From contig OZ020525.1 of assembly GCA_963971425.1 (NCBI GenBank), positions 7,237,560-7,301,559 on the forward strand: 64,000 bases of DNA, written 5' to 3'. The notes under the pieces were generated by a model. It did no database searches, was not told the DNA's origin, and saw only the letters and a list, made by a program, of their open reading frames with translations. Each line of letters begins with the position of its first letter. Position 1 is the first letter of the stretch. Below are positions 1 to 64,000 of the stretch, in pieces. The position numbers and the translations under genes are program-made. The stretch is from Bryoerythrophyllum caledonicum. Its lineage: Eukaryota > Streptophyta > Bryopsida > Pottiales > Pottiaceae.

Positions 1-375
1 TAGTGCAACCAAGTAGCCTTACATTGACATGACTTGCAACAGCCCTAGTGCCCTGTGTTTGCCACTGCTGCCCAAACTACCTAAGCTTGAGTGTTTTAAC
101 ATGACAACATTACATTTGCTCTTGGCACCCAGTTATATTTTTTCCCCTCACAAACAAGGTGAATGTCCTTATCTTTTATTTAACATCCAAAACATCTAGT
201 CATTTTTTATTTTATAGGAACCTACACACATTTCAATTGTCCATTCAATGTATAATATGTCCTTCAAGGGTTAAAGGAAAGATTTGAGATGAGAAGTATT
301 GCAATATCTATGTTCAATTAAGCTTTCTTAAAAGTAAGGGATAGCCTTGTATGTCACCCTCTACTTTATGATCTT
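1..375. other. No gene seen
   Basis: AT-rich sequence with no convincing reading frame, RNA gene or repeat that I could match elsewhere in the window. Confidence 0.4.
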
Positions 376-540
376 GTGTTAGTAACAAGGACCACATGGG
401 GACTCAAGAGTCGAGAGGGTGACTTGGCTTGGAAGAGGTGTGGAAAAACTACTCATAAACGGTCAAGGAACTTGGGGTACTATGAGGAGCTCTGGGTAGG
501 GACCAAGAACATTGATTGCTACTACTAATGCATTTCAATA
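376..540 (+). repeat. Left arm of a diverged inverted repeat
   Basis: This stretch (aggaccacatgggg ... tgctactactaatgcatttc) is matched in reverse complement at 1497-1648. Shared blocks include 'gacttggctt', 'gggagcttt/gggagctctgg' and 'agcattgattgctat'. A third copy in the same orientation lies at 17540-17650. This is a repeat family dispersed in the window; the two arms may be the ends of one element of about 1.3 kb. Confidence 0.6.
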
Positions 541-1496
541 ATGCAAGAGAAGAGCATGAGAATCTCTCATGCTCTACTCTTTCCATGTAAAAATCTCAAC
601 CTCTCTTTCTCTTCTCCGTCTTCTTCCGGAAAGACTTCCAGGAAAACTCCAGTACCGAAAATGTGACTGTCTTAGACTTCGATCATGAGTCACCTTGAAG
701 TTGAGATTGTGAAGAAGTTCCAGATTGAGGATTCCGTTGCTGCAGGTTGCAAGCAACCAAAAGACGATTGCAGGTAGCTGAGGCAGCTGCAACATAGGGC
801 AACTACCTTACAAGTCACATACCTTGCAGCGATAGTTGACACTAGTACGGAGCAGGATTACAACAGGTTCTATCCCCGTCTCTGATAATGTAGGAATGAA
901 ATATTGCTCCATTCAAAAATCAGCTCTACTTCAGTACCATCAAATTTCATCTAACCAGTGCAGATACTGGTCCAGACATCTACAGAACTTCACTTCTCAT
1001 GGCCCAGCTCATCAGTTACTTTATCTGATCTTTTGCAGCAAAAGATTCCCGAAGAAGAATGCGACAGCAAAGTTCGCTGCCAACTTTATCGCACAGCAGT
1101 CGACGAAGCCGCGGGTGATGCTGCTCGGACCAAGTGCTAGACAATGTGGCAACCATGCGAGAAGTCCTGCGTGACATTAAGCGCGAGCCTGGCGCCGACC
1201 TGACAAAAGCCCACTGGCACCTGATCTAGCGTGGCCTTTCATTATTGTAGGAAAAATCTAGGACCTGCTTTCATATAAAATCATATTGACACAAGGGTTC
1301 TTGGGTTCGAAGTTGTTCATATTAAAAGTCAATATCGTTTATAATGTGTAACATGGTCCATATCAAAACTATATTAGAGTTTTCTAAAAAGTGCTTCCCA
1401 AAGAAGAAAGAGAGGAGGCATAGAAGGTGAGGTTTTTTATGCACCAAAGTAGATTGCTAAAATTTTCATACTCCATTTTTCTGCACAAACAAAATG
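541..1496. other. Interior of the 376-1648 inverted repeat; no recognised gene
   Basis: There are short open frames around 836-1174 and 574-795, but they show no recognisable domain, no splice-supported extension and no similarity to a known family that I can name. I treat them as chance frames. Confidence 0.4.
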
Positions 1497-1648
1497 CATG
1501 AGTAGTAATAGCAATCAATGCTCTTATGCCCTAGCCAATGCAAGCTAAAGCTCCCCGTAGTATCCCTAGTTTGCAAAAGTTTACCGACGGTTCCTCCATA
1601 ACTTTTTTAAGCCAAGTCATTGTATGTATGTGGTCTCAGTACTAATAT
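1497..1648 (-). repeat. Right arm of a diverged inverted repeat
   Basis: Reverse-complement match to 376-540, with several small indels. Confidence 0.6.
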
Positions 1649-2340
1649 AAGACCATAAGATTTGGGGTGACCTGCAAGGTTACCTCCTTTTACTTTAGAA
1701 TTTTTTTTATTGTTTTAAGGAGTTTCCTAAGGCATAAACCAAGGACCATAGAGCATGCGCACGGCACACTCCAACCACTACGCCAACAGGCAATGCGGAG
1801 GCAAAGTGCCATAAGTGTTCCACACCGCATGAGATTTTTTCATTCCAAAATATATCGCGACACCAAAAGATGAGGTTTTCATTGCAGAATGACATCAGAA
1901 TACAAGCATGCCAAGCATGTTGACTACTAATGATAGGTGAAGGTGGAGCTGATTAGAGCACATAAACTTAGCTGCGAAGAAAGTGCGAAGCTGATCGAAC
2001 GGCGCTAGACTGACGCACATGAGAGAGGGGCGCTGCCAGCATACGCCGGCTTGCTGCCACGCGGCGCCCCCACACTGTTTCCCTTGCGGGACAGTGTGAA
2101 CATTTTTTTTATTTTTGGCCCAAGCAAGCTGGCTTACGCCAAGGGTCGCGCCGCAGCAGCCTGCGTCGGCATACGCCGGCTCTTCACCGCGTGAGGGAAA
2201 AAAAGAAGTCTCTTTCAAAAAAACCTGTTTCACACTGCGACCAAGATTAAGGATATATTTGGTCATCTTCCTCTTCTAGGCTGTGCATCAGATCGTTGTG
2301 TTCTGAAAATTGTTGAGCGGTTTTTTTTCTGCACAGAGAG

Positions 2341-3654
2341 ATGGCGGTGGAAGAAGAACCTTTACTTGTTTTTTTTGCATTCATGGTGGTCTTGTTAGCA
2401 TTGTCACCACCACGGAGAGGTCGTAAGCAAGAGTATTTGGAGATGTTGGAGGCGTCTGTTGGAGCAAGATATATGCCCATTGTTGCTGCATGCTCATGGA
2501 TGCGTCGTTTTTCTAGCAGAATGTGGTGGGTTGAGCCAAGGCAATATGTGTACTACGACGTTGTGGAAGGTGACGTTTGGCACACTTCACCTACTATGTT
2601 GGATTATAAGTATTGGCAAGCTTATAGAATGACGTTTCTCGCATTTAATCATTTGGTTAGTGAATTGACACCATTTTTGCGACCTAGTGCGATAAACTTT
2701 GTACGAGCTCCCATATCTATCCGTAAACAAATTTGTCTAGTAGTCCACCGTCTTGCCCATGGACTTTCATGTAGTACTATGAGCAAAATGTATGGTGTTG
2801 GAGAATCTACCATTAGAAAATACACATTGGTGATTTGCAAAGTTTTAGCCAGTCGACATGGACTTTTTGAGAGATACGTTCATACACCTACTGGACATAG
2901 GCTTCAAGAGATAATTGAGAAGTTTAGAGATGTCACAGGTCTACCAAATATATGTGGATCGATTGATGGAACTCACATCCCCTTGCTTGAGAAGCCTAGT
3001 AGACGTTACACTCCATATCCATCTGATTTCTTTTGTAGGAAAAAATTCCATAGTATAAATGTTCAAGCAGTGTGCGATATGGATAGAATATTTTGGAATG
3101 TCTGTGCAGGGCAGCCTGGTGGTGTGCATGATGGTGGTCAATTTCAATGGTCATCTTTGTACAATCAATTGCGGACTAGGGAAATTTTGCGTGAGCCACT
3201 CATTCAGCTAGGTGGTGAGGAGGTCAGACCATACCTACTTGGGGACTCTGCCTATCTGATTAGACCATACTTGCTAAAAAATTTCAAGCCTGGCAATCCC
3301 GATCTTAGTGACCAGAAGCGGTTCGATTCCTCCATGAACTCAGGTAGAGTTTGTATCGAGAATGCATTTGCAGCTTTAAAGAATCGTTGGCGAATTCTCA
3401 AGGCATTCAATATGGCGGTGAATAAATGTGTAATGGTAACTCTGGCGTGTGTTGCATTGCACAATTTCTGTGAATTCCACAAGGAGAAGGTGCCCATTCC
3501 AAGAGATAGAAGAATGCAGATAGATCCATTTGTAGGGATCCATAGAGGTCGCATTCGCTTGCCGCCTGGTGATGGAGATGCCGGCAAGATAGCTGGAGAG
3601 TTAATGAGGCAAGCATTATTTGAGAACTGGCTGGCAAGAAATCCAGCTTTATAG
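2341..3654 (+). CDS. HARBI1-like PIF/Harbinger nuclease (DDE transposase)
   Basis: An uninterrupted 437-aa frame starting at ATG 2341. It shows the PIF/Harbinger nuclease core. The catalytic triad can be placed as D209 (in GSIDGTHI), D264 (in GGVHDGG) and E340 (in VCIENAFAALKNRW), followed by the family-typical ACVALHNFC. The N-terminal third contains the helix-rich region that precedes the DDE fold (FLAFNHLVSEL ... ICLVVHRLAHG ... VGESTIRKY). The length fits the family. The product is expected to cut and join DNA in the nucleus together with the Myb/SANT protein encoded by the convergent neighbour 195 bp downstream. No stop or frameshift is visible, so the gene may be functional or very recently active. 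A domesticated HARBI1 gene is possible, but the adjacent partner argues for a transposon. Confidence 0.92.
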   Translation: MAVEEEPLLVFFAFMVVLLALSPPRRGRKQEYLEMLEASVGARYMPIVAACSWMRRFSSRMWWVEPRQYVYYDVVEGDVWHTSPTMLDYKYWQAYRMTFLAFNHLVSELTPFLRPSAINFVRAPISIRKQICLVVHRLAHGLSCSTMSKMYGVGESTIRKYTLVICKVLASRHGLFERYVHTPTGHRLQEIIEKFRDVTGLPNICGSIDGTHIPLLEKPSRRYTPYPSDFFCRKKFHSINVQAVCDMDRIFWNVCAGQPGGVHDGGQFQWSSLYNQLRTREILREPLIQLGGEEVRPYLLGDSAYLIRPYLLKNFKPGNPDLSDQKRFDSSMNSGRVCIENAFAALKNRWRILKAFNMAVNKCVMVTLACVALHNFCEFHKEKVPIPRDRRMQIDPFVGIHRGRIRLPPGDGDAGKIAGELMRQALFENWLARNPAL

Positions 3655-3849
3655 TTTTTTTTGAAATTGTATGTTTTTCATGGTACTGTATCAAAAATTG
3701 CCATGAGGATGACATGTTTGTATTGAATTTGAACAAGTGTTTGAATCACAAAGTATGTGAGTGTTGAGAATAAAAAATCACTGACTTCCATGTAAAATCA
3801 AGTTTAAAAACCATGCATTACCAGAACTTGGCAAATCATAAGCCAACAT

Positions 3850-4803
3850 TTAAGAATTAGAAGTATTACCACGGTTTTGAATCACCGAGGCAAATAACAC
3901 AGCCATACGCTCTTGAGTGGCTTGAGACAACTTGAACATCTCTAACTCCATTGCCCTATTCTCTGCATGAAGTTTTATGGCTGTTTCAACCTTTAACTCC
4001 TCAATCCTGGCAGTCGCTTCACAGAATCGATCGAGGGAAGCAGCCATATCCCCTGAGATCTTTCTCCTCTTATTTGGTGCTCCACGACATCCAGGTAGTG
4101 AACTTGCACGAGTGCGTGGAGACGGTGGAGCCTCCGTAGCAACATCGTCTTCAACACCTCTATCTTCTCCTTGCTCAAGATTAACTGGTTGCTGTCGCGT
4201 TCCCTCAGCCTCAACTCCGCTGTCCATCCCTCCAGGTACACCGTTTGCCTTTGCACACTCAGAAAATATTTGATCGAGCTGCTGATAGAATACAAACCTT
4301 GATTCGCGATTCACACCCGATGTCTGGAGCCGCTTTTCTTTGTAGTAATGTGTTCGCAGCTTCTGCCACTTGTCCCTCACGTGCACCCATTGCCGTCCCG
4401 ACTCGCTTGGAAAGTGATCCACAAGCTTGGCATGAATCCGCTCCCAGTCCTTCTTGCGAAATGTGTTGTCTCCGCATGCTCCCAAACGTTCTCTGCATAA
4501 ATCAATGAGATAGTTTGTTGCAGGAATCCCCCAAATCCTATCATCTACAGGAGATGCTGGTGAGAGAGTGTGAGGTGGAGGTGTACTTGGCACCACGGAG
4601 GAAGGAGAAGAAGTTGAGAGAAGAAGAGGAGGTCCATTTGCAAGTACCATGGATCCAAGGAACCCCAAGCCTTGCTCCATCTGAGGAGAGGAGGGAGGAG
4701 AGGACTGAAGAGGAAGAGGAAGAGAGCAACAAACTTGCTTGTATTTGTATTGTTCACGGTGGTTATCACGGTGGTTTTCATGGTAGTTGAATTTTTTGTA
4801 CAT
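3850..4803 (-). CDS. Myb/SANT-like DNA-binding protein of the Harbinger element
   Basis: An uninterrupted 317-aa frame on the minus strand, starting at ATG 4803. Residues 1-88 are low-complexity (Ser/Pro-rich). Residues about 90-155 form a Myb/SANT (trihelix-like) domain with spaced tryptophans: IWGIPATNYLIDL, FRKKDWERIHAKL, GRQWVHVRDKWQKL. A basic segment (APNKRRKISG) that could act as a nuclear localisation signal follows, then a C-terminal helical region (ATARIEELKVETAIKLH). In PIF/Harbinger elements the Myb-like protein binds the transposon ends and helps the nuclease enter the nucleus and act. The gene is convergent with the nuclease gene, the usual arrangement. A second in-frame Met at residue 42 is an alternative start. 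Confidence 0.85.
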   Translation of the reverse strand: MYKKFNYHENHRDNHREQYKYKQVCCSLPLPLQSSPPSSPQMEQGLGFLGSMVLANGPPLLLSTSSPSSVVPSTPPPHTLSPASPVDDRIWGIPATNYLIDLCRERLGACGDNTFRKKDWERIHAKLVDHFPSESGRQWVHVRDKWQKLRTHYYKEKRLQTSGVNRESRFVFYQQLDQIFSECAKANGVPGGMDSGVEAEGTRQQPVNLEQGEDRGVEDDVATEAPPSPRTRASSLPGCRGAPNKRRKISGDMAASLDRFCEATARIEELKVETAIKLHAENRAMELEMFKLSQATQERMAVLFASVIQNRGNTSNS

Positions 4804-5193
4804 TGAAAGGCCCTACAAGTCACCTGGCTGAGCGGTGCTGTCAGCCGGCTGTGATATTTTGCGGCTTCTGGGATATGGCTTAGTTTTCGGCGCACAGCCA
4901 ACTGGCCTCGTCGACCTCGACGGAAGTCATCCATAGGTGCCGGCGTACGCCGGCTCATTTCCCTCATGTGCGGCTGCCTGCTACATATACTTAATCGGCT
5001 GTGAGCGGCACAAGTATGTGCGGCGAATAATATACAGGATTGTATGGCGGCTCTGCGTTCCGAATGGAGGCAGGAAACCGTTGCCCGTCCCGGCATGTCA
5101 CCCCACCCCTCTCTCGACGGGCTCCGCACCATGAGGAGAGGTGTGGACGCTCCTAGCAAGACCAAGGTATATCCCCAATGACGAACAGTGTAA

Positions 5194-6122
5194 CCCCTAA
5201 AGGACCAAACGTGCCCCCGGGGTCATTTTGGATTCTGGGCATGTACCTACAATTCGAAAAAAAATCCTTCTTAATTGAATTTTTTTTTCAAGATAGGATC
5301 TGATAAGAGATTCGTGGAGATATTTTTTAATTTATTTTTGGATTTGTGGTTTGAAAGTTAGTACCACTTAAAGCCAAAAGTGGGACTTCGGGCACCTCCA
5401 AAAATTTTGACAAAAGTTTCTATTGACATTGAGATTTTTCACTCATATAAAGAATATTTCCTTTTTTGGAAATTTTCAAAAAAAAATCTTGTCTTTAGTG
5501 TAAAAAGGCATTTTATTCCAAGTCAAACATTTTCACACATTGTCGGGCAACGGGGGAAAAAAACTTCATCTTTTCTACATAAAACCTAGAGATCTTCAAA
5601 TTTTTCACTTTTTTTTTTCAACAACAATATATGGTGAAAACCTTCTTGTTGACCGTTTGGATTATCATTTGAATACATACGTAGTTCACAAAAAAATAAA
5701 ACGTGAAATGGCAGTTTTTGAACCTCCACTCCTTGCACACTTGTTTTGAATATGCTACACCCCTTTTTTACCTCTAAAAATTGGTGAGTTGGGAAATAAC
5801 ATCATGCTTAAGACAATGGTTACCGTAAAAGATTTAGACCTTGTACAATGCAAAAATTTGATACAAAATGAAGTCAAAGTCGGCTGATCTACTCAACGCA
5901 GGGATGAAAATGAACCATTGTTTTGACTTTAAACACTAAAATCTATCAATCCGTGCGATGGATTGCAACCAAAATTTGATGGCTTGTTTATATGGAAGTC
6001 TTTTTTAAGATCTTACGGTTGAAAATCCAAAATTCACTTTAAAATGTGACTTTCATGTCTCTTTTTGACAGTGGCAGTTTTGGACTGGTTTAAGAGCGAA
6101 ATAGGTCGTGGTCCTTTAGGGG
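5194..6122. mobile_element. TTAA-inserting MITE-like element, copy 1 (929 bp)
   Basis: Left end CCCCTAAAGGACCAAAC, right end ..GGTCCTTTAGGGG, so the termini are inverted repeats. The right flank is TTAA (6123-6126), the left is GTAA (5190-5193), probably a mutated TTAA. The piggyBac superfamily has CCC-starting TIRs and TTAA target sites, so I class this as piggyBac-like. There is no coding capacity. An apparently empty version of the insertion site is at about 13173-13201. Confidence 0.75.
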
Positions 6123-6241
6123 TTAAGCAATGTGCATATAAGGAGAACCTAAATAATAATACATTCACTTTTTAGTGGTAGCCAATAGAATTGCAATCTC
6201 AACCCAAGTGATTTCATATTTTTCTGATGAGATGTGAATTA

Positions 6242-6785
6242 AAGTAGAGGCACCCAATTCCGATCATTTAAGTTAGTTCGGGACTCAAATGATATTGTAT
6301 GTTAAAAACATTTATGTAGAAAGACGCGGAATTAGGAATGAAACTTAACAAATATTTTTTCAAATGTAATCACAAAGATTTGGAATTGATATAGAATTTA
6401 AAAGCCCAAAAACCACTGGAGCCCATAATCAAACTCTAGAGTAGGTGACATTTGGTGCCCTCCCTCACCCAATGCCAATAAGTGAGAGTGAGTAAAAGAG
6501 AGAAGACATGCCATGGATAACCAATTCATGGAGGGTACCCAATACCGATCAACCTTGTTTGACTTTTGAGGCAATGCCACCAATGATAAATCAATTGAGG
6601 TGGAGCAACCCAAAATTGCACATATCATGACCCAATGCCAATAATGACTCGTGTTTCGAATTTTGAGTTATCAGTTTTGGGTCACTTCATGCACCATTCC
6701 AAGCATTTGCCATTTCAATGCACCATGCCATGTATACTCTACTTATCGGAATTGGGTGGCCGATCGGAATTGGGTGCCTCTACCT
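6242..6785 (+). mobile_element. TA-flanked MITE, copy A (544 bp)
   Basis: Terminal inverted repeats of the form AGGTAGAGGCACCCAATTCC (left begins AAGTAGAGGC, right ends GCCTCTACCT). TA lies on the left (6240-6241) and CA on the right (6786-6787), consistent with a mutated TA target duplication. A reverse-oriented copy is at 7928-8479. Non-coding. TA duplication suggests, but does not prove, the Tc1/mariner group. Confidence 0.75.
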
Positions 6786-6965
6786 CAGTTATGAGTTTTC
6801 AAAGTCGTAAGTCATGTTTAGCCTATTTCTGCCACTTGGTACCCCCCATTAGCACCGACCAAAAGTTAGGGATCTTGACCAAAAGTAAGGCTTCATTCGG
6901 AGTTGACGAAGAGTGAATACTGTAGGTGGAAATGGTGTGCATGTGGGATGGAATCTGGACCAAAT

Positions 6966-7927
6966 ATAGAGTGGTAGGAAGGTGACGGTGATGGGGGATA
7001 TACCTTAGACCAAGGAGGGTGAAAAATCTCAAGAGATCAAAGTTTTCCTCAAAGTACTTCCATAATGCAAGACTGCCGGCGAAGATGCTACGAGGATGAC
7101 TCCTGCTTTCGTGGCCTGAATGCCGTAATTCTTGCTTTTCACAGAAAGCACGCGCATCGTAAGGTGCAGAGCCAATAGAAAATACCGCACCTAAAAGGGA
7201 AACCGGAAAGGACAATTCAGAGGCAAGCCTGCGGAGCATCACCTGAAGTGGGGATTTGCCTAAATACCCGGGTCTAGCGTTGCACCAAGGCTTACGCTTG
7301 GAAGGGTGGGGAAGGGTAGGGACATAATTGGCCCCTATTTTTATGTTGGAGGGGGGCCCTATTTGATCCTGGGGGGGGCATGTAAGAGTAATCTAGGTCC
7401 GCAAGCCCCAGTTTTGTCCAAAAAAATCTTTAAAAAGCCTCTAGAATCCTTAATCAGGCAGGGCCAAAAAAACGGTCCCACCCTAGCATGGCGCCCGACC
7501 CACGCTCAACCAGGGTGAATAAAGAGATCCCTGAAGTGGACCTCTACACCTTGGTAGCCCGGGTAGGAGGGCCCTCGTCTCAATAGGCTGACGCACATGG
7601 CCCCGTACGGGGGGGCGTCGACTACCGTGTGGACGGTGGTGGGTCCCATCCAACAAGGCCCAAATTTATCAACTATGCACGCATGGACGAGCCTGCAGGC
7701 CAAAAAAATTTACTTTCAGCTGTTCTTTTTTCCCCAGAGTTTCTGTCATTTACACCGCCCCTCCTTGTTGATTATTCATTTTTCAGAAAAAAATTCTTTC
7801 TCTACATGCTTTTCTCCTCTCGAGTCTTGAGGTTGCTCTTGTGCAAGGCAAAAATAATATTCTACACGGTATTTTCTCTTGTAGATTTAATTGTAATTTG
7901 TTTCTTTTTCAGTCTAAATTGATATTA
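6966..7927. other. Spacer between TA-MITE copies; contains a GC-rich repeat
   Basis: No gene recognised. From about 7260 to 7570 it contains a member of a GC-rich family (gggccctattt, agccccagttttgtcc, gccaaaaaaac) that also occurs at 17310-17500 and, as an inverted pair, at 21825-22400. Confidence 0.5.
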
Positions 7928-8479
7928 AGGTAGAGGCACTCAATTATGATCCGCCACCTAATTCCGATCAGTAGAGTATGCATGGCATGGTGCATGAAAT
8001 TGGCAAATGCTTGTAATGGTGCATGAAGTGACCCAAAACGGATAACTCAAAATTTGAAAACACCAGTCATTATCGGCATTGGGTCATGATGTGTGCAATT
8101 TTGGGCTGCTACACCTCAATTGAGCTCTCATTGGTGGCATTGCCTCAAAAGTAGAACAAGGCCGATCGGTATTCGGTATCCTCCATGAGTTGGTTATCCA
8201 TGGCATGTCTTCTCTTTTTTACTCACTCTCACTTCCTAGCTTTGAGTGAAGGAGGCCACCAAATCTCACCTACTCTAGAGTTTGATTATTGGCTCCGGTG
8301 GTTTTAACTTTTTGGGCTTTTAAATTCTATATCAAATCCAAATCTTTGTGACGAAATTTGAAAAAATATTTGTTGAGTTTCATTCCTAATTCCGCGTCTT
8401 TCTACATAATTGTTTTTGACATACAATGTCATTTGAGTCCCAAACTAGCTTAAGTGATCGGAATTGGGTGCCTCTACCT
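7928..8479 (-). mobile_element. TA-flanked MITE, copy B (552 bp, inverted)
   Basis: Reverse-complement copy of 6242-6785. The ends are AGGTAGAGGCACTC and GTGCCTCTACCT, with an exact TA duplication at 7926-7927 and 8480-8481. Its perfect TA flanks define the element limits for the family. Confidence 0.8.
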
Positions 8480-8481
8480 TA

Positions 8482-8781
8482 GATGAACAAAAGCGTTTCT
8501 ATGATTCACAATTATAAATTTCAAAGACCATTGTGGCCTCTACACTTCAATCAAAGTAGATGAAATTGTCTTTCATACTAAGGGAGTTCTTTGAATAGCA
8601 GCTGCTGCGTATGAGGTGGATTGAGGACTAATTAGAAGTATACTCAATGAAAAAAGAAGCAATTAATCTTATCAAAACTTTGGCTCCCTATTCTAATATT
8701 CTGGATTTAGGGTTTTATTTCCAGTTTAAATATTATATTTAATTATACATGTTAGTTAGCGACATACAATAGAGGTTTCCT
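8482..8781. other. No gene seen
   Basis: AT-rich spacer between two MITE-like elements; no structure recognised. Confidence 0.4.
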
Positions 8782-8785
8782 TTAA

Positions 8786-9594
8786 TCCCTAAAGGACCAA
8801 GACATTTTCCCCTCAAAATCACTCCAAAACTGCCATTTTCAGCTCATTCAACACAAAATGATACAAAATGTTTTTTCTGAAAATTCAATCGTAGGATCTT
8901 CTACTAGAGCTGTATGAGAGGGTGTGGTGAAAATTTTGGTAATTTTGACTGCACAGATTGAAAGATACCAGCCTTTGAAGTGAGACATGATCTCTTTTTG
9001 AGATCATACTAAACACCTTCAACAAACTTTGACCACCTTCAATGGCAACTTTTTGCACTACGGACCGTGAATTTATTATGTTAACTTGAAAAAGATCATG
9101 TTAGGCACATGTGCACCAAATTTTAGAAGTAGAAGAGGTGTAGAAGATGTCTTAAAAAATCCTGCAATGCAACTATGTGCTGAGAATCAACCATACACTT
9201 TATATTTTGCATATATCATATCCTTCTCAAATTTTTGAAATTCACAAATCCGTACGGTACATGCAAAGATCTCAAATTTCCTTTCCAAGAGGACATTTTC
9301 TTTCTTTTAAATGGACAAAAACTAGAATTTCTATTGAATTTAGAAGTTATTAAAGTTTAGTGACAGTATTTGTGATATGTCACACTAAACTGCTGCACTA
9401 TTTGTATATGTAAGTGAAAATAAATTGTAACTTTTGAACCGTAAGTCGGAATTCTACGAAATTTGTGTCTACGCAAAGCTAATCAAAAGTTGTCCATTCA
9501 AGATAAATTCTTAGAAAATAATGCCTAGAATTGAGAACGTGGTACCTTACCCAAACCCAAAATGTCCTCCGAGGGGACTTTGGTCTTTTAGGGG
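8786..9594. mobile_element. TTAA-inserting MITE-like element, copy 2 (809 bp)
   Basis: Flanked by TTAA at 8782-8785 and 9595-9598. Ends are TCCCTAAAGGACCAAGAC and GTCTTTTAGGGG. The interior is nearly the same as 57483-58281, so these two are the closest relatives in the window. Non-coding. Confidence 0.8.
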
Positions 9595-9598
9595 TTAA

Positions 9599-10087
9599 AC
9601 ATAAAAGATGACCTCAACAACCACCTCCACCCCCATCCCCTCCTCCATCTCCACCCTCATGCCCACCTCCATCTCCACCCCCACCTCTATAGCAAGTATG
9701 CGGCAGCTATTGTTCATGGTGGTGTTTGTTAGTTGAGACTTCCGATAAAAAATGAACTTGGGTTACAATTTTGTACAACTTCTTTTCTAGTTTTTTTTCC
9801 AAAGCACACGTGAGAAAATCATAATTTAGAGTATGGTTTAGTGAATATCCATTAAAAATAGTTGTACATGCTTAGATATCAATGATGTAAAATACTATTT
9901 CACAATCTATTAAGAGGGGCATTTTGGGTGTACTTCTTTTGTTCACAATTTTCTCATCATTGGAATTCATACCCACGACTTGTATAATATGGAGTGATGT
10001 AGAGAAGTTACTAGGTTTAGAACAGTTATTACTAAAATAACTCTTATTTAAGTTAATCAGAGTACGTAAATTTGAATAAGTGAATGT
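9599..10087. other. Spacer with a C-rich low-complexity tract
   Basis: No gene. At about 9614-9690 there is a simple-sequence tract built from CCACCTCCA/CCATCTCCA-type units. The rest is AT-rich and unassigned. Confidence 0.5.
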
Positions 10088-10330
10088 TCAACCCTAAAGG
10101 ACCAAGTGTCATGAAATGGCAATTTCAAGGTTTGGTCATCTTTGTATGTTCCACTCAATGCAAGGAAGAAACGAATGGTTTTCTCTACTTCAAACAATAT
10201 AATCTTTCAATCCGTGCGATCAAATTTTCTGAAATTTCAACAGGATCTCACTTAATAAGTCTTAATTGAGATCCTACGGTTAGAGGTAGAAGTACCAGTT
10301 TTTGTTTTCCTCTCTTTAGTCATTGCAATA
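10088..10330 (-). mobile_element. Truncated TTAA-type element
   Basis: Begins ACCCTAAAGGACCAAG and matches the reverse complement of the right part of copy 1 (about 5890-6122), including 'tctttcaatccgtgcgat' and 'gagatcctacggtt'. The other end is missing. Confidence 0.6.
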
Positions 10331-10807
10331 AAACAAGGAGTTTGAAAAATAGTAATGCATGGTGTGAAAATGCCTTGGGCCAACTTAGGTTAAGAAATTA
10401 TTAATGAAAAATAGTAATGCATCAATTACGTGCTCTTCATTAACTTAATATTTGATAGAGTAATTCTCGTTCATAATGCATGTTTAAGGTCGTCCACAAA
10501 TACGAAACACAAATACAGTAATAGAAAATTGGAGAACCCGAATGGTAAAATTGGGGGGGAAATGGGGGAAAAAATGGGATAAAACAACCCCAAAAATTAC
10601 CCAACCAGGCTGTGGAGCCTGCTTCCACTTCGAGTTGAGCGGTCTACCCAAACTAGGTGGAACCAACCCAACCCGGGCATGGTGCTCCCGCATCTGGGAG
10701 CTGATGCACCCTGACGGCACCCATGTGCGTCTACCTAATGGCAAGGGTCATTTTTCTGGCCCTCTCATTTTAGGGGGTCCAGAGGCTAGAAATTTTTATA
10801 ACCATAA
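10331..10807. other. Unassigned spacer
   Basis: No gene recognised. A GC-richer part (10540-10790) with runs of G and 'ggccctctcattttaggggg' shares short blocks with the GC-rich family at 22180-22220. Confidence 0.4.
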
Positions 10808-11153
10808 GAGCATCTCCACCCCTGGCGGAGAATTTCCCACGGCCGATCGGGAGATCTCCGCCTGGGGCGGAAACGGTTTGCGAGCCATGGAGAAAATCTC
10901 CCACCGCTAAACAACCACGGTAGTCCGGGGAGCCTGGTAACAGAACCACAATATGGCATGCTCTCATTTGCCTTCCCGATCAGGGAATTTTTCCTACGCA
11001 TTGTACTTTATGTGAATTCCCTGTTTAGATGGGCCGATGCTGCCAGCTCGGTGGACCGGGACGCCTGCCCGGGCCCCACGGTGTGTGACTTTCTCTAGAT
11101 TCTACCACCACTCCAGCGTTTCTACAGGGCCTCATGCCCCGGTGGAGATGCTC
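10808..11153. mobile_element. Tourist-like MITE (346 bp)
   Basis: Terminal inverted repeats GAGCATCTCCAC / GTGGAGATGCTC. Flanks are TAA (10805-10807) and TGA (11154-11156), close to the 3-bp TWA duplication of PIF/Harbinger-derived Tourist MITEs. A second family member at 57090-57479 has an exact TAA duplication. Non-coding. It could be mobilised by a Harbinger-type nuclease such as the one at 2341-3654, but the TIR relationship is not shown. Confidence 0.65.
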
Positions 11154-12132
11154 TGAGTGCCCAATAAACCGACTGGCAGTGGCAGAATTTGGCATCGCGA
11201 CCTACCTACGTGACCACGCAGGTGCTTCTGGGCATCTAGCGCTTGTTCGCAAATGCATGTTCGGTACAAGTATCATATAGAACATGGAGCATGTGCTGGT
11301 TGCGGTTGATTTTCACGCCGCCATGATGGTGAAAGGACAAAGCAAGAAAGTTAATGAAAAAGTTAATAAACAGGTAAAATTTCATTTGTTTCTTTTTTGT
11401 TGTTTATGACACACACAAGTTGCTATATTGGCAACTTGCTGCAATCCCATCTAGTAGAGAGAAGATTTTATAGCCAAGAATCAAACCCCCCAACCACTCA
11501 ATTTGAAGATATGTTTGGTATCTCCCACCATCACTTGAGTAAGATAGGGTCATCTTGGACTAGATAAATTTTGTTTAAATTGTTCTACCTTACGCAATGG
11601 TCACTTTTGTAAATGATTACTTCACAATGGAGAATGTCCAAAAATTTGGATAATTCAAGAGTTTTGTCTAGATCATACCTGTGTAATGCCAATGTGACAC
11701 CCGTGTTATGTTAAGTGAAACGTGTGACATATCTAGGTACATGTGTATTATATATAGGTCAAGTACATGATATATCTAGGTGATACCCATGTAATACCTA
11801 GATGATATCCATTTTGTCAAAACCACTGATATTTGGAAAAATAGTACTTCAGTAGGTTGGTGTTCAAAGTGCATTGCATAGAGTATCGTGCTCATGTTTG
11901 GGTTCACCCGTAAAAGACATTCTTCTTACACGGAACATTTGAGATTTTGAGAGGATTCCTAAAAGTTTAATTTTGAAAAGTTAAGTTTGAAGTTTTCATT
12001 GAGAATAGGCATTTTGAAAAGGTTTGCACAAGTATTTTTTAAAATGATTACAAGGGATAAAGTATGGTGCTTCAAAAATTGAAAGTTGGACTTTGAGGTA
12101 GTAACTGCCGAGCAGAATAGAACTTTTACTCT
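11154..12132. other. Unassigned AT-rich spacer
   Basis: No gene recognised. At about 11690-11810 there is a loosely repetitive stretch with variants of 'ctaggtgatacc/ccgtgttatg/acatgtgtat'; I see no further structure. Confidence 0.4.
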
Positions 12133-12136
12133 TTAA

Positions 12137-13086
12137 CCCCTAAATTTCCTTGACAATTTCACACCAAAAACACTTCAAAACTATTAATTCTAGTGCAATG
12201 AGCAAGGAAGGAAACAAAAAAAAAATTGTATTTCTAGTTTTGATTGTAAAATCTTATTAAACACTAATAAACAACATACTTACAAAATTTCATCAACTTT
12301 GACCGCATGGATTGAAAGATAACAGGGTTTGAAGTAGAAAAATAATTCATTTTTGTCCATGCTTTTGAGTGGATCAGGAGACTTTGACTTCACTTGGTAT
12401 CAAAGTTTTGCACTACACAAGGTCAAAATTTTATATCATCATGTTGATCATGATATTAAATCCTTGTACACCAATTTTTAGAGGTAGACAAGGGATATAG
12501 CATAATATTCAAAAAAAATTGTGCAAAAGGAGTGGAGGTTCAAAATGTGCCAATTCACATTTTGTTTTTTGTCAACTTTATATGTTTTAGAATGATAATC
12601 CAAATTTTCAATAAGAAGGTTTTCACCACGTCTTGAATAGAAAAAATAAGAAGTGACAAATATGAAGATCTCAAAGTATTATGTGCAAAAGAAGAAGCTT
12701 TTTGGGGTCCTTGCCCGAGAACGTGCGGCAATATGTAATTTTTTTGACTTGGGATAAAATCCATGTTTTCACTAAAGACAATAAATGGTTTTTGACAATA
12801 TGAAAGGAAATAATATAACTTGCTAGTATTGAACATCACAAATTGACTAGAGTGTTCTAGCAAAAGTTTTTGGAGTTCCTCAATGTGCCCGCACTCAACA
12901 AGAATTTCTATGGCATAACTTTTTTCTATAAGTCCAATGAGAATAAAAAATGATACTCCCACGTACGTCTTGTCTTCTTGCATCTTTGGACAAATTTGCA
13001 AAAATTGCAAAACTTATAGATTGCAACCATGGAAATGTGCCCAAGATTTGCAAAAGCCCACCTCATGATCTTTTTTCATTTAGGGG
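12137..13086. mobile_element. TTAA-inserting MITE-like element, copy 3 (950 bp)
   Basis: Exact TTAA flanks at 12133-12136 and 13087-13090. Left end CCCCTAAATTTCCTTGAC, right end ..CATTTAGGGG. The interior is shared with the copies beginning at 13755 and 52949. It is a diverged subfamily relative to copies 1 and 2. Small frames inside (for example 12555-13010, minus) have no recognisable domain. Confidence 0.8.
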
Positions 13087-13169
13087 TTAAATACATGTAT
13101 CATACAATCCGCATAGTCAAAAAAAAAATTGAGTGGTTCTAGTGAAATATAGCTATAGTGCTTTAGGAG

Positions 13170-13490
13170 TTAAGGTAAACCCCCCCATAACCGACGAGTT
13201 AAGCAATGTGCATAAAAGGAGAGAGCAAATAAAAATTAATATGTTTTTCGGTTATAGCCAGTAGAAATTACAATTTCAATCCAAGTGATTTCATATTTTT
13301 CCAATGAAAACATAATTAGTTGTGGATTTTCAAAATGTGTTGCCATGTTCACTTCGTGGCCACCAATCATGGCAGCCCCCATAAGCAACGACCAAAGGCA
13401 AGGGTCCTGACTAATAGCAAACCTCAAATTGGAGCTGAATGGGATGGAAGTGGGTCGAATATACCCCAATTTAAAATTAGGTCTGGACCC
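13170..13490. repeat. Paralogous segment lacking the insertions seen at 5.2-6.8 kb
   Basis: Collinear with 5164-6965 minus the two elements there. At 13198-13201 it has an intact TTAA where copy 1 is inserted, and at about 13313-13316 it has 'atta' where TA-MITE copy A is inserted. It continues as unassigned sequence to about 13750. Confidence 0.6.
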
Positions 13491-14208
13491 GGTAAATTAG
13501 CTGCCGCTGTGCATGAATCATGGAGCGTACCGAGCGCGTGCTTGCTACAGTTTATGGTGCCCTCGTTTATGTCGAAAAGATCGATATCATCGTTTATGGT
13601 CTTTATTAGGACAATTGCAGCGACAGTAACGCAAGTGGCATGGTGAAGAATGTGGCGGCCTACCCTTGGAAGTATAGTCTGCTTTTTCTGAAAGTTGAAG
13701 GGGCAGCAACCCTGACTTTCCCCTTCAACCTGTGAATGAAGCGTAAACCCTTAGCCCGTAAATCTTCTTGACAATTTCACGCCAAAATCACTTCAAACCT
13801 ATTAGTTCTAGTGCAATGAGTAAGGAAGGAAACAAAAAAAATTGTTTCCACTTTCAACTGTAGGATCTCAATCGAGAATTATAAAGTAACATACTCAAAA
13901 AATCTCATCAACTTTGACCACACGGATTGAAAGATTATTAAGTTGATGAAGAAAATTTAATGATTCTTTTTCTTCCATGCGTTGAGGGGATCAACAGACT
14001 TTGACTTCACTTGGTGTCAATTTTTTGCACTTCACAAGGTCAAAATTTTATATCATCATGTTGAACATGATATTAAATCCTTGTACACCAATTTTTAGAG
14101 GTAGAGGCGCAAGCGTTCGCAGCACCTACCTTGGGGATGAAGTGGACGAGGATGAATCCCTCTCACTGTTGCCCCGTAGATCCCGAACCTAGGTTTTCCC
14201 GAACCTAT

Positions 14209-16791
14209 GGATAGGGTATTGACAGGGCTTGAACCCAAACCCTCCCTCTTCGTTCACCCTCCCTCCTTCATTCTCTCGCGATCGCCCTCTCGCCGCTATT
14301 GCTCGGTGAAGGTGGCTGTTGCTTGGTGTTGGTGGAAGGAATGTGAGTGTTGGGTGCGAGTTGTTTACGTGTATGGGTGGGTGTTGGGTGCGAAAGTTAG
14401 GTGATCTAATCGTTGTTTTTTGCAATGCTGTTGAGCTCTGTACGTGGTGTTCGTGGGCGTGGGCGTGGTGTTCGGTGCGGTAGTGTCAGATCGGGTGCAC
14501 TGCCCGAGATCGTGAACTATACAAGGTGATGATTCAAACCTAGATCTCTAAATCCTAGCTTCGAGTTTGTAGCGACTTGGCGACTTGGTGACTTTGTGTC
14601 GGGCTGCACACGACGAGCGCGGGCGTAACAGGCTTCTCCGCCTGTACCTTCTTGCCGGATTGCTCCTCTTCTGATCACTTCGGACGATTGTGATGAGTAC
14701 GCGGAGATTATCATAAACAACTCATTGCCACCTCAGAACCTAGAGCTTCCATATGTTAGACGTGGGGCAGATCGCAATGAAAGCGTGCTCATGCCGAGAA
14801 GTCCTGTCTCTCGTCGTTGTGTCATATCTTAACAGGGCTTTCTTATCTTGCAGCGTTGTACTTTTGGGGTTTCAGATACCGTTTACTGGGATAGGGTATT
14901 GACAGCGAAAGTTTCTCGGTTTTTGTTTTGAATATAGGTGGAGTGGTTGTTTTCTTAGAGCGTGAATATGGACAACACGGACGTTCTTTCTGCTTCAGCA
15001 CTCATTGGTACGTCTCATTCCCACTCTAGTGCTGTGATGCCGCATTTGTGGCATCACAGCTTTTTTTTTGGCTTCATTTTTCTTGATCAGTACCCTATCC
15101 GTCAAATAATCGGACTTGTGCGTTTGTTTTTTGCCCAGAGTACTTACAAGTGAAGGGGGACTTTGGAGGATCTTGTTTGGCCCATAATTGTTCCATATTG
15201 AAATCCTGAAACACCTCAACAGAAAATATGCACAACATGGAAAAGCGCGATTTTACATATTCTTCTGTCAGTACCCTATCTTAGTATAATGGTCGCAGTC
15301 TACGACCATTGGCTGAAGCAGACATAAATGGATTCTCACAATGAAAAGACAATATCCTATCCACAGTTATTGAAGATTTAGGACAATGAATCAGTTGAGA
15401 ACAATAGACCATGAAACATAGTTCAAACCATGAAGTTTGTACTACTCCTAGTAAGGAAAGATTCAAAGAATTGTTCAAAGTCGAACCCTAAAACCTGACA
15501 ATATCCTATCATATAGACCCGCAGAAAATTTGAGATATTTGTGGAGAATGAAGCTACTTAAGCAATAAACAAAGCAAAGTTAGAGAAAGCATATATTACC
15601 TTGGAGTACTCTTCAAGAAAGCATGGATGATTGAAAGAATAATGGACTCTTACAATGGTATTGAGGTGCACTACACTCCTCCAAAAAGAAAGATGTAGAA
15701 GAGAACTTGGGGATGTTGTTCAAAAATTGAGATCCCTTTTTTTAGAGAACTCATTCCTTGAAGGAGAACACCATGGAGACGTAATAAGCAAATTAGGTAT
15801 TAAAATGTTGCAATTGTTTGAAGTTTTGAATAACACTAAAGTGCATTGAAGGGAATTGAACGAGTATATTTCTCTACTTAAAAAATTTGTTTAGAATTTT
15901 TTTAAAACCTGTAACTATGATGTTTTATTCTAATACACCCAATTAGTCTAGGATGGTACAACAATTTCCAACAGTTTAACCAAATGAATGCAAAAGAATA
16001 TTGAACGAAATACGTGTAGGAATATAAATAGCTTGCTTAAAACTTATAAGCGAAGCTAGTGGAGGGGAAAAAGAAAAATAAAAGGAAAAAATAAATAAAA
16101 AAATGTAGATTGAACGAAATACGTGTAGGAGTATAAATAGTTTGCTTTAAATTTTGAAACAAAGTGAATGGAGGGAAAAAAGAAAAATAAAAGGAAAAAG
16201 AAAAAATGAAAAAAAAGATTGAACGAAATACGTGTAGGAGTATAATTAGTTTGCTTTAAATTTTATAGCAAAGTGAATGGAGGGAAAAAAGAAAAATAAA
16301 AGGACAAAGGGAAAAAGAAAAAAAGATTGAACGAAAATCGTGTAAGAGTATAAATAGTTCTATTTAAATTTTGGTATATGAGAATGTGTCCAAAAAATTG
16401 AAGTGAAATAAATTAATTATAAGAACATGGATTTTATTATTCAAACTTAAAAACCTACTGAATGAAAAATTTGTATTCAAAATAAAATATAATACTTTAT
16501 ATCTAGATTATTAATTTATCTTTTATTAAAAAATAGGTTTAAATATTTAGAGCGAGTTTGAAGTACTTTGCATTTACTAAAATTTAACATGAAGGTAGTG
16601 AGCATTATAATGAAAACCCCAAATTATAAACCGCACAGCCTCAATTTAGAATCCTAAAGTTGTAGTGTGTGAACAAGGAACCCTAATATGTGATATTCTA
16701 CAACCCTAAGCTTTAAACTGAACGTGGATGAAGATTGTACGGGATAGGGTATTGACAGCTTCATCACAACTCTCCTGTCAATACCCTATCC
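14209..16791. repeat. Recurring motif GGATAGGGTATTGACAG in both orientations
   Basis: Forward copies are at 14209-14225, 14889-14905 and 16742-16758. Reverse or variant copies are near 15088-15100, 15265-15280, 15348-15362, 15494-15510 and 16775-16791. The last forward/reverse pair forms a perfect 17-bp inverted repeat separated by 16 bp. All copies lie inside the 14106-17216 element. Repeated subterminal motifs of this sort are typical transposase-binding sites in hAT and CACTA elements; that function is inferred. Confidence 0.7.
16001..16427 (+). repeat. 109-bp tandem repeat, four copies
   Basis: Units start with TTGAACGAAATACGTGTAGG at 16001, 16110, 16219 and 16327, giving periods of 109, 109 and 108 bp. 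Each unit continues with 'agtataaatagtttgctttaaattt' and a purine-rich 'ggagggaaaaaagaaaaataaaagg' tail. It lies inside the 3.1-kb element. Confidence 0.85.
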
Positions 16792-17309
16792 AATTTTTAT
16801 AGCACAGATCTGACCCCACATTAGCAGTTTTTTTTAATGTGGTGATGGCTAAATTAGAGTTTATTTTAAAAAATAAAAAAAATCTATCCTTATTTGGGAT
16901 TTTCAGTATATAATTCATTATTTGGAGAATTTTGGAAGAATGTGGCATCTCCCATATATGCACATGCCACCTCAACTAGTAGATTTTAAATTATAAACCA
17001 TATTTAGTGGACACAAGGGACACATGGGACACATGGGCGCCACCTACCTATCATATATAATTGGAAAAGGGGGAGACAAGCACTTTCCCCCCATTTCCGC
17101 CCACAACCTACCTCCTTCCTTTTTTCTAAACGTAGGTTTGGAGATGGCTCCATCCCCTTCTCATCCTTTAAAAAATTACTGCCACCTAGTTACTTAGGTG
17201 CTACGAACCGTTGCCCGAGGTAGAGAAGGGATACATCATATTCTAAAAAATTGTGCAAAAGGAGTGGAGGTTCAAAATGTGCCAATTCACAATTTGTTTT
17301 TTTCAGCCT

Positions 17310-17500
17310 TTCTTAATTTTTTGGATTTTTTGGATTTTTCGGGGACAAATTTAGGGCGTGCACCCCTAAATTACCTTCTAAGAGCCTACCTTGGTCTAAA
17401 TAGGCCCCCCCTCCAACAAAAAATAGGGGCCAGGTTTTGTCCACACCCTCCTTCCTATACCATCCGTCTATTTGGTTTAAAGAGATCCAAAATCGGCTTG
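17310..17500. repeat. GC-rich repeat family member
   Basis: Contains 'ttggattttttggattttt', 'ataggcccccc' and 'aataggggccaggttttg', all of which recur at 22215-22330 and in part at 7320-7500. Confidence 0.6.
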
Positions 17501-17539
17501 TTCCCGTAGGGACAAATTGTCCTTTAAGGGTTAATAACT

Positions 17540-17650
17540 GGACAACTTTTTCAGGAACTTGGGGTTGATGGGGGAGCTTTAGCTTGCATAAAGAAGGGCC
17601 CAAGAGCATTGATTGCCATGAACACTCATGCATTTCATTGCAGCAGAAAA
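17540..17650 (+). repeat. Third copy of the 376-540 repeat
   Basis: Shares 'ggaacttggggt', 'gggagctttagcttgcat' and 'agagcattgattgcc' with 376-540 and with the reverse complement of 1497-1648. Confidence 0.55.
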
Positions 17651-17723
17651 AGGAAATATGAGATATTTGGAAATCTATTCTTGTGCATAAAAGTCCACTG
17701 TCCCGTTTGTCGCCACTGTCATA

Positions 17724-19216
17724 CAGTCTAACCTTGTTAATATCACACCCTCCGTTTCACCCAAAAGTGTGATATTATCAAGGTGTGACAATTTTGATAA
17801 TATCACATTTGGCAATTTTAGGCAAAATGTGATATTATAAAAAAAAATCCAAAAAAAATCCAAAAAAAAATTAGAAAATTAAATAAAACAACAAACTATC
17901 ATACACTTGGTTTTCCAACTTGAATAAATCACTAATAGATGCCATAACTCACAAAAACCAAAGAAATGAATCACTTTTAGTTAGTGACATTCATAATAGG
18001 ACATAACAAGCTAGTAAATTCATTGAGACCTAACATAAATTATTTATCTCACCTCATGTGAAATAATCATTGAGACATAGCAGGTGACAAGGTGTAACGT
18101 ATATAAATTATGTTAGGTCTCAGGTTTAGCACTCGCTCCTCTAGCAAGTCTCAATTATAAAAATATGGTACACTCTGGAAGGAGCGGCTTCTTCTTCATC
18201 TGAATTTTTGTTTGTTAAAACTCTGTAGGAAATTCCGGATTAGAGCCTAAGCCAACAACGCATATAATTCTTCATGGTGACCCACCGCTCAAGCCCATTT
18301 CTACCTCAAAGGCCTTCATAGCAATCCACAATCACAACCCGAGCTAATCAATCCACCACTGCGGTACTGTACCACCCTAAAGATCACACATGATTCCTAC
18401 ACCTAGTAACAATTTGTTAGCAATTTACAAATTCAGGGGCCGTTGTAGTACCAGGAAAAAATTGCTACTCCCACATGAGCTGAATTGTAAGTCAAGCCGT
18501 TGGGGGTGTGCAGCAGGTCGCTGCAGCAAATGGGTCGCTGCTTTGTTTCAGAAAACCAACAATCGGTTCGCAGTGATCCAGGGGCTTTACAACAAAGGCA
18601 CCTCGGAAACCAGACGAAAGAAGGTTCTGGATTCTCTGAAGAAAGACATCTGCAGGTCCCAGAACGACATTGAGATTTACTCTGATTGCTACGCGTTGCC
18701 ACAAGCCATGATTGAGATGATGATTCAACCCAACGACTTACGACCTGCGACCCAACCTGCGGACTTATCACGACCCCACCTTTACAATCCGGCACAGCTT
18801 GCAGATATCCTCGGGACAATGCCACCGCAAGGAAACTCTCAGGAAAACGGCCGCTGCAAGGAAACCCTCATATTCTCTAGAGTCATGCTGGTTCGAGCTC
18901 GAAACCCTCGCACTTCCCAGAACTCTCGTCCTCACCAATATCTATGATTTGCCCACATTTTTCATCCACAAATCACCTTCACTTGTACATACAGTACAAC
19001 ATTCCGACGAGATAGGACATCATCTATGCTTATTCATCCATCCATTTTTGATATTGTCACACTTACACTACAGATTTTGAAAAAAAAATGTGATATTATC
19101 AAGGGTGATAGTGATATTAACAAGGGAGTTTTACACTAGGAAAATCCGTTTCAAGGTTTTGGGTGACAATATCAAGGTGTTCTATTAACAAGTGTGATAT
19201 TATCAAGGTTAGACTG
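17724..19216. mobile_element. pogo-like (Tc1/mariner superfamily) TIR element, 1,493 bp
   Basis: Ends are inverted repeats CAGTCTAACCTTG..TAATATCACA / TGTGATATTATCAAGGTTAGACTG, with exact TA duplications at 17722-17723 and 19217-19218. Internal copies of 'tgtgatattatcaagg' recur near both ends. TIRs starting with CAG plus TA flanks fit the pogo/Tigger group. The middle (about 18230-18950) has a different base composition and a 185-codon open frame (18390-18947) with no domain I recognise. It is either a captured fragment or a degraded transposase, so the element is probably non-autonomous. Confidence 0.75.
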
Positions 19217-19218
19217 TA

Positions 19219-21824
19219 CTGGCTTTTCCCTTCGAGATGGATGGAGTGAAAACAGTGGAGTTTCAGCAATATCTATCCTGGAATAGATTAACAACGAGTT
19301 GAGAATGGAGACGGTACATGCAGGATGACGTGATACATAGTCACGTAAGTAAAATTGGAGATTGACCTGGCCATATGCACCTCGTGGCTCGTGTACAGAT
19401 ACGGTATGAAATCGCTCACCCCTTAAAGTTCTGAAAATATATAAGTCAAGACCCTGCCTTTTCTTTAGAGAACACAACATTGCACCTGAGGAACATTGTG
19501 CACCGGCTCTTTTTACTCAGGGCCGCCGCCTCCTACAGTACATGCTTGACTTTCGGGAAAATTCTTATGTCCCGCTCGCCCCGCTCGCGCACGTGATGTC
19601 CCAAGAATGACGTGCGTTTTACTAGCGTAATGTGCTCTCAGATGTGAACTCGGTAATAATTTGGAGGGAAGTACTGTAGTGACAGAGGTGAACTGGTGCA
19701 TTGTGAATCCGACATGTGCACGTCACACTCTTTGCGGTTCCTCTCCACAGCTCCAGCCTCATCTGTTGGAAAGGTGTTTCTAGTTGGTACTTTTAGATGG
19801 AAACTGACGGAATTATGTTTAGGCACCGGCATCCAAGCGTGCATACACTTATGAACCACTTTGTGAGCTTATAATCATGAATGTGCAGGTGCAGATGTAA
19901 GTTCCAAATTCATTTTTATTTTCGAGCAAATTCCTTTCTTTTTTAAAATGCTCATGCCGAGAGTCTCTGTTATTTGTGCGAGCCCAGTTCTGTGGTGGGC
20001 ACTAAGTTCTGACATAATTATGCACGTGAATGCTGATGAAGAGGAAAGTTTGAGTTTCGTGCACTAAATGTAGACAGCTTGGGACACTGCAACTCTTATC
20101 GTAACGTACTTGGAAATACATTCACGTCTCGAGCCGATTGATGACAGGTTATACAACTGCAACTGTGGCGTCAACTTCTAGATGGCGCAGAAGTGTGTAT
20201 ATTCTCAAATTTTACCTGATAAAGGGGAATTCATAGCCTCCCTTTATCTTCTATTGAGTATGAAACTGTTTTTGTACAGACTGATGCGCTGATCGTTCAA
20301 GCATGCAGCATAAGATATTTGATCAGTGAAAGTCAAATGGTAGGCATTGCTCTCAAAAAACATGAGTCAGTACCAACCCTCTGAGCTTCAAACTAATGTA
20401 AATGTCATGACATCACCGCAAAATAGCCATGACCTTTCAATAATGTGTTTAAATAACACCTCCACACATACACTATCTGCACCTAATTCATATTCTAGCT
20501 TCACCGCTCCAATCAAAGCTGCAACTAATTTTTCAGATTCGTCCAAGAATTTGGACAATCCAGGACACTGTCATCAAATCTTTGGCTCATGTATTGTGTC
20601 CAATAATCAAGAGAGAACATTGCAGACGGGAAAGAATATACGAAAGAAAGAACACAGTTTGTGACATGACACATCCAAATTTAATCCATCAATATACACA
20701 TACAAAAGAGGCGCATATCTCAGTCACGTTCTCACCATTTCCATCCCTCAGCAGTACTTCTAGATATGCTACAACCGCCAAACCTCATGTCCTCGCTGCG
20801 ACATCGCCATTCCAACTCTACATATAGATATATCACCTACACACAGACACCTTACCTAGATTGCATTTCAGCTTCACCTGGTCCAATCAATCCAAAAACT
20901 TGCAACAAAACTTCGACAGTCCCTCCTGTACTTCAACAAACAAGGCCATTGCAGACGTTCGTGTTACGTTAGACAGAGGGAACACACCTCTTATTCTACC
21001 TCTCATCATTTTCATGCCGCTCCAGTAGTAAACATGATACAAAAGTCGAAGGAAAACGCCGAACTATTCCCCTCCTCTTGCGTATGATGCAGACCTTCGT
21101 CTGTATCGCTCATTAAGAGACACACAGATGAAGAATCTGCATCATAAACTAGTGGACGAGAATGGAAAACGCCTGTTACTAATAGGAACCACAGTACTAT
21201 TTACTGCATACATGCCCAATTCTACTACAAACTCACTAGCAGAGTGATACTGAGCGAGCTCACATCGTAGTCAGTCTACGTGAAGATACTGGTGGTGCAT
21301 GCTGAGATGCTGAGCACTGGTAGAACATGCTGAGATGGAGGGAGGGGTGGAGCCTGGGTGAGGATTTATAGAGGTACTGAACTAGGGAGGAGGTTGGTGG
21401 AGTAGGTACCGGGTTCAGCGCCGCATCGGAATGCGTCGGGGTGGCAGTTTGACAGAGCCTTGAATGGCCCGGCTGCTAAAGTGAAGTGGTTGGCCTCCTT
21501 GGCGAGCGAGGACATTGGCCACCGACACCGTTCTTGGGCAGATCACAGTGAACGCCGTCCCACGTTCTGCCGCTACCACGAATTGACTGTCGGGCTCCTG
21601 GTATGCGCAGATTTACCGGGCACCGATGACCAGGGTAAATCGTGGGCACCGGTGGTCAGAGTAAAATCCGTTACAACTCTTAAGTTATTTGATGAGTCTT
21701 TCCAAAAGAGGAAATCCAAGAGGTTAGAAATTTGTGAGACTGATTTAAATTGTGTTTTTTACAAGTGTAGATCCTCGTTGTCTGGGACAACAAGACAACG
21801 GGATGGGGGCAAGGGCCCTCTGAG
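19219..21824. other. Unassigned 2.6-kb region
   Basis: No gene could be supported. Frames at 20347-20664, 20582-20827 and 21460-21834 lack recognisable domains or splice-supported extensions. A short imperfect stem-loop is present at 21083-21146. This is the one sizeable stretch without obvious transposon structure, and low-expressed or non-coding genes cannot be excluded. Confidence 0.35.
21083..21146. repeat. Imperfect stem-loop
   Basis: TATGATGCAGACCTTCGTCTGT (22 nt; first 20 TATGATGCAGACCTTCGTCT) pairs with a 23-nt arm at 21124-21146 containing CAGATGAAGAATCTGCATCA. The loop is about 19 nt. A function as a small-RNA precursor is not shown. Confidence 0.4.
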
Positions 21825-22400
21825 GCCGATTTGACACGACATCCCCCACGCTTGGACTTACCGGGTGGGTGATGAGGTGGTGGGGCCAAAACCAGGCCCC
21901 TATTTTGTTTTTGAATGGGGGCCTAAATTTAGCCAAAGGGGTACATAGAGACTAAAATGGGGCCGTAGGCCCCAATTTTGTAAAAAAAAAGCCAAAAAAA
22001 GCCTCTGACCCCCCCAAAATGGGAGGGCCAGAAAAATGAACCCCTGCAATTAAGACGGGGGCCCACCTCGGGTAAGTCCGAGCGTGGGGGACGTCCTGTC
22101 CGCGCCCTCTGAGGCCCAGGGCGAATTGACCCCTCATTGGGACTTACCCGAGGTGGGCCCCGTCTTAATTGCATGGGGTCATTTTTCTGGCCCTCTTATT
22201 TTGGGGGGTCCTGAGGCTTTTTTTGGATTTTTTGGACAAATTTGATGCCTGCGGTCATTGATTACCCCCAAGGTACCTATCTTGGTATAAATAGGGCCCC
22301 ATCCAAAAACAAAATAGGGGCCAGGTTTTGCCCCACCACCTCGTGGCCCCCTCGGGTAAGTTCCAATGAAAGGGTCAATTTGCCCTTGGGTCCTCTGAGA
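21825..22400. repeat. Inverted pair of a GC-rich repeat
   Basis: The unit at 21825-22110 (ccaaaaccaggcccctattttg ... gaggggcc, ending gggtaagtccgagcgtgggg) is repeated in reverse complement at about 22135-22400 (aataggggccaggttttgcccc). 'Acttacccgaggtgggcccc' and 'ggggcccacctcgggtaagt' face each other near the centre. Further relatives lie at 7260-7570 and 17310-17500. I regard it as a non-coding mobile family without a superfamily assignment. Confidence 0.6.
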
Positions 22401-22669
22401 CCTTGTTCCAAAGTGAGACCATGTTCCTTTGAGATCCTCTCCTCCCAATACACTATACATAGTATTATTAGTATTACTATGTACTAATAATACGTAACCA
22501 TGTCATGGTATCAACCTAGGTATCATCCACCGAACAGATATAGAGGTGTTTTCTTTTATATAGAGAGAAATACACATTGAGTTGCAATAGAGAAACAAAG
22601 TTTAGAATTTTGAAGCAATTGAGTCTTGTTGCCCATGTTAATCAAGATGTCTGTAGATTTTTTAATTTT

Positions 22670-25080
22670 TGTCTCTAAAATTCTTGATTGTTTGTCACCA
22701 AAAGCACTTTGAAATTACTCATTCTAGTGCAAAGAATGGAAAAGAAGAATAAAGTCATTTTTTCCATCTTCAACCGTATAGATACTATTCTATACTATTT
22801 ATACCACATGTTCACAAATTTTTATAATCTTTGATTCCACGGACTGAAAAATTATACTGTCCAAAGTGAAGAGAATTTTTTTTTCCTTTGATGCATTAAA
22901 AGGATTGCTAGATTTTGAATTTAAAATATAAAAATTCTAGATTTTGTACCACTACGATGTATGTGACATTGATAGTAATTTCTTGGTATACCAAATTTTA
23001 GGGATATCAAAGAAATCAAGCATATTGAATAAAATTAGCAATTAAGAGAGATTCAAATATCACCAATCTACATTTTGATTTTTAATTTGTTCATTCTTGT
23101 GTAAATTGGAAATTCAAACGGTAAAAGCAAAGTTTCTTGCTTCTTTCTAAAGTAGAAAAGAAAAGAAAAGTGAAATAAATCAAGATCTCTATTGTTTATG
23201 AGGAAATGAATTTGGATATGTATCCCTTGCCCAAAAATAAGTTAGAAAAACTTTGACTTGTCTTGAAGTGTAAGTTTTATACTTCACTAAATATAAACAT
23301 GTACACTAAATATGAACTTGTACATAATTGCTAACTAGGCAATTAATGTAGTGACGAAACTATACACTGAATGTCAATTAATACACTATCTGTCAATTCT
23401 GGTAAAGATTGCAACATATATTTTTTACTTGTGAACGTTTAGTGTATCAAAAGTAGAAGAAGACTTCATGTACATTTCAAGTATCAAAGGGTAAAAAATG
23501 GGATTGAGGATGATATGTCAACGGGGGAGAATAATGACATGACCGCTACTAGGGGGTTGATTGAGAGTCATATTAACCCTAGAAAGCATGAGAAGCTAAA
23601 AAGTAGTTTCTTAGATAACATTTTAACTTCTGAAGAAAAAGTGAAAAATTTCATATCAAACATAAAGTATGCTAAAACATTATGAAAATTTCACCAAAGG
23701 TATACATTAAAGAGTCAAAACTTGTGGTGTATATGAAACGTCCGTAAAATTAGAGATTTGGCCACCCATGGTTATAGGCCCAAATCTCTAATCGTAATAA
23801 CTTATTCAGTTTTATGTCCTTTACAAATTTTCAAATTGGAATGGAAACTAAGCTTCATAGACTTCATTTCATAAGTTGGACTCAAAATCAAAAAATATCA
23901 TTTTTATGACTCAAATTAAGATTTAGGGATAGGGGGAGAAGGTTTTGAAAATCACTACTTTGAGATCCATGTCACAAAAATTTTCTTCTTTAGATAAAAC
24001 TTGATTAACTCAATGAGGCAAGTTTCATCATCATCTAATACTTTCACATTCAATGAACTCTACACAAAAAGAATTGGATGAAAAACAACTGCATACAACA
24101 ATAATCATCTTCAAAATGTCATCTGAGAAGCCACTTTTTGGTTGGTTTGGCGTTCAAGGGATAAGAAGAAAATGTCTGTGACATGGATCTCAATATAGTA
24201 GAGAATTTTAGAAACTTCTAGCTCTAGCTCTAAATTCGAATTCAAGTTCTTTAAATGATATTTTTGATTTTGAGTCCAACCATTGATATAAATTTTATGA
24301 AGTGTAGTTTCCATTCCAATTTTGTAAAATACATAAAATTGAATAAGTTACTGCAATTTGAACTTTGAACCCATAAAAATCACAATAACTTCAAATTTTC
24401 ACAAAAATATATGTTGTTTGTGTGAAATAAACAAAACATGTGATCTCATCTCTGAAAAATGAAATAAATAATTTCCACTTATATTTAATGAAAGATTAGA
24501 GCACACAGTAGAATGGAAATTGGGATTGAGGCCACAGTTATAGGTTGTGTTGTTCTAGGGTTAATGACATTTGTGGCTAAACACTAATGGTTAACTTATT
24601 TATAAATAGTGTACTTATCCTAATACACTATTTGTACAACTACACTAAATGTCATATTTAGTGTATCATTGAAGATTATCATTTTTACAATCTTAAATAA
24701 GATAGTGTCACTTACTTATATTATTTTTTGTATTTGATAAAGGATCGTAGCTAAAGTTTTTGAAGTTGTCCAAAGTGCCCACACTTAACAAATAACTAAC
24801 ATAACAATAGTTATGATGACACGATAATGATGACATAACTTTTTTCTTTAGATTTCATCATAACAAAAATTATATTCCTATGTAGCTCTTAACTTCTTGC
24901 ATCTTTGTACAAAATGTCAAGAATGTATAATTTTAGTATCAAACTTCTCAATATTAAATTTAAACCATGACCTAGAGTTTGGTGTAAATTTGCACAACAA
25001 TGCAAAAAAATAAAAAATTATAATCATGGTGTTTGAAGTCACCATAGCTAGTTTGTGAAACTTGTCGATTTTTATGGATG
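22670..25080. mobile_element. Old, interrupted TTAA-type element
   Basis: The left part (22670-23300: 'tgtttgtcaccaaaagcactttgaaatta ... tagtgcaaagaa') and the right part (about 24740-24950: 'aaagtttttgaagttgtccaaagtgcccacactt') match the two halves of copy 3 at 12137-13086. The intervening 23.5-24.7 kb is foreign and contains its own inverted repeat. Confidence 0.5.
23770..24370. repeat. Inverted repeat with arms of about 230 bp
   Basis: 23770-24000 (ttcaaattggaatggaaact ... gagatccatgtcaca) is matched in reverse complement by about 24130-24370 (tgtgacatggatctcaa ... ttccattccaattttgta). A related copy is at 54680-54960. Probably a foldback-type element. Confidence 0.6.
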
Positions 25081-26016
25081 TATTCTTTCATCAATCAATC
25101 ATATTGTGCAAAAGAAACTGTAACTCAAATAAAACACATTCACGGATGCACTTTGTTGATAGCTTCACATTGATGTGTAAAGTAAACATTTAAACAATGT
25201 GGTTTAACTCTTGCATCTTTGAATGTGATGAAAATATCAACAAATGCATAGCAATGAAGAATCTTTTAAAGAATTTTTTTAATGAAAATTTAATGCACAT
25301 GAAATACAAACTAGTATGTAGTATTTTATTTAAATATAGTTGACAATATTTTTTTAGGTGTTCAAAGAGGTCTATGATAAGATTTCAAGAGATGATCTTT
25401 GTTTTCCAAAAACATTGTATTCGCAAAAAGCGGACTTATACATTAAAAAGCAGACTTTATTCTTCTCTAGATCCAAATTTGGAAACTTCTAGAAAAATCT
25501 TTTAAAATTAAGTATTTAAGAAAATCTTATAGATAGTTATTGCGTCTTCTTTTGTGTTTAAAATGCATACATTGGTTCTCGCACTTTCCATTTGTAGAGA
25601 ATCATGATGTCTTAGACACTTTGTAATGAACACATGTGAAATCATAAAAAATACATACTAGTAAGTTTATCAACTTCTAGGTTGACATCATTCCCACTGT
25701 AAATATCAAAACATAGTGCTTACATACTTTTTACTAATACTATCATAGTCTAAAATCAACACGTTTTCTAAAATATGAAAAAAACTAATTTATACTTTGG
25801 TTTAGGGATCCTGCTAACCATTCTTCTACTCTGGATCTTGCAATTCATTCTCAAGTTTGTCTTTCTCAATATCTTCTATCAAATTTGCCATGCGTTCAAG
25901 CAAATGATGCACTTGTGCCTTCGGTATAGATTTTTCTTTCTCTGTTTCTGTACCACCAACAACCATGGTTTCACTCTTCGACTTGCTTTTATTCACCCAT
26001 GATGTGATGGTTGTGT
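25081..26016. other. Unassigned AT-rich spacer
   Basis: No gene or repeat recognised. Confidence 0.4.
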
Positions 26017-27950
26017 CTACATCAATTCAATTTGCCGACTCTGAAGAAAGTTTCCACCTTTGTGTATGCAATTTTCGTACCTCCAATGCCACATGCCAGG
26101 CACATCTTTCAAACAAGTGGGCTTTGGCCAATACCAAGTCACTAGCATTGACTTGATCTCCTTTGAAAGCCCTCTCATTTGGATCACCTTTCCAAGAAAG
26201 AATGGGATGCCTGCTTTTCTATCTTCTTTACCCGTGCACATTGCTACAAAATAACCTATCTTCACATCCTCAAAAGCATCAAACATTGGAAATACACCTC
26301 CGTTTGATTGAAGATTGTTCCTCAAAGAATCATCAGATATAGATCTTTGTTTCTTACTTGGCCTTGTAGGTTTGGTTTGTGGTTTGTCTAGCATGGGACC
26401 AAAATATTTAAAAACTTTGATTGGTAGAAGATTGCTCAATACCTCTTTAACGTCCTATGTAGTAGTACTAGTAGAGCCACCAACAATACCATCTCCCGTA
26501 CGTTTTTGTGCTCTTCCTTCAACTTTACATTCCATACTAGGTATTATATATTCATTGGGCCAAAAAGGATGACCCCGGGTTTCAAATTTTTCACTTGCTG
26601 GAAAGTCAAAAAGATTTTCTATCAAACACCGTATGTCTACAATTGCATCGTCATTGTTGGAAGATTTGTTTCCTAGCAATGCATCTCTCTTTCATCCGAA
26701 TCAATGCTTCCAATGACTTTACATCTCTGTAAAGTTCTTCTTTTGAATATATGGCATAGTTCTTCTTTTGAATATATGCCATAGTTCTTCTTTTGAATAT
26801 ATGGCATGCCGCCTTCAAGATAAAACCTTAAGTGATGTGGCATAGAAACACCGATGATGGCATCTAGTCATGTCGACAAGTGTGGTGTAATAAAAGACTT
26901 CCAATTCCAAACATGCTCCAAATGTCTTCATGTTGCAAAGGCCTCAGTATGAGATTCTCCTTTCTTTACCATCTCCAAGAATTCCTTCAAAAAACCAATG
27001 TCCCACAATTTCAAACTTCCAGATATGACACTGAACCTTTGATCTATGTCTTCGTGGGCGTGTCCTTCGATGAAGAAACTGATATATACTTCTCCGAAGT
27101 TCTTGAGACCCACCACTGTTGCACACAAACCAAACATATATTGGTTTTTGTTCTATCTACCACAATTGTCCACGTAGATGCATAGTATAGGCGGTAAAGT
27201 ATTTTCCTATTGTCTCATGACATCACCTAAAGAGGTGCATTATGGAAGTCACGACTTCAATGCTGTCATATTTGTGGTGAGAGTCTATCCATTTATTTGT
27301 GTACAAACCGACAACATGTACAAGTACACTACACATAACAATCTTCACATAACAATCTTCTATGTCCTTCACTGACTGCTGAAGCTTTAGAACCATGGTT
27401 GTATTTTTATCCATGCCATCCACAATCAAACACAATGATCCCCTAGGGAAAAATATAGCATCCTCCTTTGCCCGCCAATAATCCCTCTGTTCTTCTCCTG
27501 AAAAGTTCAATGAAGTTGAAGATTCTTCTTCATTACTTCTTTTTATATGGCACTCTCAGAAGCTTCTACACAAGTCTTATACTTCCAACATGTCTGACAC
27601 TTTGAGAATCTTGAATGAGGAGGGATTTGAACATTGATAAGCTCCTTGCGCCACATTTTGTAAAACTCATTTTTCCCAAGTGGATTTCCACCACAAAGTT
27701 GTTGTACCTCATCAATCACTGCCTCCGTAACGTCTTTTTGCTCAGTGTTCATTGGCAATAACACTAGTGGCAACATCACATTATCCTTCTTCCAACATCA
27801 TTCACAATCTGGTTGAGTGCATCATAATTCTCTTACGTAGCTTTCAAAAGCAACTCTTGTGGCTTTCGCTTGAATTGAAGAACGAGGTGTCTATGTAGAG
27901 TTGCCGTGGATAGCTGTCGTAGTCCGATAGTTCGTACTTTCCAAAGTTAA
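26017..27950 (-). pseudogene. C-terminal part of a dead DUF7869-type gene
   Basis: Fragments in consecutive order on the minus strand match the family represented intact at 44290-47747. In gene order they are: an HGN-containing linker (about 27930); RFSKCQTC, the CxxC motif, at 27543-27779; LIVDGMDKNTT, with the first presumed catalytic Asp, at 27223-27510; FIEGHAHEDIDQRF, the HEDID motif, at 26928-27137; and a C-terminal BAH-like segment (VKIGYFVAMC ... GKVIQM) at 26017-26439. They lie in different frames with intervening stops, so the gene is dead. The matching N-terminal part is on the same strand at 51380-52189, more than 23 kb away, as expected if a later insertion split the gene near 27.95 kb. 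Confidence 0.8.
26735..26818 (+). repeat. 29-bp tandem triplication
   Basis: Three near-identical copies of 'gttcttcttttgaatatatg(g/c)cata'. Confidence 0.8.
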
Positions 27951-29498
27951 CCAGAATTAACCTTAAGCGAGCTCACCTAACTAGACCGTTTCCAGGGATT
28001 TTTATCGTGTGTCAAACTTTCTAAATCTAAGGACTATTCATACTCAATACCTCAGTACATCCAGGATGATGGCTTCCCCGGTACCCTAGTGACCGGTAAC
28101 AAGAAACCACAATTGTTTAATTTAAACTCTAACGCGCGTCAGAGTAGTTTTCTGGTAAGTTTTTACAGTGCCCGGAAAGTCACTGCCCTCTGTTTTCATA
28201 GCCCAGAGGCCACAGTCTCCACAACCTAGCTCTACACCATGAAAAAGCTAAAAGGTTGCAGCTAGTTCACCGGCCTTCAAAATCTACTGGAAATTAGTCC
28301 TGGTAAACTGATCACGCAAAGCCGGTTACGCAAAGCGGGATGCCAACTACAACCACATCCAATGAATCAAACAAAGAAGATACAAGAATCACAACAATCT
28401 AGTGCTAAGTAATTCACATAATCAAGACAACCTCCTACGGGGATCAAGGGATCTCATCCACTGTAAAGATTAAAAATCGTGAATACTCCAGACTCACGCT
28501 TAGCTGGGATCTCTCCCGGTCGGCGGTGTATCAAGAGGGGGGATGTCACCCTTTCTCTCTATCAATCCAAACACTTCCCACTAAAGGGATACTATAATAA
28601 ATAGTAGTGGGCTTCCCGAATCCCATCCAGTAAGCAACTCTACCCAGTCCAACCAATCTAAGGTTTGAAGTAGATCCCGGATCTTACTCTACCATCTAGC
28701 ATGGATATCATACTCCCTCCAGAAGCCTTAGCTCACATTCAACCACATAACATTCAACAAGCCACAACCTTGCACATCCTAGCAAAGATCCACTAGGAGG
28801 ACTCAACTCCCTCTTTTTCTACTCACACAAGCTCAACAATGGCTATAGACACAAGCAATGAATGCAAGACACAAGCAAAGCAACAAAGAGAAGAGTACTT
28901 AAACCAAGAGCCCAAGGTTCTTTAAGTACACAAAGGCCACTAGCTACCCTCCAAAAACTAGGTCCACAAAAGGTGGGAAACGACATCTAGATCCTAGAGA
29001 ATTGCCTAGTCACCGGCGGATTACCGGTTAGAGCGGTAAACTGGAAGACTCCCGGTCTGAGACCAGTAAAACATACTTTAACAAAAGTAGGTAGCCGGAG
29101 TATTCACTCAAGTGGTAGTGACCAAGTGCACAATGGGGCCCCATCGACATCACTACTCTCATCCTAGCGTTAATCTACCGCATCTAGCAACATCCTATCA
29201 ATCGATAGGAAAAATCCACAATAACATATAACATAGGCTTATGTGGAAGATCCATCCGGAAGAGTGGACTTATCTTCCGGTAGATCCATGGGAGGATTGG
29301 CTGGAAGATTGGAAGTATCCACGGGTACATAATTAAAAGAATCCACCGGAAGGTTGGAAGTCTCAATCGGGAGGTCTACCGGTAGATTAGGAGTATCTAC
29401 CGATATATTGGGAGTATCCACCAATACATGAGAAGTCTCCACCGGATCAACAACCATAGCTACCGGAGACTCAACCAAAGAATCCGTCTATGAGAAGG
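27951..29498. mobile_element. Left part of a CCGG-rich insertion (layer 2)
   Basis: Sequence style (frequent CCGG, 'accggtag', 'tccaccgg') changes abruptly from the DUF7869 relic and is shared with 48644-51370. The two parts flank the 19-kb element. I could not find LTRs or TIRs at the outer ends (about 27.95 and 51.37 kb), so the class is unresolved; an LTR retroelement fragment is possible. Confidence 0.55.
29239..29498 (-). pseudogene. C-terminal piece of a decayed gag-like reading frame (Val-Asp-Thr-rich repeats)
   Basis: A minus-strand frame encodes degenerate repeats of the type VDTPNLPVD. It opens directly at the left end of the 19-kb element. When the element and one AAAG duplication are removed, it is in frame with the minus-strand frame that ends at 48644. 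One in-frame TAG (29487-29489 region) lies just inside the junction. I do not recognise the protein family. Confidence 0.55.
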
Positions 29499-29502
29499 AA
29501 AG

Positions 29503-29530
29503 ATGCGACATTTAAGTAAATGTGGACTTT
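29503..29530 (+). repeat. Left terminal inverted repeat of the 19-kb element
   Basis: ATGCGACATTTAAGTAAATG followed by TGGACTTT; pairs with 48612-48639. Shorter repeats of 'TGGACTT' follow at 29542 and, inverted, at 48586-48610. Confidence 0.85.
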
Positions 29531-30128
29531 AAGATGAATTCTGGACTTAGGATCAATTCTTGATATAGGAAGCAAGATCATGAGATCATACGGTCTTACC
29601 ATTGGCATCAGGAATAATTTCAATAACTATAGGATTGAGCCTACACATTACGGGTAACTGCAACATTCACTTAGGGATGAAGTTTAAAAAGGCATCAAAC
29701 AATGTAGTGGAATCTGGCAATCAAAGATACATCGCTTACATAGTGAGATCCTACAATCTAACAACACATGTAGGGCAATCAATGTAGTACACGTCAAACA
29801 AAGAAGCATTCAATTAGGCGCAGAGAATGGGGGTATGAACCACTGACAACTTTACTTATAGAGTATACTGAACAAAAGTAAGCCGCTGAAGAACTGAATG
29901 TAGGGAAGCGGCTACATACTATGTATTACTCGCTTAAGATACATAGCGTACATAGTAAGATTCTACGGTCTAACAATACATGTAGGGCAATCAATGTAGT
30001 ACACATCAAAAAAATAAGCATCCAAATAGGCGTGGAGAATGGGGGTAATGACTATCAAAAAAATATATTCATAGAATAAACTGGATGAAATCGAACGCCA
30101 AGTTACAGAACTCAATGTAGGGAACCGA

Positions 30129-30758
30129 CTACGTACTTCGTAACACTCGCTCAAAGTGCCACGGTTCAAGCAGTCTACGATTAAACTTTACATCCATCGG
30201 GTGCCCCCGCAGATACTCCTTCACCGAGGCGTAAGATCGCAGCGGAAGGATGAACGGAAGCAACGCTGTGCCAATATTAGGTATTACATTGGATGTGTTG
30301 GGTAAGGTCATTTTACCATGCCATGACTTCGGAAAGTAGCAAGCGAGGTCTCCGTTGAAGACATGACGCATTGGCTGGTCATCAACCATCAATATTTTGT
30401 CAAGAAGACAGAACTGCTTCGTCTTCCGGTCCGTTGAGAGTCTCTGAAGAACCTTGTCACAGAAAAAATACAATTGTGGCCTGGAACACTTGTTTCGTCC
30501 ATAACAAAAAAAAAGTCTTGACCTTATGTCTTCGGGGAGGAGGACTTCAAGGACCTTCTTTAGGCGCGCGAGGACCATGGACGACCATATACCAACTTGG
30601 AAGGACCTCAGAAGTATACTGAAGAACTCTAGGAGACCAGGCCAAACAATGATGTTGTTCCGATTGAAGCGTCGCGGAGAGCAGTTATCGTATTGCTCGA
30701 AACAAAGCAATCCGTTGACAGACAACACGATAACTTTTGTCGAGTCGTCGCGTCGCTG
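30129..30758 (-). pseudogene. Second, degenerate FCP1/NIF-like phosphatase exon
   Basis: The frame opens after a good acceptor (..TGATCACAG, exon from about 30758) and runs to a stop at 30129. It has the layout of the FCP1-like HAD domain: KVIVLSVNGLL (motif I position), VGIWSSM (motif II) and KILMVDDQP (motif III), then YLRGHPM near the end. The neighbouring copy at 31159-31820 reads VVLDLNGFL, VVVWSCAM and LLIDDSPEK. The nucleophilic Asp of motif I is replaced by Ser here, so catalytic activity is unlikely. It may be an alternative terminal exon of the upstream gene or a tandem-duplicated fragment; I found no donor site that settles this. Confidence 0.6.
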
Positions 30759-33700
30759 TGATCATAGAGAAAGATAGAAGTTATAAACAACATCATGGAT
30801 CGTAGGATCCCACCACAGTGCCATCCATACTACAAACAAATCATCCATACAAGATCCTTAACTACTCCATCCATGAGGGTCGTAGGATCCTACTACACTG
30901 CTATCCGCATCACAAAGATCATACAACTGTATCCTTAACTACTACATTCCTCAGGGTCGTAGGATCCTACCACCCTAACGATAATTTATGGGAGATATTG
31001 AGATTAATAATATTCAAAATAAGATGATGGCCTCAATACTGAAGAGTGTCTCATAGAGTAGAGGTACATCCTACAAGTTTATATTGAAACAAAATATACA
31101 AAATATACACATCACCGATACGAGTGAGTAGTCATTGAAATGCCCCGACTTTGGAATTCTATTTTTGAGAACACCCAATTATGATGTTCTGAGCCAACGC
31201 AGTGGACCTAAATTCTCCAGGAACCGGACATCTAGGAAGGGGATGGTTACGGACATATTCGACCACAGAGAGATTTGAGGAAAACATATTTTCGAGCCAT
31301 GGAAGCATAGTGTTCATGAGGAACTTGTCCTTCAGGTCACCTGTCCACGTTCGAGGATGAATCGCACTGAACTCATCGTTGACGAGGTTCTTCTCCGGGC
31401 TATCGTCAATGAGCAATGTCAAACTGAGGTCTACATGGTCAACATATTTCCTGACGTTTTTGAGGTCCTTGAGCATGTACTTCTTCTCAACGTTGTTCCC
31501 CGCTCTCGGAAAGCTCGACTCCGTAATATCAGATTGTGACATAACTGTTAGGTCAACTAGCTTAACAGTAGAACTACCCAAAGCCACCTGTAACATGCTA
31601 TCGACATTTTTCCTCATGGCGCAACTCCATACCACGACAGTAGCCTTATTTGTGAGCACCTTCAGAAAATTTGCACACTCAGGTCTAGCGACAGTTTTAC
31701 GCCCCTTATCGTACGATCTGTGAATCAGAAATCCATTCAAGTCCAGCACAACAGTGTACCGAGGTTGCCTTACCTTTGCTGATCTAGGGGCTGATTTAAT
31801 GGCGGGTGCACTGAGTTTTCCTGCAGAAAACAAATGTTGCAAGAATGAGTCTCCAGTACAGAAAACAAATAATAAGTAGTAGAGTTGTCTAGAATCATAC
31901 CTTCTCTAGAGGAACCAGAGCCCTTATGTGCCACCAATAATGGAACCTTTTCACGACGTTGAGCAGTCCCCAACATCTCAACTGCCCAAAAAAAGGAGGT
32001 AATTAGTGAAGAATACACGACAAAAAAGCCATTCAGAATGCATATACATTACCAACATTCGAGACAACAGTGCTGGAGGATAGTAGGATCCTACCATCCC
32101 ATCAGAATGGTAGGATCCTACCATCTCAATAGGAACAAAAAATACTACACTCCCCAAAGCGATCGTAAGATCCTACGATGGCCGTAAGGATCGCCGATCT
32201 TGATATCCCCTAAGGATAATAGTGTGAATATAGAACATAAGAGATACACAGAAAACACTAAGATTGTTGAATTTAGTAGCTCATACCTTCTGCAGAGGTT
32301 CCTGCATCGGTATGTTGTGCGGATGGAGGACCCTTTTCAGCAGCATCAGCCTCAACATCAGGTATTGGGACGACCCTAAAGGTTGTTGGCTGAATTTCTT
32401 GACTGAAATTCAAAGGGTCATCCAAGTAGTCCTCAACAATAGGTGTATTCGAAACATTCCTAGGAGGGCTGAAGGCCTGTAGTGACTGACTAGCCTCCTC
32501 AAATATGCCTATGATAAGGTCCCTATCGAACGGCGCTTTACTTACTGGGGGTGAAACAGTCGGATCAATGTCCTGTAACGTAGCAAGTGTATTCGCGGCT
32601 AAGTGTTGCTCAGGATCCGTCGTAGTCTCCAAGTCCTGGCTGGAAGAAGGATGAGACGATGGTTCTAACTCCATCGGTGTAGGTTCGGACGACGGGGGAT
32701 GAAGCACGTCCGATCTTCTCAGCTTTAATGGTGGTACATTCGTGACGGTCATCCTGGTTTGAGGAGCAAGTAACTCTTCCTCCGCGAGCAACGACGCCTC
32801 CTCTTCTCTTCTTGTCCTTTCTTGATCTGGAACTGAACTCACCTCCAAAAGTTCACCTCCTCGACAACTCAGGACCTCATGGCACTCATTGGGCAAGTCG
32901 TTAAGTAGAGCCTGAAGGCTGATATCCTCTGCTTCATATATTGTGCTGACATTGACTTGGTGGATATCATGCATAAGAGAATCGCCATGACCGTAGACAT
33001 GCTCCGCCGCTGCTGAAGTAGACCGCACATAATCGTCATGAGAAATTTGGAAAAGCTACGGCCATTAAATAAGGTCAGTCAAGCTCTTGTCCCAGTTGGC
33101 AACTACTAACGAAAACCTGAACATCAAAATGGCTAAAAGGGGGTGTAGGACAAAGTGCGTTGTGCACGTAGAAGCATCTATGCATAACTACAACGATCAG
33201 AACCTGGTAAGAATAAATCTCTACAACGAAAGACGAGCAGGGACAGTAGGATCTTACAATCTTAAAGCACTCTCCGAGTAGTAACTGATGACTATATCGC
33301 GTAAAATGGATCCATCGATACATATATTCCAAGTTCTATAAACTACAAGCAGAGCAATGTTATTCATACTGGCCGCTCTGAAGATGAAGTACGTAGATGC
33401 CGATCATGAACTTCCTCAGTTCCCTGCATGGAGTTGGGATATGATGATGAATACAACGAATATGCAAACAGAAAATTAACCACAGTACATAGCTGATCAG
33501 TTCACATGGTTATTGTTATATATAATTGTCATAGAAATAGTTTGTCCGCTGAGAGAGATAAAAATAAGCGTGTGTATCATACAATGGTCGCCTCATGGGC
33601 ACCGGTTTGTGTAGAAGAGGGCGGAGTCAAGTTGATCTGCTCCTGGTTTTGCAACTGCAATCTTCGATGAGACTTGGACCTGCCCGAACGCCTGTTGTCC

Positions 33701-36700
33701 AAAGGTGGATCCTCCTCTTCGGTGTCCTCCGCCTCCACATCAGTGGCCTTCTCGGAGGGTGCCTTGTCCGAGTCGCTGGAGGAATCACTCTCGGAGCTGG
33801 ATACGGGTATGACCTTCTTCTTGCCTCTTGCGATCGTCTTTTTCTTCCTCTCGCTCACAGTCAAGGCTGCCATGGCAGGTACCGCTATTGCTAGCGTCTG
33901 AGCACTTTCCCAGATATCCTTCGCTGTCTCATCCGCTCTCATCACTTCATCCCTGGAGAAGACGACTTCGATGACTTGTGCTCCTTTAGTCTACAACACA
34001 GAGTGGTAGGCTATATTAGATGACAGGAAACAGATTCATACAATGTAAGGATAGCGTGGATAGAGAACTTGAACGAACTGAGAGATGAGGTAAAGAGATC
34101 GTAGGATCCTACAGTCATCTTACCAGGCCAATCCAGGTAATCGAAGGACCCCCACCGATGTTGACAATAAGATTGTTAGGAGCCCCCAATGTGCCAATCA
34201 ACTTGCTAACCGCGTCGATATTGAAATTGGCATAAGAATGTTGGGCCCATTATTTGGGAGCATCCTTGAAATCTGCTGCGGATATCACTGTCTGGAACGG
34301 CATCTCATTCCCAAAAGCAGATCGGAAGCACATTGCTTCAGCAGAATTGAAGTCGTTCCCGTACACAAAGTTGAAGTACAAGGGCAATGTTGGTTCCGGA
34401 GATGAAGGACTCGCGAAGCCCTGCGTCCCCTAGGTAATATATAAAGTGGGGGTATGAAACCAGGGTAGCGTTTGTGTAGCGACCGCGCCCCTCTCAGCTA
34501 CAACGTTGGCAACATCCACCATTCCAGCCCGATCTGTGATAAACACACCTGGATAACGGACCCTCCTGAACTGGTTATCATCCTTATGCTCCATGGCCTG
34601 CAGAGTACGCAAAACCTTTTCCATGATTGAAAAATCAGGTTTTCCTTTCTCTTTGCGATTGACAAAGCAGTACACCATAACCACCGTTGCATCCTTCTTT
34701 GTCCATTGCAGCATCTGGTCACTGCCCAACAGTAGAATCTTCGCCAGGTCTCCAGATTTCCTGTTCATCCAGGCGGATTTATATTTCGCAGAGAGCGACG
34801 ATCCGGAAGATGTTGGAGCGCTCTCAGCTCGATTCTCCTTGATGGCCTTCTAGTGATCGAAGAGCATCTTCAGAATAGTCGGAAAGTCATCCTCCTTGTT
34901 TGAAGGGGCTAAGGCGGATCCTCGCTTCAAGAAGAAGCGCTCTCCAGCAAGGTCCTTAATAACCTTCTCAAACCACGTTTCGATGGTGGCTTCGGTGACC
35001 TTGTACTCCGTTGCTGCCCTCACATAATCATCCTCATAATACGAGGCTTCCTTCAGTGTCTTACACCTCAGGGGCTTCTTACAGAAGTAGTGCATAAACT
35101 CATTCTTGATGAGTCTATGCTTCTTCTCAATCTGACACGCCTTCTCAAGGCCTTGAAGAACGGGTACCTTCTTAGCCGACTTCGTCGACTTCACCGAGAC
35201 TTTCTTCGCCATCACCAACTTCGCCATCTTCTCGATGTCACTATCCCACATGAAATAAAGTGGCATCAAGTCGTTCTGCTTTAGAGCCCTTGCCTGGTAT
35301 CGCTTCTGCTTCAAACGCTCCTTCCTGGACCTATCCTCGTTGTCCTCAACGTCATCTGCACAGTCCTCGTCAACACCTGAGACAAAGCTCGAAGTAATCC
35401 TGAATGCGCCGGGAAGAAGTCCAAGTACCCAGCTCTCCTGGATCTGTAACCAAATCTGGAAAATTGGCTTCGAAACAAATAGAAGCGGATATTTTGGGAT
35501 TCCTGGGTTGCTGTCCTCAACGATTTTTGAATCCGAGTTGGAAAATAGTGCCGGAAGTTTGTCAGACCAGGCCTCCAAGGATATCGGGAGTGAGAAGTGA
35601 AATACAAAAATTTGGAGATAGTAGGATCCTACGATCCTGACTACCATGTGGTTAATTGAGTTGGGATCGTAAGATCCTACGATCAGTTTATACCTTGTAT
35701 ATGAATCGGTAAGTCACACATTAACGTGATGGGTAATGTTCCAGTGACTCACCTTGAACTCATTGGAGTGCGTCAATCCATTCTTGGATGGACCTGGACT
35801 ACCGACTGAAACCCAACTCTTACGCGCTAGACCCAGAAGGGTAAGATAGTTGCCCTCTGATCTAATGCCAGCAAGATCTTGGTTGAGGACCCTTGAGTAG
35901 TATAGCATTAAGTTCCAGTCCTTGGGATCCTGCCAGACGATTGTTATGATGAAGCTCTTGGCATTTCTTTCATCTTCTTCCAAGAGACTACCCTCCTCAA
36001 TGAGGACTCTATGCCCAGCCACGCAATGTTGCCCGCCTATAACCACATAGTGTGTGTTTGGGCCGATGTCCTTCAATGTTGGTTGCTCCTTGAAAAACTT
36101 GTATGCATCGTGTGGCACGTCCTTGAAGTCTTCTTTCCGGACTGGATAATGTCCCTTCACTGGCATCACGTACAGATGCTGCAATGATGCCTGAAATGGC
36201 ATCGTGTGCTTCTGGTCTATGAGCTGTAATACTCGCTTATTATCCAGTGGTCGATAAACGACAGTACCGGGAGGAGCTCGGTGAAGGCGGTCAATGTCCA
36301 CTACCAGATCAGCGGGGTCCTACGGGGACACCTTCATTGGCTTCTTACCAAAAATATGGAGTTTCGAGAACTCTCTTTCGTACAGAGTCTTCACAAGCTG
36401 CAGCTCTTTTGCGGTTTTCCCTACGATGGTCTTGCTCGTCATCCCCACTGCCTTCCCTAGTGTCAGCTCGTCCACCTTCGGGTCTGACTTCTTCCTCTGT
36501 GACTTCTTCTTTGGCGCCCCCCCCGCCGCAAGAAGTGAAGACAACCGCTTCTTCTTAGAAGGTGTAGGCGGAGCTGCTTTCTGTCGGTCTCTATTGTACG
36601 AATCTCGATTCGCCTGCAGCTCCTTCCAGCCTTGCACAATCCTTCTGACGTCGGGATTAAAATTCGATATAGTGAATCCCCAGTCCTTGACCGATTCGTT

Positions 36701-37185
36701 TAGTGCAGGAACCAAACCTACTTTGTCAATGACTAAGCCATACACCCTGGAACAGCCCGAACTCCCCACAAACTCGGAGATGACAATTACAAAAATGGTG
36801 GCGGTCAGGTGCACTAACTCTAGTACTTCCATGTTCATCGTTGATAATTTGTATGAAGGACCTCTAGGAGCTGCGGCATTTGTAATAGCTAACACTGGCG
36901 CAATCAGAATGTTTTTTTGCTTGCGATCAAGCGTCCAATGAAGACCCCATTCCACAACTTTGTCGGCCATAAAGAAAGCGGTGGGCTCAGGATCCCTAAG
37001 TAGATTACATTCTATGTTCCTCAGCCCACACAAAACAGCATCATAGAGGTTCACAGGACACCAGTCGGGGTTCACGTCTTTGAGTTCGATGATATTTTCC
37101 CTGACCAAACCAATGCAGAAATTTAGTAGTCAGAAAAGAAACTTAGGTGTCAACGGTTTGCTTTCAAATCACGGGCAAGCATCTA

Positions 37186-37662
37186 ATTGAGGATCGTAAG
37201 ATCCTACCATCCTAAAAGGAATGGATAGTTCATACAGAACTTAGGGGGATCGTAAGATCTTACTATCCCATTCACCAATGGATACAGAAGAAGTTGTGAT
37301 ATCTAGAGTACACTGTGAAATGGATCGTAGGATCTTACTATCTCCAAGGGGACCTTTGGTTCAAGCAGAGCTGAGGGATTGCAAAAGATCATATGATCCC
37401 TCCAGGGGACCGTAAGATATTAGGATCCTGAACGGGATCGTATAATCTAACGATCCTGACTGGGATCGTAAGATCTTACGATCCTGAAATGGATCGTATA
37501 ATCTAACGATCCTCATGGGGATCGTAAGATCTTACGGTCCTCAAGGGTGTCGTAAGATCTTACGATCTCGAAAGGGATCGTATGATCTCACGATCCTTAT
37601 GGGGATCGTAAGATCCTACCATCCTCATGACGATGGTAGGATCTTACGATCCCCATGAGGAT
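37186..37662. promoter_or_regulatory. Dense cluster of the 20-bp palindrome in intron 1 of the left gene
   Basis: About 14 copies or half-copies of GATCGTA(A/G)GATC(T/C)TACGATC in 480 bp. The copy at 37464-37483 is a perfect palindrome. Spacing is often 25-30 bp. The cluster lies in the 1.5-kb first intron (38636-37101). Binding by a protein of the element is inferred. Confidence 0.7.
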
Positions 37663-38029
37663 CGAATGAACTTCAGGTGCACCTCAGCACCAATATACAA
37701 CTTATGATAAGTTTATGTGCATTTACATGTACAATAGATCTACATTGTATCGATTGTGAAAAGTTTGCATACCATACACATAACCCTAAATTGCATATCA
37801 GACTACAAGGGATTAACATACGTATCAATAAAATTCGATGAGTGTTATGACATTCATGCCATACTACAAGGCTTGATAATCTGAGGATGAGTACCAAAGC
37901 TAGAATACCATTCACATCATTCAATAGAGCTTGTATACCAAAGCATGGAAAGCCTTAGTAGAAAGTCATTGAAAAGATTGTACGGATCTAGCAATCTTTA
38001 CCTGAATCCTAAAGCTGAAACATTCAGCA

Positions 38030-38540
38030 CACACTACGCACCTTTTAAACCTAACATGAAAACCTGAATCTGACAATCATTCATAACATTCAACGCACCT
38101 TGTAAACCTAACACGAACACTTGAATCTAATTATCATTCATAACATACTACTCACTGAAAAAACCGAACATGCCAACCAGAATCTAACAATAATTCATAA
38201 CATACCACACACCTTGTAAAGTTTAAACCTAACATAAAAATCTCACTCAGACAATCATTCATAACATTCAACGCACCTTGTAAACCTAACACGAACACCT
38301 GAATCTAATTATCATTCATAACATACTACTCACTGAAAAAACCGAACATGAAAACCAGAATCTAACAACCATTCATAACATACCACACACCTTGTAAAGT
38401 TTAAACCTAACATAAAAATCTCACTCAGACAATCATTCATAACATACAACGCACCTTGTAAACCTAACACAAACACCTGAATCTGACAATCATTCATCAC
38501 ATACTACGCAGCTTGTAAAACTAACATGAAAACCAGAATC
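38030..38540. repeat. Higher-order tandem repeat (about 60-bp units, 179-bp period) in intron 1
   Basis: Units contain 'aatcattcataacat', 'caccttgtaaacctaac' and 'gaatctgacaatc'. The block 'actcactgaaaaaaccgaac' recurs at 38149 and 38328, a 179-bp period. Confidence 0.8.
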
Positions 38541-38677
38541 AGACAATCATTTGACATTATCCATATCATACTACAAATCATCTAAACCAGAACGCGAAAA
38601 AGAATAACTTAGTTCATTGAAAGGATTGAAACTTACGGGTCACTCCAGTCGCTTGCATTGCCGGATCGGCCTGTCAT

Positions 38678-39186
38678 CCTCGTGAATTGGTTGCCCTACA
38701 CGCTACACAAGACGTCGTGTTAGAAGCTCGTGAGTCACAGCAATACCACCTATTCAATGTCTAAAAAACATCGACAGTTGAAGAACTCCAAACAACTACA
38801 TTCTCCTTCCGAACATCCTCAGCTGGACAAAGACCTAAAAACACCAAATTTCTAATACATATCAACTGACCAGAGTTTCTATGAAGAAATTTTTACCTCG
38901 AAGTATTGTTTCTTGCAATGCGCCGCACTCTTTCGTAACGTCGCTTCCGCCAATCGCACCGGTTTGAAGTTGAAACTCCTTTTACACCGCTCACACCGCT
39001 CACACCGCTCACACACGCGCATACAGTCACAGTAATAACACTCACAAAAAATCACAAAACAATACTCACAACAAATCACGAAAAACAAAACAAGAACCTG
39101 AAGGAAGAAACCGAAAGTGAGATGAAAACAAGAACCTGAAGGAAGAGGGGAGGAGGGAGGGGGAGAGACAACGAGAAGTGTAATTG
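38678..39186. promoter_or_regulatory. Presumed upstream region of the left gene
   Basis: It lies directly 5' of the ATG at 38677. It holds a short CTCACACCG tandem at 38983-39015 and no other recognisable site. The transcription start is not identified. Confidence 0.35.
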
Positions 39187-39198
39187 ATGGTCGGACAA

Positions 39199-40138
39199 CT
39201 CCTCCACGACGGTTGAGTTGCTGTCTACATCAAGCTCTAATGATGCTTTGACTCATCATTACCATACGGTGAAGACTAATACGTCTAATAAAGAATTCAA
39301 TTTTAATTCAGAGTTTGGAGCTGAAAATTAAATTAAATAACAAGTTCTTTAGACTTCACTTCGTATGATATTCTTGCACTACACAAGCTCTAAATCTCTT
39401 ACCATTGTCTTAAGCATGAGATTAGTTCCCTACACACCAATTTTTTTTATTTCACTTCTTTCTATTCAATCTTTCATTAGACTTATTCTTTATTCTATTT
39501 CCTTATTCCACTTATTTCTATTCAATCATTCATTCTATTTCTATATTCTATTTTTTGATTCCACTTCTTTCTATTCAATCTTTCATTAGACTTATTCTTT
39601 ATTCTATTTTCTTATTCCACTTCTTTCTATTCAATCTTTCATTCTATTTCTTTATTCTATGTCCTTATTCCACTTCTTTCTATTCAATCATTCATTCTAT
39701 TTCTTTATTCTATTTTCTTATTCCACTTCTTTCTATTCAATCTTTCATTCTATTTCTTTATTCTATGTCCTTATTCCACTTCTTTCTATTCAATCATTCA
39801 TTCTATTTCTTTATTCTATTTTCTTATTCCACTTCTTTCTATTCAATCTTTCATTCTATTTCTTTATTCTATTTTCTTATTCCACTTCTTTCTATTCAAT
39901 CTTTCATTCTATTTCTTTATTCTATTTTCTTATTCCACTTCTTTCTATTCAATCTTTCATTCTATTTCTTTATTCTATTTTCTTATTCCACTTCTTTCTA
40001 TTCAATCTTTCATTCTATTTCTTTATTCTATTTTCTTATTCCACTTCTTTCTATTCAATCTTTCATTCTATTTCTTTATTCTATTTTCTTATTCCACTTC
40101 TTTCTATTCAATCTTTCATTAGACTTATTCTTTATTCT
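39199..40138. mobile_element. 940-bp insertion flanked by a 12-bp direct repeat, containing a 53-bp satellite
   Basis: ATGGTCGGACAA occurs at 39187-39198 and again at 40139-40150. Between them are a fragment related to the TTAA-type family (39352-39446; compare 53165-53290) and a long 53-bp tandem array. The 12-bp repeat may be a target duplication or a product of repair synthesis. Confidence 0.6.
39450..40138 (+). repeat. 53-bp tandem repeat, about 13 copies
   Basis: Unit 'ttccacttctttctattcaatctttcattctatttctttattctattttctta'-like; successive 'ttccacttc' starts at 39880 and 39933 show the 53-bp period. Three-frame openness of this array produces long artificial frames rich in Phe, Ser and Leu. 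Confidence 0.9.
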
Positions 40139-40319
40139 ATGGTCGGACAAAATTATGTGATGAAACAATACATAGCACTCGAGGAATTGGCAATACAGAC
40201 ATTTACTTTGTGTTGAAATTTATTGTTATTGAAGGCTAAATTCAACTTGATCATTGTTAAATCAAATTTCACATTCATGGTCTAGGAATTGATGTATACA
40301 ATAGTTATAATTCTCTATA

Positions 40320-40565
40320 ATTGTGTTGAGCTTGATCCACGGACACATGACAATTTTATTTTAGATCATTAGTGAACCTAGGTTTAGGGTTGAGAAATTG
40401 CAAAATGGTCATGTTATTTACATGTATGGTGTCATATTTAAGCATGATAAGCTTTAGATATTGAAATGACCCCCAAATGAAAGATTTTAGTTGAATCTCC
40501 AATGCAAAGGTGTATGTCTTGCTATATTCTAGTACATTTATTGTATGTTTAGTGTAAAATACGTG
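40320..40565 (+). repeat. Diverged copy of the 56.5-kb inverted-repeat arm
   Basis: Shares 'tacatgtatggtgt(c/t)atatt', 'atattgaa(a/t)tgac', 'ccaaatgaaag' and 'tccaa(t/a)gcaaaggtgt' in order with 56595-56720. Confidence 0.6.
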
Positions 40566-40639
40566 AATGTCTTATCCAAGCTCAACGAATCATTTATACA
40601 AGGATTTCTAGGATTATCCTAAACCCTGAATTTTAGTCC

Positions 40640-40995
40640 AATATCCTAAACGTGGAACCCCTAAAACTGAACCCTAAACCCTAAACTTGAACCCTAAATC
40701 CTAAACCCTAAACCCTAGCACCCTAAACCCCAGGACCCTGAACCCTAGGACCCCAAACCCTAGGACCCTAAATCCTAGGACCCTAAAACCTAGGACCCTA
40801 AACCCTAGGACCCCAACCTAACCACCATGAACCCCAAACCCTCAGGCTAAAAATCCCAAACCTTAATCTCTAATCCTAGAAACCTGAACCCCAAACACTG
40901 AAGCTAAGACCCCGAACCTAAAACCCTAAACCTCGAATCCTAAACCTAGAAGCTTTAGTCTGTTATCTTGTACCCTAAACCGTGAACCTAGAACC
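40640..40995 (+). repeat. Degenerate telomere-like (CCCTAAA)n tract
   Basis: Many CCCTAAAC, CCCTAGGA and CCCTGAAC units on the plus strand. CCCTAAA/TTTAGGG is the usual plant telomere repeat. The degeneracy and the internal location within a transposon make this an interstitial telomere-like repeat. Confidence 0.8.
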
Positions 40996-43739
40996 CTGAA
41001 CTATTTACCTAGTCTAATAGGTTAATGATTGTAACCATGACGAATTGTCGTATGTTCATGATTACTACTGAAACACGTGTGTTCTTCATGATCACTGGAC
41101 GTTGTCGTGTAGAGAGGGGAGCACCTTGAGAATTCGCAGGGAATCTGGCTGCGACTGGAGATTGTTTGCTCGGGAATCCAATCGTATCTTCAAATCTTCA
41201 GGTCTTCAGTCTCTAGTCTTCAGTCTTCAGTCTTCAAACTCCTCCCCGTTGGCCTATCCTGTGGTGGCTCTAAAGGGTTAAGGGTGAAGGTGGGTGATAA
41301 GAAACCACGACCTCGGACGGGTAAAACGGGACGGCCAGACCACAAGCTGAAACCGTCCGAAAGATTGGCTCCTAAAATTCAAACCCACGGTGACCAGCAA
41401 ACGTGCCTCACCGGTGGGAACGACATAAACACGACCGTGTGGGCAATTAACCCCACTTCGCCGCAACAGAGTTTACAAGAACAGAATTGAAATACAACTA
41501 GCCTCCAAAGTTGGCTTGGAATCACAAAAAAAGAAATCCGACCACAAGCCACAACACACTTGTCTCCATCTTCTCTTCTCTTCAAGTCAAGCCTCAAGTC
41601 TTCAATTCCTCCATCCTTCAACTCCAAAGTCTTCAAGTGTTCAAAAACACTAAGAAACTCAAAAGAAGTGTTCAAAAACACAATGGAAAAGTTTCACCAA
41701 AGCTGTAACCTTCAAACAAGTGACACAGATGACTCAAAACTTCAAATACTAAGTGTAATAGCTCTCTGGAAAGCTAATTCAGACAACTAGCACTCCTCCA
41801 AATTTCAAGTCAATCTAAACTACTGTCCGAAAGTTATGAACAATCAAAGTTCTGCCTACCCCTATTCATTCAGATCTCTATAACTTCTTGCTCACAACTC
41901 CGAATTTCAATCGTGATATCTTTCTAGAAAGCTAAGATAGAGACGCATACACCCTCCAAATCTCAAAGAAAACTAAGAACTACAGCAAAAGTTATAGCTT
42001 GTCAAACCTCTGCCTCTCAATGGATGGCCTCGGGTTTTCACAGAAAAACAAACCTTCATAACTTTTGCTACATAACTCCGAATTCAATTTTTGAAACGAG
42101 TATAGAAATCTCTGAAGACAAAGAACAAACCCTCAAATTTTCAATTCAATGCAAACAAAATGCGTTGAGCTACATACAGTCAAAGTTCTGCTCCAAACCC
42201 TTGCTCTCTCACCCGCACACACACACACACTCACTAAGGGATCTCTTTTCCAACTTTTCCACCCCAAGTGGATGTGGGCACTTCAGCCCATGTCACCCTA
42301 CCCAAAGTACCCTACAAGGTACTTCATCACTTTCTTATCCTTTCCACTTTCAACCACATAAAATCCCCTAGTCTTTTATTTATTGGAAGACTAAAAACTT
42401 AGACCTTCCAACCAACAAGATAAGTAAACTAAACAAATAACTAAATAAAAATAAAAATAAAACTTATCGTAAGATAGCTGATGGTACGGACGTATAAAGG
42501 TGTTGATTCGCACAACCTGATCGCCAAGTCGTGGACTTGGTTGGCTGGAAATGTCGTGGTCAGTGGCTGCCGCCGGTCCGGGTTCGAACCCGATCGAGCC
42601 CGTCGAGTGGTTGGGCGGCCCACGGCTTGGCTCGCTAGTGAGGCAGGAAAAATACCAGTCAACCCGCTACCTACCCCCCTGAGCAGTGACAAGAGCGGTG
42701 CAGCACCTACATGCTAACACTTGCCTAAATCCTCAAACCGTGGTTCTTACCACGACCAACCCCTTTTATCCCAACTCCTTACTTATTAAAACCCACACAT
42801 ATAAAGACTAATACTTGTATGTACATGATGGAAGAATTTCCATCAGGACAACGTTCCTACAATTCAAGAACAATTTCACTAAAATATTTTATCTTGTCTC
42901 CGTTGTTGTCATTTTCCGTCTTGGAAATAATTACATTCGAAGTGGCACTCGTACAGCTCTCCACGTCCTTGAAAATGATTGTGATTCTATCCCCGCCAAG
43001 GATTCAACCTATTCTTGATGAACTTCCCGCTCTCTTTAGATCAAGAAGAGGTTGCTCTGGTTTTAGTGTTCAAGCATTATGAGTTCATTTCCAGTAGAGT
43101 TTGAGTTTGAGAGAGTTGTATTTGCCCAAGAACTGAGAGCTTTGTGTTTGTTTCGAAGATACTTGGAGTTTGAGAGCGTCAGAAATGCGGTATCATCTTT
43201 GTGTTTAGTCGAGCTTGGGCTTCACCTACTTCAACACCTCTTCGTCATGTTCTGTCATGCTTAGGTAGCGAGCTTTAAGTTGTAAGCTCATCTTAACTTT
43301 CAAGTCAATGTGAGCGTCACATTTACGTCAATGTCAGCGTCACAATCACGTCGATCTGAGCTTCTCAAGTTGATCGAGCGCTTCATTGCTGCCCCGCTGC
43401 CAGTATTGATCCATCTCTCTCCGGTTTCATCACAATCTACGGTACTATCTCCATCCTCCACTTTCTACACATTAGGGTTTTCAAATATTTTGGAAATGCA
43501 AGTGCCGCGGTGGTTTTTAGAGTTGATGCTGTTGTAAGTGAGTCAGAATCATAGATTCTAAACTAATTCTAATCGTGAAAGTGCTGCGGTGGTTTGTAAA
43601 GTATTTGTTGTTTCAAATTTGTCTATATCATATTCAGTAAACTACTCATACTTGTGGTAGAATCAACTTTTGCCATTGCTTAAATGAACTAGTTCAGTAG
43701 CTATTACTGTGTTCGTAAACGTACTTTCCGTACATTCAT
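40996..43739. other. Unassigned central region of the 19-kb element
   Basis: No gene supported. Parts (41150-42100) have several near-repeats of 'cttcagtcttcag' and 'cttcaactccaaagtc'. A GC-rich stretch at 42500-42720 contains the perfect palindrome CGGGTTCGAACCCG (42587-42600), resembling a pol III B box, so a SINE fragment is possible but unsupported. Confidence 0.35.
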
Positions 43740-44180
43740 GATGATTGTACGATCTTGGGTGGTCCTATGATAATATCGGATGATGGTAGGATAGTACTAT
43801 CCTTGATGATCGGTCAGGGGTCATGTTAAGATCGTATGATCCTACGATCTATTTCGTGGTGGATGAAAACGGGCTTTGAGGGCAGCCGAGTAATCTGGAA
43901 GATCGTAGGATCTTACTATCACCGAGGACCGAACTCGGGTTCTGGAATGATCGTAGGATCTTACGATCTGTTTGGTTCGTTATTGAACGAGGAATGTGGA
44001 TTTTGTAGATAATCTCGGATGATCGTAGGATCTTACTATCGCCTAGGATCGTTTAGGAGTTACCGAACAATCGTAGGATCTTACGATCGATTTGTTGATA
44101 CTCTGGGATGATCGCAGAACCTGGAAATCAGGGGTGAGCTTGAAATCATGGTTCATCGTAGGATCTTACGATCTTGTGTC
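43740..44180. promoter_or_regulatory. Cluster of the 20-bp palindrome upstream of the DUF7869-type gene
   Basis: Eight or so copies, including GATCGTAGGATCTTACGATC at 43949-43968, with further copies near 43832, 43900, 44020, 44071 and 44155. The last lies about 110 bp before the start codon. A role as operator or transposase-binding array is inferred from position only. Confidence 0.65.
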
Positions 44181-44289
44181 ATCAGGCTTGATCTGAAGAT
44201 TTGTTTCTTACGAATTTTTATTCATCAGGGGGTCGAAGACCAGGGCTGATCGAAGGTTTATTGGATCCTTTTCTTTCCGGTTGCCTTCG

Positions 44290-47200
44290 ATGTCTTCAAG
44301 TTGCGGACCGGACGATGAGTTTACTGATTCTGCGAGCGTTAGCCCTGATGGTAAAGCCAATGACGAGCGTAACCGATATGAACCGGGCATGACTGCTTTA
44401 CTTTGCTACCCTGGACATGGCGTCATTGGACATGCCATTGTCATTGAAGCCGTTCCTACTAGGTGTTGGCTTGGCGTCGACATTGATCTCACGTTCGTGG
44501 AATTGACTCTTCTTCGACCTGTTGAGATACATGCACGGGCGCGAAGTCTACTCATTCATCCAATGCAGGAGGGCATCTCTGTCTTGGCTGAATCGATTGG
44601 TAGAACAATTCTCTGGGAGACAACAAGCCTTATCCTGACTTCGGACTTAGGCAAAACTTCTGGGTCGACAAACACTCCTCCTTTTGTACCTCAGGCAAAG
44701 TGGGTGGGGAAGGTTGTGAAGCGGTTTAACGGTGATGGGGATCTTATGGCCTTTGGTCGCATTAATTGCGTCTGTCCGGATGAGCCGTTCGAAAACAATA
44801 CTTTGGGGGAGGGGAACATTGGCGTCACAGTATTCGACATTTTTATCGGAGATCCTAGTGACATTATGAGTCATCGAAGGTGGCTCATTTCCGACTGCAC
44901 ATTCGAAGGAGGACATAGTCTTAGCGATACGCTCGACCATTTCAATCGTCTTCCTGACGCACCAGACGCGAATGCGCACCTTGGTGGCCGCCCAAAAGCA
45001 CCATACCGGTTTGTTCGTCGCAAAAAGCGGACTGACGAGAAGCTCAACGCGTTCGCAAAGAAGACAATGCCGGAAGAGATTCAAGCAGTGAGTTCGCAAT
45101 CATGTTGTTCTAACGAATGTGTGCGCTTAATCAGGCCCCAGGATACCCTTTTCATTCGCCAGAAGTTTTGGCTGAAGGACTTTGACGAACGCCGGGATTA
45201 TGCAAGGTCTGTGGGTGGACAACTACGCTATATGGGCAACAATCGGAAACGAAAGTATGTCACTTTACTAGGTCAGGATATCTGCGCTACATCGTGGTAC
45301 AAAATCCATGGCATACCGAAATCAACGTTTCACGAATATATGGACCAGTACAAGAAGGGTATCGTTTCCTCTACGCACGGGAACAAAGATGTCAAACGAC
45401 CCCGCCTTGGAACCGTGCAAGCACTTGGTACGATTACGGCTATTATCAATGAGAGTGCTGATCACATGCCCAATCAGATGAGGTTGACAGTACCAGGGCG
45501 GATGGACACTCTAAAGTTTCTGCCCTCTGGACATAGTTGGAAGAAGATCCAGGCTGACGCCACAGAGGTATTACTCCACATAGTACACCACATGAACCAC
45601 TTATCTGCATTCACGTGTACTTTAAGAACCTCATAGTCATGATAATGTCAAAAAAAACCCTCTATCTTTGCTCTATACATCTAGTTCATGGTAGGATCCT
45701 ACGATCGCCAAGGGTATGCTACAATCTTACAGTCCTCCCATTCTGTGGTTACCCTCAATCTGATTTTAGTTCAATTCTCACTGGGCACTCACCTGACGCA
45801 CTCAATGTTTTGACTCTTTTGCAGTTGAATCTACAATGCGGGTTGCCGGCGGTTTCGCAATCTGCTGTTAGTAGAATCAGGAGGGAGCACTTCAACAATG
45901 CTGCGGTTAAACCCATTGGGAGTTCATTTGCAAAGTGCACCCTCTGTGACACTCTATTGCAGTACATCGACAGATCAGTCAAGGGTTCCGCCGAATACAA
46001 TTCGTTCGTGAAGCAGAAACAAACCCACTGCAACCTCCAAGCTTCGTGTAGGCGTGTGTACCATACCTGGAGAGAGGAGTCGAAGCGGCAGAAGGGCGAT
46101 ATTCTTTGTATTATCCACGATAAAATGGATACAGCCAAGACAGCTATTCCTCGTATGCGAGTTTCTACCAAACTCACATCACCCTTGGGTCAGTTCCCTA
46201 TGAACGTCACTGGTATGGTCACGCACGGTCATGGAGATGGTGCCTATGCTCACTACTCCACTGACTTGTGGCCAGGAGACTCTAATTACACTATCTCTTC
46301 CCTTGCGAGATTGCTTCGGCGTCTCGAGGAACCACCCATTCGTGAATCAGGTAGAATTTTTCCCCATGAGCCGGCCAATTCTTTCTTTGAAGCTATGCTC
46401 AGAGGAAAGTCCAGATGTATTCAGCTCTTACCTCCGGTAACGAATAACTTGATTGTACCCATCCCCCTTCCAAAAAAGTTATATTTGCAGCTTGATAACT
46501 CTGCAAAGGACAATAAGAACCAATTTCTCATGGCGTTCTTATCGATGTTGACTTATCGAAGGGTGTTCAAAGAAATCCAAGTTGGTTTCTTATTAGTCGG
46601 GCACACGCATGAGGATATTGATGCTTACTTTAGCCACTTATCCAAGACCTTGAAGAGCCAGAATACTTATATTGTCGCGGATTTGATGATGTCCTTCACG
46701 CAGTCGCAAGATTTGGGTTTTATGCCTGAGTTCGTTCAAGAGGTTGCTGATTTCAAATCTTTCGTCCATGGTTATATTCGTGATGGTGCTGACAGACTTG
46801 TTGGCTTAGGAGAGATGCACCTCTTTAAATTCTACGTAGATGAAGAAGGGTGGCCCGTCATGCGATTTAAGGAACTTGCAGTTCATGCGCACTGGCTACC
46901 CAGAGACAAGCCTGCTATCCGTCTTTGGAAGGAGGATACTGACGGAAAATCGATGCTACCTTCCGGGCTCCCAAATCCTGTACCTTTCAGGCGGTTGTGG
47001 GGCGATGAAGTTCTTTCTTCCACAGGCAATCCAGAGAAGGCAAGAGAGAAGGTTTCCAAAGCCCTTGATAAGAGGTCGTTCATCAAGTGTGGAATTCGAG
47101 GTTATATAGAATTTTGGGAACGCGGGATGCTTGAAAGTATAGGCTTTCGTAAGGATTTTCCACCTTATATCGAATACTGGAATGGAATACTTGCAGAACT

Positions 47201-47747
47201 AGAGAAACCTCTTCCTCCCACTCCTGCGGCCTTGGTAGAAGGCTTCTGGCCAATTCATGATTGGAGAGCCACAGATCCAGCTCCATTGTGCCTCATTACC
47301 AGTGGAGATGTCACACCGGAAGATGACGAACCTGAACTTTATTGTGGCCCAAGGAAAGAGAGACCGAAGGACTCCTTGAATCCATGGCGAGATGTCGGAG
47401 CGGGATCATGGATCCTACTCCGTCCTTCTGACCCCGAAATATATCCCGTCTGGTTAGGGAGAGCGTGTTCAGCAGTCAATTGTGAAAGAGGGCATGCGGA
47501 ATATGGGAAGTTCATTATCCAATTCTGGGAGCCAAGAAATCAATTCAAAAACCACAAGAAGAAGTATGAGGATTGTTGGGCAGCAACGTGGGTTCCGGAA
47601 AAACGACGTCCACTTCAAGTTCATGTTAATGCCGTCGTATTTGCCTCCGCGTCAGGTAGAACGAACCCTAAGACTCGGACGATTCCAAAGAGGGACCGAA
47701 TTGCAGCATTGGCTAACCTTGAAGCTGCAAACGTGGCAGACCCTTGA
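44290..47747 (+). CDS. DUF7869-type protein, putative transposase of the 19-kb element (two exons)
   Basis: Exons 44290-45567 and 45825-47747. The donor is CAGAG/GTATTA and the acceptor TCTTTTGCAG/TTG. Both exons are phase 0 and together encode 1,066 aa without a stop. Residues about 325-350 (LLGQDICATSWYKIHGIPKSTFHEY) look like the family's helix-turn-helix region. Then come a CTLC motif (about 464), HDKMDTAKT (D about 528), YLQLDNSAKDNKN (D650) and VGHTHEDIDAYF (E689). These invariant acidic positions suggest an RNase H-like DDE core, though that is inference. Residues about 948-1025 (GSWILLRPSD .. YPVWLGRA) resemble the BAH/tudor-like C-terminal module of these proteins. DUF7869 itself is, to my knowledge, functionally uncharacterised. 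The start at ATG 44290 is chosen because the frame upstream of it begins only with a TTG. Confidence 0.85.
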
Positions 47748-48611
47748 TGGTATTAGGGTCCTCCAGCAATATCGTAGGATCCTGCGACCTTCACCTCCTC
47801 GAAATCCTATGTCTTTGCACAATACGACTTATGATCTTGTAGAAGTTTTCCAACAAGATAGCACAGTTTTCTCATTTCTCGTCTTTTTCTTGAACTCTTC
47901 CAGCAAGATAGTAGGATCCTACGATCCTGCTGCTCCTTGCTGTCTATGATAAATGTTTACATCTATTTTAATTATAATGCATTCAATTCGACGTTGTCAT
48001 TAATTGTCGACAATGTATGAGCTCTCTTCAGATATTTTTGATCCTATCGTTAACTGCTAGCCTGGTGCGTTTCTTTCCTACCATTTGATGCAATTTAAGC
48101 AGTACTATTATTTGGTAATTTCCTTAAAACTCTTCCAGCGAGATAGCAGGATCTTACGGTCCTACTTCTTCTAGCTGCCTATGTAAGATGCTCACCTATT
48201 TGATAACTTTTATACATAAACCTAGGCGATGTCATAATTTCTTTATAATGTATTACCCCTCAAATACTTCTATTTTTGCTGGAACTGCTTACATGCTACG
48301 TTTGTTTCTCACTGTAGATGCAATAAATACATTATTCTTCTCACTTCTACTACTACTAATAATTGGTGATGGTAGGATCTTCCTAACCTGTGATGCAAGG
48401 TCAGTTCTACTATGATTCTCCTATCCTTGCAAGGTCACTTGCTACATCACACATTCCTACAATTTATCAATTGTTTCTCTTGTGAAGCTTCTAACTTTCA
48501 AAATTTATTGACCATCTTTGTTAGATCATAGGATCTTACAAAGCACCTCTATATCATATTTCGTTAGATTTTCCTTCAATAAATCTGGACTTTGACCAAT
48601 CTAGACTTTCA
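47748..48611. other. 3' non-coding region of the 19-kb element
   Basis: AT-rich, with five spaced copies of the 20-bp palindrome motif (near 47771, 47907, 48142, 48368 and 48524) and no gene. The paired short blocks 'tctggactttgaccaatctagacttt' near 48586 precede the terminal repeat. Confidence 0.6.
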
Positions 48612-48639
48612 AAAGTCCAGATTTACTTAAATGTGGCAT
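48612..48639 (-). repeat. Right terminal inverted repeat of the 19-kb element
   Basis: Reverse complement reads ATGCCACATTTAAGTAAATC then TGGACTTT; pairs with 29503-29530. Confidence 0.85.
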
Positions 48640-48643
48640 AAAG

Positions 48644-49096
48644 ATCAATCGGTTCTTCTCCGGGAGGATTTCCCGGGAGACATCATTGCCTCTTATAGAC
48701 TTTCACACCCGACTCCGTGGAAGATGGAGGATCCGCTCTACTCATTGGACATTGAGTGGATGGATCATCACCTTCTGAAGAAAGAGAACTGGTACAGACA
48801 AACTTTATCTTCTTCCAGGTTGGGCTTTGGTCTTGCATTGGTATGGTGGCACTCATTCGTCCAACAAGCAACTTAGTTAGTACTACCATAGTCTCCTCTA
48901 CCTTGATCTTCGTGTCAAGGTGCTCCTTCAGGGATGTCCGGAGATCCCTCTTCACTTTGGTTAACTGTTCCTGAACCTCCCGAGCTATAGTTAAAATGTC
49001 TCCAGTGTTTTCTACTCCAAACACCTTTCGGAGAGCCCTCTGAAGACTCCTTGCCTCCAGAAGCTCCATCTCCATTTGCTGGACATCGTGGGTCAC
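48644..49096 (-). pseudogene. Gag-like coiled-coil reading frame, interrupted by the 19-kb element
   Basis: The minus-strand frame has a predicted coiled coil (EMELLEARSLQRALRKVF .. VQEQLTKVKRDLRTSLKEHL) and a Ser-rich tail, with a TGA at 48680-48682. The same frame stays open beyond that stop to the insertion at 48644 and continues in register at 29498. I do not recognise the family; gag-like is a guess from composition. Confidence 0.5.
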
Positions 49097-49390
49097 ATCC
49101 CGAGAGAATTGGCTATGTTCTCCACCAGTGTGAGATTCTTAATGGCCAGGGTGGTGGTGGTAGGTTTTCCCGGTGAGAACGGGATGACCTACCCTTGTTC
49201 AAGAGTGACCGGGATGATGACGCCTCCTATGGATTTGCCGGAAGTGCCAACCGTACTTCAGTATGTTGGAGAAAGGCCTGGAGAGCATGGTCCTGTGAAA
49301 CCATCCCTTGCCTCCAAACTCTCTTTTCTTCCAGGTCCAGTCAGTTATAATCCTCATACAAATGCATGAGATATAGAGTCAAGAAGATCT

Positions 49391-49774
49391 TCAAACATCC
49401 ACCTTGTTGAATTGCACGGAGCTGTGGCAAAAACGCTTCTTCCAACAAAAATCCCCAGTTCGGGATGGAATCCTTGAAGAATGCATGTATGTAGGTTGTG
49501 GGCAGTCGCGCTGTAATTCTTTCACGTCGGTTAGGTGGAATATTGGGTTTAAAAACTCAACCACCCTCCTCAATCGGTTGTTCTTGAATCGATCACTCCG
49601 GTAGCACTCCGATACGTCGTAGGAGTTTGATAAGTGCTTATCTAGCAACTCCCGGTTGACCCCGGGCATCCATCCCTCCTCTTCTTGAAAAGAGTACACA
49701 TTACGCCATACTTCTCTGGTCCATGTCGAGGGATTAGCCCGATAGACTCCCCGGGGTGTCCCGGGAGGTAACAA
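49391..49774 (-). pseudogene. Upstream fragment of the same gag-like gene
   Basis: A 127-codon frame with WTREVWRNVYSFQEEEGW and FKNNRLRRVVEFLNPIF. It lies upstream (in minus orientation) of the coiled-coil frame and is separated from it by about 300 bp with no clean joining. No domain assignment. Confidence 0.4.
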
Positions 49775-51379
49775 CTCTACAGCCCCATATCCCTTCTAGA
49801 AGACCCAAGGTTTCTTGTATGATCCCATGCAACCCATCCGGGTGAAGTCTTCCTCCAACTCTCTTCCTTGCTCTGTCTCCTCCTAGTTGTTAGGATCGAT
49901 CTTACACAGCTTCAATGTTACTGATAGAGTCATGTTGTCCGGAATGGACTAATTCCGGGATGTGCCTGTACTTCCACCAATCACCCTACCAACTTATCAC
50001 AATTTCCGGTCCGGCCCGGAAAACACAAGTATACCGGGTAACTGGCGTACTTTCTCCGGAACACTTTTCTAGATTAATGTCGATGTAGGCATCTCACATA
50101 TCTAGAAACACAACTAAACGAAACAAAATAACAATTTACCACTTCAAGCAAAAGAGATGACTATGCTAGGAGAACAAGAATTTTTGAAGGAGGTTCTCCG
50201 GGAGACCAGATACCGGGAAAAAGATAGAAATTTAGGCAAGACTTAGGAAAAGGGGAAGAATAGGGAGAACACAAGTGATGACTTGCCACAAGGCCAGGAT
50301 AATGGAAAATAAATGATGAGACAAAGAGTAGACGCATGAGTAACAAGAATTCAAGATCTAGGACGTATGAGGTCTAAGTAGAGTCTACCGAGAGACTTTT
50401 CTCTAGACCGGAAAGAAGGCAACTGGAATTGATCCCGTGAAAAGAAAAATGAGAAGAAATCTTACAAACGAGGAAGCTGTACAAACAAGAAAAACCCATC
50501 AATTGACAACAATCACCTTGTTGACAATTCTTGCCACCTCCTTGTTGCATCCGCGACCTTCTTGAAATTGTGGTTTACTCTCTGAATCTTCTCGCCGCGG
50601 TTGTGAATCTCCTTGCACCCCCTCCACGCCTACTAATCCCCACCTCCTTTGTGTCTAAAACCCCATCCGCCATAATCTTCCACAAATCCTAGTTTGCAAA
50701 ATCAAAATCCTAGGTGTTTGCAAATTCAAACCTTAGGTGTTTTCTTCTTCTTCCTCTTCTTCTTCTTGCATTGTTGCCCACTCCTTGCTCACTCTCGGCT
50801 GTGTGCTTGCTCTCTCTTGGTTGTGTGCTCGCTCTGTCGGCTATGTGCACGCTCACTCAGGCTGTGTGCTAGCTCACTCTCGGGCTATTGATGCTGCCCT
50901 TATGCTGGTACCCAATTGATATCCGATTTTGTCCCTGGTATCAGCCCTGATTATTATTATTATTATTATTATTATTTATTTTTTGGTTTTTTTTAATATA
51001 AAATTAAACTCCTATTTTTTTGAATGAGAATTTAGGTCTCTAACAAACACTAGCTAAAAAGAGGAAACCTAAACAATTAAACTGGCAAACTAATAAATAG
51101 TCTATCTATTTAATGAAAACTTAAATAGCTAATTTAGTCCTAAGTGGTGATTTGAGCCTTTGACTGGAGACTTTTCTTGAGGGTTTTTTTTTAAGTCTTA
51201 CCGGGCATGAAACTTGGTTGTTTTAAGGTCCGGTTTTATCACCACTATAACACTAATTGCTATGCAACCTACTTCTATGCAATACCAACTACTTTGCCGA
51301 TTATCTAAACTAAAAAGCACAATTTTAGCTAATTTTTTTTGGTAGGGGCAACCAAGTGGGAGTTTCAGACTCCCATAAT

Positions 51380-52189
51380 AGCAGATGTTTGTTTCAAGTC
51401 CTTCGATGTATTCTGTATGGACCCCTTCAATTCATTCAATCAACTCGTTGAATAATCAAGTGCTGAGCTAAATCAACCATGACATATACGCTGACCATCC
51501 AACCAAAAGTCAAATCTGTCCTTCCCTATATTGCCCTCATCATTGGTATAAAATTGTAAAAGATGTTGAACAATCCATGATGCTCTCTCTTCATACTCAT
51601 GCAACCTCCATGCCTCATATCGCAGGTTCAATATCTCCTTCTCCGAGATGTTTGCCAGACATTTCTTCAAATATTTTGATGATGCCTTCGCTGATTGTAC
51701 ATTTGAAAATGTACACTTGGAATTCCTCGATTCTCCAATCACCCATTCCCAACAATGGTTTTGAAATACGATTTGTCATTGTGTATGGTCACTTGGATGG
51801 TGGTTTAGGGAGCCCATCGTCAAATGGCAATGAAGAGATTCTAGGCAACAACATTTGGGAATGAAATGCCTCCATTGTTGTTGTCCTTTTGAATTCCACA
51901 GATTGGATAAGTCTTCTTCATTCACATTCTCTTCAAGAGTTTCATTGTAAAATCCAAAATGATCATGTACACCATCTACTATTTTATTTGGATGCACAAC
52001 CTCATCTATATTCTCTAGCCGCTTCTTTGACCATTGTACTTGTTCCTTAATGCAATCTTCCATCCTCCGCCCTATTTCATCTTTATGAATAAGACCATTG
52101 TCATACACTTCAATGATATGTACCGGTCTTTCATGTAGAAAATATATGAGTCCACCTACATCTCCTCCATTCTTGATGCTTTGATCCAC
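51380..52189 (-). pseudogene. N-terminal part of a dead DUF7869-type gene
   Basis: Two consecutive minus-strand fragments. 51776-52189 encodes an N-terminal region (DQSIKNGGDVGGLIYFLHERPVHI at its start). 51473-51742 encodes a helical region ending FDFWLDGQRICHG, the family's 'G..VC..' segment before the helix-turn-helix. After one stop the frame continues to about 51380. The rest of the gene lies at 26017-27950 on the same strand. Confidence 0.7.
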
Positions 52190-52944
52190 TATTCCACAAG
52201 GGCAGATGACTCCCGCATATGCACATGTTGAATTCTTGGAAGAGCCGAAATACTTCTTTGACGAACGGCCCTTGATTGTTGCGTCTTCTTTTCATGTCTA
52301 CGTGTCACCAATGCCTATATCATGCGACTTCCAAATGACAAAGGTCTTACTGTATTGTTGAATTGCTCATGGACTCTAATATTTTGAACAATTGATGAAA
52401 GGTTCTCCATATTCATGAAAATATGAACTCAAGCTTTAAATGTTTTTTTCTACTCTTCAAAATGTCTCTCGAGCCTCCATGAAAGAACACATTCTTTGAT
52501 TACACAACAACATTGATAACAATATGCACAACAACATAGATTTTTTTTTTAAAAATTACCATTACGATAAACCTCCAATCTTTTGTACAACACACAAAGG
52601 TGCAACATGAGAAAAGTAACATTCTATTTATAATCACCATAATTCATTTTTTCTACACCATTTACACTTTTATTTTAGTACTTTAGATATATTTTATTGC
52701 AATGAGATTGTACATTATTTCTTCTACAACTTTGAATTTTTTGGAATTACATCCATTTTGTTTGTAATGCACCAAAACTTTTTGGTATAATTAAGACATG
52801 TAACAATTTCTATAGCTTTTGAAACTACACTACATAAACCGTATCATATACAAAATAATATTTAATTGTTTTTATATGAACCAAATTTAAGTATGCTATG
52901 CATATATATATATAACATCTTATTTACTCGAACGACTTTGACAA
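52190..52944. other. No gene seen
   Basis: AT-rich flank of the DUF7869 relic. It may include its 5' non-coding sequence. Confidence 0.35.
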
Positions 52945-52948
52945 TTAA

Positions 52949-53867
52949 CCCTACAGGATCGTGACAATTTTCACCAAAAACACTTCAAAATTGTTGATTC
53001 CAATGTAAAGAGTAAGGAGGGAAACAAAACCTTATATTTATATTTTTGACCATAGGATCTCAATTAAAACTTACTAATTATCATACTCACAAAATTTCAT
53101 AAACTTTGACCGCACAGATTGAAAGAATATAGTGCTTGAGGTCAAAAAAATGGTTCATTTTCTTCCCTGCATTGAGTGGATCGGCACACTTTGACTTCAC
53201 TTGGTATTAAATTTTTTCACTTCACAAGGTCTAAATCTTTTGCTTTAATTGTGTGACGCATGATAATAGTTCCCTATACACCAATTTTTAGAGATAGAAA
53301 AGGGGTATAGCATATTCAAAACAAGTGTTCAAGGACTGGACGTTCAAAAATTGTCTATTCACGTTTTTTTTTTTTGAACTTAACATGTTTTAGATTGGAA
53401 ATCCAAACGGTCCATAAGAAGGTTCTCACCACATGTTTTTGTTGAAAAATTAAAAAGTGAAAAAATGAAGATCTCTAGGTTTTATGTAAAAAAGATGAAT
53501 TTGTTTATCCTGTTTGCCCAAAATGTGTAAAATTGTTTGACTTGAGTTAAAAAAAAATTATCTCTAAAGACAAGAATTTTTTCCTTACATCTTCAAGGAA
53601 GGTAATAATCTCTACATTTAAGAAAAATCTCAGTGTCAATAGAAACTTCTAGCAAAATTTTGGAATTTCCCAGAGTCTCAATTTTTAACTTTAAGTGGTA
53701 GTGAATTTCATATCATGAATCTAGAAAAATAAAAAAATACCTCCACAAAGCTCTTAGTAGGAAAAATCTAGTATTGAAATTTTAAAGAAAAAAGATTTGT
53801 TATCTAATTTTAGTAAATTGCACAAAATAAAAATCGTCCCTCCAGAGGAAACTTGGTCCTTTAGGGA
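52949..53867. mobile_element. TTAA-inserting MITE-like element, copy 5 (919 bp)
   Basis: Exact TTAA flanks at 52945-52948 and 53868-53871. Ends CCCTACAGGATC and GGTCCTTTAGGGA. The interior resembles copies 3 and 4. Confidence 0.8.
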
Positions 53868-53871
53868 TTAA

Positions 53872-55879
53872 TGAAAAATACTTGATTAATATAATTATGC
53901 ATTAAATATACCTAATTCACATTCTATGGTAAATAAAAAAGAGTCTTATCTAATGTTTATGAAATAACAAGGAAAAGAGACTTGCAAGCAGATCAGGTGG
54001 ATTGACCTTTCAAAGTATTGTACAGTACAATAAGGTGGATTGACACTTGACAACACGTGCACCTCAAAATCTTCATATTAATTGCAATATCAAAAAATAA
54101 TAAGAGCAAAATTTGAGTGCTTCATATAAAATGAGGTTAAAAGTCATAGTACTATCTTTGCCTTTCTTTTCAAATCACTTCTATGCGGAACCAAGATTGG
54201 ATAGCAAAAACAACATGTACAAATTCACATTTGAATGCACTTGTGTGTCGAAAGCTTTTATTCAAGAATACACCATTTATGATAACAAAAGAAAAAAATA
54301 CCTTGTGTCTCTCCTATTCCAATCATAAATCCTAAGCCTTACATTTCTATAATCAGAACACAAAAGATATCTAAGAGAAGTATCATCTAAAGAGGATGCC
54401 AAATGTATAGGTTTGCAAGAAAACATGTCATGCTTGAGCCTTTAAGACATTGAACCTTAAACCCCTAACTCCAACAATAAAGAAGAGATAGCATAAGAAG
54501 TGTCACATTAGTAAGCAAAGAAACCTATGAGTGTGCAGGAGATGCCATCATGTTTATATTCACAAGGACATGTGGAAAGAAGCTCCTACAAAACCATTGG
54601 CATAATGAACATCATACACAAAGCTATAAATGTGGCACCAAGCTGTGGCATTTAGATGGCTTTTATTGCAGATTATTAGATGAAGATTTGAAAATTTCCA
54701 TCCAATTCTATCTTGGACAGTTCATTTAATGTGTAAGCAATTATAGATGATGATGAAACCTGCCTTATTGAGGAAATAATGCTTTCCCTAAATAAGAAAA
54801 TGTTTGAACAAGGATCTCAATGTTACAGTAGTGAATTTTCTAAATTTAAAGCAGTTGGTCTAAATTTGAATTAGTGTTATCATAATAAAAACTCATAAAA
54901 GTGAATAAGTTATGGCAATATAAACTTCTGGCCTATAACTACGATGAAATCATTTTTCACTTTTAGCTAGACACAGAAGTGGCATTTGAACCACATGTAT
55001 TGGCACAACAATAGACACCTATTAAAAAGAAAATTTCATAACTTTTTTGCATGCTTTGTACTAGATATGAATTTCATTCACTTCTTCCAAGAACAAAATA
55101 ATATTAAATGTTAATGAAAAATTATGTGATTTTGTCACGTACAGTACTATACAAGATATATTATTTCTTCTCTAAAACATGATATTAAACATTTTCCATT
55201 TATATTCAATAAGAAAATAGAAAATGATAACCAAACGTGTGGGGGAGCGAGTGTAAGGTGGAAGGTGGCCTAGTAAGGTGGTTACGGCCGCAATCGGCCA
55301 GGGGAAGCTGGGGATTTGAGGAGAGTGTTGCCAAGCAGTTGTTGACAATTTCAAAATTCTCATGGGGTAGTAGAGTTCCTAACAAGAATTGTGTACCATT
55401 TATAAATCTAATAAACAAATAAGAATACATGACTTACAAGGTGGGACGATCAAACAGAGTTGGAGAAGCACTCCTATCCGGGTAGCGGCCTCCTATTCCA
55501 TCATTTCATGTAGATTTGTGTACTCTCTATAGATCATCTTATGCTTCTCTGTGAGTCGTACTCTACAGTGCCAAAATTTCAAAGATAGTACTACAACAGA
55601 GAAATACAAAGACGGTACCACATCACATCTATTCTACAAAGAGCAAATTAACCGTCTTAAAATGCAAAGAGCAGTTATTCTGTGCTCACACTTCATCTAA
55701 TGCAAAGAGCAACACTCTCTATCAAGTAATACAGGTAAAGACGAAGGCTGTGTGGTGTGAAGCGATTCCACAACTACTTACCAGAATGGTTTGTCCATCC
55801 TACTGCAAAACTGAAAGCAGCTTCTTCACAATCTTTTGAGCTCGGCACTTTGACAACATTAGAATTGTCCCTATTGAAA
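53872..55879. other. Unassigned region with one recognised repeat
   Basis: 54680-54960 is a copy of the reverse complement of about 23770-24075 ('gatgatgatgaaac(t/c)tgcc', 'atggatctcaa'-type blocks). No gene recognised in the rest. Confidence 0.45.
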
Positions 55880-56735
55880 TCAACACTTCAACACCTTGAC
55901 CGATTCTTCCATGTTCCAAACTCTCTCTGCACGTAATCTACAGACTGCTTCTGTAAAAAGAGGTGGTCACTAGGCTCGCCGCAACTGGTGAAGAAGCCGA
56001 AGTTGCTTACAGCAATTCCAAACTCTCTTTCCACAGTTGTTGTATTTAGTTTGCGACCAAGCTCTATCGTAGGGCCAAGTTGTATCGTGACCAAATGCTA
56101 CTTGCTGGAAGCGCCACTTGTTGGAGGCGCTTTTCGTCGATATTTCCTTAATGTTTATATTTGGAGTAATAGAGAACGTGATTGCAAGAAGAGCTCGTCT
56201 ATCTAGTGAGAATAGGTGTAACGGCACATCTGCACATCATCAATATTTCCTTGATGTTTATATTTGGAATAGTAGCAAACATGATTGTAGGAGGAACTCG
56301 TCCATCCAATGACAAAAGGTGTAACGACACATCTGCTCCTCTTGTTGAGGGATCACCGTAGTTTACACCTCAATTTTTGTTATTATATTATAGGTGCGTC
56401 TTATATTTGTTGAGCTGCTGTACAGAGCTTTGGAGTTTATAGCATCTTTTGAGCACACCACATATTCTAGAAGCCCAACTTGTATTAGGTTTGTACTTTC
56501 ATCTTTGGTCATCAGCCCTTGGTAAAGTCCATAACATACCCCCCTTGTTGTGGAGTTTAAACCTTACACGTGAGAAGGTGCCAGTGGTGGCCACAATAAT
56601 CTACATGTATGGTGTTATATTAGAATATGAGAAGGTTCAAATATTGAATTGACTTCCAAATGAAAGGTGTTAGTTGATGTATCTTCAATCCAAAGGTGTG
56701 ATTTTGCTCAACTTTAATACATTTCTTTCAGATGA
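55880..56735 (+). repeat. Left arm of a long inverted repeat (about 855 bp)
   Basis: Matches 58703-59545 in reverse complement with high identity, including a stretch of more than 200 bp (56449-56652) that translates identically in both arms. Together the arms bound a 3.67-kb foldback-like structure. Confidence 0.9.
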
Positions 56736-57078
56736 CTGCCGCTGCCGAAAGTACACCCTATCTTCCTACCTGGTTAAGCTTCAACTTTAAAACCTAATTG
56801 AAGCAGTTGATTGACGGACGAAGGGAGTGGGTGTAACAAGGAGTGGAGGAGGGGACCAATAGCGAGCAAGGTGAACAAACAACAAGAGCGGGCAAAACGC
56901 TTGAGTGGGGGGAACCAACATAGCATCTCTTTGCTCCAGCAGAGTTTGACGTCTCTGTTCCAATAGAGGTCAACATCACTTTGCCACCAAGTAAACCTAG
57001 TTGAAGCGTAGCAAAACCGTATCTATACATGGGTGATGCACGTGTGATATAGTTATTTGAATGGGGTTCCAGCATAGA
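56736..57078. other. Spacer inside the long inverted repeat
   Basis: No gene recognised. Confidence 0.4.
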
Positions 57079-57082
57079 TTAA

Positions 57083-58281
57083 CCCCTAAAAGCATCTCCA
57101 CTCCTGGCGTGGAATTTTCCACGCTAGGACGGAAAAAAAAATTCACGCCAGGAGTGGTTTAGGGTTTGGTGCTTGCTTGGCTCCACCGCAAGCTCCAAAA
57201 AATTTTACCCAAAAAATGCTTTGACCTTTTACCTCCCACCACCAATGACACGACGCCACATGTTGACATCAATGACATGGCGCCACGTGTCGCGAGGATA
57301 TGGGTGTGTCACCAACATCAAAAAATGGCGCACTCCCCCCATCCAAGGAGATTTTGGTATGCCATGCACCAAAACTTCTAAAATTTTATAAAGTTTCCCC
57401 GTTTTGAGGTGTTGGGTGCAACTTTTTGACCTCACAAAACTCCAATTTGGTGGTTCTCTATCTCCGGGTGGAGATGCTCTAAAGGACCAAGACTTTTTCC
57501 CCTCAAAATCACTCCAAAACTGCCATTTTCAGCGTATTCAACACAAAATGATACAAAATGTTTTTTCTGAAAATTTAATCGTAGGATCTTGTACTAGAGG
57601 TGTATAAGAGTGTGGTGAATATTTTGGTAAGTTTGACCGCACAAGTTGAAAGATATCGGCCTTTGAAGTGAGACATGATCTCTTTTTGAGGTCATACTAA
57701 ACACCTTCAACAAACTTCGACCACCTTCTGTGGCAAATTTTTGCACTACGGGCCGTGAATTTATTATGTTAACTTGAAAAGGATCATGTTAGGCACATGT
57801 GCACCAAATTTTAGAAGTAGAAGAGGTGTAGAAGATGCCCTAAAAAATCTTGCAATGCAACTATGTGCTGAGAATCAACAATACACTTTATATTTTGCAT
57901 ATATCATATCCTTCTCAAATTTTTGAAATTCACAAATCCGTACGGTAGATGCAAAGATCTCAATTTCCTTTCCAAGAGGACATTTTCTTTCTTTTAAATG
58001 GACAAAAACTAGAATTTCTATTGGATTTAGAATTTATTAAATTTTAGTGACAGTATTTGTGATATGTCACACTAAACAGCTACACTATTTGTATATGTAA
58101 GTGAAAATAAATTGTAACTTTTGAACCGTAAGTAAGAATTCTACGAAGTTTGTGTCTACGCAAAGTTAATCAAAAGTTGTCCATTCAATAAAAAATCTCA
58201 GAAAATAATGCCAAGAATTGAGAACGTGGTACCTTACCCAAACCCAAAATGTCCCCCGAGGGAACTTTGGTACTTTAGCGG
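57083..58281. mobile_element. TTAA-type element copy 6, carrying a nested Tourist-like MITE
   Basis: TTAA flanks at 57079-57082 and 58282-58285. Its left terminal sequence CCCCTAAAGGACCAAG is split after CCCCTAA by the MITE at 57090-57479. From 57483 on it is nearly identical to copy 2 (8786-9594). Confidence 0.85.
57090..57479. mobile_element. Tourist-like MITE (390 bp), nested
   Basis: Ends AAGCATCTCCACTCC and GGTGGAGATGCTC, with an exact TAA duplication at 57087-57089 and 57480-57482. Same family as 10808-11153. Confidence 0.85.
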
Positions 58282-58702
58282 TTAAGAAGTCTGAAGGTTA
58301 AGATGTAGGGACTCAGTAGATGATGATATAAATGGTTTTGTTGGTTTGGGTGATGTGGTGGTTTAGGATGTAGTAGTGATCACTTCATATGTAGGCGGTG
58401 TGTGCTAAAACTTGTCCTTAATTAACCGCACTACCTCATCACAACCAAAGTGTCTCAACTAATACCTTCTTCAAGACAGAGAAGATGACCAAATAAGTTA
58501 GACCATACCAACTTCATACATAATGGATCTACAGCAGCAATTAATGTCATAAGCAAACTTTCAAACAATAGTCATGAGATATGTTATCTTCTAAAGTTAG
58601 AGTACCTGTGAATGGATGCCTGCATATGATACAAGACTTGTGAGCCTACCTCCATAATGTCAACCAGGAACTATATACACACGTGTATTTCATTCTGTAG
58701 AT

Positions 58703-59545
58703 TAAAAGAAATGTACTAAAGTTAAGCAAAACTCACACCTTTGGATTAAGATACATCAACTAACACCTTTCATTTGGAAGTCAATTCAATATTTGAACCT
58801 TCTCATATTCTAATATAACACCATACATGTAGATTATTGTGGCCACCACTGGCACCTTCTCACGTGTAAGGTTTAAACTCCACAACAAGGGGGGTATGTT
58901 ATGGACTTTACCAAGGGCTGATGACCAAAGATGAAAGTACAAACCTAATACAAGTTGGGCTTCTAGAATATGTGGTGTGCTCAAAAGATGCTATAAACTC
59001 CAAAGCTCTGTACAGCAGCTCAACAAATATAAGACGCACCTATAATATAATAACAAAAATTGAGGTGTAAACTACGGTGATCCCTCAACAAGAGGAGCAG
59101 ATGTGTCGTTACACCTTTTGTCATTGGATGGACGAGTTCCTTCTACAATCATGTTTGCTACTATTCCAAATATAAACATCAAGGAAATATTGATGATGTG
59201 CAGATGTGCCGTTACACCTATTCTCACTAGATAGACGAGCTCCTCTTGCAATCACGTTCTCTATTACTCCAAATATAAACATTAAGGAAATATCGACAAA
59301 AAGCGCCTCCAACAAGTGGCGCTTCCAGCAAGTAGCATTTGGTCACGATACAACTTGGCCCTACGATAGAGCTTGGTCGCAAACTAAATACAACAACTGT
59401 GGAGAGAGAGTTTGGAATTGTTGTCACCAACTTTGGCTTCCTCACTAGTTGCGGCAGGCCTAGTGACCACCTCTCTTTGCAGAAGAAGTCTGTAGATTAC
59501 GTGCAGAGAGAGTTCAGGACATGGGAGAATTGGTGGAGGTGTGGA
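58703..59545 (-). repeat. Right arm of the long inverted repeat (about 843 bp)
   Basis: Reverse-complement copy of 55880-56735. A target duplication outside the arms could not be identified. Confidence 0.9.
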
Positions 59546-60504
59546 AGTTGAAGCTCAACTAGGTTGGAAGATAGGTTGTACTTCTAGTAGCGGCAGTCAT
59601 GTGAAGTTCTTGTTTGTTTTCTTTTGAGAAGGTAGTGTTCTTATTGTTCACTTTTGTTGTTTGAAGGTAGTGGTTGTCGGTTTTTATTGGCATGTGATGG
59701 GACCAGGTTTTGGTTTTGTTGGTTTTTATTAAGTGGGGAGTTAAATACAAGAAGGGAGTAGTGTAGGTTTCATAGGGTTTTGTGATTCTCCACTAGAATT
59801 TTTTATGAAGGAATGTGCAAGATGAGAATCTTACTAATTTTGGATTTTGGGTGATAGAAGGAGCATGTGGTTTTAGAGAGGATAGAGTGCAAGAGCGTTG
59901 CACGCAAAGGTCATAGCAGTGAAGATTACATGGTATGTATGACGATCTTGCCCCTCGGTCCTTCCAATCAAGCCTTGCCCTCAGTTTCCGTAAGAGCTCC
60001 CCCTTCGCACCCTTTGCCCTCAGTGGGTGCCTAAACTGACCGTTGCAGGCTCTTCCCACCCCTTGCTGCCTCCGCCCCTTCTCCCTCCTTCGTTGCGGCC
60101 ACAACCACGTTTCCATAGTGAAGCACTGAATGGATGAATATGTGGTTGTTTTTTCCTGTCCACCCTCATCCACAACTATACACGAGAACTAAACCAAGCG
60201 GCCGACGCAACAGCTAAGAAGTGAACCAGAACTAGTAATCATCTCCAAAATTGGCAACCCCACACTAAGAGGAGATTTGTGTACAGTTAGAGAACTTTTG
60301 TGCACAATTTAAGGACTATCGTGCACGATTGGAGGTGTTTTGTGCATGCTAGGAGGTGTTTATGCACATTTGGTGGTGTTTTTGCATGCTTGGAGGGTTA
60401 TTGTGCACAAGTAATACGCTCGCTCAAAACAACTAGCAGCAACCTCAATACTGCCGATAGTGGATCATAACATGCGGAAGAGACTTTGGGCTCGTTGACC
60501 ACTC
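59546..60504. other. Unassigned; degenerate tandem repeat at 60282-60410
   Basis: 60282-60410 has about five loosely conserved units built on 'ttgtgcacaattggaggtgt'. It may be the leader of the gypsy-like element that follows; no LTR or primer-binding site was identified. Confidence 0.4.
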
Positions 60505-62060
60505 TTGACTCCGCACAAAACACATGCACCTCAAGTTCAGTTTGGAAAGGGAGCAATCTTTACCAACAATGTTCGAACAAGAGTTGTGGTCAATCTTTCT
60601 AAAGCAGCAAGAGCAACGAGCAAGACGGTCTACAAGCGCCCCAACCGACCATCAACGCGGCGTGAGACCTTGGGATCATACCAACATGGTGTCAATTCCC
60701 GTATTCACAAGAAAAGAGAGAGAAGATCCTATCAAGTTCTTCCCCAAGTACAAAAGAGCATGCATGGCCAACGGGGACCGGACCGAATAAGCCTGGCTAG
60801 AATTATTGCCAAATTTACACTTGGATGACACGGCGGCTTTCTGGTTTGAGAGGCAACCGTTGTTTGTAACATCAACATGGGAATCTCTTACTGCCACCTT
60901 AATTGTTGTATTCCAAGAGCATGAAAGCTACTAGACCTTGCTTTGAACTTTGAGCCTTGTGAAATAGAGTGAAGAAAGTGTATGCCAGTTAAGTGAACTT
61001 GTGCGTGAGCTTCAAGCGCGTATTTAGTGGAGCTTCAAGTGCAATACTCATGGAAGCACCAATGGACAAAGCTCGATTGCAGAAAATTCCTCTGCCAGCA
61101 TGAGGAGCATCGATGCGCTCGCCTTCCGTAGCTTCATCGATGGGTTGAAATCAACAATCCACGAGATTGTGGCTTGGAAGGAGCCAACAATATTGGATGT
61201 AGCCTTGGCACTTGCGCACAGGAAGGAACTGAACTTGAGCAGCATGGCGACGCCTCAAATTATCACAACATTTGTCACGTTGGTGGTATCAAGATTGGTA
61301 GAGACATCCTTTGCTTATCTGGATGCAAGAACCGACATTGTCATAGAAGACAACGAAATTTTACAATTAGTCTCTAACATGCACAACCTCAAACTATTTC
61401 CACTTCAAGGTCACAGCTATAACCGAGCGAAGAGCCCGATGAGTGATAGACCTACTACGCCAAAATCCGTTCAATTTGTAACATGCAAACGGGGTCATTA
61501 CAAATCTAATTGCCTCGAGACAACGAAGCCAACTCCTACATCAACAGTAAAATTAGCAGAGCTGAATTTCTTGCAACTCGTGGGCGACGCGCGAGTCGAG
61601 GAGGTTGAACTTGAAATCATGGTAACAAAACGGTGGAGGCCTTGAAAAGATTTAGTCTCATCAGAGGAGGACAAATGTAAGCGCTCCAAATCCGACAAAC
61701 GAGACCGTTGTCTACAAAGGAAAATTGGCATCCATGACCCGCCCTTGAGGAGCGAACATCGCAAATACTCCATCCTCTGGCGTTTAGGTGAAAAAATGCA
61801 AACATCACCGTCGGGCAACTTATGGCAAAATGTCCATCTCTCCATCAAGAATTGTGCCAAGGAATTAATATAAGGAAGAAGAGAACAAGCAATATCCCTG
61901 AGGTGAACGTTACAAATAAAGCTAGTGGCAACATGAAATCACCGCAGGTTGAAGCTATAGTAAACGATAAAGACGTGGAAGGCTAATTCATCGGTAGTGC
62001 TGCTGCCGTCAACGTGATGGCGGCTTGGTTGGTGGATGTGTGCAATAATTCACCAGCCTA
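60505..62060 (+). pseudogene. Dead Ty3/gypsy-type gag and start of protease
   Basis: Gag-domain remnants are recognisable in changing frames. 60690-60910 holds the capsid-like region (IPVFTRKEREDPIKFF, RACMANGDRTE), with a stop at 60787-60789. 61100-61645 holds IDGLKSTIHEIV and PTILDVALALAHRKEL, followed by a damaged zinc knuckle (CKRGHYKSNC, lacking the first Cys pair position). About 61945-62060 resembles the start of a retroviral-type aspartic protease, but the catalytic D-S/T-G is replaced by GSA and a stop precedes it. Several stops and frameshifts show it is inactive. Confidence 0.75.
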
Positions 62061-63785
62061 GATTGCATTTAATAGTAGGTGTGAATTGTCACTGACATTG
62101 TATTGCATCGATATACACAATTTATACCTTAAATAAAATAAACTAACCCAAAAAGAAAACTCAATTAACTCAATGTAATCTAGATTAAGTAATTTTAATT
62201 AACCCTAACTTAAATTAAATTCACTCCCAGTAATTTAATTTTAATCTACGGTAATTAAATTTACCTGTAGAAATAATTTTAACTCAAGTAACTTAATTTT
62301 ACCCATGTGAGTTAAACTTTACCTCTAGGTTAAAAAATTTACTAAGTTAAAGGTTTTATCATTCACCCCACAGATTTCTTTCTTGAATTTTGGTTTTTGA
62401 TATTATTTTTTATTTTTTTTATTTTTTTGAATTTTTTTGATTTTTTTTGAATTTTAGACTTTTACCATAATTTTTAGTAAAAATCCAAGTTACTAGACTA
62501 CATCCAATGCAAGCAACACTCAAAATCAACCATATAAGCCCATTATACTTCAATTACATCAACAACATTTATAATTCAACCCTTAACCATACAATACCAT
62601 CATAAAAATAAAACAATTTGTTAGACTCAAGTTCAAAGAGGTCGGTAGGGACAACAGGACACACTGCCACTAAATTAGCCATAGCTCCTTTGTCTTTCTT
62701 TCAAACAACTTGAATCTTGGCCACAATAGAGGTGTCTAGGCTATGCTTTAGCTCTTGCAAAAATAACGTCAAAAAATCTAACCACTTAAAAGATATGAAG
62801 ATTCAAAGTTGTTGCTCTCAAAACCTTTGACTGCTGACCTCTTCCAACTTGATCAACCGCCACTCCTTTGCTTTTACTTCAACCAATTTAAATCATAGCT
62901 ACAACTAGGTCAGCTTTACTCCACTCTAGTAAAAACACTAAGAAATCTCTTACGAATCAAAAGTTCTGAACTTCCAAAGTTGATGATCTTTAAATCTTGC
63001 AACCGCCAACCTTCTTGCACTTCATCGGCCATAACTTTTTTATTGTTGCTTACAATTGTACGTGCTTGGTGTTCTTGGAAAGTCAACTAAAAGCTCCACG
63101 CGCTTATCAAATCTCAAGTACAATTTCGTTGTTGCCGGTCCACAGTGGCCCGCCAAAATTGACGCACCAAAATCTGACTAGCATTAGACTCTTTGACACT
63201 AAAACCACTACAACACTCTCATTTTTGCTCTAAATTGGGCGTCCCTAGTGTCCCTAGAAAGCTTTCATTAAGACCTAACTAGTGGTAAAGTTGCACATCT
63301 TATTTTTAAGTAACTTACACACAACAACAGTGCAACCGCAGCTCTACCAAAACAAGAGTAAGTGGGGAAGCAATTTGGCATGGCTTTGCCTCAAGAGAAG
63401 AGAGAGAGAGAGTGGCCAACCACTCCCATATATCCAAGTGAGAAGGGGCTCAAGAGTAGCGGTGAACAAGGGTTTTTTTCATGGAAGTGAGCAAGGATGA
63501 GCAAGGGTTTTCTTCATGGAAGCCTATTTGATCAATCTTACTCAATCTTTTCTTTTTCTTTTTCTTATTTCACTCTTGGCCTTTTTCTTATTTTTCTTTC
63601 TTTTTCTTTTGGCCTTTTTTTCTTATTTTTTTCCACGGCTTTTTTCTTCATTAATCTGCTTGTACTAGTAATCATCACTAAACCGCTGACTCTAACTTTG
63701 ATAACTAACTTACTATAAGAAACTACAATAAAAATCCATAGTTTTTTAGTTTTTTTAGTTTAACCAAACATAAGAATCAATTTTT
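62061..63785. other. About 1.7 kb of unrelated sequence interrupting the gypsy-like protease region
   Basis: AT-rich and without gag-pol similarity. 62640-63440 contains loosely repeated 'ccat(a/c)gct..ctt..cttcaacaac' phrases. It separates the protease-like start at about 62050 from the protease continuation at 63790. Ends and target duplication were not resolved. Confidence 0.5.
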
Positions 63786-64000
63786 GGGCTCACAATGGAC
63801 AAAGCAGACCTGAAGCTGAATACTTCCTCAACGGTCAGGCTTGAAGTAGTTGATCAGCGTCACATGCTTGAAGGGATGCAAGGATGAGCTGCGGATTCCA
63901 ATAATTGTGAATGGCGTGGCAGTGAAGCTTGACTTCATTGTGCTCGACATTTCTACATGCAAGGGTGGCTATTCAATGATTCTTCGGAAACTATGGCTGC
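63786..64000 (+). pseudogene. Continuation of the gypsy-type protease region (runs off the window)
   Basis: After a frameshifted start, the frame from about 63885 reads LRIPIIVNGVAVKLDFIVLD, then GGYSMILRKLW. This is the typical C-terminal half of the plant Ty3/gypsy aspartic protease segment (usually ..GYSILLGRPWL). Truncated by the end of the window. Confidence 0.7.

Follow-up and report, generated by a model that had tools for sequence, protein, structure and literature searches.

The window, a stretch of 64,000 nucleotides from the moss Bryoerythrophyllum caledonicum, contains a complete DNA transposon at positions 29503-48639. Its terminal inverted repeats (TIRs) are 28 bp long and identical at 26 of 28 positions, with two mismatches; the left copy, ATGCGACATTTAAGTAAATGTGGACTTT, starts at 29503 (29503-29530, plus strand) and the inverted copy ends at 48639 (48612-48639, minus strand). 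The termini read ATGC, and the element is flanked on both sides by a duplicated AAAG (29499-29502 and 48640-48643), which is present as a single copy at uninterrupted sites. The 28-bp end, searched with up to three mismatches in 100 shuffled versions of the window, gave a mean of 0.00 matches. The boundaries, TIRs and target site duplications (TSDs) described in a first-pass annotation, made from the letters of the window alone, proved exact on reading the sequence, and the observation of a transposon at this position is confirmed as real. The size of 19.1 kb given there holds for the outer span but not for the element proper, which is approximately 17.4 kb, because a 1.75-kb insertion at 41104-42850 is missing from all nine other copies that we fetched. 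This foreign segment, bordered by a 5-bp duplication (ACGTT), looks like a solo LTR and would have arrived after the transposon. A long central region (38021-40120) carries tandem arrays with units of 57 bp (38021-38551) and 53 bp (39442-40120), and a degenerate CCCTAAA array, resembling plant telomeres, is found within the element at 40659-40951; the sister element described below also has many occurrences of a similar motif.

The element carries a divergent pair of spliced genes, as had been noted earlier, with splice sites that we predicted by eye and by script. The gene on the plus strand consists of two open exons, at 44290-45567 (426 codons) and 45825-47747 (640 codons), the second of which contains an RNase H core. 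A predicted RNase H fold and a conserved D-D-D triad, with the aspartates encoded at 46119, 46494 and 46614, support the earlier reading of this protein as an RNase H-type transposase; the C-terminus has a weak match to an SH3/MazF-like fold. Across 34 homologues scanned, the sole Pfam match at E ≤ 0.01 was DUF7869, a domain without mention in the literature we searched. Judging from the predicted fold and triad, DUF7869 is likely to be a DDD transposase, which would give this domain a probable role. Of the named sequences among 87 homologues, those of Physcomitrium and Ceratodon score best and those of the liverwort Riccia are more distant. Three loci were also found in prokaryotic genome contigs, all in metagenome-assembled bins, of which one is a clear case at 38% identity and E 1e-114; we take these, as a presumption, for eukaryotic contamination. 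Premature stops in the 63 transposase match rows from the moss genome comprise 97 TAG, 49 TGA and 36 TAA codons. It is possible that the excess of TAG is a sign of CHG methylation decay, and the pattern would fit a methylated target because TAG stops dominate, as is expected if CHG cytosines deaminate.

The second gene, gene 2, lies on the minus strand and encodes a long multi-exon protein, with predicted exons spanning 37129-31159 and possibly one more that extends to 30129. Exon 1 (35753-37129, start approximate) corresponds to the region previously called ParB-like and is followed by an exon-2 zone with a conserved domain (34124-35599, start approximate), a predicted exon at 33577-33990, a predicted acidic linker exon at 32283-33055 and a small predicted exon at 31889-31980. 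The next exon (31159-31821) carries a NIF/FCP1-like phosphatase domain (Pfam, 1.9e-15) with the motifs DLNGFL and DDSP. A second, degenerate NIF/FCP1-like domain (2e-5), in which the nucleophilic Asp is missing (VNGLL), occupies 30129-30761 and belongs either to the last exon of gene 2 or to a separate gene. The first-pass annotation had named an FCP1 phosphatase here, and the domain match agrees with this, the catalytic motif being altered. In the window copy the transposase is open and gene 2 is broken, with several stops, one of them in exon 1 and others in the exon-2 zone. Stops are present in at least one gene 2 exon of all seven copies read, out of the ten fetched.

The kinship with ParB proposed for gene 2 was not recovered. 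Searches with hmmscan against Pfam (nine proteins) and NCBIfam (eight proteins) returned no ParB match, and ParB_N (PF02195) had no match in the genome at E ≤ 10 while exon 1 gave at least 151; the control was positive in 11 of 14 genomes, and only a very remote kinship would lie beyond such sequence searches. A profile search of PDB sequences gave three weak, unrelated matches (E 0.12-0.6), and a broader alignment gave none. Fusions of ParB with methyltransferases are known in bacteria, and the end of exon 2 together with exon 3 (NIGGGPSITWIGL-TKGAQVIEVVF) shows what we take to be a resemblance to the final motif of permuted N6/N4 methyltransferases. The two spliced segments scanned gave no methyltransferase match in Pfam, and we keep the methyltransferase reading as a lead only. 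The structure model of exon 2 had a pLDDT of 36 and was unusable.

The first-pass annotation had proposed a search for further copies having these ends, 4-bp duplications and empty sites, and all of these were found in the genome (437 Mb in 894 contigs). The 19-bp end motif ATGCNACATTTAAGTAAAT has 144 exact matches, divided 74 to 70 between the strands, and its reversed pattern has none on either. Among the first 100 matches listed there are 19 neighbouring plus/minus pairs less than 100 kb apart, 14 of which span 16-21 kb. We read both ends in 16 of these pairs and in the window copy, leaving out wide pairs of 65, 81 and 83 kb. An exact 4-bp TSD was present in 16 of the 17 (AAAG, CTTG, ATGG, ACTA, ATTA, ATTG, GCAA, TCAT, ATAT, TTAT, CAAA, GTGT, AAGT, GTGT, ATGA and CATG), the single exception being copy E1 (C1:13997761), which has no duplication. 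Two of the 16 duplication-bearing copies span 31 and 63 kb and presumably hold nested insertions.

Uninterrupted targets were found for two insertions. Joining the flanks of the window copy over one AAAG gave 40 uninterrupted places at 85-91% identity (40 scored of 296 candidates), three of which we read through the junction. For a second copy, E2, 38 of the 40 scored matches (252 candidates) cross the junction at 80-88% identity, and the remaining two are the flanks of E2 itself, overlapping by exactly the four duplicated bases. Since the joined flanks match many uninterrupted places, both insertions must have hit repeats whose empty form survives; the target of the window copy (29433-29502 and 48640-48713) is repetitive and occurs at 40 or more other genomic places. 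Contig C1 makes up 15% of the genome (65 Mb) and contains 80 of the 144 end motifs of this family and 87 of the 144 of the sister family, and below about 12.4 Mb it has no match in the end-motif lists or among the protein matches listed. C1 could be a chromosome rich in repeats, perhaps a sex chromosome, in which one arm of 12 Mb is clean.

The transposase matches split into two groups, with 86-97% and 73-81% identity. The second group defines a sister family, which allows the ends to be checked independently, and whose transposase is approximately 75% identical and whose ends are nearly the same; six of its 3' ends terminate in GTGGCAT or a near variant. Its end motif, ATGCNACATTTAACTAAAT, has 73 and 71 matches on the two strands and 0 and 0 in the control. 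Ten pairs of ends, picked by eye from the end-motif list, have exact 4-bp TSDs in eight cases and differ at one of four bases in the other two. One whole sister element (C1:42.57-42.59 Mb) is 16,640 bp long with CAAT at both sides. Directly beyond its left end lies another DUF7869 frame (L091:7551-8876), so that such elements can adjoin one another. The order of gene 2 is the same in the sister element, with identities of 57% in the exon-1 segment, 49% in exon 2, 53% in the NIF domain and 74% in the last domain.

The non-coding DNA of the element is marked by a repeated palindrome, GATCGTAGGATCCTACGATC. Allowing one mismatch in the 12-bp core there are 23 sites in the element, between 30802 and 47922, and none in the remaining 44.9 kb of the window, which bears out the earlier description of this repeat as private; at two mismatches the count is 33 inside and one outside. 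The predicted coding exons cover 45% of the element and wholly contain none of the 23, and a 28/84-bp tandem array of palindrome variants is located upstream of gene 2 at 37385-37664. Ten copies have 19-25 palindromes each (the piece of E1 being incomplete). A search for the 16-bp core across the genome gave 268 sites, and the control none. Of the first 50 core sites listed, 17 are farther than 15 kb from any listed gene 2 match and 33 are closer, against 4.5% expected within that distance under a uniform distribution.

The sister element carries a palindrome of its own, GACCGGAGGATCCTCCGGTC, with 15 cores at one mismatch or fewer and 39 exact 20-bp sites in the genome (control 0). A third lineage, represented by a 9-kb piece with a gene 2 of 48% identity, has the palindrome GATCGGGWGCGCACCCGATC at 24 sites with up to four mismatches; 20 sites, at up to five mismatches, form a 900-bp cluster upstream of its exon-1 segment. 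Each of the three lineages thus has its own palindrome in approximately 15-25 copies, all are 20 bp long and all start with GAYCG, and none of the three 20-mers is present in the other two lineages at two mismatches or fewer. The window and sister palindromes have a common centre, AGGATCCT, and at four mismatches the window 20-mer matches the sister element at 10 sites. Palindrome type and gene 2 clade do not pair cleanly one to one: the window core is also found near copies of gene 2 that are only 50-55% identical, while other divergent lineages carry palindromes of their own.

Gene 2 has been retained alongside the transposase. The exon-1 segment has at least 151 genome matches among the best candidates scored, 150 of which were used to count linkage. 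Of 61 transposase places, 38 have a gene 2 match on the opposite strand no more than 30 kb upstream (25 among 37 close copies and 13 among 24 sister copies), compared with one match upstream on the same strand, none downstream on the opposite strand and one downstream on the same strand. The 61 places are the 63 transposase rows after one split copy was merged and one fragment of another dropped. We compared gene 2 of the window with 14 copies, mostly chosen because their frames are open (one of the 14 contains a stop and 13 do not). Against 13 of them dN was 0.35-0.52 and dS saturated, with changes concentrated at third positions; against one copy at 70% identity dN was 0.16 and dS 0.55. Between close copies the dN/dS ratios are noisy (0.17-1.02). 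By this pattern of substitution gene 2 is under purifying selection between lineages, and the third-position bias together with the upstream linkage at 38 of 61 places makes it an old, selected part of these elements.

We consider it likely that the locus represents a giant TIR transposon of 16-21 kb with a DUF7869 DDD transposase. It most probably belongs to a bryophyte branch within the Sola superfamily and would carry the selected gene 2 as a palindrome-binding accessory. The transposase would cut at the TIRs and insert with a 4-bp stagger, as the duplications and empty sites suggest. The number, confinement and divergence of the palindromes point to a lineage-specific factor that recognises them, and gene 2 is the best candidate for their reader because it is conserved along with the palindromes, which are numerous around it. 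Its protein may act as a sequence-specific DNA-binding accessory for the 20-bp palindromes in the non-coding DNA of its own lineage, and could either counter host DNA methylation or control expression of the element. More tentatively, gene 2 might be a new, independent anti-silencing or nucleoprotein-organising factor that reads palindromes in introns and intergenic DNA, with the FCP1-like domains modifying chromatin or transcription at element copies only.

A different reading makes the palindromes sites for the transposase itself and gene 2 merely a captured host gene carried along. Subterminal repeats serve as binding sites for some transposases, and here the two outermost tenths of the element hold five of the 23 palindromes and the tenth just upstream of the transposase holds six. 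What argues against this role is that the palindromes spread over the gene-2 half, the gaps between its exons and the transposase intron rather than gathering by the TIRs. Capture would be in keeping with the resemblance of the NIF domains to FCP1-like phosphatases and with the broken gene 2 of the window copy. Chance capture would not, however, be expected to leave a gene selected between several lineages with its position and order kept, and we regard this explanation as possible but rather unlikely.

For the transposon as a whole, the closest published description is that of the Sola superfamily, which is reportedly due to Bao in 2009. In the accessible part of one account, Sola elements have a DDD transposase, a 4-bp TSD, TIRs of 11-1124 bp and a size of 2-9 kb, in some cases above 15 kb, and occur in moss (PMC10741241); a table in the accessible part of another article lists a Physcomitrella Sola1 (PMC9033089). 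Our element has the same TSD length (16 of 17 and eight of ten exact), a DDD triad predicted from the RNase H fold and the conserved D residues, and a 28-bp TIR and 16-21 kb size within the ranges given there (PMC10741241). As all features compared match the published description, it probably belongs to Sola, an assignment made by described features and not by sequence kinship. The absence of DUF7869 from the literature searched would favour a distinct superfamily, yet the DDD transposase, TSD, TIR length, size above 15 kb and presence in moss all fit Sola as described in the accessible text, and we find a separate superfamily improbable, slightly more so than the captured gene. The claim of an undescribed system is thus weakened for the kind of transposon, whose DDD transposase, 4-bp TSD, size above 15 kb and occurrence in moss are Sola traits (PMC10741241). 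The portions of the Sola descriptions searched mention neither an accessory gene bearing two NIF domains nor palindrome arrays that are specific to a lineage, and within reach of the literature searched it is this gene and palindrome system that looks new.

The large size and the presence of more than one gene might also recall a virus-derived or Maverick/Polinton-type element. Mavericks have a 6-bp TSD, a DNA polymerase B and a retroviral-type integrase, whereas the TSD here is 4 bp, the ORFs scanned had no polymerase B or integrase Pfam match, ten window and nine sister-locus ORFs gave no polymerase or capsid match, and a pattern-based scan of viral contigs returned no relative of the transposase; such an origin is very unlikely. 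The idea of two host genes that happen to lie between inverted repeats, for which nothing speaks beyond what a single copy would show, is refuted by the many copies that share these ends and by their duplications and uninterrupted sites, and keeps practically no probability.

Two further systems resemble this element in part. In ParB/parS partition a private palindrome in several copies lies beside a dedicated gene, as it does here, although no ParB similarity was detected in gene 2. En/Spm (CACTA) elements have CACTA/G termini, a 3-bp TSD and the protein TnpA with subterminal motif repeats. They share with our element two proteins and repeated binding sites, putative in our case, but differ in their CACTA ends, 3-bp TSD and subterminal sites, where we observe ATGC termini, a 4-bp TSD and sites spread throughout.

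The best analogy for gene 2 and its palindromes is the anti-silencing of VANDAL elements by VANC. According to the accessible parts of two studies, VANC of Arabidopsis binds short non-coding motifs of its own VANDAL family and removes methylation there, and these motifs differ between related families and are often in tandem repeats (PMC5735166, PMC10398659). Both systems would combine a transposase (VANA in VANDAL) with an accessory gene, and both have a family-specific short motif in many copies that is mainly non-coding, partly tandem and different between related families. The transposases belong to different families, DUF7869 and not Mutator-type VANA being the only Pfam match here; the motif is a 20-bp palindrome, the accessory proteins have no known kinship, and binding and demethylation are suggested for gene 2 by analogy. 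Our element may in this way control itself or resist plant silencing through gene 2 and the palindromes. If so, the VANC strategy would have arisen twice independently, the second time as gene 2 in another transposon superfamily and another plant lineage. In the moss element a giant plant transposon combines a second gene that is old and selected with private palindromes that diverge between lineages, and if these palindromes are targets of an element-encoded factor, the element would provide a tractable second example, in mosses, of escape from methylation without harm to the host.
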